Shown: positions 1 to 64,000 of the stretch, piece after piece
Position numbering within the stretch: position 1 is the stretch's first letter
How the letters are laid out: each line of letters opens with the position of its first letter
NCBI GenBank assembly: GCA_963082975.1
Contig: OY720350.1
Location: forward strand, 39,239,851 to 39,303,850
Direction: 5' to 3'
Origin: Labia minor
Taxonomy: Eukaryota > Arthropoda > Insecta > Dermaptera > Spongiphoridae
DNA length: 64,000 nucleotides
Translations under genes and position numbers: made by a program
The notes under the pieces: generated by a model
The model's input: the letters and a program-made list of their open reading frames with translations, nothing else
The model's database searches: none
Told to the model about the DNA's origin: nothing

Positions 1-140
1 AAATCAAAACGTTGTAGGTAATGACCCTCTTCCAGTTGAGCTACATTTCTCAAAAGTTGATAGAAAACTATGAATTTTGAATAATGTCCATGTACCAAAT
101 TTCATCATTCTAGCTCAAACCGTTTTTGCGTAATCTTGTC

Positions 141-192
<52 letters not shown>

Positions 193-303
193 TTTTTCTC
201 AACCTTAGTGAAAATGATTCAGGAACCTTCAAAACGTATAAAAACATCAAAATCTCAACATCGAAAATTTTCATGATCGCAATACTATCTCTGGCGAGAT
301 AGT
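1..303 (-). mobile_element. Family A Helentron-like element, cut by window edge
   Basis: On the minus strand this reads from the family A 5' end (ACTATCTCGCCAGAGATAGT, itself an 8-bp stem with a 4-base loop) through the GT microsatellite into the body. The 3' half lies outside the window. The (CA)n tract at about 145-188 is the internal microsatellite of the element. The open frame across it is a by-product of the repeat. Confidence 0.85.
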
Positions 304-884
304 AAAAATAAAAACCGGAATTAAATATAAAAATAAATTTCAAAAGAATAATTAAAACATATTATATATATTTATGATTTATATAATATACCGTTCATGA
401 CTATTTATAGAATATGATTATGAAATTGATTTCTATTTTGTAAAACTTTAGTTTTTTTTTGTTTTTTTTTTGTTAAGATTTACTTATAATGAATTTATAA
501 TTAATGTTAAATATTTCTCTTTTAAATATTTATAAAAAATGAAGGTAAGTTTGTATGTATGTTTGTTTTGCAGAGTAACTGTTTATAATGAAATTTAGCA
601 CAAATATGTTTTTATATCATTAGGCCTGCAGAAGAGTCTCTATTTTTTAAAAATTTATATACTTATTTCTAAAAATAAAACTAAAATTATAATATTGGTT
701 TTAAACATAGAATATATAGTAATTTGATAAATAATATAATGAAAATGTTCAAAAAATTAATTATTAATTATTTTTTGAATATGTTTTAATGTATTTCCGG
801 TTTTTCTGTTATATAATATATTAAAAAAATATTATTATAACATAATTGAGATAAAATATTAAATATATGTTCTCTTTTTGGTCA
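304..884. other. AT-rich, no feature seen
   Basis: Very AT-rich sequence with short homopolymer runs. I see no gene or repeat family member that recurs elsewhere in the window. Confidence 0.5.
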
Positions 885-950
885 TTTGGAACTTCGGAAA
901 TTTCTTGGTCGCATCAACCACATTCCTCCAAACGTCTCAATCCTAAGCTT
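885..950 (-). pseudogene. Non-LTR reverse transcriptase 3' tail fragment
   Basis: On the minus strand this matches the end of the reverse-transcriptase tail seen better at 11810-12036: the stretch for TWRNVVAAAKNF, followed by the region around the stop codon. It is short and degenerate. Confidence 0.6.
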
Positions 951-1804
951 CCTTCATCCAATTCCTTCATCATTACAATGATTACCCAGACAAATATTAA
1001 AAATTACAATTTAAAATATTTGTTAAAAATTTAAACTATAATTTTATATCAAATACAATATAATAATATATATAATTTTATTTTAATTTTATCTATAATT
1101 TATCTTTTAAACTTGAAGTTTTATAATAATTTTTAATAAATTAATATAATTTTTAACAAAATATTAAAAAAAAACATCCACAAATATATAGTCAGCAATT
1201 ATTATTAATTAATTCTATAAAATATTGAAAATAGATTTAATTAATGTATTTTTAAGTACATACTTATATTTACTATATGTTTATTATTAAGATGATAAAT
1301 TCAAAAGGGTTTATCTAAAATTAATATTTTTTTTTTCTTAACAGTATTCGATGACGATGCTTATATTTATTTTCGACGAACTGTTCCATTTAAAGCCCGA
1401 AGAAAAGCATATTTCTAAATTCAGTATGAATCTTGGATTGAGTGTTTGACAAATTGAGAATGAATACTGAATGAATGTTCTTCCGGTGGAATTCGAATGC
1501 TAAGCACCTCTTGATAGACACACTTCCCTTTCCTTTAATAAAAATAAAACCTTTTTAAATAAAAAAACATGTATCCTTAACGACAAATAAAAATTTAGTA
1601 ATAATTACTTCATTTTTATATTAATTTAGTTTTTATATTTAAGAGAAGAAATAATAATTTTTATAAGTTGTTAAAGATATTAGTTATTTAAGGAGTTAAA
1701 AATAAAACAAGATGTCGTTTATAATATACTTATATACTTAACTGATATATATCTTATATTTTTAATTTTTTTTTATATCAATTAGAATTAAGTGATGTTT
1801 ATAT
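951..1804. other. AT-rich, no feature seen
   Basis: No open frame of note and no match to the repeat families defined in this window. Confidence 0.45.
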
Positions 1805-1920
1805 CTCAAGTTCTCAGTTAGAGGCGTAAAACCGAGTAAATTGAGATGTAGCAGATCACGTGGCTAGAATGGGGAAAGAAAGATTTGCGTGAAGCTTGTT
1901 TGTGGGGAGATAAATTGACA
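1805..1920 (+). pseudogene. Degenerate reverse-transcriptase tail fragment
   Basis: One frame reads ADHVARMGKER, which corresponds to the AGHVARMGEER motif of the non-LTR tail family (compare 5460-5520). Stops lie on both sides. It is an old fragment. Confidence 0.5.
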
Positions 1921-2139
1921 AATGACCGGTTGTTAGACCGATGACATTATAAAGAGACGGAAAATAAATGAATTGAAAGAAAATAGAATTAAGATGGAGG
2001 TTACTTAGAATAGGAACTAGTAATTATAAAGAACTCAAAGAAAAATAGTTAGATAAGATCCCAAAATACCTTAACGATTTAAATAATTTATCATTTATTG
2101 TTTTAATTAAATATTTTTTTTTAATTTTAAATTATTATC

Positions 2140-2645
2140 TTTTTCAGATTGATAATTAGTCAAAATGACCCATCGTATTCCGTATCAGCCCAGAGTGACT
2201 ATTTCTTGTTTCTAAACCTGAAGAAATGGCACGGCGGAAAGAGTTTTGGAAACACTGCTTCTGACAGCAGGAAACTATCAGCTGACTCCTGTCGAAATTT
2301 GAACCAGCTGGGTCTTTTAGTTTTTCTTTGACATCAATTAATATCAGACTATTTGAGAAGAAAATGAAAAAATTGAAAATCCATCAATTGGGATACGAAT
2401 GCTCTCTCATCCGTCCTATTCTCCGGATTTAGTCCAGAGTGATTATTTTTTGTTTCTAAACCTGAAGAAATGACTCGGCGAAAAGAGATTTGTCTCCAAC
2501 GATAAAATAATCTCACAAACAAATCTTATTTTTTGGAAGGGATAAAAAAATTGGAAAAATGTTGGACGAAGTGTAAAGAGCTCAAAGGAGACTACGTTGA
2601 AAAATAAAAAAAACTTTATTCAAAAACCTGTGTTTCATTCAAAAA
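2140..2645 (+). pseudogene. Mariner transposase 3' remnant, rearranged
   Basis: Frames contain the mariner C-terminal signature: SDYFLFLNLKKW twice (about 2190 and 2440), NLNQLGL and a KRF-like stretch, then a 3' end resembling a mariner terminus (AAAAAGTCACGGATTTATTG). The order is scrambled: a copy of the C-terminal block precedes a more upstream block and the C-terminal block then recurs. The final bases of the terminus and the whole 5' end are missing. It is not functional. The same scrambled middle segment recurs at 28480. Confidence 0.75.
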
Positions 2646-3490
2646 GTCACGGATTTATTGACCTGCTTTTTTATTTAAAAAATACTAAACGATTTTTAAA
2701 ATAAATTTTTATATTAATACAATTAAATTACAAAATAAAATGTAATTTTTTATGTGATTATTTCATATTTAAACAAAATACCTATATAAATAAAGTTTTA
2801 AGAGGGGTTTGTATTCTTTCCTCCTGGTAGAAAACCTTGTCCTCATCATTCGGCCTAAATCCATTATAATTATATAGAATTATTGACTATTTATTTAAAT
2901 ATAAACCTATAAATAATATATACTAAAATGATAAATAATAACCTTATCAAATTAAAATTATAATATTACATTTAATTGAATTTTAGTACGTAAATATCTA
3001 GCATTGAGTTATTTATAAAATAACAGAATCGAATCACTTTTTATTCAATTTCAATAAGTGTATCTATATTCATAATATTATATATGTATTATATTATATC
3101 TTGAATGTCTGACATCTAGGTTCGTTTTAATTCTAAAGGTCCAAGGTGAACTGGCGTGGATACTTAAGAACATGCAAATGCGTTTATATTTTCACTTTCA
3201 TCGTCTTGAAGAATACATACTACTTTTATAACCAATCATTTCACTCCCCACTTAGATATCCAGAATCATTCCACATTCCTTAAAAACCGAATTAATTTAT
3301 ATAATATTGAATGTAAAATTTTATTATTTATTTTAATCAATGAATTCGAGAACTTTCGAGTTCTGTATAGCCACAACGATAGATTCAGAAAAAGAAAGAA
3401 TGAAAATCATTTTGATAATTTATTTATAATATAAAATTAGTAAACTTAGAAAAATTTTTTTTTTTTAATTTTAAAGAAATTTTCGTTTTT
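2646..3490. other. AT-rich, no feature seen
   Basis: Mostly A+T with no match to the local repeat families. A slightly higher-GC stretch at about 3120-3280 is open in no frame for long. Confidence 0.45.
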
Positions 3491-4181
3491 GTATTGCGAT
3501 CACGAAAATTTTCGATGTCAAGATTTTGATGTTTTTATACGTTTTGAAGGTCCCTGAGTCATTTTCACTAATTGTAAGGTTGTGTGTGTGTATGTGTGTC
3601 TCTGTGGGTGTGGGTGTGTAGACAAGATTACCCAAAAACGGTTTGAGCTAGAATCATGAAATTTGGTACATGGGCATTATTCAAAATTCGTAGTTTTCTA
3701 TCAACTTTTGAAAAATGTAGCTCTTTCGGAAGAGGGTCATTATCTACAAAGTTTTCATTTTTTTTCTTCTAAACTGACCGTAAAAATATAGATTTATGTT
3801 TTTTACATGATTAAAAATTGTATAAAACTGCTATATATAGAATTTCAGCTTGATTGAATTGCTGAAAGTACCGGAATTAATTTTTTAACACTCCAAATCA
3901 CGCGCCAGCACGTGCCGTGGTGCCATCAACAAAGAGCCAAACATGCACTAGTTTAATAAATATTATTTATTAATTTTAATTTTAATCCATAATTTAATTA
4001 ATTAATTTTAATTCATAATTTAATTAATTAATTTTAATTTATAATTTAATTAATTAATTTTAATTTATAATTTAATTAATTAATTTTAATTTATAATTTA
4101 ATTAAATAAAATTAATTTAAATATAATATATGTTAGTTAATTCAATTATAATTGCGAGATAGTCGAGTGGAGACCCTCCAG
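3491..4181 (+). mobile_element. Family A Helentron-like element
   Basis: It starts at GTATTGCGATC, so the first 20 bases of the family 5' end are missing, and it runs to the complete 3' end GCGAGATAGT plus the GAGTG hairpin at about 4153-4181. The internal GT tract is at 3580-3620. A 26-bp unit rich in AATTTAATTAA is tandemly repeated about five times at 3980-4105, an expansion not seen in the other copies. Confidence 0.88.
3980..4105. repeat. 26-bp AT-rich tandem repeat inside family A copy
   Basis: About five near-identical 26-bp units (TTTAATTTATAATTTAATTA core) sit where other A copies have one or two units. Confidence 0.8.
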
Positions 4182-5034
4182 ATTTTTTTTTTAGATTTAA
4201 CATAAAATCTAATTATTTAATACTATACATAAGTCAGAATATAAAAAAAATTAATGTTTTTAAATAAAGACAAGTGAAAGTATTAAAAACAATTCTTTAA
4301 AATAACATTATATAAAACTATTAATTAAATTAATTCTACATTAAAGTAATTAATGTAAAAAAATGTTAAAAAAAAACAATAATAGAAATTAGATTTTGTC
4401 TTTATTTGCAAGTATAAAAGTATTTAAATAATCAAATAAAATGAATAATATATGAAGAATATGGAAATATTTGAATTAAGTGAAAAGAAAAGAGCCCACC
4501 GAGTCTTTCATTCACCTTTCCATCATAGAAAAAAAAGATTGTATAATAAAACAATTGGATTGGAATCTATCCAAATGATATTAATGGAATATTGTAATGA
4601 GACAAATGATAAAGAAGAAATTATGCAATCGAGCTATTCACGCCATACAAATCGAAAAATGTATTATTTATTAATTTTGCGATCAAATATGAATTAAAGA
4701 TATATATTACAGAGTAAAAATTAGAAAATATTTATAATAATACATAATAGGAAAATTTATTTATTATTTCGATTTGTGAATTAATTAAAATTTATTTTTT
4801 TATATATTATTATGTATTTTATTGGATTTAAGTAAATTTTAACCGGTTAACACATTTATTTAATAATCTATAACAAAATGATAATATTAGAAAAATGTGT
4901 GAACTTGATGAGATTTGAACGGTCAATCTTACGTTTAGTATTTCATTATGTTATAACTATATTATACAATTAATTAAAAATTTATTTTCGTTTCTATTTT
5001 ATTAATTTTATTATAAAATAGAAATATATTTATA
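4182..5034. other. AT-rich, one unrecognised short open frame
   Basis: It contains an 81-codon open frame (4452-4697, plus) with no recognisable motif and strongly AT-biased codons. I judge it fortuitous. Confidence 0.4.
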
Positions 5035-5735
5035 TTTTTATTAATAAACATATTTAACACACAAAGGCTTAACATACAAAAAAGTAAAATTTGAAAATGT
5101 AGAAAAATTTAAATACTTAGGTTCTGTAATAACGAAGGATAATAATATTCGAGAAGAATTTAAAGCGAGGTTGCAATCGGGTAGCGCCTGTTCTCGTGCC
5201 GTAAAGGGGCTTATCGCGTCAAAATTATTATCAAAGGATATAAAAATTAAAATATATTATTTTAAACAATTATTTTACCGGTTGTATTATATGGGTGTGA
5301 GGCATGGTCTATGACCTTAGGTGACGAGAGTAGAATTAGAGTATTTGAGAATAGGATTATGGGCCAAAGAAAGATGAGGTCATGGTGAATGGCGGAGACT
5401 GCATAACGAGGAATTGCATGACCTCTATGCATCTCCAGATATAGTTAGAATTATAAAATCAAGAAGGCTGCGATGGGCAGGGCATGTGGTTAGAATTGGA
5501 GAGGAAAGAATAGTGAAAAATATATAGGCGAGGAGACCGAGTGGGAAAAGTCTGCTTGTAAGACCAAGGACGCGGAGGGTGGATAATGTGGGAAGGGACG
5601 TGAGAGAGATGGGGGAGGGTGGGGATTAGAGGGTTGTGTGTGGCTCAGTATAGGGATACTTGAAGAAGTGTGGTTGCTGCCGCCAAGAACTTTCGAATTC
5701 CATAGAACCACAGAGTTTGATAGATAGAATTATTA
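5035..5735 (+). pseudogene. Non-LTR reverse transcriptase, C-terminal part
   Basis: Conceptual translation gives the post-catalytic part of a LINE reverse transcriptase: EKFKYLGSVITKDNNI, then RLQSG, EWRRLHNEELHDLYASP, RRLRWAGHVVRIGEERIV, and a GRPRTRW-type tail, ending near a GATAGATAG tract. Several frameshifts and stops break the frame (for example after KNI at about 5525). The endonuclease and catalytic RT segments are absent, consistent with 5' truncation during target-primed reverse transcription. The longer minus-strand frames here are shadows. Ten fragments of the same tail occur in the window. Confidence 0.85.
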
Positions 5736-5774
5736 AGGAGGTATTTTTAATGAAATATTAAATTATCCATTTTT

Positions 5775-6344
5775 ACTATCTCGTATTGCGATCACGAAAA
5801 TTTTCGATGTTGAGATTTTGATGTTTTTATACGTTTTGAAGGTTCCTGAATCATTTTCACTAAGGTTGAGAAAAATGTCTGTGTATGTATGTAACCAAGA
5901 TTACGCAAAAACGGTTTGAGCTAGAATGATGAAATTTGGTACATGAGCATTATTCAAAATTCGAAGTTTTTTTATCAACTTTTGAGAAATGTAGCTCAAC
6001 CGGAAGAGGGTCATTACTTACAACGTTTTGATTTTTTTCCTCTAAAGTGACCGTAAAAATAAAGATATATGTTTGATAATTTTTCACATGATTAATAATT
6101 GTATAAAACTGCTATATATAGAATTTCAGCTTGATTGATTCGCTGAAATTACCAGAATTAATTTTTTAACACTGCAAATCTTACGCTCCAACACGTGACG
6201 TGGTGCCATCAAAAAAAGCCAAACATGCGCTGGTTTAATATTTATTATTTATAATTTATAATAAATTAAATTTAATTTAAATATAATATATTATGTTATT
6301 TAATCCTATTCAAATTGCGAGATAATCGAGTGGAGACACTCCAG
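5775..6344 (+). mobile_element. Family A Helentron-like element
   Basis: It has both termini: ACTATCTCG follows a T run, and the 3' end finishes at CACTCCAG followed by CTAATTT. About 11 bases of the 5' hairpin are deleted and the GT tract is almost lost (TGTATGTATG remains). Confidence 0.9.
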
Positions 6345-6791
6345 CTAATTTTAAATTAATTTCAATTTTTAACTATTTTTTAATGAGTTCAATTTATTTA
6401 GTATAATTTTAAATGAAACTTTTGGTTATTTCTTTAATTATAATTCTTCTTTAATTATCGATAATATTGGATTGCATCGATAATATAATTTATTTATTTA
6501 TTATATTAAAAACAATAAAATATTTGAACAAATTTTTAATAATTATTTTTTTTTTTTAAAAATTATAAAATTATAATTTAATTATACAATTATACTATAA
6601 TTGTTATAAGCAATTCTAATAAAGAAAAATATAATAATGCTCATTACCTTCGTAAATATTTATTTATTTTAGATATGCTTGTGCATTAATTCTAATTAAT
6701 AATTCTAAACGAATTAGGGACACATCAAGGATATAAAAGAATCATTGATCGTTTAACTATCACACGATCTGACTGAACGGGAAATTGAATA
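6345..6791. other. AT-rich, no feature seen
   Basis: No recognisable element between the family A copy and the hAT transposon. Confidence 0.5.
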
Positions 6792-6813
6792 ACGTAAAGC
6801 AGTGGTTCTTAAA

Positions 6814-6866
6814 CTGTGGTCCGCGGACCCCTGGGGGTCCGCGAAGCCTTTACTGGGGGTCCGCGG
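6814..6866. repeat. hAT subterminal GGTCCGCG palindrome cluster
   Basis: Just inside the left terminus a palindrome, CGCGGACCCC then GGGGTCCGCG almost back to back, is followed by a further GGGGGTCCGCGG. Two GGGGGTCCGT copies lie near the right end (about 10060 and 10091). Repeated subterminal motifs are typical hAT transposase binding sites. Binding is inferred. Confidence 0.7.
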
Positions 6867-7265
6867 TCCTCGGAAAAAAATCATCGTAAAAATATATACA
6901 TATATAAATATTTAAAGTTCATTGTTTAACTATATCCTCCTAGAGAATTACGGCTATAATTTAATACTATTAATAATACTATTTTATTTTATTAAATTGA
7001 TAATTATGTCAATTAATTTTTTGTGAATAAATAAACATATATAAAAAACTATATATAAAATTTGAATTTTCATCCATTCATTCATTTAAAATCATTTTTC
7101 GATTGTTCCTTTAAAATAACCCCTCTTAGGGGCTCGGAAGGGGAGGCATATAAGGGAATTTTCTTTCACTTTGTTATTGGGGAAAACCAGGGGAGGGGAC
7201 AGTCTTACCCGGAAAAACCCAAATTGTCAGCGTCCACTCTGGGGTTTTAAACAGTTTTAAAGCAA

Positions 7266-7375
7266 ATGTTAATTATAAGTTCATTTCTCAACGAGTTGTA
7301 TCTTTAAATTATTTTTATTAATGTTAATTATAAGTTCATTTCTCAACGAGTTGTATCTTTAAATTATTTTTATTA
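7266..7375. repeat. 55-bp tandem duplication in hAT 5' region
   Basis: Two identical 55-bp units, 7266-7320 and 7321-7375, lie directly in tandem between the left terminus and the transposase. Confidence 0.95.
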
Positions 7376-7469
7376 ATTTAATTAATTATAATTAAATTAT
7401 AGCTAATAATAGTTTATTATAGCTAATAATTTTTTTTAATTTTTAGTGTAATTTGCATGATCATTATTT

Positions 7470-7476
7470 TATAAAA
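7470..7476 (+). promoter_or_regulatory. Candidate TATA box of hAT transposase
   Basis: TATAAAA lies about 45 bases upstream of a strong splice-donor sequence (GTAAGT at 7522) and about 400 bases upstream of the transposase ATG. In an AT-rich sequence this is weak evidence on its own. Confidence 0.35.
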
Positions 7477-7560
7477 ACACTAAACACATTTTGCAATTTC
7501 CCAGAAAGGCTGTTTTTGAGAGTAAGTATAAGTTAGTTTTATGAATAAAAAATATTTATT

Positions 7561-7650
7561 TTAATAATATTTTAGAATCAAATTACGAAATTAATAATAT
7601 TTTAGAATCAAATTACGAAATTAATAATATTTTAGAATCAAATTACGAAA
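7561..7650. repeat. 30-bp tandem triplication in hAT 5' region
   Basis: Three identical 30-bp units, core TTAGAATCAAATTACGAAA. Confidence 0.95.
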
Positions 7651-7669
7651 TATATTTATTATATAAATT

Positions 7670-7795
7670 AATATTCATTTAAAATGATATTAAATCATTT
7701 ATTTAAAATGATTTAAAACATTTATTAAAATGATTTAAAACATTCATTTAAAATGATATTAAAACATTCATTTAAAATCATATTAAAACATAGCT
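7670..7795. repeat. Degenerate 22-25 bp tandem array in hAT
   Basis: About five imperfect units around CATTTAAAATGAT(A)TTAAAA. Confidence 0.75.
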
Positions 7796-7880
7796 AGTAA
7801 ATAATAATTCGTTATATTTATATTATATTTATATTATATTTATATTATTGTAGTTCAATGTTAATAAATTACTCCATAAA

Positions 7881-9740
7881 ATGGATCGTTGGCTACAAAC
7901 TGGTTCAACACAGAAACGGAAAGAATCAGATGATGAGGCATCAACAGCAAACTCTACCAAGAAACGCAAAACTAGAAAATATTCGGATGATTATTTATCA
8001 TTTGGATTTACTTATATTTGCAACAATGATGTGGAAAGACCAGTCTGCGTTCTATGTCAGGAAAGTTTATCCAATGAAAGTATGAAACCTGCTAATCTCA
8101 GACGTCATTTACAAACAAAGCACAGCGAGCATGTTAGTAAGTCTATCGAATTTTTTAAAATGAAAAAAGAAGAACTTAATTCAAGTCAGAAATTGATGGT
8201 AAAGACGGGATCTGGTGGTATGAGTAAGAAAGCAGTAATGGCATCATATGAAGTAGCTCTACTTATTGCTAAAGCAGGAAAGCCGCATAATATAGCAGAG
8301 CAATTAATTCTTCCTGCTACAAAAGTAATTACAAATATAATGTTAGGAACTAAAGCAGCAAACGATATAAATTTGATTTCATTATCAAATGATACGGTTA
8401 AGAATAGGATTGAAGACATGTCATGTAATATAAAAGAAGAATTAATATCGAGAGTGCGCAAAAGTCACTATTACTCATTACAATTGGATGAAAGTACTGA
8501 TGTCACTAATAATGCCAATTTGTTAGCTTTCATTAGATATGAGTTTGAAAATCAAATACAAGAAGATGTATTGTTTTGTGATTCACTACCTTCACGAACG
8601 ACAGCTAATGACATATTTAACAGTTTGAATAATTTTATAACCGAAAATGAAATAGAGTGGCCAAAATGTGTTGGAATTTGCACTGATGGTGCTCGTGCAA
8701 TGTCAGGTACAAGAACTGGATTGATTGCTCTTATTAAAAATGTTGCGCCTCAGGTTGTTTGGAATCATTGCTGCATTCACAGAGAATCATTAGCAGCCAA
8801 AAATATGTCACCAGATTTGAAAAGAACATTAGACGAAGTAGTTAAAATTGTCAATTTCATTAAGGCTCGTCCACTTAATTCCAGAGTTTTTAAAATTTTG
8901 TGTGAGGAAATGGGTAGTCAACATACACATTTATTATTACATACAGATGTACGTTGGTTGTCCCGCGGGAAAGTACTCATTCGCCTTTTTGAGCTTCGAG
9001 ATGAAATACGATTGTTTTTAATAGATGCGCATTTTGAACTGACCGAATGTTTCAATGATTTTATCTGGTTAGCTAAGGTGGCTTACTTGACTGATATTTT
9101 TACAAAATTGAACGAACTTAATTTGAGCCTGCAAGGTACTGTTGTAAATATATTTAAAGTTGAAGATAAAATAGAAGCAATGATTAAAAAAATCGACTTG
9201 TGGTCGAAACGCATCCAGAACGGTGTATATGAGTCTTTTCCAACTCTCAATGATTTCATAGAAAGCTCCAGTGAAAAATTGCTTAATCAAACGCGTCAAT
9301 TATTTGTTGAACATTTAATTACTTTGAAAAGCAACTTCAGGAAGTATTTTTCTACTCCTGATCCTTGCAATAACTGGATCAGAGATCCATTTAATATGGA
9401 AATTACAAATGCTAAACATTTATCTGCACCTGAACAAGATATTCTCGTGGAATTATCATGTGATACAACTTATAAACTAAAATTTAACAAAACTGAATTG
9501 AGCAACTTTTGGTTACTTCTCAGGTCAGATTATCCTGCGCTTGCAAATAAAGCACTTCAACACTTGATTCCATTCTGCACAACATATTTATGCGAACAAG
9601 CTTTTTCGGTACTATTTTATATTAAGTCTAAATATAGAAACAAATTAAATGTAGAGCCGGATCTTAGATTAAAAGTTTCCAATATTAAGCCAGATATTGA
9701 GATTCTTGTTTCAAGAAAACAACTGCATACATCTCATTAA
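7881..9740 (+). CDS. hAT transposase, BED zinc finger (ZBED5-like)
   Basis: This 619-residue transposase would excise and reinsert the element in the nucleus by a DDE-type mechanism. A basic stretch KKRKTRK (27-33) suggests nuclear import. A BED-type zinc finger is formed by C56, C59, H76 and H81, ending in HLQTKH. The hAT catalytic core follows: first acidic residue D203 in LQLDESTD, second D269 in ICTDGARAMSG, the conserved CCIHRESLAAK block (297-307), DVRWLSRGKVL with W359, and the third acidic residue E572 in TYLCEQAFSVLFYIKSKYRN, the C-terminal hAT dimerisation signature. Length and order match ZBED5/FAM200-like hAT proteins. The start is the first ATG in frame after the possible splice acceptor, and the protein begins MDRWL, common in this group. 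There are no stops or frameshifts. A domesticated host gene is unlikely because the terminal repeats and target duplication are intact. Confidence 0.95.
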   Translation: MDRWLQTGSTQKRKESDDEASTANSTKKRKTRKYSDDYLSFGFTYICNNDVERPVCVLCQESLSNESMKPANLRRHLQTKHSEHVSKSIEFFKMKKEELNSSQKLMVKTGSGGMSKKAVMASYEVALLIAKAGKPHNIAEQLILPATKVITNIMLGTKAANDINLISLSNDTVKNRIEDMSCNIKEELISRVRKSHYYSLQLDESTDVTNNANLLAFIRYEFENQIQEDVLFCDSLPSRTTANDIFNSLNNFITENEIEWPKCVGICTDGARAMSGTRTGLIALIKNVAPQVVWNHCCIHRESLAAKNMSPDLKRTLDEVVKIVNFIKARPLNSRVFKILCEEMGSQHTHLLLHTDVRWLSRGKVLIRLFELRDEIRLFLIDAHFELTECFNDFIWLAKVAYLTDIFTKLNELNLSLQGTVVNIFKVEDKIEAMIKKIDLWSKRIQNGVYESFPTLNDFIESSSEKLLNQTRQLFVEHLITLKSNFRKYFSTPDPCNNWIRDPFNMEITNAKHLSAPEQDILVELSCDTTYKLKFNKTELSNFWLLLRSDYPALANKALQHLIPFCTTYLCEQAFSVLFYIKSKYRNKLNVEPDLRLKVSNIKPDIEILVSRKQLHTSH

Positions 9741-9919
9741 ATATGTAAGTTATATTTAATGAGATAGATGCAGTTATTTTTTAAAATATTTCTTATTTAA
9801 TATTTTCTGAAAAAAATTATAAAATATTTATATGAATTTAATGTAAGTACCCATTATAATTTGTGAGATTTGTTGCTATGACAATGTTTGTATTTTCTTT
9901 CTTCAATATTATAATTTCT

Positions 9920-9925
9920 AATAAA
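9920..9925 (+). terminator. Candidate polyadenylation signal of hAT transposase
   Basis: AATAAA lies 180 bases after the stop codon and inside the element, followed by a GT-containing stretch. Confidence 0.45.
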
Positions 9926-10134
9926 ATGTGTTCTACAATATGCAAAAAAATCGTTATTCACCAATCACTGTTAGAAATATTCATCATATATCCTTGTCCT
10001 TATGAGATCGTAAGCCAGAAATTAATTAATAAAATGACGTAAAGTACCTAAAGTTGTGATGGGGGTCCGTCAAAAAAAATTTTTTCAAGTGGGGGTCCGT
10101 GGAGTACATAAGTTTAAGAACCTATGACGTAAAG

Positions 10135-10919
10135 CAAGAACCCTTCAAAATAAACAGACATCTTAAAAATTCAAATTTCAACCTCTGAACCTAACAAGGA
10201 AGATGATTAATGTTTTAATATCCGCCAAATCATGTTATTCTTTTTTTTTTTATCTTATTATATAATTATTTTTGCTGAGAGAATTAACATATAAAATTTT
10301 ATCTTTATTTTATTGATTTTTTTATTTAAGAGTGACATTCTACCTCCACAGTGGAAAGGTCAAAGTATCAATGACATTTCACAAAAGGAAGAAGATTAAA
10401 AATTAAAAAGATATTATATATATATAATAATCAAGTGACTTAATACAGTTCAGAAAAGTAAGTATTATTATTTTCTTTTTAAGAACATGATGAAGCGAAA
10501 AATATACAATTAATTTCTTTTGAAAGAAAGTAAAGAGTTTAATATTTTTTTATATATATTATATATATATATATATATTGCAATAGTTTGTTGGTTAAGG
10601 GTCATTGCCCCCAAAAAATCTCAATCACCTACGTGATAGAGTTTTAGGATGCCTGTGGTCATGCATTTAGACGAACAGAGGAGTGAAAGCTATCGATTTC
10701 ATTTTAGAAATATGTGTGGTTAGTTTGAAAAATGAATAAAAACAATTCAAATACACACCTTTAAACTACGTATATTATTATTATTAAATATTGGGTTACT
10801 AGAGGTATACCACAGCTTCTTCGCCGGGGTACAGTCAAGTAAAACAGTTTCCCATTGGTTCTATTGTTTCAGGTTTACGTGGATAAAAACAAACAATATT
10901 TGACTTTTAGATACAAAAA
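10135..10919. other. AT-rich, mostly unassigned
   Basis: It contains an AT-dinucleotide tract at about 10545-10580. At 10813-10840 a short motif (CTTCTTCGCCGGGG and neighbours) also occurs at 20590-20617, a probable relic of a repeat I cannot identify. Confidence 0.4.
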
Positions 10920-11155
10920 AAGCGGGAGTGTCCTCCCTAGACTTTCCCGCATATAAATAGGTAATTAGGTTATTATTATTATGTTTTAACAACAATAAAA
11001 ATAAACAAACTAATTAATTTAAATTATAAAGTAAAATGGTTTAACACTATTATATATATTTATAATTTACACCTAACGCTACTTGTATAGGTAAAATGTC
11101 ACTTCCGGTAGTCAGATCATGATGAAATTTGGTATCTGAATTTTTTTCATATTTA
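10920..11155 (-). mobile_element. Family C Helentron-like element, 3' part
   Basis: The minus strand ends with GCGGGAAAGT followed by the GGGAG hairpin, as in the copy at 42543-43670. The interior matches that copy across the stretch around ACTACCGGAAGTGACATTTTACC. The 5' part is replaced by repeat F at 11157. Confidence 0.8.
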
Positions 11156-11156
11156 A

Positions 11157-11341
11157 TATATTGTCGTATATTGGATGACTTAGGTAAGGTGGTTAATGAG
11201 AAAAATTGGTTGTGTCTGTCGGCTGGTTTACTTGATGGGTTACGCCAAAAGGTCTTTCATTCTCTATCCCAATAACTTCTTTATATTCTCTCACATGTGT
11301 TCAAAAAATAACTTTCTAGGTTTCCTCACCATTATATATAT
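11157..11341 (-). repeat. Repeat F, short form
   Basis: Both ends match the longer segment at 59462-60225 in inverted orientation: one end around GTCGTATATTGGATGACTT, the other around CTAGAAAGTTATTTTTT. The interiors differ. Its class is not recognised. Confidence 0.55.
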
Positions 11342-11809
11342 AATAAGTTGACCTGTGGCTAGGTCCGAACCGACCGACGGTTTAAAGTAAATTAATTTCC
11401 AGCTACAGAAACAATTTCAAATAATTTTAATATATCTATTAATGTAATAAAAAACAGATATGGATACATAAATAATAAATATAAACATTTTTAATTTTAT
11501 TTTATTTATAATATATATGCAAGACCAGGCTGTGACGTCATGAATGGCTGGATGACGTCATATAATTTTAAATCAAGAAAAAATTAATAAAGATGATTTT
11601 TCTCGAGGATAAAACCAATACAAAGTGCATGATATGTAAAATATCTCCTCATGTGAAATTTGTTGTGAAAATAACCCTTCCCTTCCTATCGTCGATCGCT
11701 TATACTACCACTTCCTGTTTCTGGATTTGCACCAAAAGTTGATCAATTCATCCCACTGATGCATTAAGTAAATATACCAAATTTCATCAAAATCGGTTGA
11801 GCCGTTCAG
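11342..11809 (-). mobile_element. Family B Helentron-like element, 5' truncated
   Basis: The minus strand has the complete B 3' end (GTCGGTCGGT then the GACCTG hairpin and AACTTATT) and the body to GAGCCGTTCAG, where it is joined to a reverse-transcriptase fragment. The GGAC microsatellite and 5' end are lost. It contains two TGACGTCA octamers at 11533 and 11553. Confidence 0.88.
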
Positions 11810-12036
11810 AATGGGAGAGAAAAATAATGGCGAAAAATATATTGATGGGGAGACCGAGTGGGAAAAGTCCGCTTGGAAGACCAAGGACGCGGTGGGTAGA
11901 TAATGTGGAAAGGGACGTGAGAGAGATGGGAAAGGGTAGGGAATGGAGGGCTGTGGCTCAGAATAGGGATACTTGGAGAAATGTGGTTGCTGCGGCCAAG
12001 AACTTTCTTGTTCCGAAGAGCCACAGAGATAGATAG
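11810..12036 (+). pseudogene. Non-LTR reverse transcriptase C-terminal tail, open frame
   Basis: This is the cleanest example of the tail: GRPSGKSPLGRPRTRWVDN, VERDVREMGKG, then AQNRDTWRNVVAAAKNF and a stop followed by GATAGATAGA. It is a fragment of about 75 codons fused to a B element. The catalytic RT is missing, so it is inactive even though the frame is open. Confidence 0.85.
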
Positions 12037-13164
12037 ACAGATTTTGATGATTATAATCGTCCAACACATAATTGGACCCAAAAATAAGTAAACGCTCTTT
12101 TTATCTAATCACTGTATTGCTCAAGTCTTACTCATAGTAACCATAAATGACGTTGGTTAATTTTATGTATTTTTTTTTACAGTTTTCATGAATTTTTCGA
12201 TTTTTTTTTTACATTTTTCATGAATTTTTCGATTTTTTTTTTCATTTTTGAAATTTTTTGTAGTTTTTTTTTATTTTGTCATTTTTCTTTCTTCAAATTT
12301 TTGTCATTTATGAATCGTTACCTCAGTTTAAAATTATTTATTAACATTTATAAATGTTTTATTTCAAAGATTTTACTGTCACATTATAAATAATTGAATT
12401 GTAAAATTTAGTTTTCATATATTTTACAATAAAATGAATATTCATTATAAAATGTATTTTAAAGTTGTGATTAAGTATATTAAAATAAATAAAAGGATTT
12501 TAAAAAAATAGTTATTGATTAGTTACTGAAAGATAAAATCCAGATATTTATTATAATATTTTTTAATTCTAGAAATTTCCATACAAAGCATGTTTATAAT
12601 ATTTAAATTTTTATTTTAAGTTCTAATATTATATAATATTAAAACTAAAATTAAATGAAATTGGATATTACTTTTAATTGATTAATAATTTCAAAAACAA
12701 AGTAATATTTTTTATATTTAAATTTATATTTTGAAAAATTATGCAATTTGCAAATTTGAGTGAAAACGAAGATCCAAATGAGAGAAAACGTTAATTGACT
12801 AAAGAAAGAAGGGCTCGATGGTTATCTTGGAATAAAAGTAAAATAAGTTTGAATATTTTTGTTGATGTGATATTGAATCGTTATTTTCTTTATACATATT
12901 TATATTTTATAGAATTATTTATTTCTTGACATATTTTGTTACTTTGTATTCGTTGTAAATATTACTGAAAAGTAGTAGTAAAAATTTATAAGGTAGCTCA
13001 TTTTATTTAATTTTATTAAATATTTTTTTTAACTAAAATGTCCTATGATTATATAAATTAAACATTGGTTTATTAAACCATGTTCATTTTTCTGAGTACA
13101 TCTATTCAGAAATTTTGAAGTCGAAAAAAAAGATATGCTACTCACAAAAGTTATGAACAAAGGA

Positions 13165-13664
13165 GTTATATATAGGGTTATGCCATATTTTTTCACGGAC
13201 CAACCGGGACAGTTCTGTCTATTTTACTTCACGATCTAGGGATGTCGGTTTCGGGGGGGGGGGGGGTTATAAAAACAGTAATGTAAAAAACACTTAAAAT
13301 ATAGAATAGATAATAAGCATCCATACTTAGTGCAACAAAATTTGCATTTATTAAATCATTCTTTAATTCTTCCAGCGCTAAAGGTGCTATTACATTTAAT
13401 ATTATAGCCTCACATTTGGTTTTTCCCAATGAAAATTTTGGTTCAAAAAATTTGTATTACCGTGTTACTTGTCAAAACGTTACTAATCACACAAGAGCAG
13501 ATTAATCATTCTCTGATTTAATAATTTTGCTCAATTATTTCCAAGAAACTGTGCCCTGAATCTAAACCGGGACAATTTCAACAACCGGGCGGGACGCCGG
13601 GACAACCCAGTATATCCGGGACTGTCCCGGCGAAACCGGGACGTATGGCAAGTCTAGTTATATA
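13165..13664 (-). mobile_element. Small hAT-like element with 8-bp TSD
   Basis: The element spans 13173-13656 (484 bp), flanked by GTTATATA at 13165-13172 and 13657-13664. Ends are TAGGGTTATGCCATA and, reverse-complemented, TAGACTTGCCATACG, with GGGAC-rich subterminal motifs on both sides. A minus-strand frame (within 13229-13429) retains KCEAIILNVIAPLALEEL and ALSMDA, resembling the hAT region before the first catalytic aspartate. It is heavily deleted. The site is unoccupied in the opposite arm. A G14 run lies at 13253-13266. Confidence 0.88.
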
Positions 13665-13969
13665 CACTGAACCCCGTCGTGTATATGATGTAATGATATT
13701 TTAAAAATATCATTAATTCTTAAAATAAAAGAAAAAAATAAAATTTATTTATTTAAAAATAAATTTTATTTGTGGAAAAGATTATAATGGTAATACGTTT
13801 CCCCTGAAGAGACTGGTTGTTGGAAAGTCAAAGAGTCAGTCGTGGAGTAGCAATCGTCCCGTCCGGATGGACTGGATGAGAAGCAGTCGGGCAGTAGCAA
13901 TCGGCCCGACCGGAGGAACTTGATTGGAGGAAAAAGGGACCACGATTCACCAGTCCACTGATAATCGCT

Positions 13970-13977
13970 TATATAAG
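13970..13977 (+). promoter_or_regulatory. LTR TATA box
   Basis: TATATAAG lies about 280 bases into the LTR, in its GC-richer part, which is the expected position for the U3 promoter. Confidence 0.5.
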
Positions 13978-14356
13978 GACTGGCTTCAAGATTAACCGTT
14001 TTCTACATTATTGACTTGAATCTATTGTTGCCTTGATCCTTCGATTTCATCTTTCGCTGGTGTTATTGTATTCATTAATTCTGCTTTTGGAACACCAGTT
14101 AGCCGTCCACGGATCCTCGCTTAGCTCTGGCAACATCGTTAACAAGAAATATTGTTTGCAAGAATACACCTGTTCGAGTTGCGGGGTCTTCTTTGATTTA
14201 TCTAACCTCCTCAATATATAAAGAACTTCAGCCTGAAGCTGGATTCCCTATTCCAAAAGTGCTACCATTACACCCTTATTGCGACCATTTTTTACACCCT
14301 TCTTTAATCCTTCAAACCTTTTTTTTTATATATCATTACACACACTCTTAAATTTA

Positions 14357-14362
14357 AATAAA
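14357..14362 (+). terminator. LTR polyadenylation signal candidate
   Basis: AATAAA lies about 75 bases before the LTR 3' end. Confidence 0.35.
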
Positions 14363-14636
14363 ATGTTCAATATTCTGATTTTATAAAATTTTCTTTTATT
14401 TACTATTTTACCTTACGGCCCTAAAATATCATTTCAATGAATATTTTAATATACTTATTGAATGAAATGAATTAAAATCTTTCGCATACAGACATTCAAC
14501 AAATTACTATGTATTAAATAATAATTTAAACTTGCTTCACTTATCTTTTCTTTGAATACTTGATAGACATTTCTTTTTAAAAAGTATTTTAAATAATTTG
14601 TCTGCTTTAATACGCGTTTATTCATTACTATATCTG

Positions 14637-14663
14637 TGCGAAATCTTCGCATTGGTCAGCTAG
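14637..14663 (+). mobile_element. Helitron-type 3' terminus at inner edge of left arm
   Basis: Stem TGCGAA / TTCGCA with loop ATC is followed after 8 bases by CTAG and then a T, the canonical Helitron end (hairpin, then CTRR, insertion before T). The homology between the two arms stops exactly where this hairpin begins. Confidence 0.6.
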
Positions 14664-14905
14664 TTATAACAAAATGATTATAATTCAATTTGACTATTAA
14701 TGCTAAATAATAATCTAAATGAAATATGATTATCCTTTAATAATTGTTAATATTAAATTTTAAATACATGTGTGAGAAAGCTAAAATTTATAACAGAAGT
14801 CCATTTTTTTTTTTGTGAAAATTTAAATTGAATAGGTGAGAGGCGATAACGAGTTTAATTTATATTATCTATTTGTACAATTGAGAATTGTAATAATTGA
14901 ATAAG
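14638..14905. other. Spacer of the inverted duplication
   Basis: 268 bp of sequence present once, AT-rich, containing the Helitron-type terminus. No gene is seen. Confidence 0.8.
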
Positions 14906-15300
14906 ACAGATATAGTAATGAATAAACGCGTTTTAAAGCAGACAAATTATTTCAAATACTTTTTAATAAGAAATGTCTATCAAGTATACAAAGAAAAGAT
15001 AAGTGAAGCAAGTTTAAATTATTATTTAATACATAGTAATTTGTTGAATGTCTGTATGCGAAAGGTTTTAATTCATTTCATTCAATAAGTATATTAAAAT
15101 ATTCATATACACGACGAGGTTCAGTGTATATATTGAGTAGCATATCTTTTTTTTCGACTTCAAAATTTCTGAATAGATGTCCTCAGAAAAATGAACATGG
15201 TTTTTTAAACCAATGTTTAATTTATATCATCATAGGACATCTTAGTGAAAAAAAATATTTAATAAAATTAAATAAAATATGAGCTACCTTATAAATTTTT

Positions 15301-16924
15301 AGCGACCGACGATAGTAAGGGAGGTATTGTTTTCACACCAAATTTCACATGTGGAGATTTTTACATATCTCCCCGAATCATGCATTTTCTTAACAGAAAA
15401 AAGTATTTTTAGCATGTCTGTCCGTCCGTCCGTCTTTCCGTATAGATGTGTACAGCCTGAACGGCTGAACGGATTTTGATGAAATTTGGTATATTTGCTT
15501 AATGCATCAGTGGGATGAATTGGTCAACTTTTGGTGCAAATCCGGAAACCGGAAGTGGTAGTATTAGCGATCGACGATAGGAAGGGAAGGGTTATTTTCA
15601 TACCAAATTTCACATGAGGAGATTTTTTACATATCATCACGAATCATTCCTTTGCATTGGTTTTATACTCGAGAAAAATCATATTTATTAGTTTTTTCTT
15701 AATTAAAATTATATGACGTCATCCAGCCATTCATGACGTCACAGCCTGGTCTTACATATATATTATAAATAAAATAAAATTAAAAATATTTATGTTATAT
15801 CCATATCTGTTTTTTATTACATTAATAGATATATTAAAATTATTTGAAATTGTTTCTGTAGCTGGAAATTAATTTATTTCAAACCGTCGCACAGTGGTAT
15901 GAAACGCCAAAAAAGCTGGCCAAAAATCGAAAATTGAAAAATTTTTTTTTGCATGTCGTTTATGGTATTTTGTTGAAGACATATTTATGTACGAAAAGCT
16001 GAAAATGTAGAGCACTACCATGACTCTACGAGTTTTTACTTTCTCCCGAGATTTCCCAAAACGTCTGAAATTCGAGCTCAGTCAAAATTGGTGTTTCGTT
16101 TCATAGAAAAGTTTCATTTGCAACTTGCGACATGGAAACTGTTGCTGGAGGTACATACATGGACTTTTTTATTTTGTTTGCTAGAAATGCATGTATTATA
16201 TTGATATTGGCTGATTTAAACCGCTTGTGTCAGAAAATGTAACCTGACGAAAAACTTTTCAAAAAACATTCCGCATTTTTTACATTGGTGACCATTGGTG
16301 ACAATCTCATTTGAATCATAAAGATAAAGGTCTATAGATAAAGAATCATGAAGAAAAAATTGCTCCTTTTTGCCCCATTTGTTCCTATGAATTTTTTTCC
16401 GAGCGCGCGAACGTCAACAGACTAGGGCCTATGGGACCCACAGGTACCTGCAGGTTAGCGCGATTAATATCTCGTTAAGGTGCACCTGTCACTTTTCAAA
16501 AGAAGGAAAGATATTTGAAGTAAAATCAATGTAACAGCTCACCTTTTCTCGAATTCCGTCGCCTATTTTAGATGCATAATATAGTTGTTCTCCTTTTTCT
16601 CTGCATGACGTCATTTTTTGAAAAATCAACACATCATTTGAAATTTATCATTTTTTTCGTACAATCTAACTTCAATTTCGAAATTTTCGGCTCAAAAAAT
16701 CCCAGAGAACATACAATTGCGAATCTGACGTCACTTTTCTAAAAATCTGTCCGCCATTTTGAATTCGCCATTTTTTTTGTCAAATTTAAATTTCCTGACT
16801 CTCAAAACTATTGCCTACAAAATTTCAAGCTGTTTCACCAACATCTTCATTTTTGGCCAGCTATTTGGGCGTTTCAGACCACTGTGCGTCGGTCGGTTCG
16901 GACCTGGCCACAGGTCAACTTATT
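15301..16924 (+). mobile_element. Family B Helentron-like element, complete, with nested insertion
   Basis: The 5' end is GCGACCGACGATAG. The 3' end is GTCGGTCGGT, then a GACCTG-GCCA-CAGGTC hairpin and AACTTATT. It sits in the right arm at a site that is uninterrupted in the left arm (AAATTTTTACTACT, reverse-complemented at about 12985), with no target duplication. It is split at 15890-16886 by a Transib element. TGACGTCA octamers lie at 15714 and 15734, and the TGTCCGTCCGTC tract at 15417. Confidence 0.93.
15885..16891. mobile_element. Non-autonomous Transib element with RSS-like ends
   Basis: The element spans 15890-16886 (997 bp), flanked by CGTCG at 15885-15889 and 16887-16891, matching the CGNCG target preference described for Transib. 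Both ends begin CACAGTG, the V(D)J heptamer. The inverted repeats agree at 35 of the first 38 positions. After a 23-base spacer lies CCAAAAATC (left) or CCAAAAATG (right), resembling the nonamer position reported for Transib and 23-RSS. No transposase frame is present inside, so mobilisation would need an enzyme from elsewhere. Confidence 0.93.
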
Positions 16925-17811
16925 ACTACTACTTTTCAGTAATATTTACAACGAATACAAAGTAACAAAATATGTCAAGAAATAAATAATTCTATAAAAT
17001 ATAAATATGTATAAAGAAAATAACAATTCAATATCACATCAACAAAAATATTCAAACTTATTTTACTTTTATTCCAAGAGTCAATTAACGTTTTCTCTCA
17101 TTTGGATCTTCGTTTTCACTCAAATTTGCAAATTGCATAATTTTTCAAAATATAAATTTAAATATAAAAAATATTACTTTGTTTTTGAAATTATTAATCA
17201 ATTAAAAGTAATATCCAATTTCATTTAATTTTAGTTTTAATATTATATAATATTAGAACTTAAAATAAAAATTTAAATATTATAAACATGCTTTGTATGG
17301 AAATTTCTAGAATTAAAAAATATTATAATAAATATCTGGATTTTATCTTTCAGTAACTAATCAATAACTATTTTTTTAAAATCCTTTTATTTATTTTAAT
17401 ATACTTAATCACAACTTTAAAATACATTTTATAATGAATATTCATTTTATTGTAAAATATATGAAAACTAAATTTTACAATTCAATTATTTATAATGTGA
17501 CAGTAAAATCTTTGAAATAAAACATTTATAAATGTTAATAAATAATTTTAAACTGAGGTAACGATTCATAAATGACAAAAATTTGAAGAAAGAAAAATGA
17601 CAAAATAAAAAAAAACTACAAAAAATTTCAAAAATGAAAAAAAAAATCGAAAAATTCATGAAAAATGTAAAAAAAAAATCGAAAAATTCATGAAAACTGT
17701 AAAAAAAAATACATAAAATTAATCAACGTCATTTATGGTTACTATGAGTAAGACTTGAGCAATACAGTGATTAGATAAAAAGAGCGTTTACTTATTTTTG
17801 GGTCCAATTAT

Positions 17812-18048
17812 GTGTTGGACGATTATAATCATCAAAATCTGTCTATCTATCTCTGTGGCTCTTCGGAACAAGAAAGTTCTTGGCCGCAGCAACCACATTT
17901 CTCCAAGTATCCCTATTCTGAGCCACAGCCCTCCATTCCCTACCCTTTCCCATCTCTCTCACGTCCCTTTCCACATTATCTACCCACCGCGTCCTTGGTC
18001 TTCCAAGCGGACTTTTCCCACTCGGTCTCCCCATCAATATATTTTTAG
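17812..18048 (-). pseudogene. Reverse-transcriptase tail, right-arm copy
   Basis: Mirror copy of 11810-12036 with the same GRPSGKSPLGRPRTRW and RNVVAAAKNF motifs and stop. It starts later because of the deletion at about 18049. It is part of the duplicated arm, not an independent insertion. Confidence 0.88.
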
Positions 18049-18344
18049 GAAGGGAAGGGTTATTTTCACAACAAATTTCACATGAAGAGATATTTTACAT
18101 ATCATGCACTTTGTATTGGTTTTATCCTCGAGAAAAATCATCTTTATTAATTTTTTCTTAATTTAAAATTATATGACGTCATCCAGCCATTCATGGCGTC
18201 ACAGCCTGGTCTTATATATATATATATTATAAATAAAATAAGAATAAAAATATTTATGTTATAACCATATCTGTTTTTTATTACATTAATAGATATATTA
18301 AAATTATTTGAAATTATTTCTGTAGCTGGAAATTAATTTACTTC
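18049..18344 (+). mobile_element. Family B fragment in right arm
   Basis: Counterpart of the B remnant at 11386-11690. It lacks the 3' hairpin because the duplication breakpoint lies at 18344. One of the two octamers is mutated (TGGCGTCA). Confidence 0.85.
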
Positions 18345-18485
18345 CAATGAGATGTATATATACTATATCTACACAAGACAAAAATAGTATTTTAGTATAT
18401 AATAGATCCCAATTATAGGTGGTTGTTTTAATTTTGATCATAATTTTATAATATTTCAATAAGGATGGAAGCAATAATAATAGTG

Positions 18486-18516
<31 letters not shown>

Positions 18517-20470
18517 TATATTAATAGTAATAGTATAAATAATTGATAATATATTAGCTAAAGTCCCATCCTTCAAAAATTGGTGCATTAACAGACAATC
18601 AGACCATCTTTGAAGTCTTGATGATTGCCTGCCTCTCTTTTCCAAATTTGATTTAGAAAAAAGATTAGCTGGCCTACATTCTTTCCCGAATTTGATTCAG
18701 AGATATTTACATTTTTAGAAATTAATACTCTTGATATAAATTTTAACTAAATCACTAACACCATCTATTTTCTATTATTGAAACATAAATTTAGTTATAA
18801 CTTCCTTGTTTATTTGATCAAAATTTTTCTATTTTTTTTTTTTATTCTTAATATAAAGTATATAAATATATTAATTTATATTTAAATATAAAAATTCTAA
18901 TTAATTTAAAGATCCTCATTTAATTCAAAATATTAAAAAATTTCAATTAATTAATTTAATAATAATATTAAATAGTAAAATTGAAATATATCTCTGTGAT
19001 ATTTATTTATTTATTTATTTAATATACAAAGTTATTCATTCATTAGACATGTTTTCATTTCGGAATAAAATATTTTTTTCTATTCTGGTGAATTTACAAT
19101 AGAATAGGGAGTCAGAGCCTAAGGCCAAACAGAAAGCAGTTTCAAGAGGTAAGTGCAAATTCTAGCACTTATCTGTTGAGCATCTACTATCAAACCTATT
19201 CTGTGCAATAGGTTTGTTAGTGCTGTTTTCTGTCTGTCACTAAGCAGTTACTCCGGTTAAAATTAGAGTTTAAGAATTTTTTTCAAAATTAATTAAAGAT
19301 TGATTATTTATTTATTTTATTATATATTCATTTGATTATTATTCTTAATTTATTTTCGTAAAAATTTGATTTTAAAATAAAAAGTTCATATGAAGTGGAT
19401 GTTTGCTTGTTAGGAGGCCACATTTTAGAAGAACAGAGCACTTATCTAATAAAAATATAAGGAATGTTATTCTGAACTTAATTTGAAAGTTTTACTCTAT
19501 TTTTGTATTTAAAACCAAATTCGTATTGTGTTAACCTGTTTTAGAAACAACTATCCACAAATGGATTGTTACAAAATATTATTTAATATTGCTCTATATT
19601 TTCTTTGGAATATTATTTCTTATATTTATATGAAATTATATAGGTACAATATATTTATTAAGAACTTTTTTAATTATAATGAAATAAATTCAAGGTATAT
19701 CTCACAAATAATTTAAAATTTTGATTTGAAATAATTAAAGTACAGAAAAATAAAAATATAATATTATATAATATATATATATATATATATATTATAACAC
19801 CTCTTAAATCACTAATTAAAAATATAATATAAAAATTGAATAATTAAACTTATTATTGTTAATTTATAGGTAAGTCATTTTTTCTTAAATTTGCAGTGAA
19901 TTTACACTATTATTTTTTTTGTTTTTTTTTTCAAAAATAAATTTCAAATTAAAATGATTTTTAACAAATACTAATTTTTAAAAAATATTTATGAATCTTA
20001 ATAGAATCTAAATAAAATTAGTATTTATATAATCAAACATCGAATGGAAAAGAATATAGAAAAAAAAATTAGTAAGTTTTAAAACGTGAATAAAGTTGAG
20101 GTCAATGTACTTTCAAGTTAATGGATGAAGAGATTTCGGAACGGATTCTTACGCGATTAAAAATTGTGCAAATCTAATGTCATCCTTTGGGAGGATCTCC
20201 GTTTGATTATGAAGAAAGTAACATGCTTCAAGTAATTCAATGCATTCATCTCCTTTAGACAAAAAAAAAATAAAATAAAAAATATAGAGAAAATGTTAGA
20301 GAATTAACCAATGCATCCAAAATTTGTATTTAAGAATTCATCAAAAAATTATTTAATTATATAATAATTGTACTTCCTTAAGATTATTATGTTAAATAGA
20401 AAAAAAAGAAAAACAATGAATAAGTATTTTTAAATAAAAGTGCATTTATAATATTTTGATTATAATATAT
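18345..20470. other. AT-rich, mostly unassigned
   Basis: It holds an (ATA)n tract at about 18483-18515, a (TTTA)n tract near 19003, an AT tract near 19770 and a small hairpin region at 19164-19224 (stem CAAACCTATT / AATAGGTTTG). No gene is recognised. Open frames here are simple-sequence products. Confidence 0.45.
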
Positions 20471-20960
20471 TATTATTTGAGGATCGAGACACTTCAGCTA
20501 CTACGGCCCTTTGTGCCTTAAGAAAATCATCCATCGTACAAGATAAATTTCATTTATATCCAAGCAATCCCTATACAGGGAGAATTTCATCTTCTTCGCC
20601 GGGGCATAGCCAGACAACCAGTAAATTACTGAATTCTGACCGATTCCATTGTGTCCCTCAACGCTCCCCGGGTAGATCCCTAGGAAAGAATGATTTTTCC
20701 TTTTAGACCAAAAACAATCTATTCAATAATTAATCAATATAAAAAAACAATATACAATAAATAAATAAATAAATAAATAGATGAATAAATAATAAAAAAT
20801 ATCACCGCTCAAAAAGGGACTGTAAAAGGGTTCCCATTGAACAGGAGTAGAATATAATAATAAAAATTACAACAATAAACTATGCAGAAATAATAATAAC
20901 AAAAACAACAATTTATATTTATAAATAAATAAATAACAATAAATAAATAATAATAATATA
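20471..20960. other. GC-richer unassigned stretch then AAAT-rich simple sequence
   Basis: 20471-20700 is less AT-rich than its surroundings and includes the CTTCTTCGCCGGGG motif shared with 10813. It is probably an old repeat. 20755-20960 is AAAT/AAT simple sequence leading into the Helitron. Confidence 0.4.
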
Positions 20961-21840
20961 TCTTATATATAAAATTCTCGCGTTACAAAACTTTGAAATC
21001 ATACTCCTCCGAAACGGCTGGACCGATTCTTATGAAATTTTTTATACATATTCAGTAGGTCTCAAAGAAGGTTTTTATTTCATTATCAAACCGCTAATTG
21101 GTAAGGTGTGTCCAGGGGGTGGTATTTACCTAAAAATAGTTCAGTTACAATGCTAGATCATAGAGGCACTGCTGGCGATAATTTGACCTCTATATATATC
21201 CTAAATAGACACCTAAAAAGAAGAATCATTCGTGGGTGAGCGTGCTAAGGAGTTATCTTATGACTTTGCTTCCTCAGTTCGAAACTCTCAAAGGCACATT
21301 TTTTTTTTATTTTTTTTACAAATTTATTAATATTTATTCTTTTAATATTTTATTAAATTAAATTTTATTAAATAAAATTTTATTATTAAATTTTATTTTA
21401 TTAAATTAATAATTATGTCAATTAATTTTTTGTGCATAAATAAACATATATAAAAAACTATATTTAAAATTTTAGTCATTAAAAAATTTATGAAAAACTT
21501 TATCGGAGCAACCTTTTTAAATGGCAAGTTTCGATGTGAAAAGATATTAATACCACGAATAACTATTATACCCACTAGAAATTCTCTAGAAATTATTTAC
21601 ATGGCAAATCAATGTTTGCCGGGTCAGCTATAATAATATATAATTAATTTACTGATTAAATAAAAATATATTATACAAGAAAACAAATAAATGTCTTATC
21701 TATTTATACTGATTGATACAAAATGGATGAAAACCTTTTACATACACACTTTCAACCAAAAACTATGTATCACTCGGGGGTACAGGGGGCGGAGCCCCCG
21801 TCTAGGTGTGGAGAGCGCCGAAGGCGCTCGGAGCAGCTAG
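20961..21840 (+). mobile_element. Non-autonomous Helitron with two successive 3' ends
   Basis: It begins TCTTATATATAAAATTCTCG after an A and ends CTAG before a T, the A-T target of canonical Helitrons. The body carries the common Helitron stretch around GAAACGGCTGGACCGATTC. An internal 3' terminus lies at 21603-21630 (GGCAAA-TCAATG-TTTGCC hairpin then GGGTCAGCTA). It is followed by a 210-bp module with two GC-rich hairpins (21785-21799 and 21813-21829) and the final CTAG. No Rep/helicase is encoded. Reads as a terminator read-through that picked up a second 3' end. Confidence 0.85.
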
Positions 21841-22892
21841 TCTATATATAATAAAGAGGATTTTAAATTAATATTAATAAATTAAAATTTAGAATTTATA
21901 AAAATATGTCATTTTTTTATATAAATTAAAAAATTAATATACATTTTATTATAATTTTGAAAAAAAAATATTAAATAACTATGCATTTTAATTGTGTTTT
22001 TTGTTTTAAATTTTTAAAAAAACTTAAATTTCAATAAATTGTAAAATTGTAATTTTCAAAATTCAAGATATTCATTCTTCAGCAGTATTTCTGCATTAAT
22101 TCTTTTTAATTCTTTTTTATTTTATTTTTGATAAGTAATTTTATTTTTTTGTTTGTTTTTTTGTAACAAAAAACAGCTAGATTGGTAAGTGATTCGTCGT
22201 TTGTTGTTGTTGTGGAGAGTATTTCAAGTGAATTGAAATGAATTCATGTCTTTATGATGGAATACATTCACTTCACCGATTAATTATACATTCACTCTCG
22301 AATTCAAATTCTTTTCGCACCAAGGTTAAAAGAAAATCATCTCTCAATTGGAAAGAAAACGAGAAAGAAATCCAGCCATTTGGTATGATTCAACAAAATC
22401 TAATTGACTTAATCATCTCCCACTCTCTTTCTATTTCTCTCTCTCTCTTTCTCTCTTTCATTCCCCCTTTAGATATATAATTAAATATTTTATTTAAAAT
22501 ATAAATCATTTCATTATCATTTACATTTTTTTCATCTATTAATGAGCTTAAATTTAAATTTGGTAAAAGAAGATAGACCACTTCAACGATTTTACGTAAC
22601 CTACATTAAAACATGTTTTATTAAATTTTAACGAGGCTAGTAGTCTATGTATAAGTTACGTAAAGTATCGTCTTAAGATTTCCCTTATTTGGCCACCGAA
22701 AACTTTCAGCTAAATTCTTCAAATTTTATTTATAAAGTATAAATAATAATAATTTTATTAGTATTTCATTGATTTTTTTTTACTTTCACAGACATATATC
22801 ATTTATATATATATTCCAGGTGTAGGGTTGTTTCTTTTTAAGTATATGTTCATATAATAAAAAACATCTTGCGCATCAAGCTTGCATTGCCA
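21841..22892. other. AT-rich, no gene recognised
   Basis: It includes a CT-rich tract near 22420-22460. An 80-codon open frame here (22238-22480) lacks recognisable motifs. Confidence 0.4.
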
Positions 22893-23262
22893 AAACGAAC
22901 TTAAGTTCGGATTAATTTAAGTTATAAATAAGTCAAGATTAAATATAAATATTATTGAATAAAATTATTTATTTTAAATTGATATCAAAAAATCAAAAAC
23001 ACTTTACATTAATACTTTTCGATACACTATTCGAATCTCAAATCAGAATTTAAAATTTCGCATTTTTAAATATTAAAAATTTCAACTTTGGACGCCATTT
23101 TGACCATGTTCCCAGGGGGTATCAAAAAATGAAAGGCACTTTACATTACTACTTTTCGATGCTCTTTCCGAATCTGAAGTCAAAATTTGAAAATTTTGAG
23201 TTTGATGTCGGACAGAACGACAGACTGAACGATTTTATAAACTCAATTAAGTTCGTTGAAAA
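22893..23262. repeat. Candidate small element with AACGAACTTAA ends
   Basis: The left end AACGAACTTAAGTTCG is a palindrome. The right end, reverse-complemented, begins AACGAACTTAATTGAG. The interior has an imperfect duplication around CACTTTACATTA and CTTTTCGATRC. No clear target duplication was seen. Confidence 0.4.
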
Positions 23263-23447
23263 TAGAAAAAATATTATATTAATAAAATATATATAAACAA
23301 ATTTAAGTGAATATATTAAAAATATAATATAAATTTATCAATCGAGTTGATTGGGCGTCTAATTTGGTCGACTTTAAAGTTGAAGCTGAAACGTAATGAG
23401 TTTTTCTTCTTTTCAAATCCTTCTTTTCAGACAAATTGCCAATTAAA

Positions 23448-24101
23448 AATAAGTTGACCTGTGGCCAGGTCCGAACCGACCGACGGTTTGAAATAAATTA
23501 ATTTCCAGCTACAGAAACGATTTCAAATAATTTTCATATATCTATTAATGTAATAAAAAACAGATATGGATACATAAATAATAAATATAAACATTTTTAA
23601 TTTTATTTTATTTATAATATATATGCAAGACCAGGCTGTGACGTCATGAATGGCTGGATGATGTCATATAATTTTAAATCAAGAAAAAACTAATAAATAT
23701 GATTTTTCTAGAGGATAAAACCAATACAAAGTGCATGATTCGTGGTGATATATAAAAAAATCTCCTTTGGTGTGAAAATAACCCTTTCCTTCCTATCGTC
23801 GATCGCTAATACTACCACTTCCGGTTTCCGGAATTGCACCAAAAGTTGATCAATTCATCCCACTGATGCATTAAGTAAATATACCAAATTTCATCAAAAT
23901 CGGTTGAGCCGTTCAGGCTGTACACATCTATACGGACGGACAGACGGACGGACAGACGGACGGACAGACGGACGGACAGACATCATGCTAAAAATACTTT
24001 TTTCTGTTTAGAAAATGCATGATTCGTGGAGATATGTAAAAATCTATACATGTGAAATTTGGTGTGAAAACAATACCTCCCTTACTATCGTCGGTCGGTA
24101 A
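23448..24101 (-). mobile_element. Family B Helentron-like element, complete
   Basis: Both termini are present on the minus strand (TACCGACCGACGATAG start; CAGGTCAACTTATT end). The microsatellite is expanded to about four GACGGACGGACA units near 23934-23985. One TGACGTCA is intact (23639); the second is TGATGTCA. Confidence 0.93.
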
Positions 24102-24682
24102 AAATTCTCGATATTCTAAAACAAAATCAAATAATTATTAAATATAATTTTAATTAAAATAAATCCAATATTAAAAAATAATATATTAATTCGATTTCAA
24201 TTAATATTCGAAACGATGTTAAAAATTATATTTAATTTTTAATCAATACATGTTCTATCAAATACATCATATGAAATTAACTTGAAAAATTATAAAAATA
24301 ATATTCTATGTTTCCAAAAATGGTCGAATTTAATAATAAAATATTTTCTAAAATCAAAAATATGTTTTTTATTAAATAAAATCAATTAGAATAAAAAATA
24401 ATTCGATTCAAATTTGATCGCATTGTTTTTGTAGTTAAATTTTGAATATATTAATATTACACTCAACTCTTTTGTTAGACGATTTTGAAATAACGCGGTT
24501 CACCAATATATTTTTTTCATTAACAAAAAAATACTGTTTTTAATTTTATTTTTGTCAGTATAATCAATAGATCTATACCCTGACAATTGGAAGTAACTTC
24601 ATGCCTTGTTTACTTTATATTATTAAGGAATTAAGGAAATCCGCATTTCATACTTACTTATTCACAGTTTTTTATTACTTTC
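24102..24682. other. AT-rich, no feature seen
   Basis: No recurrent repeat or gene recognised. Confidence 0.45.
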
Positions 24683-25243
24683 TCGATGTTGAGATTTTGA
24701 TGTTTTTATACATTTTGAAGGTTCCTAAATCATTTTCACTAAGGTTGAAAAAATGTCTCTCTCTCCCTCTCTGTGTGTGTGTGTGTGTGTGTAGGCAAGA
24801 TTACGTAAAAACTGTTTGAGATAGAATCATGAAATTTGGTATACGGGTATTATTCAAAATTCGTAGTTTTCTATCAACTTTTGAGAAATGTAGCTCAACC
24901 GGAAGAGAGTCATTACTTACAACGTTTTAATTTTTTTTCTTCTAAAGTGACCGTAAAAATAAAGATAATTTTTCACATGATTAATAATTGAATAAAACTG
25001 CTATATATAGAATTTCAGCTTGATTGAATAGCTGAAAGTACCAGAATTAATTTTTTAACACTGCAAATCTCACGCGCCAACACGTGACGTGGTGCCATCA
25101 ACAAAGAGCCAAACATGCGCTGGATTAATAAATATTATTTATTAATTTTAATTTATAATTTGATTAATTTAATTTAATTTAAATTAATATATGTTATTTA
25201 ATCCAATTAAAATTTGCGAGATAGTCGAGTGGAGACACTCCAG
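24683..25243 (+). mobile_element. Family A Helentron-like element, 5' truncated
   Basis: It starts within TCTCGATGTTGAG and has a complete 3' end with the GAGTG hairpin. The GT tract is at about 24772-24793. The 72-codon frame across the start is incidental. Confidence 0.88.
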
Positions 25244-25363
25244 ATTTTTTGATCTCGTCATACTGTTATACATTCAACACAACAATTATTTCTTCATTAT
25301 ACGATTTTATATCAGACTTATATTCGTAGATATATAATTCAATCTAGTTCTATAAGTTGAGGT

Positions 25364-25454
25364 TTAACACGTTCCAGCCGGCATGTACCACTGGTAGTAC
25401 ATGAATGATAGATCCCATCATAGATATATTAAGGAGTCGGCGGGAACGTGTTAA
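25364..25454. mobile_element. piggyBac-type miniature element with TTAA
   Basis: TTAA at 25364-25367 and 25451-25454 flank ends CACGTTCCAGCCGGC and, reverse-complemented, CACGTTCCCGCCGAC. It is about 83 bp between the duplications. Classed by TTAA and terminal pattern. Confidence 0.7.
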
Positions 25455-25785
25455 ATTTAAGTTTATCATAGAAAATTATGTTTTATTTCTAATTTTAAGT
25501 TTTTTTATTTTTTTTTAATAAAAATGAGTTGTTCTTGTTTTATAAATATGTAATGTATATTTAATATTACTATTTTTTAGCACGGTTTTTAGTCAAATAT
25601 TAGTCTTCTCATCTTACACAAATATTTAAAGTTGTGGAACATATACGCAAATTTACCAAATGCCACATTAATTTATTAAAATATTTTTTTAATAATTTTC
25701 TAATCAAAATACCTGCGGGGTAAAAAGTAATTGGGTGTGTATATTATATTTTATATTTATTTCATAATTAATAAATAGTTTTGAA

Positions 25786-26941
25786 TCTTCTATATATATA
25801 AAGGAGAGTGTTTGTTTGTATGTATGTAATTTGTTTACTTTTTTACTGTCATAGAAACAAAAAAAAAAAAAGAAATTTCTTACTTAACAGACACTTGGGA
25901 AAAAATCACTCGAAATGCAATTAAACAAAAAAAAAATTCAAAAATTAGGCTAAGCAGACTTCTTAAATATCATAAGAGATTCGGCAATTGCAATTAAAGA
26001 TAGCATGAAAAAATTAATTGAGGCAGGAAATAAGATGGGGATTGAAATTAATAGGGATAAAACAAAATATTTAGTAAGACAGAAAAACATTATTAACAAA
26101 CAAAGTATTAACATACAAGATGTAGAAAAATTTAAATACTTAAATTCTGTAATTACAAAAGATAATAACATTGGATAAGAATTTAAATCGATGTCGCAAT
26201 CGGGTAACGCCTATTTTCATACAGTAAAGAGGCTTATCTCATCAAAATGGATGAAAATGGATGAAAGTTGAAATATTTTAAACAATTATTTTGCGTGTTG
26301 TATTATATGGGTGGTCGATGTTCTCGGGAGACGAAAGTAGATTTAGAGAATTTGATATTAGGATTGTTCGTAGCATTTAAGGACCAAGAAAGACGAGGTC
26401 ACCGGGTTATGGCGAAGATGGTATAACGAGGAATTGCATCTCCAGATATAGTTAAGGTTATTAAGGTTATAAAATAGAGAAGGCTGGGATGGGAAGGGGT
26501 CATGACTAGAATGGTAGATTAAAGATCGACGAAAAATATTGGGAAACGTCTGGTGGGATTGGGAAGATCAAGGACGCGGTGAGTGGACAATATAGGAAGG
26601 GACGTGGGAAAGATGGGACAGGGTAGGAGTTAGATGGTTATAGCTCAGGATCGGGATACTTGGAGAAATAGGGTTGCTTTCGAGATCCGTAGAGGCACAG
26701 AGATAGTTAGATAAAAAAATACAATAGTAATATATAATTAATTTACTGATTAAATTAAAATATCTTTTAAATAAGAACACAAACGGAAATGATAATATAA
26801 TATAATATACTGATTGAAACAAAATGGATGGAAACCTTTTACATACAGACTTTCAACGAAATAATATGTATTACTTCGGGGGTAGAGGGGCGGATCCCCC
26901 GTCTAGGTGAGAAGAGCGCCGAAGGCGCTCTGATCAGCTAG
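25786..26941 (+). mobile_element. Composite Helitron carrying reverse-transcriptase tail
   Basis: It opens TCTTCTATATATATAAAGG after an A, holds a 5'-truncated non-LTR reverse-transcriptase piece (about 25950-26715), and closes with the same 210-bp 3' module as 21631-21840, ending CTAG before T. The junction between the GATA-type tail and the module is shared with copies at 44385 and 62893. Confidence 0.75.
25950..26715 (+). pseudogene. Captured reverse-transcriptase C-terminal part
   Basis: The translated plus strand gives EAGNKMGIEINRDKTKYLV, then INIQDVEKFKYLNSVITKD and further downstream motifs of the family, with many stops and frameshifts (for example after NNIG at about 26175). It extends further upstream than the other fragments but lacks the catalytic YADD region in an identifiable form. 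Confidence 0.75.
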
Positions 26942-28470
26942 TTATTTATAAATGTGTTTTTGAAAATTTATTTTAAATTATATCTAGAGTAAAAGAAAGG
27001 ATAAAAGTATTTATGAAACATTCCAAATTAAATTGAAATTACAAAATGATATCATTTTTTTTTTAATATATATCAAGATATAAATTAAAAGGTAAAGTGA
27101 AAGTAATCAAATATTTACTAATAATAGTTAAACAATTGCAAAATGTTTAATTATAAGACAAGATATAATAAATGAATAGAGTAAAAATAAAAATTGTTTT
27201 CATAGTACAAGTATAAAAATGTTGAATGTCCATAATGAAGTAATAGAATATTAAATAATTAATAAATTATAATTATTTTTTTTTTGTTTATATAATAGAA
27301 ATGAGATGATTCAATCGATAAATGAATATACGATTACCGTTATAGCGATTTATTTATTCATTTGAATTCGAAAGTAAGAAATATGTTTCTTCTCACAAGT
27401 CAATTGAACGTGGAGGAAGAATAATAATATTTTCATTGGTGGGAGCTATGAAAAATATGTATTTTATTTCACTAGGCAATCTTGTGTGTAAATAAAAAAA
27501 AAAAAATTTTATTCCGATTTTGTTTGAAATGATAAAATGAATAAATAATAATATTTACATTTCAATATTTTATTTTACCTTTTTCAATAAACCTAATGGT
27601 TAGAAAATTTAGGTAAGTACAATAAAAATTTAATAAAAAATTTCCTAATAATTAAATTAAACAAAGATTAATTAATTTTATGATTAAATTATTTAAATTT
27701 ATATTTATAAATATAGCTGTTGAGAGTATCTCATAACTTTCATCTATTATTTAGTTATCTGATAATAAAGTAAATAATTAAAAAAATTATACAAATAATG
27801 ATACGAAATAAAATGAAAAAGAAAAAAAAAATAATTAAAATTTAATAAAAAGCTTGATAAAAGAGTGACCCCGAATTCTTATAAGGAAAATATATATAAT
27901 ATTCGAAATGTTTTCATCACAAATGAAAATTAATATATATTTCACACCATTAATAAAATACTATTTAATAAGTAAAATAATAACTTTACTCTTTTCTATT
28001 TGTCCTTTTTATTTGTTTATCAATTAATAGATTGCTTTCTTTTAAAAAAATAATAATAATTTTTCATTTATAATAGTAATATATGAATAGGTTGTTTTAG
28101 GTATAACAATTTTAAAAGTCTTAATTATGAATATATTTTTTAGAACACTAAATCTAAAATAAATTTATGGGTTAGGGAGAATGAACGAATGCATTTTAAT
28201 ATTTTATTTAATAATTGAGGTCTTTTCTAAATCAAATTTGGAAAAGGTGGTTTAATTCTCTCAATTTTATTTTTTCTAGATTATTAACATATTTATTAAA
28301 AAAATGATTATTTAAATGATCAAAATAAGTGAAATAAGAAATAAAGAAAACAAAAAGAAAAAATTTATTGACTAATAATTTTTTTTTATTTTAATTTTCC
28401 AGATGAGTTTTTCAATTATTTTTGAGAAACAAATAAATATTTATCCGTGACCTTTAGAATTTACCGTCAC
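26942..28470. other. AT-rich, no feature seen
   Basis: About 1.5 kb without a recognised repeat or open frame of interest. Confidence 0.5.
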
Positions 28471-28479
28471 TTAAATGTA

Positions 28480-28935
28480 ATGGAAACACTGCTTCTGACA
28501 GCAGGAAACTATCAGCTGACTCCTGTCGAAATTTGAACCAGCTGGGTCTTTTAGTTTTTCTTTGACATCAATTAATACCAGACTATTTGAAAAGAAAATG
28601 AAAAAAGTGAATTTCAATTGAAAATCCATCAATTGGGATACGAATGCTCTCTCATCCGTCCTATTCTCCAGAGTGATTATTTTTTGTTTCTAAACCTGAA
28701 GAAATGGCTCGGCGGACAGAGATTTGACTCCAAACAAATCTATTTTGATGTCCTCGACAAATCTTATTTTTTGGAAGGGATAAAAAAAAATTGTAGAAAT
28801 GTGTTGGACGAAGGGTAAAGAGCTCAAAGGAGACTGAAAAATAAAATAAAAAATAAAATAAAATAATTTTTTATTCAAAAACCTGAATTTCATTCAAAAA
28901 GTCACGGACTTATTGATCTGCCCTCGTATTTTATA
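28480..28935 (+). pseudogene. Mariner remnant with intact 3' terminus
   Basis: It contains SDYFLFLNLKKW, LDKSYFLEGIKK and the 3' terminal sequence ending in CTGCCCTCGTA next to TA, as expected for mariner. It starts with the same segment (ACTGCTTCTGACAGCAGG) as the remnant at 2250. The left terminus and most of the transposase are missing, with frameshifts. Confidence 0.8.
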
Positions 28936-30007
28936 AAATTTGATATTATTTCAGGTCGATATAATTGGTATATGATTGATTTGAGTATCTGGATTACTTC
29001 ATCTTTGGTCTGGCAGAGACAAGGAGAAAGAGAGATTCAGATCAGAAAGAGTCCCTGGACTGACTTGCTTTCAATGGAATGTCGCATCGGCACGTTACGT
29101 CACTGGTCCAAGGTTAGTACTGCAACCTGAACGACATAAATCTTCAAACTTGCTCACAGATTGCAAAACTTATTAATAGACGATTCAAATTTCAATCATT
29201 GACTCCCCACTCATAATAGAATACTTGCATACATTTTAATAAAAAAATATATTATAATCAATTTCTTGTATCTTTCCATTTTCTTTTTTATTAGAATATA
29301 TAATTGAAAAAATCAAAAAAGAAAATTACATTTGTCTTATTATGATAAACATCCTTGTTTTTTTTACATTAAATAATATATTTTGGAAATAAGCAATAAA
29401 TAAATAATAAATATAAAAAAAGTATATATTTTATTAACCTTGGTTTCTTTAAATTGTAAATTTCGGTAATTATTAGTAATTTATTTTTATTGGAATCAAT
29501 AATTTAAAAACAAAAAAAATTTCAAAAAATTGAAATAATGCTAAAAAAAATTAAATATATATTTTCGATAAGTGATAAATTTGTTTTATTTTCTCAAGGA
29601 ATTAAAAAGATTTCTTCAACTCACTTTCAACATTGTTCAATTATAATAGTTATTTCTCTTGGATCAAATTTAAATAAAAAATTCCAAATAGACAATATTT
29701 ATAATCTATTTATAAAATTATATTATATTTAATAAAAAAAAAATATATTTTGTTCAGTATTATCAATTGCAATTGCAATTTTTAAGTTAATAATAAATAA
29801 ATTCATTAAATTAGTATGATCATCTTATTCTCTAGTATTTTCAAAGGTTTCATTTAATTACGCTATTAAAATAAAAAAAATAAATAAATTTTTTTGTATA
29901 ATTAGGCATTCTAATTGGCTGCAACCATCAATTAATTATAAAATAATTTTAGACTAACAACATTATAATTTCTAAATAATAAAATAATTTAATGGATATT
30001 CATTTAT
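28936..30007. other. Mostly AT-rich, unassigned
   Basis: A less AT-rich part at 28975-29110 has a short open frame (DYFIFGLAETRRKRDSDQ) and a donor-like AAGGTTAGT at about 29111. It is not recognised, and I do not call it an exon. Confidence 0.35.
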
Positions 30008-30041
30008 TACCGACCGACGATAGTAAGGGAGGTATTGTTTT
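30008..30041 (+). mobile_element. Family B 5'-end fragment
   Basis: 34 bases identical in pattern to the B 5' end (TACCGACCGACGATAG and GGGAGGTATTG), broken off afterwards. Confidence 0.8.
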
Positions 30042-30205
30042 TATATGTTATCCGAGATGTGTTTGTTTCAAACGTTCAAACTTTATGGGCATATATTTGT
30101 TGATATTTATTTATAAAGAGGAAATGCAAACGATGATTTTGGATTCCTAGTACCATTTATATTAAAAATAAACAAATAAATTTTGGATAAATCTTTTTAA
30201 AATAA

Positions 30206-30846
30206 AATAAGTTGACCTGTGGCCAGGTCCGAACCGACCGACGGTTTGAAATAAATTAATTTCAAGCTACAGAAACAATTTCAAATAATTTTCATATATC
30301 TATTAATGTAATAAAAAACAGATATGGATACTTAAATAATAAATATAAACATTTTTAATTTTATTTTATTTATAATATATATGCAAGACCAGGCAGTGAC
30401 GTCATGAATGGTTGGATGACCTCATATAATTTTAAATCAAGAAAAAACTAATAAATATGATTTTTCTCGAGGATAAAACCAATACAAAGTGCATGATTCG
30501 TGGTGATATATAAAAAAATCTCCTTTGGTGTGAAAATAACCCTTTCCTTCCTATTGTCGATCGCTAATACTACCACTTCCGGTTTCCGGAATTGTACCAA
30601 AAGTTGATCAATTCATCCCACTGATGCATTAAGTAAATATACCAAATTTCATCAAAATCTGTTGAGCCGTTCAGGCTGTACACATCTATACGGACGGACA
30701 GACGGACGGACGGACAGACGGACAGACATCATGCTAAAAATACTTTTTTCTGTTTAGAAAATGCATGATTCGTGGAGATATGTAAAAATCTCCACATGTG
30801 AAATTTGGTGTGAAAACAATACCTCTCTTACTATCGTCGGTCGGTA
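30206..30846 (-). mobile_element. Family B Helentron-like element, complete
   Basis: Both termini are present. The GACGGACGGACA-type tract is near 30691-30727. One TGACGTCA at 30397; the second is changed to TGACCTCA. Confidence 0.93.
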
Positions 30847-32003
30847 AAAATTGTATATACTAATATGCTATCGGAATAAAATATAATTAAATAAAAGATC
30901 TTGAATTTTTGTACCTTATATGAGGATCTAATGAAAATATGTGCTAATTCTTCAAAATTTTAAATAATTTTTTAAATATAAATTTTTAAAAATATTTTTT
31001 ATTTTTTGTAAGTATTTAATTTTATTTGTAGTAAGATCACAAAGTTTTAAGCTTTCAATGTAATTTAATTATTATCTATTAATTTTATTGTATTAAATGT
31101 CTAGAGGAGAGAAAATTCAACGAACTTATCTTTAAATGAGTCTGTAGGAATTAACGTGATGTAGAAAAGAGAGAAAGGTGGAACACAAGTTGCAATTATT
31201 ACTTCATTTTACGAAAAAGGTTGAAATTACAAAATTACGTGAATCTTCTTCTTCTCTATTATGTGTTTACATAATAATATATAAAAAATACTAAAAATAA
31301 TAAATAATAAAAGTGAGTTTGTATAAATGTTACTTACAGTAGATGCCTGCACCCGCTTATATATATACAGTGGAATTTTCAAAGAGTATGTAATAAATGG
31401 CTGTAAATTAAAAAAGCAAACTTTATTGATGGCAATAGTTATATAATATTTGGGAAACTGATGAACTTTAAACTTTATTTATACTTTAAAAGTCGTTCTG
31501 AATAGTAGTCTGTCTGGCTTTATCGTAAACGAAGATCTTTTAATTGTAGTTGGTCTTTTGTATAAATTTAGTTCAATTATTGATAACAAGTACAAATTAA
31601 AATTTATTTTAATATTAGAAAATATTTTCTAATTTATTTTGATCATTTCATATAAATAATTTCTAATCTATGAAATTAAAAAAATAATGTTTAAATATTA
31701 ATTTTAATAATATTAATAATTTCTAATTTCTTATAATCTTTGTAGACATGTTATAAAGAATGCAGGGACAAATATAAGAGGTATAAATAATAGGGTAGAA
31801 CCCACCTTCTTTTGACAAAATGAGAAATAGATATACACAATTGAATAATTTTGTGTGAAATTCAATTATAATAATTTTCAAATTTTAAAAGAGTAAGATT
31901 GAAGAGAAATATGAATTAATAAATTCACTAGAAAAATAAAAATAAAAGAAAATAAATTTGAATTTTTTTTAACCATTGCCCTTACCCCAAAAGAAAAAGA
32001 AAA

Positions 32004-32041
<38 letters not shown>

Positions 32042-32330
32042 TTATTTACATCTTCCCCAAAAATGAGTGATAAAACTTATTCCAGTTAGTTGAAAAAATT
32101 CTTTACTTATATTTTTTTAATTTTATTTATATTTTTATTTTACTATAGTTAGGCTATAGTTAATAGTTTATTTATTGAGATGACCATTGGTAAATTTTGG
32201 TAGTCATGTAAAAGATTGGTTAAATTTCTTGAAATTTAAATCCAAATCCTTCAATATAGTACTTATATCTTATCTTATCTTCTTATGCTGTCTAAAATTG
32301 TTTGTTTGGCCATGGGTTCTCAAAAACCGC
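30847..32330. other. AT-rich, no gene recognised
   Basis: Contains a (TA)n tract at about 32011-32036. Confidence 0.5.
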
Positions 32331-32490
32331 TTTTTTTGAAATTCACACTAGAGATAGTATTTATAAAGAAAAATTAAGTTTTATTGATCATATCTCTGGA
32401 AAAATACATCTTCATTAGATTTTTCTTAATTTAAATTTATATATGGATGACGTCACAAATGACATCCATGTTGAAATTTGACTCTCGCCT
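32331..32490 (+). repeat. Repeat L, diverged relative of family B
   Basis: It matches 38050-38197 in inverted orientation and shares the stretch around CTTCATTAGATTTTTCTTAA and a TGACGTCA octamer with family B. Termini are not defined. Confidence 0.65.
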
Positions 32491-32692
32491 TTTTTTAAAG
32501 GATATTGTATTAATATTATTTTATATTTAAAATATTTTAAAATTCATTATTTAATTTCGAAATAAAATTAAAAATATATATTTAATAATATTTTATAATT
32601 ATAAATTACGATATATATTTATCGTTCTTCCAACAAAAAAAAAATATTCATGCACTTAGAAACATAATAATACATATTTATGTATTATTGAG

Positions 32693-32825
32693 GATCCCAA
32701 GCTCCATTCATTTTAATGAGATTGATGCAATGATGCAACATTTAATAATTGTAATAAATAATTAAAGAATTGTATATCAATATTTTTTAAAGGGTCGAGC
32801 GAGAGCTCGGTGTCCTAGGTATTAA
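32693..32825 (+). repeat. Repeat J, 3' end with hairpin
   Basis: It matches 37311-37436 inverted. It ends with hairpin CGAGC-GAGA-GCTCG (32796-32809) followed by GTGTCCTAGGTA. The 4-base loop resembles the terminal hairpins of families A-C. Confidence 0.65.
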
Positions 32826-32869
32826 TATTTCCAGCCAAACCCAATAATAATGAATTATTTTATTTAAAC

Positions 32870-32910
32870 TTAATTACCGAGCCGAGAGGCTCTGGGTCCC
32901 GGTACTATTA
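32870..32910 (+). repeat. Repeat J-like terminal hairpin
   Basis: Hairpin GAGCC-GAGA-GGCTC (32879-32892) is followed by TGGGTCCCGGTACTA, similar to the end of repeat J at 37311 (read in reverse). Confidence 0.55.
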
Positions 32911-33030
32911 TATAATATATATAATATATATATATATATAATCATATTAAAATATTTATTGGATTAATTCCAAGAATATTTATTTATTTTTATTAGTGTT
33001 GAATACATGTTCACGCTCCGGTATTTTAAG

Positions 33031-33115
33031 AAAAAAAAAACTGTGACCTTTGGCTGGGAATCGAACCGTGGTGCTTCGGTTTAACGCGCAGATGGTCACG
33101 CAATGAAATGAGGAT
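33031..33115 (-). repeat. tRNA-like fragment with B box, probably SINE head
   Basis: The minus strand carries GGTTCGATTCC (33057-33067), an exact Pol III B-box, preceded by GCGCGTTAAACCGAAG resembling an anticodon arm, and followed by a run of T (terminator-like) at 33031-33040. The D arm and acceptor pairing are not evident, so this is not a functional tRNA gene. Confidence 0.55.
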
Positions 33116-34182
33116 GTCTCATTCTGTTACACAAACATCAACTTATTATTTTTCATTTAAAGTGTTTTTTCTATTGTTTCTATATTATTTTTTATAATGT
33201 TAAATATATATTAACCTTGTGCCCTTGATTATATTCATTCATTTTATTTAAAAATTAGTTTACTTTTATAATGATGATTTTTTCATAAAAAAAATATGAA
33301 TATAAATATGTACTTGGATTAATAAAGAATGAATGTCATGTTTAAATATCTAATTAATTTATTTTTTAAATGAAATACTTTACGAATAAAATCACTTTAA
33401 TCATTTCAGAATTGATATTTCAAATTATAAAATTGAAAGTAGAAAATAAATCCAATGAGATAACACTATTTTATTCAAAATATTACAAAAATAAGTCCAT
33501 TTATACAAAATAAAAAATAAAAAAATATTTTAATAATAGAATTAAATAAAATATATATAATATTATATATTTTATTTCCACTTGGAAAATTATTAATTGA
33601 TAATTATTTTTTTTATGTAAAAATTAGTTTTTTTTAGAAGAATTGGTTTCAAATATTATATATATAAAAAAGGTAAGCAAGATTAGGATCCTTTAATTTA
33701 ATGTCTATCCATGATTATTATATTAAAATAATTATAATAAAAATATATTGAGAAATGAAGTATTTATTTATTCAATACAAAAATATTTTTAGTGATTTCA
33801 TGGTATCGAGTAAACACCCATTTAGTGAATTTTAAAATTTACAAATAATTTAAGCTCTTAATAATAAAGACACCTACATACTTAACATAATAATAATAAT
33901 AATAACATAAAATAAAAATTTCTCTATAAATAAATTAGAACTAATTAGCAATTTACTAATAATATTACTTATTTCAAGATGAGGGATATTATTAAAAATT
34001 AATAAAATCTCATCTTTATAGAAGACAGAACAAATTCTACCCTAAAATGTGTATATATTTTGTTTGATTAATTACAACATTGTCACAGTCACTTATTAGA
34101 TATTGTCTTAATCCAAACATCTGTAAGCAGTATTGAGGACTTGTAATGTAGTTCGGTTTTAAATAATTATCATTAATATCAT
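33116..34182. other. AT-rich, no feature seen
   Basis: No recognised gene or recurrent repeat. Confidence 0.5.
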
Positions 34183-34522
34183 TACCTACAACGTTTTGAT
34201 TTTTTTTCCTCTAAAGTGACCGTAAAAATAAACATAAATATTTGATAATTTTTCACATGATTAAAAATTGTATAAAACTGCTATATATAGAATTTTAGCT
34301 TGATTGAATCGCTGAAAGTACCAGAATTAATTTTTTAACAATGCAAATCTTACGCGCCAATACGTGACGTGGTGCCATCAACAAACATGCGCTGGTTTAA
34401 TAAATATTATTTATTAATTTTAATTTATAATTTATAATTTATTAAATTTAATTTAAATATAATATAGGTATGTTCTTTAATCCAATTCAAATTTGCGAGA
34501 TAGTCGAGTGGAGACACTCCAG
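34183..34522 (+). mobile_element. Family A Helentron-like element, 3' half
   Basis: It starts inside the body (ACCTACAACGTTTTGAT) and has the complete 3' end with hairpin at about 34496-34522. The microsatellite and 5' half are absent. Confidence 0.88.
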
Positions 34523-34929
34523 CTTATTTCTATAACTGTAATAGGACTTTTTATTTCCTTTAATGCGTATGTGACTTGAGTGCTATAATAATATTATTTT
34601 CGGCTCCCTTATGGATATATTATGTTTAATAAACCGAATTTGAACAGGTTGAAGAACATTTAATGAATTAATAATTGCCACTTAATATGGTTTAGATTGA
34701 ATTTTGAGCAGTTGTTTAATTATAGACAAAACCACTGCATTTAATATTAATTACTCGCTTCTTAATTTAATTAAAAATTCTTGAAAACTCACATCACAAC
34801 TTAATAAATATAAAACATTTGGAAAATAAAGAATAAAAAAATATTTTCATATCTAATTTAATTGCTCCCAGATTTATTTTAAAAATTACAGTTAAAAAAT
34901 TATTTATAAATTTGAAATAAAAAAAATAT

Positions 34930-35302
34930 AAAAAAAACTTTTTAAAAACACCCTTTTATTATAAATTCACTAAAATGGAGAAAATCATTTCTCCACACAC
35001 ACCACATTTTCCTTAAAATTAATCATATCTAAAGCGTGGGCACCAAACATGCAGGGAATAACGTAAATTCTACTTCAAATAGACATATAGAAGAAAAGGA
35101 AAAAACAGAAAGGATTGTGGATATACAATGAAATGTCCTTCGTATTCTTTTCCTTTCCCTGCATGTTTGGCGTCCACGGTTTCATTTTTTAGATATGATT
35201 AATTGTAAGGAAATTGTGGTGTGTGTGGAGAAATTATTTTCTCCTTTTTAGTTCATTTAAATAAAAGCGAGTTTTTAAAAATATTTTTTATATTTGTTTT
35301 AT
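34930..35302. mobile_element. Palindromic miniature element
   Basis: Two arms of about 150 bp are inverted copies: GGAGAAAAT, TTTCTCCACACACACCACA, TTAATCATATCTAAA and CCAAACATGCAGGGA recur in reverse in the right arm. Between them lies about 70 bp of unpaired sequence. It would fold into one long hairpin. Superfamily not assigned. Confidence 0.8.
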
Positions 35303-35580
35303 TTGCTAATTTTTAGTCTTGATAGAAATTTCACCCGGTTTTTTATTTCAGGTTATTGTGTGAATGTTGAAAGAATCTAATACAAATTGATTCTTCACCT
35401 CAAAATTCTATATATCAAATCGTAGGTATAGGGGGCTGATTATTATTATTATTAGATTATTGGTTTATATATACATATATCTTTTCAAAAACAATATCGC
35501 CATTACTTTAATTGATATTCTCATTTAAATTAAAAAATATTTTCACAAAATAATTAAACATAATTTAAATTAATATTTAA

Positions 35581-35845
35581 TTACTATTTTTCAATATTAT
35601 GCAATATGTACTTACTATTTTGTATCAATATTATGCAATATGTAGTTACTAATTGATAAATATAATACCTCCTAGGTCACCTATGACCTAAGTTGAATCA
35701 GAATATTGCATTATCATCGGAGTTACATATGTATGCAAAATTTCAGCTCATTCGAACATTGGGAAGTGAGTCAAATTAACGTTGCAAGATTTGACGACAC
35801 GGAAACGGGTGTAAGCTAAATACAAGCGTGTAAAAAATAGCTTAA
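35581..35845 (+). repeat. Repeat M, copy 1
   Basis: It shares a long segment with 61788-62025 (for example CATCGGAGTTACATATGTAT, TTTGACGACA and AAGCGTGTAAAAAA). Unidentified dispersed repeat with an inner duplication of ATTATGCAATATGTA. Confidence 0.7.
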
Positions 35846-37310
35846 AACTTAATTAATTAATTAAATTGTCATTGGAAAAAACAGATAAACAAATGTTGGT
35901 TAAATATATCTATAGATATAAATAATGAATATATAAAATTATTTTGATTAAATTAACAGATTATTCAAAAATTTCTATGAAATAAAAGTGAAAGTGAATT
36001 ATAAATAAAAATAAAAAATAAATAATCAAGTTTATTTTTATTTATATTATATACTTTAAGTATATTCAACAAAAGATTTTTTTCATTTAGTTTAAAAAAT
36101 TTATATTAAAATAAAATTACATAGTGTAATCATTAAACTAGCTCCTTTTACTATGCTAATTCGATAAAAATCTTATAAAATAAATAAATATCTAAATACA
36201 TGTCTTATCTTTTAGATACCCTTTGGCAAAAATTTTATATAACATAATTTGATGAGGAAAACATTAGAGTAAGAAATAAATAAATGATTATTAAAATAAT
36301 TTATAAAGGTATTATTGGTGAAACATAAAAATAAATTAAAATAATTTTTTTTTAAAAAAAAAATAAAATATTTTGTAAATTAATTTTCATTTAGAAACAA
36401 TTAATTTTTTCATGGTGCCAATTGCTTAATATGATTTCATTTCACTTATCGTTTTTTACAAGATATACGATTATATAACCAAAAGGGTACTAAATTTACT
36501 TTTGTAATTGGGGTTGGTAACAAGTAAGTAAACTGAATTGAGTATTTCATTACAATTCACTATAAACTTTAAAGTTTAAAGGAATCTATTCTGACTGGTA
36601 AGTAAACCGAATTAAGTATTTCATTACAATTCACTTTAAACACACACACACTTCAAAGTTATTTTTTTCCATTTTCAATTTTCGTTTACCACCTCCATTT
36701 CATATAAATGAAAATTTTTTTTATTTATTTATTTTCCCAGGGAATAAATTTCCACGATCCTTTTCCCACCCACATTTGGTTTGATGATCATTTCAAACTT
36801 TTTAATTAAATTAAATTAATGATTGTAAATACTTAAATTATCCTTTTCACAAATCCTTTTGTTTTACTTTATTTTCTAGAACATATTTGATTTTTTTCCA
36901 TTTTCAATTTTCGTTTAAATTCAATGCGAAATTAGGTTGAAAACAAAAAAAAAACAAAAAACAAAGGTGAACTCATGTATGGTTGTGATGATCATTTTTG
37001 GCAATTGTCCTTGGTATAAATTGTCGTTTGGGCGTTTTTGTTCTTTTTTAATGGGTTAAAGCCATGCGGCTCTCGCACCGTTACAAATTAGAAATGGCAA
37101 GGACCGACCAAGTTATCTCCATGTCTCTTACTCTCCTCTGGGCTATGTCCTCAAGGACATTCACTCGATACTTCTTGGGAGGGGTCAAGTTCTTTTGTGC
37201 ATCCATTTTATTATAAGAACCTCGATTAATAAAATTTCAAATTCCTTATGTTAACCTTGGTCATGCTCGAGTCCACGTGGAAAGAAACTTTCCTATTTCA
37301 TATGTATATA
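35846..37310. other. AT-rich, unassigned
   Basis: An imperfect tandem duplication around AAGTATTTCATTACAATTCAC lies at 36540-36640. A GC-richer stretch at 37040-37210 is unidentified. Confidence 0.4.
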
Positions 37311-37436
37311 TAGTACCTGGAACACCGAGCTATCGCACGACCCTTTAAAAAATATTGATATACAATTCTTTAATTATTTATTAAATGTTACATCATTGCA
37401 TCAACCTGATTAAAATGAATGGAACACACACACTTG
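37311..37436 (-). repeat. Repeat J, inverted copy
   Basis: Reverse complement of 32693-32825, including the terminal motif next to TAGTACC. Confidence 0.65.
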
Positions 37437-37446
37437 GGGTTTAAAA

Positions 37447-37735
37447 AAAAACCTCTGACTTTTGTACGTCCTACGCAAGGACAACCCCTATCAAGTCTGT
37501 TATATCAATGAGGTGTCCTATGATCAGTAGAACGGGTCCTCTTAACCTTTACCTTGATTTTCTTGATCGGAGGCGCTACTTTTTATCAAGTAGCTATTCT
37601 CCAATGTTGATCCCGGAGGCTGGGGGTTGACTCCGTCCCATAGACCCTAGCTAGAGAAATTCCCTTGCCAGGCCCGGGACATGAATGAATGAGAGACAGC
37701 AAGGCTAGCCTCTCACCCAATGGCATGGAACTTGG
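37447..37735 (-). repeat. SINE-like repeat E, copy 1
   Basis: Shares with 39527, 53011 and 53326 the blocks CTATGATCAGTA, CTTTTTATCAAGTAGC and TTGCCAGGCC. The minus strand is the likely sense strand because the tRNA-like end lies at the right. Confidence 0.65.
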
Positions 37736-38049
37736 GTTCTCAATGGTAATAAATAATATTAATAAATATTAAATAATATTTTAGTGAAAAAATATTAAAA
37801 ATTATAAAACTATATAAAAATTAATTAATAAAAGAACTATGAATAAATATATATAAATTAGTAATTTAATAAGAAATAAATACGAAAATAGATTAAAAAA
37901 AAATATAAAATTAACTAATACAAATTTATAAGAATTAACAAAAAAATTAAACGACAAAGGAGATAAAATAAAAATATTTTAGAGAAAAAAATAACAATTC
38001 TTACAATGTTTGAAAGACAAATAAATTACCAAGCCGTTTTTGTATTTTT

Positions 38050-38197
38050 TTTTTCAATATGGATGACGTCATTTATGACGTCATATAAATTTAAATTAAG
38101 AAAAAAGTAATGAAGATGATTTTTCTCCATACTGAAACCAATACAGATCGATTTGTCTTTTTAAATATTATCTCTGGTTTGAATTTCAAAAAAGTCC
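38050..38197 (-). repeat. Repeat L, inverted copy
   Basis: Reverse complement of 32331-32490, with TGACGTCA at 38064 and 38076. Confidence 0.65.
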
Positions 38198-39526
38198 TTA
38201 TTACGATTTAATATTTATCTCAAAAATATACAAATCTCTATATATAGCTAAACACGTATAAATATATATACAATTTTTACTTGTATAATAAGATATATAA
38301 TATATATAATAGTAGTATAATATTAAAAATTAAATATGTGATTCAAATAACATTTTAAAAACAAAAACCATATCAATTTATCCTTTATTAATTAATTTAT
38401 ATAATGTATCTAATAATTAAAATTAAAATTTTAATTAAAATTATTCTCTTATATAATAAATAATTCCAACTCATTAAATATAATTAAAAAAAAATATATT
38501 TGATGTGTATTTTTCTCCAAGACCACCCAGTGGGTAAATAAAAGATTAATTAAAAAAATTTAATTCAACTTTTAAATCGAATTCGGACAATCCGTAACGA
38601 AATTGATTGAATGAAAGATATTTATGCATTGAATTTAAAATTCTTCTTTGTTTACATTCTCAATAAGAAATTATATACGTTAAAATAAATCAAATGCTAA
38701 TTATATCTTTAATTACAGATTGATATTTTTTAATTTAATTTCTATTTTATTTTTGATAGATTTTTTTTTTGTTGTTTTATATATATATTATTGTTATTTT
38801 CATTGTAAAAATTACATTAATTTAAATTGTCAAATAATTTACAAATGAATTTTTCAAAGTTTATTTACAATATTTAGGATAATAATTAAGCTCTGATATC
38901 AATTAATAAATTAGAGGTTAAACATGAAAATACATCTGAATATAGGCACATACGTTTAAAAAATTTATTTTGTTTATCTTTATTAATGTTAAATATATAC
39001 GTATTTTGAATAAAAAAATAGAAACAATCCTTTCAAATTAAAAAAATATTTTAATAAAGTTAGTAACAAATTTCACTTATTTATGGTATAGCTAGCTATA
39101 ATGATTGATCTATAATTTGACTTTGAAATGTTCTCATTTCAAAATCTTTGAATAAAAGGTCACCACTAGAGTAATTATAGCTAATTTGAAAACATTGATT
39201 AATATTTTTTTCATATGAATTAAAAAAATCTTAAGTTATTATTATAGTTATGCATTTGTGTAATATTGATTTGAATATTGCACAAAAATTATAAATTTTT
39301 AGAGAGTTGATACATGTCTTGGATCAAGTTGAAATCTTTGGATACATAATTTAATCAATTAAGTATAAAATTGAAATTTGATAGTATAATATAGTTTTCT
39401 TCAAAGAATGGGAATGTATAGTTTCATAAACACAGAAACTTGATAATTGGAATAAAATTTTAGAAAATGGGTTTAAAATTTTTATTGACACAATATGAAA
39501 TATATCACCTAAAATAGTAACATCTG
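38198..39526. other. AT-rich, no feature seen
   Basis: No gene or recurrent repeat recognised. Confidence 0.5.
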
Positions 39527-39800
39527 GCTTTTAAACATCCTATGAGAGAACAGCGTCTATCAATTCAGTTGCCAACTGAGCGGAGTAGAGGTGTTTTATG
39601 ATCAGTACATCAAATCCTCTCAACGTTAATCTTGATTCTCTTGATTCTTAATTGAAGAGAATTCCTAATTTTGATCACTTTGACCTCGATCCAGTAGACC
39701 AAACAGTAGAAAAATTCACTATCCAAGTCTGAGTCTTGAACCTGGATGTAGAAGCTTGGACAAGCACGTCTTCTTGACTAGAGTGCTGCTTTAATATATT
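39527..39800 (-). repeat. SINE-like repeat E, copy 2, tRNA-like head
   Basis: The minus strand begins GCAGCACTCTAGTCAAGAAG and includes GGTTCAAGACT, a good B-box, after a plausible A-box region. The body carries the shared E blocks. Confidence 0.6.
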
Positions 39801-39884
39801 ATATACACCTCTACCTTTTTAAAAATTAAAACAAATTGAGCCGAACATCCCTTTACTCTCATTTACTATAAAAGTGAAAATATA

Positions 39885-40520
39885 ATAAGTTGACCTGTGG
39901 CCAGGTCCGAACCGACCGACGGTTTGAAGTAAATTAATTTCCAGCTACAGAAACAATTTCAAATAATTTTAATATATCTATTAATGTAATAAAAAATAGA
40001 TATGGATACATAAATAATAAATATAAACATTTTTAATTTTATTTTATTTATAATATATATGCAAGACCAGGCTGTGACGTCATGAATGGCTGGATGACGT
40101 CATATAATTTTAAATTAAGAAAAAACTAATAAAGATGATTTTTCTCGAGGATAAAACCAATACAAAGTGCATGATGATGCGTGGTGATATGTAAAAAATC
40201 TCCTCATGTGAAATTTGGTGTGAAAATAACCCTTCCCTTCCTATCGTCGATCGCTAATAGTACCACTTCCGGTTTCCGGATTTACACCAAAAGTTGATGA
40301 ATTCATCGTACTGATGCATTAAGTAAATATACCAAATTTCATCAAAATCCGTTGAGCCGTTCAAGCTGTCCACATCTTTACGGACGGACAGACGGACAGA
40401 CATCATGCTAAAAATACTTTTTTCTGTTAAGAAAATGCATGATTCGTGGAGATATGTAAAAATCTCCACATGTGAAATTTGGTGTGAAAACAATACCTCC
40501 CTTACTATCGTCGGTCGGTA
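39885..40520 (-). mobile_element. Family B Helentron-like element, complete
   Basis: Both termini are intact. It has a short GGAC tract at 40381-40400 and two intact TGACGTCA octamers at 40075 and 40095. Confidence 0.93.
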
Positions 40521-41488
40521 AAAAAATTTAAATTTAATTAAATGGTAAATAACTATATTTGTGTCACTGAAAATATATTTTAAAAAAATTAATAAATTAA
40601 TATATTAATAATGAAAAGTCAAATACACTGCTTTACACGATCAGTTTTTCACCTTGAACTGACATTATTAACATTAATTTACGATAAACGTTTGCTCTTC
40701 TTTTCACTTTTCACAGTTCATTGAATATTAAACATTGTAATTATTATAGGTATATAAGGACAAATGCATTCCATTGACGATATATATATATTAAAATTGT
40801 ATTGTAGGTTGACCTAGAAAGCGAAAAAAAACCTGTCACAAGGAGAGGTCGCAAGGTTGTTCAACGGTTAACCAAATGGATCAGATAGAGGAGCGACGTT
40901 GATCAAATAATTAAAATAACAGTGATAAGAAAGGACAAGGTTTCTCTAACTAAAATCAGTATAAGATTATTCGTTCTGGATATAGAGCAATCACACAAAC
41001 AGGCACACATACAAACAGGAAATTATTTAGTCAAGGGGAGGTCAAATATGTAGAAGGGCAAGTTTTTATTGAATTCAATCCCTTCTCGGTGATTGATTTT
41101 TATATAAAATGTGTGTATATTTTCGTCGCTTAATTAATACCTGTTTGAAATCATTTAATTTTATATGATCTCCATAAGGATTAAATTATTTCCTATCGAT
41201 ACTTGATAAATTATATATTTTTTCCGGTATACGTATAAAACGGAAATAACCTTTTCGTATTTAAAACCAATTAATATTCGTAGACAAATTAAAATATAGA
41301 ATAAAAAAAAAAAAAATAGGAATGGTTTGAACCAAATTTATGGTTTGAATATTTCAAGTGAAAGAATTTGTGATCTGGTATTATATTTCCTCCAGGAAAA
41401 TATAAATAAACTTTTATAATAACCGAAAGAAATTAATAAATTCCTAAATCTTATAAAGAAGAAATGCACAAAAATGTTATAAAAAAAT
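40521..41488. other. AT-rich, unassigned
   Basis: A less AT-rich stretch at 40805-41060 is not recognised. No credible open frame. Confidence 0.45.
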
Positions 41489-41944
41489 CTGGAGTGTCTC
41501 CATTCGACTATCTCGCAATTTGAATTGGATTAAATAACATAATATATTATATATATTTAAATTAAATTTAATTAATTATAAATTAAAATTAATAAATAAT
41601 ATTTATTAAACCAGTGCATGTTTGGCTCTTTGTTGATGGCACCAGGTCACGTGTTGGCGTGTGAGATTTGAAGTGTTAAAAAATTAATTCTGGTACTTTA
41701 AGCGATTCAATCAAGCTAACATTCTATATATAGCAGTTTTACACAATTTTTAATCATGTTGAAAATTATTAAACATATATCTTTATTTTTACGGCCACTT
41801 TAGAAGAAAAAAAATCAAAACGTTGAAGGTAATGACCCTCTTCCGGTTGAGCTACATTTTTCAAAAGTTGATAGAAAACTACGAATTTTGAATAATGTAC
41901 CAAATTTCATGATTCTAGCTCAAACCGTTTTTGAGTAATCTTGA

Positions 41945-41983
<39 letters not shown>

Positions 41984-42057
41984 CATTTTTCTCATCCTTA
42001 GTGAAAATGATTCAGGAACCTTCAAAACGTATAAAAACATCAAAATCTCAACATCCA
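41489..42057 (-). mobile_element. Family A Helentron-like element, 5' truncated
   Basis: The 3' end with hairpin is at 41489-41516 (reverse). The body runs to the microsatellite (CA tract 41947-41979) and stops at AACATCCAAAA, before the 5' terminus. Confidence 0.9.
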
Positions 42058-42352
42058 AAATGAATATTAAAATACTTAAATAATAAATCAATCAATTAAT
42101 CAAAATTAACTCTTAAACTTGATTTTTTCGAATTTATCCTTTTTGATAATATATTAGGTGCTTCCTCGCCTTCAAAAAAAAAAAATTCTAAGGTTTAATA
42201 TTAGAAATTTTAAAATTTTTATATATTGAAATTGATTATCATTTTTTTTTAAATTATTAAATATATTTTTTCAAAAATAAAAAAAACTGTTACTTAAATA
42301 ATTTTTTTATATATCCTTTATTAATTAATTAATTACAAGAGAACTAAAAACA

Positions 42353-42405
42353 TATAGGGATGGTTGGAGAAATGTCGTTGTGACCAAGAATTTTCGAATT
42401 AAGTA
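42353..42405 (+). pseudogene. Reverse-transcriptase tail fragment
   Basis: It matches the last codons and flank of the tail family (GGTTGGAGAAATGT, then AAGAATTTTCGAA). Confidence 0.55.
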
Positions 42406-42542
42406 ACACCATATGGATATTGAGAGAGATTGATATTGAAATATGCCAATCAAAGGAAAAAAATAATAAAATTTTAATATTAAATTTATATTTCTAAGTA
42501 CTTTTTATACATTACTATTCATATATTCTAGAAACATTTTTT

Positions 42543-42709
42543 ACTTTCCCGCATACTTAGTATAAGGGAAGTATTGGAATCGTCAAAAATTTCGACTTCG
42601 AGATTTTGATAGATCTTGACGTTTTAAACCTCCCTGAGTCGGAAAATACCATTTTTGGAATTATGTCTGTGTGTGTGTATGTATGTATGTATGTATGTAT
42701 GTATGTATG

Positions 42710-42740
<31 letters not shown>

Positions 42741-43670
42741 TGTCTGTAAGCAAATTTACTCAAAAACTAATCAAGCTAGGACTTCGAAATTTGGTACACC
42801 GATATTATTCACAGTTTGTAGATTTCTATCAAAATTTCGTCAAAATCGGTTAACCGGAAGTGGTACTTTACCTACAATGGTTGCGTTTACCTTTCAAGTA
42901 AAGTACCAGTTTGCTTCGAGATATTTGCTTCATATTTTGTATATAGATTTAAAAATATGAAAAAAATTCAGATACCAAATTTCATCATGATCTGACTACC
43001 GGAAGTGACATTTTACCTATACAAGTAGCGTTTCCTTTTTACCAACCGACGATAGTAAGGGAGGTATTGTTTTCACACCAAATTTCACCTGTGGATATTT
43101 TTAGGTACATATCTCCATGAATCATGCATTTTCTTAACAGAAAAAAGTATTTTTAGCATGATGTCTGTCCGTCCGTCCGCTGTGTGTCCGTAGAGATGTG
43201 TACAGCTTGAACGGCTCAACGGATTTTGATGAAATTTGGTATATTTACTTAATGCATCAGTATGATGAATGGATCAACTTTTGGTGCAAATCCGGAAACC
43301 GGAAGTGGTAGTATTGCCGATCGAAGAGAGGAAATGAAGGGTTATTTTCATATCAAATTTCACGTGAAGGCATATCTCCACGTGTTATGCACTTTGTATT
43401 GGTTTTATCCTCGAGAAAAATCATCTTCATTAGTTTTTTCTTAATTTAAAATTATATGACGTCACCCAGCACTTCATGACGTCACAGCCAGCCCTTATAT
43501 ATTATAAATAAAATAAAATTAAAAATATTTATATTATATCCATATCTGTTTTTTTTACATTTAAAATATCAGTTAACCGGAAGTAGCACTTTATTACATT
43601 CTAAATATTCATTCACAACTCTTTATACCTATTTATATGCGGGAAAGTCTAGGGGAGGACACTCCCGCTT
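42543..43670 (+). mobile_element. Family C Helentron-like element, split by a B element
   Basis: It begins ACTTTCCCGCATA and ends TATGCGGGAAAGT, four bases, then the GGGAG-GACA-CTCCC hairpin, the same layout as families A and B. The internal microsatellite is (GTAT)n at 42680-42737. A family B copy sits inside at 43040-43560. Short open frames over the microsatellite are incidental. Confidence 0.88.
43040..43560 (+). mobile_element. Family B Helentron-like element, 3' truncated, nested in C
   Basis: The 5' end is ACCAACCGACGATAG after a T run. The tract is reduced (TGTCCGTCCGTCC). TGACGTCA at 43457 and 43477. The 3' hairpin is missing and sequence returns to family C. Confidence 0.9.
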
Positions 43671-43680
43671 ATTTATTTAA

Positions 43681-44587
43681 GCAAAAGTAATCAAATTAGG
43701 AAAAGAGATGGGGTTTGAAATTAATAGTGATAAGAAAAAATATTTAGTAACAAAGAGGAACAGTATTAACATACAAAATCTTAATATACAAAATGTAGAA
43801 TTTGAATATGTAGAAAAATTGAATGTAATCACGAAGGATAATAATATTTGAGAAGAATTTAAATCGAGGTTGCAATCGGGAAACGCCTGTTATCATGCAG
43901 TAAAAAGGCTTAACTCATCAAAATTATTATCAAAGGGAATCAAAATTAAATGATATAAAACAATTAAATTGCCTGTTGTATTATATGGGTGGGAGGCATG
44001 GTCTATGACCCTGGGAGATGAGAGTAGAATCAGAGTATTTGAGAATAGGATTCTTCCCAGCATTTAAAGAAAGATGAGGTCACCGAGGAATGGCGGAGAC
44101 TGTATAACGAGGAATTTCATGACCTCTATGCATCTTCAGAAATAGTTAGGGTTATAAAAGCGAAAAGGTTGCGATAGGCAGGGCACGTGGCTAAAATGGG
44201 AGAGTAAAAAGATATTGGATGGAAGACCGATAGGAAAACGTCCGCTTGGAAGACCAAGGACGCGTAGGAACGGACTTAAGAGAGATGGGACAAGGGCTCA
44301 GGATAGGCACACTTGGAGAAATGTAGTTGTAGCGGCCAAGAACTTTCGATTATCGTTGAGCCACATAGATAGATAGATATAACATATACAATAGTAATAT
44401 ATATAATTAATTTACTGATTAAATTAAAATATATTGTAAATAAGAACACAAAAAGAAATGAATGTTTTATATAATATAATAATTGAAACAAAATGGTTGA
44501 AAACCTTTTACTACTTTCAACCAAATACTATGTACCACTCGGGGGTACAGGGGGCGGAGCCCCCGTCTAGGTGTGTAGAGCAGCTAG
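43681..44587 (+). mobile_element. Reverse-transcriptase/Helitron composite, second copy
   Basis: A reverse-transcriptase C-terminal part (43681-44385; GKEMGFEINSDKKKYLV, LPVVLYGWEAWSMTLGDESR and GRPRTRR readable, with stops) is joined to the Helitron 3' module at 44386-44587. The module keeps the GGGGGC hairpin but has lost the GAGCGCC one, going straight to AGAGCAGCTAG. The 5' Helitron end is not present because the segment abuts the family C end. Confidence 0.75.
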
Positions 44588-45624
44588 TATTCTACAAAAA
44601 AAAAATTTAAAATGAATAATTATTTCAAAGGAAAAGAATAATTAAAAATACAATAAATTCTTTATTTTCTTATAATATGAGAATTTATTTAATAATAATT
44701 TATTTTATTTATAATCTCGAAATAAAAATTAAAAATTGCTCATAAAATAGAATTTGATTATTTCTTTTTTTTTTAAATATTCCTTAATCTTAAAATTAAT
44801 TGATATATGAATTATTAAAGAGTAAAATTTTTTTAGGAAATGAATATTAAAATATATGATATAATTAAAATAAGTTTTAATAATAATAATTATATTGATA
44901 TTAAGTATATAGTACTCGTATATTCACGAAATCAGTAATGTAACTTCTGGACGGTTCCAGTTGAACTCATTGAGACCATCTTAAGTAACAAGATCCCTTC
45001 CGCCCTTGGACACGCATTCACGCACATCGCACAAAGTAATCGCATCTTTGCATGACTCCCTTTCATACGATTCTACCGATTTCATAAGAAATCTATATTC
45101 CTGATATGATAATCATAGTTGGAGGATCGGATTTTGTAAACATCTCAACACGAATGAATACATAAGAAAGAATAAATAAAAGGAAGAAGGAAGTCCGCCA
45201 ACTGGCCGACACCATCTATGGGTTCATTTTGCTTCTTCTCTTTTGGAATATAAATGATGATTTATTTCAAACAATTAACCTCATATAAATTGAATGCACA
45301 ATGACAATGGATCACTATAGAAAAAATATTACTAAAATCAATAATATATTTTATTTTCCTGGATTTATGTAAATTATTAATAAAAAACATGAAAATTAAA
45401 AATCAAACCTCACCAATTTCAAGAACTTTATATAATATATCTTTTTCTTAAGTTATATAGATAGTGGAAAAAAAGCATTACTAAATTGGAGGACTCATTT
45501 CTGTTTGTTTGTAGGTGTTTTAGAAAAGTCAGAATTCTTCTACCTCATTTCACTTTCAACTTTTTATAGTGAACAGTTAATATAAAAATGGATGTGAAAG
45601 AATTGGAAAAATGAAAAGGATAGA
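44588..45624. other. AT-rich with one GC-richer open stretch
   Basis: At 44937-45053 one plus-strand frame reads NFWTVPVELIETILSNKI and continues to a TGA without AT-biased codons. No family is recognised; it could be an exon, a captured fragment or chance. The rest is unassigned. Confidence 0.3.
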
Positions 45625-45705
45625 TAGCTTAGGATAGGGATGGTTGGAGCAACGTGATTGCTGTAACTACGAACTTACCATCACATTATTGTCATATAGA
45701 AAGAT
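45625..45705 (+). pseudogene. Reverse-transcriptase tail fragment
   Basis: GATAGGGATGGTTGGAGCAA and the following bases match the end of the tail family. Degenerate. Confidence 0.5.
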
Positions 45706-46506
45706 AAATATTTTTATAAGAAGAACTACAATAAATATTTAATATTTATTTATTATTATTTTATTATTATTTTATAATCGCTTTTGCCTGTGTGTCTGTA
45801 TACATATATACGTATGTGATAACTGAACACTTAATAATAATAATAATAATAATAATTTATTAAATGAAAATAATTGAAATTTTATTTTTGATTATTACAT
45901 TTTTATTTTTATTTTTTTTTGTTAATAATTATTACATTTTAATTAACAGTTTTCTGAATAAGTATATTCTCTTATTATAGAGATTCTTATTGTTTGTCTC
46001 ACAAGTCTTCCTACATTATTTCATTACCATTGTATGATTCAAAATAAAATTCAAAATATTTAATAGGACATGACATGATCTTAGTATTAATTTATTTTCA
46101 TTATATTAGATTGATTAATAAAATTCAAAATATTTAATAGGACATGACATGATCTTAGTATTTTTCCCATCCCAGAATATTTGCTAATATTACATGTTGG
46201 AGTTCCAATTACCTGCATATTTAATGGCAATTTCAATGCTGAATATGCTTTTAAATAAAAAAAAATTTGAAGAAAGTAATTGGAATTATTATTATTAAGA
46301 ATCAATAAATAAATTTATTAAATATACATTTAAATATGTAAATAAATCTATATATAAATTTAATAAATATTCAAACAATAATTGAAACAATATAAATAAA
46401 ACGATTCAATATTTTACTTACATTGTGATTTATATTTTTATTTTTATTACAACTGTTATTATGGGCATGTTATTTTTGACAGTTTAAAAAAAAATTTAAA
46501 ATATTA
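45706..46506. other. AT-rich, local direct repeat
   Basis: A 42-bp segment (ATAGGACATGACATGATCTT core) occurs twice, at about 46048 and 46121. An (ATA)n tract lies at 45835-45857. Confidence 0.5.
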
Positions 46507-46507
46507 A

Positions 46508-46824
46508 AACCCCTTAACTGCCACCGGAAACTTATGAGATTCGCTCCCCAGTGCCACCGGCACACACACATACAGTTATATTTCCCTCTCCAAATCGCCC
46601 CGCCCCTTCTTTGAAATAGGCAAGTCCATCGTAAAGATTGTCGTCAAGGACATTCTATTTGATTCTATTGCATTACAAAGTCATGGGTCTAGCTGGGTCT
46701 AGCTTTACCGATAGCAGAGCATTGCAGGAAGCTTACATCGGAAAGCCGTATATATACGCCCGGGGCAGTCAACGCATCGGCTTAGCGCGGCGTATATATA
46801 CGCCCGCGGCAGTTAAGGGGTTAA
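46508..46824. mobile_element. piggyBac-like miniature element
   Basis: Ends AACCCCTTAACTGCC and GGCAGTTAAGGGGTT are inverted. TTAA directly follows the right GGGG and lies two bases before the left CCCC. The sequence CGTATATATACGCCCG occurs twice near the right end. The open frame inside (46638-46850) crosses the terminus and is not a gene. Confidence 0.65.
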
Positions 46825-46959
46825 TAAAATTTATCAAAATAATAAGTTGAAAAGATTTCCAATTATTTTTATTTATTTATTGTAAATTTTTCAATGTAAC
46901 CATGGTAACCATGAATAGACTTTTACCAAAATATTACTAATTAAATTAATTTTGGATTT

Positions 46960-47085
46960 AACTACACTAAAACCTTCCTTGGTATGCCCACAACAATCCC
47001 TGAAAGTTTCAATCGGATGGGTAGTTTTTGAGTTTTTGACAGACACACAGACAGGCATTGCCTTTTATATATATAGATTTAATAG
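46960..47085 (+). repeat. Helitron-like body fragment
   Basis: Sequence around GAAAGTTTCAATCGGATGGG, followed by ACAGACACACAGACAGG, resembles the GATTTTGATGAAATTTGG core regions of the local rolling-circle families. Boundaries not defined. Confidence 0.3.
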
Positions 47086-48513
47086 AATTTTGGAGAAAAT
47101 TATTAGAAATTGAATTTCTAAATATAGACATTTTTTATATATTTTATTATTATTTATAAATTGAAAAAAAAAATGGTTTCTTATTAGACTGAATTAATAA
47201 ATCTCTGAATAATAAACTACAAATGCATTTTATTGATCTGCTTATGTAAAGATTGAGAAACAATGTTATAGATAGTACAAATCTATTTCTTATCAGTTTT
47301 TTAAAGTGAAAGTGAAAGAAAATACAATATTTCTATTAAATATGGTGTTCTGCTATATATGGGAACAATATATATAAATAATATACGCATTTGATAAAGA
47401 AATTCAATAAAAATAAAGAAAAATATGATAATTTATATAACAATAGAATAGGAAATGGTTACATTGAATGTATACAATGTACAAATTATATGTATATATA
47501 AGAGTAGGAAATTTATTTCATTCAGTTCCGAAGGCAAAGAGAATTTCAAACCATATTAGGGTTGATTATAGAAAAAAAAATATTTCATTTTTATCTATCT
47601 CTTTAAATCGAAATCCATATTCATATTATAAATTTTAATTCCCCTTAAAAATTAATGATTTCATATAATAGATTCGTTGGGTTTCGATGTTAATCTCTCT
47701 CACTCTTTTCTTTTAAAGTTTTTATGTTAATTAATGTTGTTATCCAATCGGTTTAGGTTTTTCCGTATTGCCGGGACTGACGGGGGCTTGGTTTCAGTTT
47801 GACATTCCTCGAATGAAAAGGAAAGTCGTCCACAAACACATTTGGCCTATGAGATAACCAGGCAGAATGTCACAAAAACACATTGCCCACAATGTGCAAA
47901 AGAGAAATAACTATTGGGATAAATATTGATGCATGCTAGTAAGAATCAATTATATTGCATCAACTTTAAAATATAAAGACTATAAAATTAAAACAAAAAC
48001 AAAAAACAAAACAAATAATTACAAAAATAAATTAAGTTAACATTGACCATAGTAAAATTATTCATTTGTTCCAAATATAATTTAGTGGTAATTATATAAT
48101 AAATTAATTAAAAATAAATTTGTCCCTGCGGTAGAAAATTGGATAATTATATTTAAAAATAGTTATTTTGATATTATGAGTAAATAAAGTAGATAAACGA
48201 AAATAAATTAATAATAGGAATACATATATATATATATATATTTATAAATAAAAATAATTAATTTTTATTACTTATATGTAATATAAATCAATATGTATGT
48301 ATATCATCTTATGAATCAGTAAACCTTGAAACAAAAAGAACTGTAAAAATCTAGAAACCCGTAATATTTACATTTGTAATATTTTTCTAATTATCTTTTC
48401 ATTCGTTAAGATAATATTAAAAATTTCAACAAAATCTTATATATGAAATTACCTTTAATTGTTCTTTTTGTATTCCTTTAAAGTGTTTCATGAATTCATT
48501 TTTTATTCTTATT
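47086..48513. other. AT-rich with one GC-richer open stretch
   Basis: At about 47744-47866 one plus-strand frame is open (includes LPGLTGAWFQFDIPRMKRK). Not recognised. Otherwise nothing seen. Confidence 0.3.
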
Positions 48514-49120
48514 ACTATCTCGCCAGAGTTAGTATTGCGATCGCGAAAATTTTCGATGTTGAGATTTTGATGTTGTTATACGTTTTGAAGGTTCCTGAAT
48601 CATTTTCACTAAGGTTGAGAAAAATGTGCGTGTGTGAATGTGTGTGTATGTATGTAGTCAGGATTACTCAAAAACGGTTTGAGCTAGAATCATGAAATTT
48701 GGTACATGGGCATTATTCAAAATTCGTAGTTTTCTATCGACTTTTGAGAAATGTAGCTGAACCGGAAGAGGGTCATTACCTACAACGTTTTGATTTTTTT
48801 CCTCTTAAAGTGGCCTTAAAAAAAAGATATATGTTTGATAATTTTTCACATGATTAAAAATTGTATAAAACTACTATATATAGAATTTTAGCTTGATTGA
48901 ATCGCTGAAAGTACCAGAATTAATTATTTAACACTGCAAATCTCACTCACCAAAACGTGACGTGGTGCCATCAACAAAGAGCCAATCATGCTCTGGTTTA
49001 ATAAATATAATTTATTAATTTTAACTTATAATTTATAATTAATTAAATTTAATTTAATTATAATATATGTGTTAATTAATTCAATTCAAATTGCGAGATT
49101 GTCGAGTGGAGACACTCCAG
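48514..49120 (+). mobile_element. Family A Helentron-like element, complete
   Basis: ACTATCTCGCCAGAG start after a T; 3' end with hairpin and CTAATTT after it. Short GT tract with GTAT repeats. Confidence 0.93.
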
Positions 49121-49765
49121 CTAATTTAATTATTTTTTCAATTTTTGAAATTTGACAATTTGAAGGAACCTGTATGATTATATACATAAATATTCGAAAA
49201 AATAACAGAAAATTTTTAATCTATGCTTAAAATAAAAAAAAATTCTAATAAAATAATAATTTTTTAAATAATATATGCAAATTTAAATGTATTAGATCAC
49301 TTAAAAAAAACTTCGAATATGATAAAATTTTTCTCTTAATCTAAATTATTACATTCTAATAATTATAAATATTAAAAGATTTTATAGTTGAAATATAATA
49401 AACACAACAGATTTCTAAATTTAAAATTTTATTTTAAAATTGATCATTATATATCTCCCCGAACAATTTCAAGGATATTTTTTTCACTTCCTTTATGTAA
49501 ATTTATTTTATTATAATGTTAACGAAAAATCTATTTAAAAAAATAATAATAAATAAATTAGATAAATTGTTTTTCTATTAAAAAAAAACCGGAATTGATT
49601 TTATGATGGCCTTCTTATTTCCCATGAAAATATTAAAACGGATCATAGAGTAATTTATGATTATAAAAATTATCGGGTTAATAAATTCAAATAAATATCA
49701 GTAGTATTTATAATAGTATTTTTAATGGCCTTCATAGATAGAAAATCGCCAATAGTAGTCTTTTT
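49121..49765. other. AT-rich, no feature seen
   Basis: Separates two family A copies. Nothing recognised. Confidence 0.5.
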
Positions 49766-49880
49766 ACTATCTCGTCAGAGGTAGTATTGCGATCACGAAA
49801 ATTTTCGATGTTGAGATTTTGATGTTTTTATACGTTTTAAAGGTTCCTGAATCATTTTCACTAAGGTTGAGAAAAATGTC

Positions 49881-49918
<38 letters not shown>

Positions 49919-50362
49919 TGTAGTCAAGATTACGCAAAAACGGTTTGAGCTAGAATGATGAAATTTGGTACATGAGCATTATTCAAAATTCGTAGTTTTC
50001 TATCAACTTTTGAGAAATGTAGCTCAACCGGAAGAGGGTCATTACTTACAACGTTTTAATTTTTTTTGCTCTAAAGTGACCGTAAAAATAAAGATATATG
50101 TTTGATAATTTTTCACATGATTAATAATTGTATAAAACTGCTATATATAGAATTTCAGTTTGAAATTACCAGAATTAATTTTTTAACAATGCAAATCTCA
50201 CGCGCCAACACGTGACGTGGTGCCATCAACAAAAAGCCAAACATGCGCTGGTTTAATATTTATTATTTATAATTTATAATTAATTAAATTTAATTTAAAT
50301 ATAATATATTATGTTATTTAATCCAATTCAAATTGCGAGATAGTCGAATGGAGACACTCCAG
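49766..50362 (+). mobile_element. Family A Helentron-like element, complete
   Basis: Both ends are present, with GT tract at about 49884-49920 and a deletion of part of the GCTTGATTGAATCGC region in the body. Confidence 0.93.
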
Positions 50363-50917
50363 CTAATTTCCACTTTGAATTAAATCTTAAACATATATTA
50401 TTTAGTTTTATAAAAATAATTAGTAAATAAATAGGATTGGAGAGAGCTAAAGAAGGGGTAAAATGAGTTGAATTTCAAATATATCATATATTATAATCCT
50501 ATCACTAATATAAATTAAATTTATAATTATTATTTATATTTATAAAGTTATTTATAAAAATTAAATTAAATTATGTGTAAAATCACAATAAAAAGGAATA
50601 GAAAAATTATAAATATGGTTAATAGTTATAAATTAAAAAAGCAAAATAAAAAAATAAAAAGATTCTTCTTTCCATTGAGGTTCTCATCGAATTCGCATCA
50701 CAGATGGAAAGGAACAATGGAGGCAGTGCAAAGAAGCATATCCCTCAAGGGACAAATGCTAGGAAGAAGAAGAATAATGTAGGTATATTTGTAAATGTAG
50801 GTAAAATTTTGAATTCTGATTTTAAATTATTCTTAATTAAAAACAGAATTCAAGATTGTAACTTCCAAAACAAGTTTTTCTATGTGTGTTTTTCTTTCAG
50901 TCAGTTAATACATTTTT
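50363..50917. other. Unassigned, contains repeat Q copy 1
   Basis: At 50686-50790 a stretch (CGAATTCGCATCACAGATGG and GGGACAAATGCTAGGA) also occurs at 56422-56515. It could be an old repeat or a duplicated genic fragment. Open frames here are not recognised. Confidence 0.4.
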
Positions 50918-51211
50918 ACTATTTCGCCAGAATTAGTATTGCGATCACGGAAATTTTTGATGTCGAGATTTTGATGTTTTTATACGTTTTGAAGGTCCTT
51001 GAGTAATTTTCAATAAGGTTGAGGAAAATGTCTCTCTCTGTGTGTATATGTGTGTGTGTGTGTTTGTATATGTATATAGACAAGATTACTCAAAATAAAT
51101 ATTATTTATTAATTATAATTTATAATTTAATTAATTAAATTTAATTTAAATATAATATATGTTAATTAATCCAATTCAAAAATGCGAGATAGTCGAGTGG
51201 CGACACTCCAG
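50918..51211 (+). mobile_element. Family A element with large internal deletion
   Basis: Both termini are present, but the body from just after the microsatellite to the AT-rich 3' part is missing. Confidence 0.9.
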
Positions 51212-51313
51212 ATTTTTTTCCTCTAAACTGACCAAAAAAATAAAGATATTCAAAATTAGTTTTCAAAATGTATTTTTCTATCAACTTTTGAGAAATGTAG
51301 CTCATTCATATTT

Positions 51314-51913
51314 ACTATCTCGCTAGAGATAGTATTGCGATCACGAAGATTTTCGATGTTGAGATTTTGATGTTTTTATACGTTTTGAAGGTTCCTGAAT
51401 CATTTTCACTAAGGTTGAGAAAAATGTCTGTGCGTGTGTGTATGTGTGTATGTATATAACCAAAAATACGCAAAAACGGTTTGAGCTAGATTGATGAAAT
51501 TTGGAACATGGACTTTATTCAAAATTCATAGTTTTCTATCAACTTTTGAGAAATGTAGCTCAACCGGAAGAGGGTCATTACCTACATCGTTTTCATTTTT
51601 TTTCTTCTAAAGTGACCGTAAAAATAAAGATATATGTTTGATAATTTTTCACATGATTAATAATTGTATAAAACTGCTATATATAGAATTTCAGCTTGAT
51701 TGAATCCCTGAATGTACCAGAATTAATTTTTTAACACTGTAAATCTCACGCGCCAACACGTGACGTGGTGCCATCAACAAAGAGCCAAACATGCGCTGGT
51801 TAAATAAATATTATTTATTAATTTTAATTTATTAATTAAATTTAATTTAAATATAATATATGTGTTAATTAATCCAATTCAAATGGCGAGATAGTCGAGT
51901 GGAGACACTCCAG
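51314..51913 (+). mobile_element. Family A Helentron-like element, complete
   Basis: Intact 5' hairpin (ACTATCTC-GCTA-GAGATAGT) and 3' hairpin. A short orphan A fragment at 51230-51305 precedes it. Confidence 0.93.
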
Positions 51914-52477
51914 ATTTATTTAAATAGTACTTTCCTCCCCCCATTATATGGTGTTCGCCCCCCCCCCCCACTCCACCCCTATTGGGACGCGCTCCGCATT
52001 TTGAGAATCGCAGTATTAAATTATAAATTAATCCAGTAAAGTTGTGTGAATTAGTTACAATTTTTACATCACTCCATGTTTTCAGGAAATCATTCCATTA
52101 ATCAAGTAGTATCGTTTATGATAACCTGCACTTAAAATTTATCATTAAATTAGTATTAATAACATTAATAAAGATAGATTATAATATAATCTTTCATTAA
52201 ATATATAGTAATATATAGAAAGAGAGGAACTGAAATGTTATGTAATATATTCCTACATATAGATCTTGAGATGAGTATGAAGCAATTGATGTGTGAAGAC
52301 AGAGTTGTAAAGAGTAATGGCTAATGAACGAATGTAAATTACTCTCCAATGAGATATATTTAACATATCAAGAGAAGCTCTTGATCCTCCTCTGAATCAA
52401 TTTCGAAATATATTTAAATTATGCTTATACATAAGGCATATAGTTATTTCTATATAAATAGTATATAAATAGATAAA

Positions 52478-52509
<32 letters not shown>

Positions 52510-53010
52510 GTGATTAAAGAAAAAAAAACACTTAAATTGAAAGTGATGAAAATTTAAACAAGGATCACTTTACTAAATTAATGACCAGTTTAACTAATAG
52601 TAATGTTGTAAACTATTTAATATAGATAATTAGAGGTTTTCAATTTGTTTATTTCCACTTAATAGAAGGTATTTTTTGTAATCAATATTATATATATATT
52701 GCTTGATGTATTTCATTAAATAATAACCAATATGAAAACCTTTTCTATCAGCTAATGGTATATGAATTATTAAGATATATATTAGTATTAATACACTTGT
52801 ATATAATTAAATATAAACCCATTTGGTCAGTTTTTACATTTATTTGATATAATTCACATTAAGTATTAAATAATTAATTTTTTATGAACTCTATGAAATT
52901 TGACCTTATTTAAGTTCAGTAGTTCACTATTACCACCGAGCTACACTCTTGATTTAAGAATATTTATAAATATGATTTAAATATAAACAAATAATAAGGT
53001 CTTATATATA
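51914..53010. other. Unassigned
   Basis: A C12 run at 51958-51969 lies in a GC-richer patch (51925-52020) that may be a transposon relic. A (TA)n tract lies at 52482-52510. The rest is AT-rich. Confidence 0.45.
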
Positions 53011-53283
53011 TAGAAAAAATTCCTACATCCTATGAAACGACAGCGCCTATAAAGTTAGATGAATAAAAGTGTTGTATGATCAGTACAACGGATTCTCACA
53101 ATCATTATCTTGATTATTTTTTTGAAAGGAAGCCACTACTTTTCAAGTAGCTTCTCAATGTTAGGGAACTTAAGGTGGTTGTTCTCCAGCTAGCTAATTC
53201 TCTTGCCAGGCCTGGGACTGCACAAGAGACGTGTTGATTCCCACAAATCTTTGAGTCTTTTTAATTTATATATAGATTTAATA

Positions 53284-53285
<2 letters not shown>
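53011..53285 (-). repeat. SINE-like repeat E, copy 3
   Basis: First of two tandem copies. Shares CATCCTATGAAACGACAGCG, GATCAGTACAACGGATTCTC and TCTCTTGCCAGGCCTGGGAC with copy 4. Confidence 0.75.

Positions 53286-53327
<42 letters not shown>
53285..53327. repeat. (AT)n tract between tandem E copies
   Basis: Simple AT dinucleotide repeat joining the two E units. Confidence 0.9.
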
Positions 53328-53329
<2 letters not shown>

Positions 53330-53600
53330 GACATTCCTACATCCTATGAAACGACAGCGCCTATATAGTTAGATGCCGCTTAAGCGGTATAAAAGTGTTG
53401 TATGATCAGTACAACGGATTCTCCCAACCATTATCTTGATTATTTTTTTGAGAGAAAGCCACTACTTTTTAGGTAGCTTCTTAATGTTAGGGAACTTATG
53501 GTGGTTGTTCTCCAGCTTGCTAATTCTCTTGCCAGGCCTGGGACTGCACAAGAGACATCTTTGAGTCTTTTTTATTTATATATAGATTTAATATTAAATA
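53326..53600 (-). repeat. SINE-like repeat E, copy 4
   Basis: Very similar to copy 3, with an extra CCGCTTAAGCGG palindrome and a deletion near the left of the tRNA-like end. The flanking ATATATAGATTTAATA is duplicated too, which favours segmental tandem duplication over two insertions. Confidence 0.75.
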
Positions 53601-54919
53601 TATTGTCATTAATAGTAAATACAATTTAAATGAAATTTAAATTTGTTTTTATCTAAATTATTGTTTTTAATAATTTTATAAATCATCGATATATTTATCT
53701 ATTTTACTTACAATTAGTATTGGCATCTAGAATAATATTAATTTGTACATAAAAATGTATGTTTGACAAAGTTTGATGCTTTATATAAATTATATAGTCA
53801 TTAATATGAAAATTTACTTAACTTTTGGTTTGGATTGTGGCATTTTATTATATTTTTTTTTATTATTATTATATTTATATAATTTTTATATGTATAAATT
53901 TTTATCGATTTTTAAAAGATCACCCACTCTATTAAAATAATGCTCTCTTTTATATGATAAATATTCGATTATCAAAATAATATTTTTAAAATTGGTAATT
54001 ACTAGTATATAATTAATAAATATTATCTTCAAGTTATGAAATCGGTATGATAAATTTGTAATATCTTATTTGTGATTGAATGTTATTAAATATTCATTTG
54101 TTTATTCATTAAATAACTAAATGGTTAATATGAAATTATTTATCTATAAGCGAAAGTTATCCATATAATAAATTAGTTTTGGTTTTGAAATATTACAATA
54201 AACAAAAATATCTATTAAAATTCCGAAAATTTGTTAATTATAGAATTAACTAATTTATTTTAACTTAATATGTATTTTTTTAATGGCCTTGATTTAACGA
54301 AATTGCTATTTAGTATAAACAGAATAATTACACATTTAGAATAATTATTACTAATAATGTACATTTTTGTCTGTGTATTTGATAAAAAAAAATAAATGAA
54401 AAACAGTAATAATGATACTTTGTCTAATTTGTAAATAAAACCAAAAATAGAAGAAATCATCACATCTTGATTGGTATATGATATAAAGGGTCTTTCAAAT
54501 TCGACGGTTTTTTTAATCCTTAAATAAAATACACAATTTGCATTGATTTCAAAAAAAATTTTATTGGTCATTAAAGTATAGTGTATATATAATTTGAAAA
54601 ACCCTTTATATATATAATTCTTTATTTAAAATAACTATACTAGCCCGGGGTGGCCCCTTTATAGTCACTTTAATATATTTCTTTCTTTTTTTTAATATTT
54701 ATAAATGTTGACATGATCATTGGAACAGGGCATCAATCTGAAGACAACTTTGTTTATTAGCCCAGTTTATATGTCTGATGTCGAAGATGCATATTAGGTT
54801 AAATATATTTATTATAGTTTTTAGCCTTACTAAAACCACTCCTATAGTTTTAGTATTTATTTGTTTTATATATTTAATTTTTTTTATTTATTATTTATAT
54901 TCTTATTATTTATTTAATT
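53601..54919. other. AT-rich, one small inverted-repeat element
   Basis: At 54479-54613, TATAAAGGGTCTTTCAAATT and, in reverse at the right, a near copy (AAAGGGTTTTTCAAATT) bound about 90 bp, like a miniature DNA element. The rest is unassigned. Confidence 0.45.
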
Positions 54920-55510
54920 ACTATCTCGCCAGAGATAGTATTGCGATCACGAAAATTTTTGATATTGAGATTTTGATGTTTTTATACGTTTTGAAGGTTC
55001 CTGAATCATTTTCACTAAGGTTGAGAAAAATGTCTCTCTGTGTGTGTGTGTGTGTATGTATATAACCAAGATTACGCAAAAGCGTTTTGAGCTAGAATGA
55101 TGAAATTTGGTACATGGGCATTATTGAAAATTCATAGTTTTCTATCAACTTTTGAGAAATGTAGCTCAACTAGAAGAGGGTCACGTTTTGATTTTTTTTC
55201 TTCTAAAGTGACCGTAAAAATAAAGAAATATGTTTGATAATTTTTCACATTATTAATAATTGTATAAAACTGCTATATATAGAATTTCAGCTTGATTGAA
55301 TCGCTGAAAGTACCAGAATTAATTTTTTAACACTTCAAATCTCACGCGCCAACACGTGACGTGGTGCCATCAACAAAGAGTCAAACATGCGCTGGTTTAA
55401 TAAATATTATTTATTAATTTCAAATTATAATTTAATTAATTTAATTTAAATTAATATATGTTATTAAATTCAATTCAAATTTGCGAGATAGTCGAGTAGA
55501 GACACTCCAG
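54920..55510 (+). mobile_element. Family A Helentron-like element, complete
   Basis: Perfect 5' hairpin ACTATCTC-GCCA-GAGATAGT and complete 3' end. GT tract at about 55037-55055. The 95-codon frame entering it is fortuitous. Confidence 0.93.
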
Positions 55511-57091
55511 ATTTTTTTTATCGATGAAATTGATGAGGTGTTAATGGCTTGAGTTGCCAACATATTCCTAATTTCTATTAATAATAATATTTAAAGAGAA
55601 TTAAATAAAATAGAGATTTCACAATTTTTTTTTTTGATATTTTGTGTATTTAAAAGAAACAAATTAATCTTATGTGTCAACTAAGTAAATTAATAAATCA
55701 AATAATAAGATTGTGTGATTAAAAAAAATATTTTAATCAAAATAATTTTATTGTTTTAAAATTATTTAATTTGTTTAACGATGTTTTTGTTTTTTTTAAT
55801 TTTTTCAAAAATTATTTCATCAAAAGAAATATTCTATTCTCATAATCTTTCTTTCGCGATTGATCTTTATTTGACATTTAAAACCAATTTATTTTCAGCA
55901 ATGTTAAGTTAAGTGGCTGTTTTTTTTTTATTCATTTTTTTTCTGTCCTTTAATTGTTTAAAGTAATTTATCATTTAATTTTTAAATATAGTGTTTTAGA
56001 TATTGTATGGTGAAATAATTTAATGACATCTAATAGTCTCTGCTATTTTTAAATTTGTCATTCATTCATTTTGTCATTTCATTTTAGAAGAATTTGCAAA
56101 TTCATTTCCCTATTATTATAATATTAAATTTAAAAAAATCATAATTCATATTCAAAGCATTATTTTTAATTAAATATATATTTTTATAAAGGAATAGGAG
56201 TAGCGGGTGGACAATCTCTATGACCCCAATAGAGAGAGGTCCACTTCAGGGTAGCAACCCTGGTCACGCAAGCCACGACTTTTCCTCGCTTCCAATTGAG
56301 GAAGTTGCGTCCCAAACTCTAATCAAATCCTAAATTCAATCAATTTAATATTAAAAATCCATTACATATCCCCCCACCCCCACTCTGACTTCAGATAAGT
56401 CGGCTGGAGGTTTTCTTCGAATTCGCATCACAGATGGACAGGACTCTTGGAGGTTGTTCAAATCAGTAAACACCACAAAGGACAAATGCTAAAATAAAGA
56501 AGGTATTTTTACAAAGGAATATGATGTTCCTACTTAATTCAAATTCGAAATAATTATGGATCGGAATTAGACAATGATAGTTAATTGGGCCACTCAGAAA
56601 CCAAACCAAATTTTTAAAATTTTGCTAGTAATGTAATATAAAGTAAGGTAATCTGCAACATATGAAGTGAATAATGAACTTGATAATCTTAATATTGCAA
56701 AGCAATATACATTTTTCTGTAATCAATAACCCTGAATTTCCTACAAACTGTGAACTTTGGGCTTCATTTTCTCAGTTACATTAAATGTGGAGTTAATCGC
56801 TTTGGCTTCTGAGTGACACAATTATTGTTAGTATTTTTCAATTTCAGAGCTAAATATTATTATAATATATTTATATTATTAAATATATTACTATTTAATA
56901 TACAATGTGGAAATTTTTTTAATTTATTTATTATTATTTGCAATCAGCTTTATTATACAGCTTTTAGGAAATTTGATAACAGATAAATTGACATGAAGAG
57001 TCAGTCATCCAGCGATGACTAACTAAATTTATTTTTCTATCTATTTGTTTGCATTCATTCTTCTGTATCCATTATATGGTGTTTCCTTCCT
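55511..57091. other. Unassigned; repeat Q copy 2
   Basis: AT-rich except 56200-56460, which is GC-richer. 56422-56515 matches 50690-50770. No gene recognised. Confidence 0.4.
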
Positions 57092-57632
57092 TTTCTCACC
57101 AGTGCCGCCATAACCACAGGGCTAAATGGGCTATAGCCCCAGGGCGCAAGCTTTTTGAGGCGGCAATTTTTTATTTGCGATATAGTAAAAATTTATTTTT
57201 CATTTTATTAGTTTTTACTTATTTTTAAATTAAAACACTTCTTAAAATATTAAACTGATTTTTATTTCTTTCAAATGTGCTGAAAAACGATAGATAGAGA
57301 AGGGCAACGCGAAATAGGAGTAACACCCTACCGATCGTACTTTTGTTTCAGTCGCACTGGAGTTAGATAATATAAGACCACCAATCATATAATAGTTCTA
57401 AGGATTAGACTAAAAACTGATCGGAACTGTCATTATTGAGATAATCCCCTCAAATCTGGGTAAACATTTATACCCATCTTTTAAATAAGTGACTTTAAAG
57501 AAAAGTTACAATAAAGATAACAGTTTTTGTATAACTTTTCCGACTCCAATTTGCCATTCTGTGTATTTTCTTAGGAAGAAGGGCGCATTATTTTTAGGGC
57601 GCCGAATTCCTTAAGACGGCCCTGTTTCTCAC
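57092..57632. mobile_element. Non-autonomous hAT, 8-bp TSD (Ac-like target)
   Basis: The element spans 57100-57624 (525 bp), flanked by TTTCTCAC on both sides. Ends CAGTGCCGCCATAA and, reverse-complemented, CAGGGCCGTCTTAA. The target has T at 2 and A at 7, the pattern described for Ac-type hATs. No transposase. Confidence 0.9.
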
Positions 57633-57646
57633 TGTTAGGATGTGTC

Positions 57647-57946
57647 CAGTAGAGCAGGGGTCGGCAACCATTTTCAATAGTCGGGCACATTTCTGAAATA
57701 ATATAACAGGGGGTGGGCACACTTGGTTATACTTAGAACCATATTGAAAAATCGAAATGTTTAAGAGCCTGATCGCAAAAACATTTTACCTTTTTTTTTT
57801 AGAACCATATTGAAAAAATTTGAAAAAAGTCGAAAATGTTTAAGGGCCTGATCGCAAAGACATTTGAATGCGGGCACTTGAAAAATGGCTTCGCGGGTAC
57901 TTTAAATGGCTTCGCTGGCACCTGGTTGCCCAGCTTTGCAGTAGAG
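57647..57946. mobile_element. Non-autonomous hAT, 8-bp TSD (Buster-like target)
   Basis: The element spans 57655-57938 (284 bp), flanked by CAGTAGAG. Ends CAGGGGTCGGCAACC and, reverse-complemented, CAAAGCTGGGCAACC. The target has TA in the centre, as in the large hAT of this window. An inner direct repeat surrounds AGAACCATATTGAAAAA. Confidence 0.9.
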
Positions 57947-59380
57947 TTACACTCGATATATTAGTGTGATCCTCCAATTTTGATTAATAAAAGATAAATA
58001 CAAAATTTTTACAATATTATCGAGAATTTCTTGTCTAGACAATTAAGTGAGAAAGCTCTTGTCTGGGGAAAAGACTTAAAATTAGATTAGACATAAAATT
58101 AAAATTATAGCAATAGCATTAAATCGAAATGAAATAAAATTATTTTATTATAATTTATTATTATAATAAAATTAAATTAAAATAATAATTAAACTAAAAT
58201 TAATTAAAAATGTTAATTTATAAGTTTATTATTTATTTTATGAAGTTATTAAACAAAATATTGATTATTTTAAAATGAAAAATTATGTTTAATTTTAAAA
58301 GTTAATCTTAATAATAAAATATTTTTTTTCTGAATCAACCTAATATCACATTAAATTTTATATTTTAAATATTTTCGAATATGGCGAGTTTTGAACCATC
58401 ATCCTCCAATTCACTAATTCTTAAAATACTCATGATTAATCTGAATTGGTTAAATTAATAAATTATAGTATTTTATTTATTTATATAGATTTAATAATTA
58501 AATATATTGTGATTATATTAGTAAAAGTTGTCCGATATCCAAATGTTCTTATTAACAAAAAAAAAAAAAAAAAAAAAAACATTTTTAACTTTTAATATTT
58601 TTTAGAAATAATTATTTAAAAATTTCAGTGATTTATAAAAATCATTATTATCAAAAAAAAAATTTTTTAATACAAAATGATGTCCACATTAAACACGAAT
58701 ATATGTGAATATTAAATTTTATTTAAAAAAAAATTCAATTGATAATATTAATAACTGTGATTAGTGAAATTGTAAGATGGATATCTAAGTAAAATAAAAG
58801 GTATATTTTGTTTGAGTTTTATTTGTATAATAAAAGATAAATAGCAAAAAGAGTGACACAACCTGTTTTCAGGAGGTGGATCTCGGACATGTCTTCCTTT
58901 GATAAGTTAAAATCAGGGTCGTGTGAATCAGGTTCACATCATTCACACAAAGTACTTTATACTTCTCATTTAAAACTAAAGAGTGAAAAATAGAGAGAGA
59001 GAGAGGTGGTGGAGATGCTTGTATTTAATGAGATGAGATTGAGAAAGTTTTCCCTTCCCTGCCTATTCTTCTTCCCTCCGTCCTTCTTGTTCTCTTTCTA
59101 TTCATTTAATTAAAATGCAATGTAATTTCCGAGTGACTATTAAAGATTTAATATTCATTTTATTAAGATCCATATATTAGATATATTGTATCTAATAAGT
59201 TCTCTGTATTTCTTTCAAGCAATTAATCAAGACAAATTAGTTACTAATTGGATCAAAATGATTCGGCCAACTTTCGTGAAGGAACAAAATTTAGAGTTTA
59301 TATATGTGTATAAAATGTCTAAGTATCAAAGATATAATTAATATAATTTGTAAATGAAATTCAAAATGAATGAAAAAAAT
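57947..59380. other. AT-rich, unassigned
   Basis: A22 run at about 58558-58579. GC-richer stretch 58860-59100 with a short GA tract, not recognised. Confidence 0.45.
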
Positions 59381-60388
59381 CTAGAGTGTCAACACTCGAC
59401 TATCTCGCAAATTTGAATTGGTCTAAATAACATATTGTAATATATAAGCATAAAAAATGCATTTTTATATATATTATGGTAAGGAAATCTAGAAAGTTAT
59501 TTTTTCAAAACATGTAAGAGAATATTCTAGATTATTCTAGAATTATTGTTTCAAAAAACTCATAGAATTGCATACCATCTGGTCACCATATGATGTACCT
59601 CTTCGTTGCCCAAGAGGGAGTGAGGGGTGGACAATTTTGCCAATTGGAGGGGATGATTGACTTCGATATAATCTAGTCAGCCTTGATCAAGAATTGGAGA
59701 AGGAGACAACATATCCCTGTCAGGAGTGGACATCCCGGCCTAACCCCTTTTTGATAAATTCCGCGGCCCAGGAGATGTTCCAGATAAATCCTCAGGACGA
59801 CACACTCAAGACTCAAATCTCCAAAGAATTCTCCATTCCCCCCTTTTTAAATACCAGTAAGTGGTCGACCCTTGGTAATAAATAATAATTTGCAATTGCT
59901 TAATATAAGTTAAATTTCATTTAATTTATATTTCTATATCTAACGGTACCATTCAATTTATTCAATTTCATATAATTACTTGTTATCTATTTTTGTAATA
60001 TAACTTCTTTTAGTTTATTAAATATATAATTTTTAGTTTAATTTTATATATGCATTTTTAATCTGAACCAATTCAATTTTATCATTTCCCTTATCAACCT
60101 TCGCGGATTCAAAAACCATTTATTAATCTAAATTTAACCAGAGTGCTACCAAATTAATTTAAACTTATTTTCAACCCATTTTTTCTTATAAAACACCTTA
60201 CCAAAGTCATCCAATATACGACAATATATTTATATTTAAATTAAATTTAAATAATTATAAATTAAAATTAATAAATATATATTATATCAGCACAGATATT
60301 TTTCTCAACCTTAGTGAAAATGACTCAGGAACCTTAAAAACGTATAAAAACATCAAAAACTCGACATCGAAAATTTTAATGAGATAGT
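59381..60388 (-). mobile_element. Family A copy interrupted by repeat F
   Basis: 3' end (59381-59445) and 5' half (about 60225-60388, ending GAGATAGT) are colinear with family A on the minus strand. The stretch between is foreign and its ends match repeat F. The microsatellite and much of the body are deleted. Confidence 0.75.
59450..60225 (+). repeat. Repeat F, long form, with exon-like stretch
   Basis: The ends match 11157-11341 in reverse. The interior has a GC-richer open stretch at 59679-59882, whose frame includes QELEKETTYPCQEWTSRPNP and NPQDDTLKTQISKEFSIPP with balanced codons and a GTAAGT donor-like site at 59853. No family is recognised. It may be a captured exon fragment. The only upstream start is a non-ATG codon, so it is not called as a CDS. 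Confidence 0.4.
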
Positions 60389-61787
60389 AAAAATCGATAT
60401 TTTCAAGATAAAAATAAAAATAATAACTAAAATATCTATATCGAACGTTTATCTTAATTTTAATTCAAAAAATAGTGTTATTCAATGAAAAGAAGTTTTA
60501 ATATTTAAATATTTATTTTAAAGAGAGCATAACTCAGCAAAAATATGCTGAACTAATAAACTTACGGATGAAAGTTCTCATCACGTTCTCACCTAGTTCA
60601 CAAATATTGAATATATAATAAATATTATTGTAATGGAATTAAAAAAAAATAAATTAATGAGTAAAGCGAATAAAATCTTTTTAGATATCTTGTGCCAAAA
60701 AAATATAATATACATATAAATAAATATATTTAAAAAATATACTTAATTGATAATATAAATAATTTAAATTTAAATTATATTAAAAATGTTAATTATTTAA
60801 TATTTATCAGTAATGTTAAACATACTTAATAAATATTAGTAGTGCTTATTAATTATATAATTATTTGTTTAATAAATATATTAATTAGAATAAATATAAG
60901 TAGATATATATATTATTCAATTGAATAATAAACAAAAGAAACAAAGGTAAGATTAAAAATTAAATTTTTCTATATGAGAATAAAATTTAATTCCATCCTT
61001 TGATTATAGAGAAGGTTTACTTAAATTACTTGTAGAAATGTTAGAGTAGTACAATATATTACTACAGTAAATTTAAAAACATTTTAATATGTGATATAAA
61101 AATGAATTATATTACTATTATAAAATATCAAAATATCCTTTTTATAAATTTTTTTCAAATCTAATTGAAGAATTTGTCAACGAGTAAGCCTGTTCGATTA
61201 TTATTATTTACTTATATAAAAAATTATGATTAATTTATAAAACCTTTGAAAGTGAAGAAAAAAATTATTCAATTAATACATTATTAATCTTAATAGATAT
61301 TGATGTTATTTTTCATTAATTAATTTTTATTTGATTAATTTATATTCTAAAATTATGTATATATATAAGAAAGAATTATATCTTGTTATATATATATAAT
61401 ATCTATTATAATTAAAGCTGATTCTAAAATTATAGTGTAATAAGAGTCAGAGGGAGGAATTTTGTAGGTTCAATATCACATTATGTTCATTAATGATTTA
61501 GATAAAACTTATAATCCAATGAAATAATTTAAAAAATATAATGAAAAATAAATTTGACTGATTATTTTGAAAGTAGGCTAAATGTATTTATTTTTAAAGA
61601 TAAAAATAAAAAAAAAATGAATCGCAAAATGTGTTGGTAACCGCATCACTCAATAACGCCTGGACCAATTTTGACAATTCTTTTTTTAAAATATTCGTTT
61701 AAGTCCAAGGATGACTTTTACGGCGAGAAAAAATCGAATAATTACCGGGAAAACCCTACAAACAGCCCTTTTTTCCCCATACATATT
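60389..61787. other. AT-rich, one Helitron-like relic
   Basis: 61625-61780 (ATCACTCAATAACGCCTGGA then TTTACGGCGAGAAAAAATCG) resembles mobile-element bodies seen in insects. Boundaries unclear. The rest is unassigned. Confidence 0.35.
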
Positions 61788-62025
61788 TTTCAATATTATG
61801 CAATATGTATATAATTACTATTTTTCAATACTATGTAATATGTAATTACTAATTGATAAAAATAATACCTGATAATAATGACCTGGGATGAATCAGAATT
61901 GTCATCGGAGTTACATATGTATGCGAAATTTCAGCTCATTCAAACATTGGGATGTGGGTCAAATTCACGTTGGAAAATTTGACGACAGGACACGGGTTAA
62001 AACTAAATAAAAGCGTGTAAAAAAA
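61788..62025 (+). repeat. Repeat M, copy 2
   Basis: Same segment and strand as 35581-35845. Confidence 0.7.
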
Positions 62026-62674
62026 GGTTTTTGTCTGCACATTGCTCAGAATTTAAAATTTTTTGCATTTCGCGTTTCATGACCTTTAGAATTCAAAAGT
62101 GATTTTATAATTTTTCATGTCTGCCTGTCTGTTCGGAAAATAAGGATGTTATAGAATCAAAATTCACTGGACCGATTTCTATGAAATGACATCAAAATAT
62201 TCTTATATATCTCTATTTGAACATAGGCTATATATTTTATTAATATCTAATGAATAACCGCAGAAATTAATTTTTTAATATTTATATATAATGCTCCGTG
62301 TTGTTCATTCAAGAGCCTCTGGCAAGTGGCTTACTGACCAAGCGGATTCATTTTACACAATGAATAATAAATTAATAATTCTAGCAATTCCCAAACAAAG
62401 AATTAATATAATATCTATTTTGTTATTTTAAATTCTAATATTTAAATATCATTTCAATTAAATAATTTATTCTAAAAGTTCTCATTTTAATTCATTTAAT
62501 TAAATATTTAGATCATATTTAACTTAAATTATTTTTTTATTTTTTCTTTCTATATTTGAATATTTCTTCTTTGCTATTTAAAAGTGAAGGGTATAAATTT
62601 TATCAATGTCTAATATAAAAAAAAACATAAATTATTGTTTTTAGTGTCTTATGAATACAAAAATATTTTTTAAA
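62026..62674. other. Unassigned, partly repeat-like
   Basis: 62040-62230 includes CACTGGACCGATTTCTATGA, a motif common to Helitron bodies. The rest is AT-rich. Confidence 0.35.
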
Positions 62675-63103
62675 CGTCAATTTATGGAATTGGAGAAGCT
62701 AGAAATTGGGAGAAACCGATTGGGAAACATCCGGTGGAAGACCAAGGACCAAGGTAGGTGGACAATGAAGGAAGGGACATGGGAGAGATGGGACAGGGTA
62801 GGATTTGGTTGTAGCTCAGGATAGGGACGCTTAGAGAAATGTGGAATGCTGCGGCTAAGAACTTTCGAAAACTGTAGACACAGAGTTAGATAAATATAAA
62901 ATATACAATAATAATATATAATTAATTTACTGATTAAATTAAAATATATTTTACAAGAAACCAAATAAATGGCTTATCTACTTATACTGATTGAAACAAA
63001 ATTGGTGAAAACATTTTACATACAGACTTTCAACCAAATACTATGTAGGGGCGGAGCACCCCGACTAGGTGTGAAGAGCGCCGAAGGCGCTCGGAGCAGC
63101 TAG
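62675..63103 (+). mobile_element. Reverse-transcriptase/Helitron composite, third copy
   Basis: A short reverse-transcriptase tail (62675-62893) is followed by the Helitron 3' module (62894-63103) with the GAGCGCC-GAA-GGCGCTC hairpin and CTAG before T. The GGGGGC hairpin is degraded (GGGGCGGAGCACCCC). The junction matches the other two composites. Confidence 0.75.
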
Positions 63104-64000
63104 TATAAAATAAAATCGAACTAATCAACAATACTATTGAAAACAAATTACTCTTTGATTTTAAAGTCTTTTCTCAAATTATAATACTAAACTTTTAGAA
63201 TATATGGTATAAAGAAAAATGATTATGTTTTTTAATATTATTTTATTTATATATAAAACATTTTCATTTATATAAATAAATAAATTACTAGTGTGTGTAG
63301 GTTTATCTTTTTTTACAGCAAATTAAAATATAAATTTAGTCATTAATTAAGAAAGGTTATTAATTAATACATTTAAATATCAAGTTATAATATATTTAAT
63401 GACAGTAAGCCTTAAGGTCCCAGGCCAAGGTATCAGACAAAAATTTTAAATAAATTTTTGCTAGGTCAAAACAATTCCTTACCAATTGAATATTGAACTT
63501 TTAGTTTTTAATATTTTTTTTTTGAATAATACATGTATAATTTTAATATTATAGAAAGTAAAAATAAAAATTGAAAACTTTGAGTTATTCCTGTGACAGC
63601 TTTAATTAGTTATGTTCTTAAAATGTATTAGAAAATTTTTATTTAAGAACAAATAAATAAATTATAGCTATTTTTTTTAACTTAAATGATATTTTATTAG
63701 AAAGTAAAAAAAAAATGCATATCCGTTTTAATCAAATGATGCTCAATTAATTTATGAAACGATAAATTAATTAGCGTTTAAATGAAAAGTTGATTAATAA
63801 TTGAGATGTGCTTTGATCTAATATATTTTCTATTTTGTTTTTGTTTTTATGTTTTTTTTTAATTAATAATTATTCATTTAATTTGGCATTCACAGAAGAA
63901 AATATTTAGAAAAATTATCTTTATATTATTGTATTTAAACTATCTAAAGATATTTAAAATTTATTTTAAAATTTATTCAACACGTAGATATATCGTTCCT
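63104..64000. other. AT-rich, no feature seen
   Basis: A small hairpin (CAAAAATTT / AAATTTTTG) lies at about 63440. Nothing else recognised. Confidence 0.45.

Follow-up and report, generated by a model that had tools for sequence, protein, structure and literature searches.

The 64,000-nucleotide stretch of DNA analysed here (the window; C9:39239851-39303850, 26% G+C, in a genome of 604 Mb) contains a 997-bp element that is very probably a non-autonomous Transib, a transposon moving by RAG-like cut and paste into a palindromic target, found mostly in one repeat termed B, and leaving excision scars there. The features of the locus are listed below.

15298..15889, + strand: 5′ part of host repeat B, ~590 bp, 87-92% identical to the other B copies of the window; start approximate
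near 15304-15311, + strand: 5′ subterminal repeat of B, diverged here, GCGACCGACG
15883..15889: ACCGTCG, left portion of the interrupted target palindrome ACCGTCGGT, which is unbroken in four window copies
15885..15889: left target duplication CGTCG; empty sites have one copy
15890..16886, + strand: non-autonomous Transib, 997 bp, A arm left and B arm right, delimited by its inverted ends and boundaries
15890..15927, + strand: left 38-bp terminal inverted repeat, CACAGTG + 23 bases + CCAAAAAT, conserved across 47 copies
16849..16886, - strand: right 38-bp terminal inverted repeat, CACAGTG + 23 bases + CCAAAAAT, recognised by its match to the left end
16887..16891: right target duplication CGTCG; empty sites have one copy
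16887..16893: remainder of the palindrome ACCGTCGGT, CGTCGGT, including the duplication
16887..16924, + strand: 3′ end of B, with subterminal CGTCGGTCGGTT, stem-loop GACCTGGCCACAGGTC, and end AACTTATT

Structure of the element and its host repeat

The interval 15885-16891 proposed in an earlier note on this DNA proved exact for the element together with both duplications, the element proper occupying 15890-16886. CACAGTG followed by a 23-base spacer, described there for both ends, was borne out by comparison of the ends. The two 38-bp ends were identical at 35 of 38 positions, and the 23 bases were followed by CCAAAAATC at the left end and by CCAAAAATG at the right end. These ends were also recovered in an independent detection of a 45-nt inverted repeat, part of which is flanking sequence. 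The target duplication CGTCG was present on both sides, as the note had stated, and four unbroken B copies on the minus strand of the window (near 11370, 23476, 30234, and 39912) read ACCGTCGGTCGG with a single CGTCG. The same four copies confirmed that the element sits in a host B element whose unbroken sequence is known. No transposase frame was present inside the element in the list of open reading frames, where the longest frame had 68 residues and overran the right end of the element; the window copy does not encode its own transposase, as an autonomous transposon would.

B is a repeat of ~620 bp with window copies near 11375, 15300, 23481, 30239, 39917, and 43036. Its 5′ start was set by comparing copies from the window and the genome, and the flanks diverged past AACTTATT in nearly all copies listed. 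By eye, B showed ACCGACCGACG at the 5′ end, CGTCGGTCGGT and the GACCTGGCCACAGGTC loop at the 3′ end, and T-rich ends; its subterminal inverted repeats, 3′ stem-loop, and TT-type junctions, also judged by eye, are those of DINE-1/HINE repeats, the diagnostic features being taken from the available part of PMC4067079. DINE-1/HINE repeats (non-autonomous Helentrons) have in common with B the subterminal inverted repeats, the 3′ stem-loop, T-rich junctions, and a GTCC microsatellite. Judged by this structure, B is a DINE-1/Helentron-like repeat.

Two other features of the window were recorded. The 1.1-kb stretch adjoining B (16917-18000) recurs inverted 4 kb away (11879-12987) with 97.4% identity. 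On the plus strand, 7881-9740 contains a 619-residue open frame that matches BED zinc-finger and hAT dimerisation domains weakly, in each case below the Pfam cut-off; it probably encodes a hAT transposase or represents a gene that arose from one.

Copies of the family in the genome

The 19-base end CACAGTGGTMTGAAACGCC matched the genome 228 times (114 + 114), and the pattern read backwards gave 0 matches; the end pattern is not due to chance. If most elements are two-ended, the matches would correspond to roughly 114 elements. We collected 52 loci: 29 top-scoring matches of a DNA search (L002-L030), the query of which included two flank bases, CG, and slightly favours such sites; 20 loci of contig C1 (L065-L084), picked with the end pattern free of flank bases; both transposase loci described below; and the window copy. 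L035-L064 were C1 elements again and were not recounted. Four loci (L012, L065, L066, and L067) had no clean end pair, so that 48 of the 52 were scored, and L003 and L004, which have common flanks on two contigs, were merged to give 47 intact copies.

In these 47 copies, the heptamer CACAGTG was found at all 94 ends, and the nonamer was CCAAAAATC in 47 of 47 A arms and CCAAAAATG in 46 of 47 B arms. The 5-bp duplication was exact in 46 copies (CGTCG in 44 and CGGCG in two), the exception being L017 with CGTCG/CTTCG. Other ends or duplications of a length other than 5 bp, which would have spoken against the earlier note, were absent from the 47 copies. Element size classes spanned 769 to 3,647 bp, and the short elements retained both ends without most of the coding region.

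Two of the damaged loci had unusual structures. In L067 (1253-1279), a 27-base remnant of one end was followed directly by the right duplication in a B site, which we interpret as incomplete loss of an element. In L066 (1920-1965; the L036 element), an inverted flank copy, ATTTCAAACCGTCG followed by CGACGGTTTGAAAT, took the place of the first element bases, with the junction near a TGAAA common to the element end. The inverted flank resembles either an extended run of P nucleotides derived from hairpinned flanking DNA or the product of a template switch.

Autonomous partner

A profile search of the genome with PF12940 detected two candidate loci, each with a stop-free frame of 612 residues, at scores of 18.6 and 18.2 bits (E 0.07 and 0.09) that lie below the family cut-off. 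Both frames were located between the same ends as those of the window element, at distances of 3,646 and 3,647 bp. The genome contains two copies of the RAG1-like transposase sharing these 38-bp ends for which the earlier note had proposed a search. The two 3.65-kb copies were 99.4% identical and occupied the B site in opposite orientations. The 612-residue protein (P0001) matched 6pqn, which we take to be the HzTransib transposase structure (match label: DNA-mediated transposase), with an E value of 9e-107 over residues 102-575; it matched vertebrate RAG1 chains with E values of 2e-4 to 3e-3 and Pfam RAG1 with 25.9 bits against a cut-off of 25. D207, D315, and E529 of P0001 aligned to the published catalytic D126, D225, and E436 and fit their spacing, with the numbering offset worked out by hand. 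The frames longer than 120 residues in the 3.65-kb copies were the 612-residue frame and, upstream of it, one of 161 or 156 residues, which may be a first exon and gave nothing above the cut-off in a Pfam search.

The window copy aligned collinearly with 1-536, 537-670, and 3354-3646 of the 3,646-bp autonomous copy, and ~65 bp of the window copy had no counterpart there. The Transib identity put forward earlier is supported through this partner; the window element alone, having no transposase, did not establish it. The partner encodes a RAG1-core-related DDE transposase with conserved catalytic D, D, and E, a frame that the window copy does not have, and the inverted ends opening with a CAC heptamer and the GC-rich 5-bp target duplication described above are likewise those of Transib. 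The comparison thus supports the window element as a non-autonomous Transib, and the family is a new Transib family rather than a new kind of element; it is ordinary in kind. The two near-identical, open-frame 3.65-kb copies are candidates for an active Transib, and the family was probably active recently.

Target choice

Forty-five of the 47 intact copies were inserted at one position of B, with the two orientations represented 23 and 22 times. This position is the usual target of the family, a result beyond what the earlier note could see. Three of the four damaged loci were at the B site, with L065 elsewhere, as were 15 of 15 further one-sided reads, seven of which represented new elements; with all elements pooled, 55 of 58 were at the B site. 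In the least biased subset, comprising all elements detected on contig C1 by the end pattern, the proportion was 21 of 23.

The palindrome ACCGNCGGT appears to be the target. The window contains 37 CGNCG, of which 5 are the B site, but just 5 ACCGNCGGT, all of them the B site. Across the genome, ACCGNCGGT occurred at 21,151 sites, against 2,073 matches to the reversed pattern, and empty B sites with the exact sequence numbered 15,657. B therefore supplies at least 74% of ACCGNCGGT; this is a floor, as the exact count leaves out B variants, TTCTGTGCC among them. The other (5′) end of B, which also contains CGTCGGTCGG, served as a control site: it reads ATCGTCGGT, against ACCGTCGGT at the target, and differs from the target by one base within nine as well as by bases further out. 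The control site TACTATCGTCGGTCGGTAA, with 25,156 copies, held 0 of the 58 family copies.

In Drosophila, hopper and transib2 produce a 5-bp duplication within the palindromic target CCANTGG, which extends one base beyond the duplication, as described in the available part of PMC3276498. This is the C-CGNCG-G layout of the present family, with central CG dinucleotides here and CA/TG in hopper and transib2. Together, the share of ACCGNCGGT held by B and the one-base extension in Drosophila suggest that preference for the palindrome explains most of the concentration. Recognition of B itself by the transposase, through sequence or chromatin beyond the nine bases, would instead make the association a dedicated one rather than a by-product; the 45 of 47 copies in B do exceed the 74% floor (binomial p 1e-4), but this figure is a floor with variants such as TTCTGTGCC uncounted, and the two-ended copies outside B (L003 and L079) were inserted at CGGCG in half-matches of the palindrome. 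We consider such recognition unlikely. Similarly doubtful is the broader picture of a RAG-family transposon resident at the 3′ subterminal inverted repeat of B, recognising B beyond the palindrome, cycling in and out, and leaving an archive of RAG-like coding joints and P nucleotides without an immune system.

Probable excision scars

Element-free B sites with an expanded target numbered 158 genome-wide, and the pattern read backwards gave 0. The same expansion pattern at the control site gave 14 (Fisher odds ratio of 18 for target versus control). The pattern is blind to larger deletions. Among the 100 listed of the 158 scars, 70 were exact CGTCG-CGTCG, 14 had an additional TCGG, five an additional G, three an additional C, and two an additional CGACG; one had CGACGG added with one base lost, and five were of other forms. 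Eleven of the 100 resembled hairpin-opening additions. We read the exact fused form as clean rejoining after excision. Addition of C to the left flank, of G to the right flank, and of CGACG would be the products expected from off-centre opening of a hairpinned flank, although single C or G additions, P-nucleotides by their position, could also be simple duplications of the neighbouring base. The scars are probably excisions.

The scars might instead be ordinary 5-bp tandem duplications caused by replication slippage at the repetitive CGTCGGTCGG and unrelated to the transposon. The additional-TCGG class (14 of the 100 listed) fits slippage, and three of the 14 control expansions belonged to the same class. 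One control expansion was CGTCG-G-CGTCG, the same form as five of the 100 listed scars, which counts against the excision reading. However, the same CGTCGGTCGG at the control site (25,156 intact copies) gave 0 exact CGTCGCGTCG in 14 expansions, compared with 70 among the 100 target-site scars listed, and palindromic CGACG additions are not products of slippage. Slippage as the general source of the scars is very improbable given this matched control, and we retained it for the additional-TCGG class only.

Probable independence of the insertions

An alternative is that a few B copies caught the element long ago and the rolling-circle spread of B multiplied the filled and scarred copies. The location of nearly all copies in B would agree with such co-amplification. 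Host-B similarity was compared for 62 of 69 rows, seven having been dropped as truncated or divergent. Scar-bearing B copies were mutual nearest relatives in 3 of 19 cases against a permutation mean of 5.6, indicating no grouping, and orientation agreed with host similarity in 22 of 39 cases against a mean of 19.0 (p 0.24), indicating no clustering. Host-B similarity and element similarity showed a weak Mantel correlation in 24 copies (r 0.23, p 0.044), which leaves some co-duplication possible and favours co-amplification to that extent.

Against co-amplification, the two orientations were equal in number (23 and 22), and near-identical B hosts carried elements of several sizes (769 to 3,647 bp). 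The hosts of L033 and L075 were identical over the compared 320 bp, yet their elements were in opposite orientation with lengths of 3,646 and 1,241; the hosts of L015 and L025 were 99.2% alike, whereas their elements were 91.3% alike. DNA beyond B differed in 20 of 20 scar loci (11 exact and nine chosen for variant forms), and neither orientation nor scar clustered on host similarity. Co-amplification, largely refuted by the clustering test, was set aside as highly unlikely, with the Mantel p of 0.044 left standing.

Resemblance of the ends to recombination signal sequences

CACAGTG is the consensus heptamer of recombination signal sequences (RSSs). Across the 47 copies, the two arms differed at 0 of 7 heptamer, 3 of 23 spacer, and 1 of 9 nonamer positions, and over bases 40-70 the two arm consensuses differed at 23 of 31 positions. 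Similarity between the arms stopped at base 38, inside the nonamer position, the expected endpoint of an RSS whose spacer has 23 bases. The nonamer position was conserved at 93 of 94 ends and the spacer nearly as well, in what is one young family only. Of the RSS-like spacing claimed earlier, the conserved position of CCAAAAAT stands; the spacer is conserved too, and a heptamer/spacer/nonamer architecture is therefore not separable within one young family. In the end at 15890-15927, two GCCAAAAA units lie 13 bp apart and place A-rich blocks ~10 and 23 from the heptamer.

The likeness may accordingly be a chance effect of an A-rich tail, the nonamer being the second GCCAAAAA unit of a repeated binding site. 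The A arm reads GCCAAAAAAGCTG and then GCCAAAAATCG, and the equal conservation of spacer and nonamer points the same way; on the other hand, arm similarity stops within the nonamer position at base 38, the heptamer equals the RSS consensus, and the protein is a RAG1 relative. We regard the repeated-unit explanation as possible, though rather less probable than a true resemblance. Given that the spacer is nearly as conserved and that CCAAAAAT is the second of the two GCCAAAAA units, the resemblance can be called real for the heptamer but suggestive for the nonamer, and it is symmetric (23/23). Symmetric Transib spacers are given as 20-22 bp, with some 12/23 cases, in the available text of PMC8355894, which does not present 23/23 as a rule there.

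Proposed mechanism and comparison with known systems

The preferred reading, RAG-like cut and paste of a non-autonomous Transib, builds on the ends, duplications, empty sites, open-frame partner, target concentration, and site-specific scars observed here. The autonomous 3.65-kb relative would supply the DDE transposase, its protein presumably being made and moving these copies. The transposase would bind the common 38-bp ends and cut precisely at CACAGTG, probably forming hairpins on the flanking DNA; hairpins as the excision intermediate are suggested by analogy with HzTransib, for which such an intermediate is known (available part of PMC6941560). Insertion would occur into palindromic ACCGNCGGT with a 5-bp stagger on CGNCG, and B, with many thousands of copies holding most such palindromes, would act as a landing pad. 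After departure of an element, the flanks would be joined again, in most cases as a fusion of the two duplications and at times with P-nucleotide-like bases added.

The HzTransib transposase of Helicoverpa zea is homologous to P0001 over residues 102-575 with the catalytic D, D, and E aligned. In the part of PMC1852546 consulted, HzTransib has in common with the present family a 5-bp duplication and a similar full length (3,518 bp), and the duplication of its reported insertion is GCTCG, against CGTCG/CGGCG here. The CGTCG/CGGCG of the present family forms part of a longer palindrome, and its insertions cluster in a single repeat. For hopper and transib2, we found no report of confinement to one repeat in the available texts, aside from a single insertion of a Transib-family element (M4DM) into an INE-1 copy (PMC10299278). 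No description of a Transib tied to one repeat, or of Transib scars, was found in the literature searched, a search that covered few subscription papers.

V(D)J signals and RAG1 have in common with the present family CACAGTG, the 23-base spacer, the A-rich block, and RAG1 core homology, and the scars resemble V(D)J coding joints with P nucleotides. Unlike V(D)J signals, both ends have 23-base spacers with no 12/23 pair, the spacer is as conserved as the nonamer, and the element is a transposon with a target-site duplication. Among known elements, Transib is the nearest relative of the transposon considered to be the source of RAG1. With one target in thousands of near-identical B copies, empty, filled, and scarred copies can be compared base by base. 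The family thereby provides a natural assay of target choice, in which the used site and an unused site differ by one base within nine, and of flank repair following RAG-like cleavage, a process otherwise studied in cells and in vitro. If the scars are excisions, they make RAG-like excision readable from a genome.
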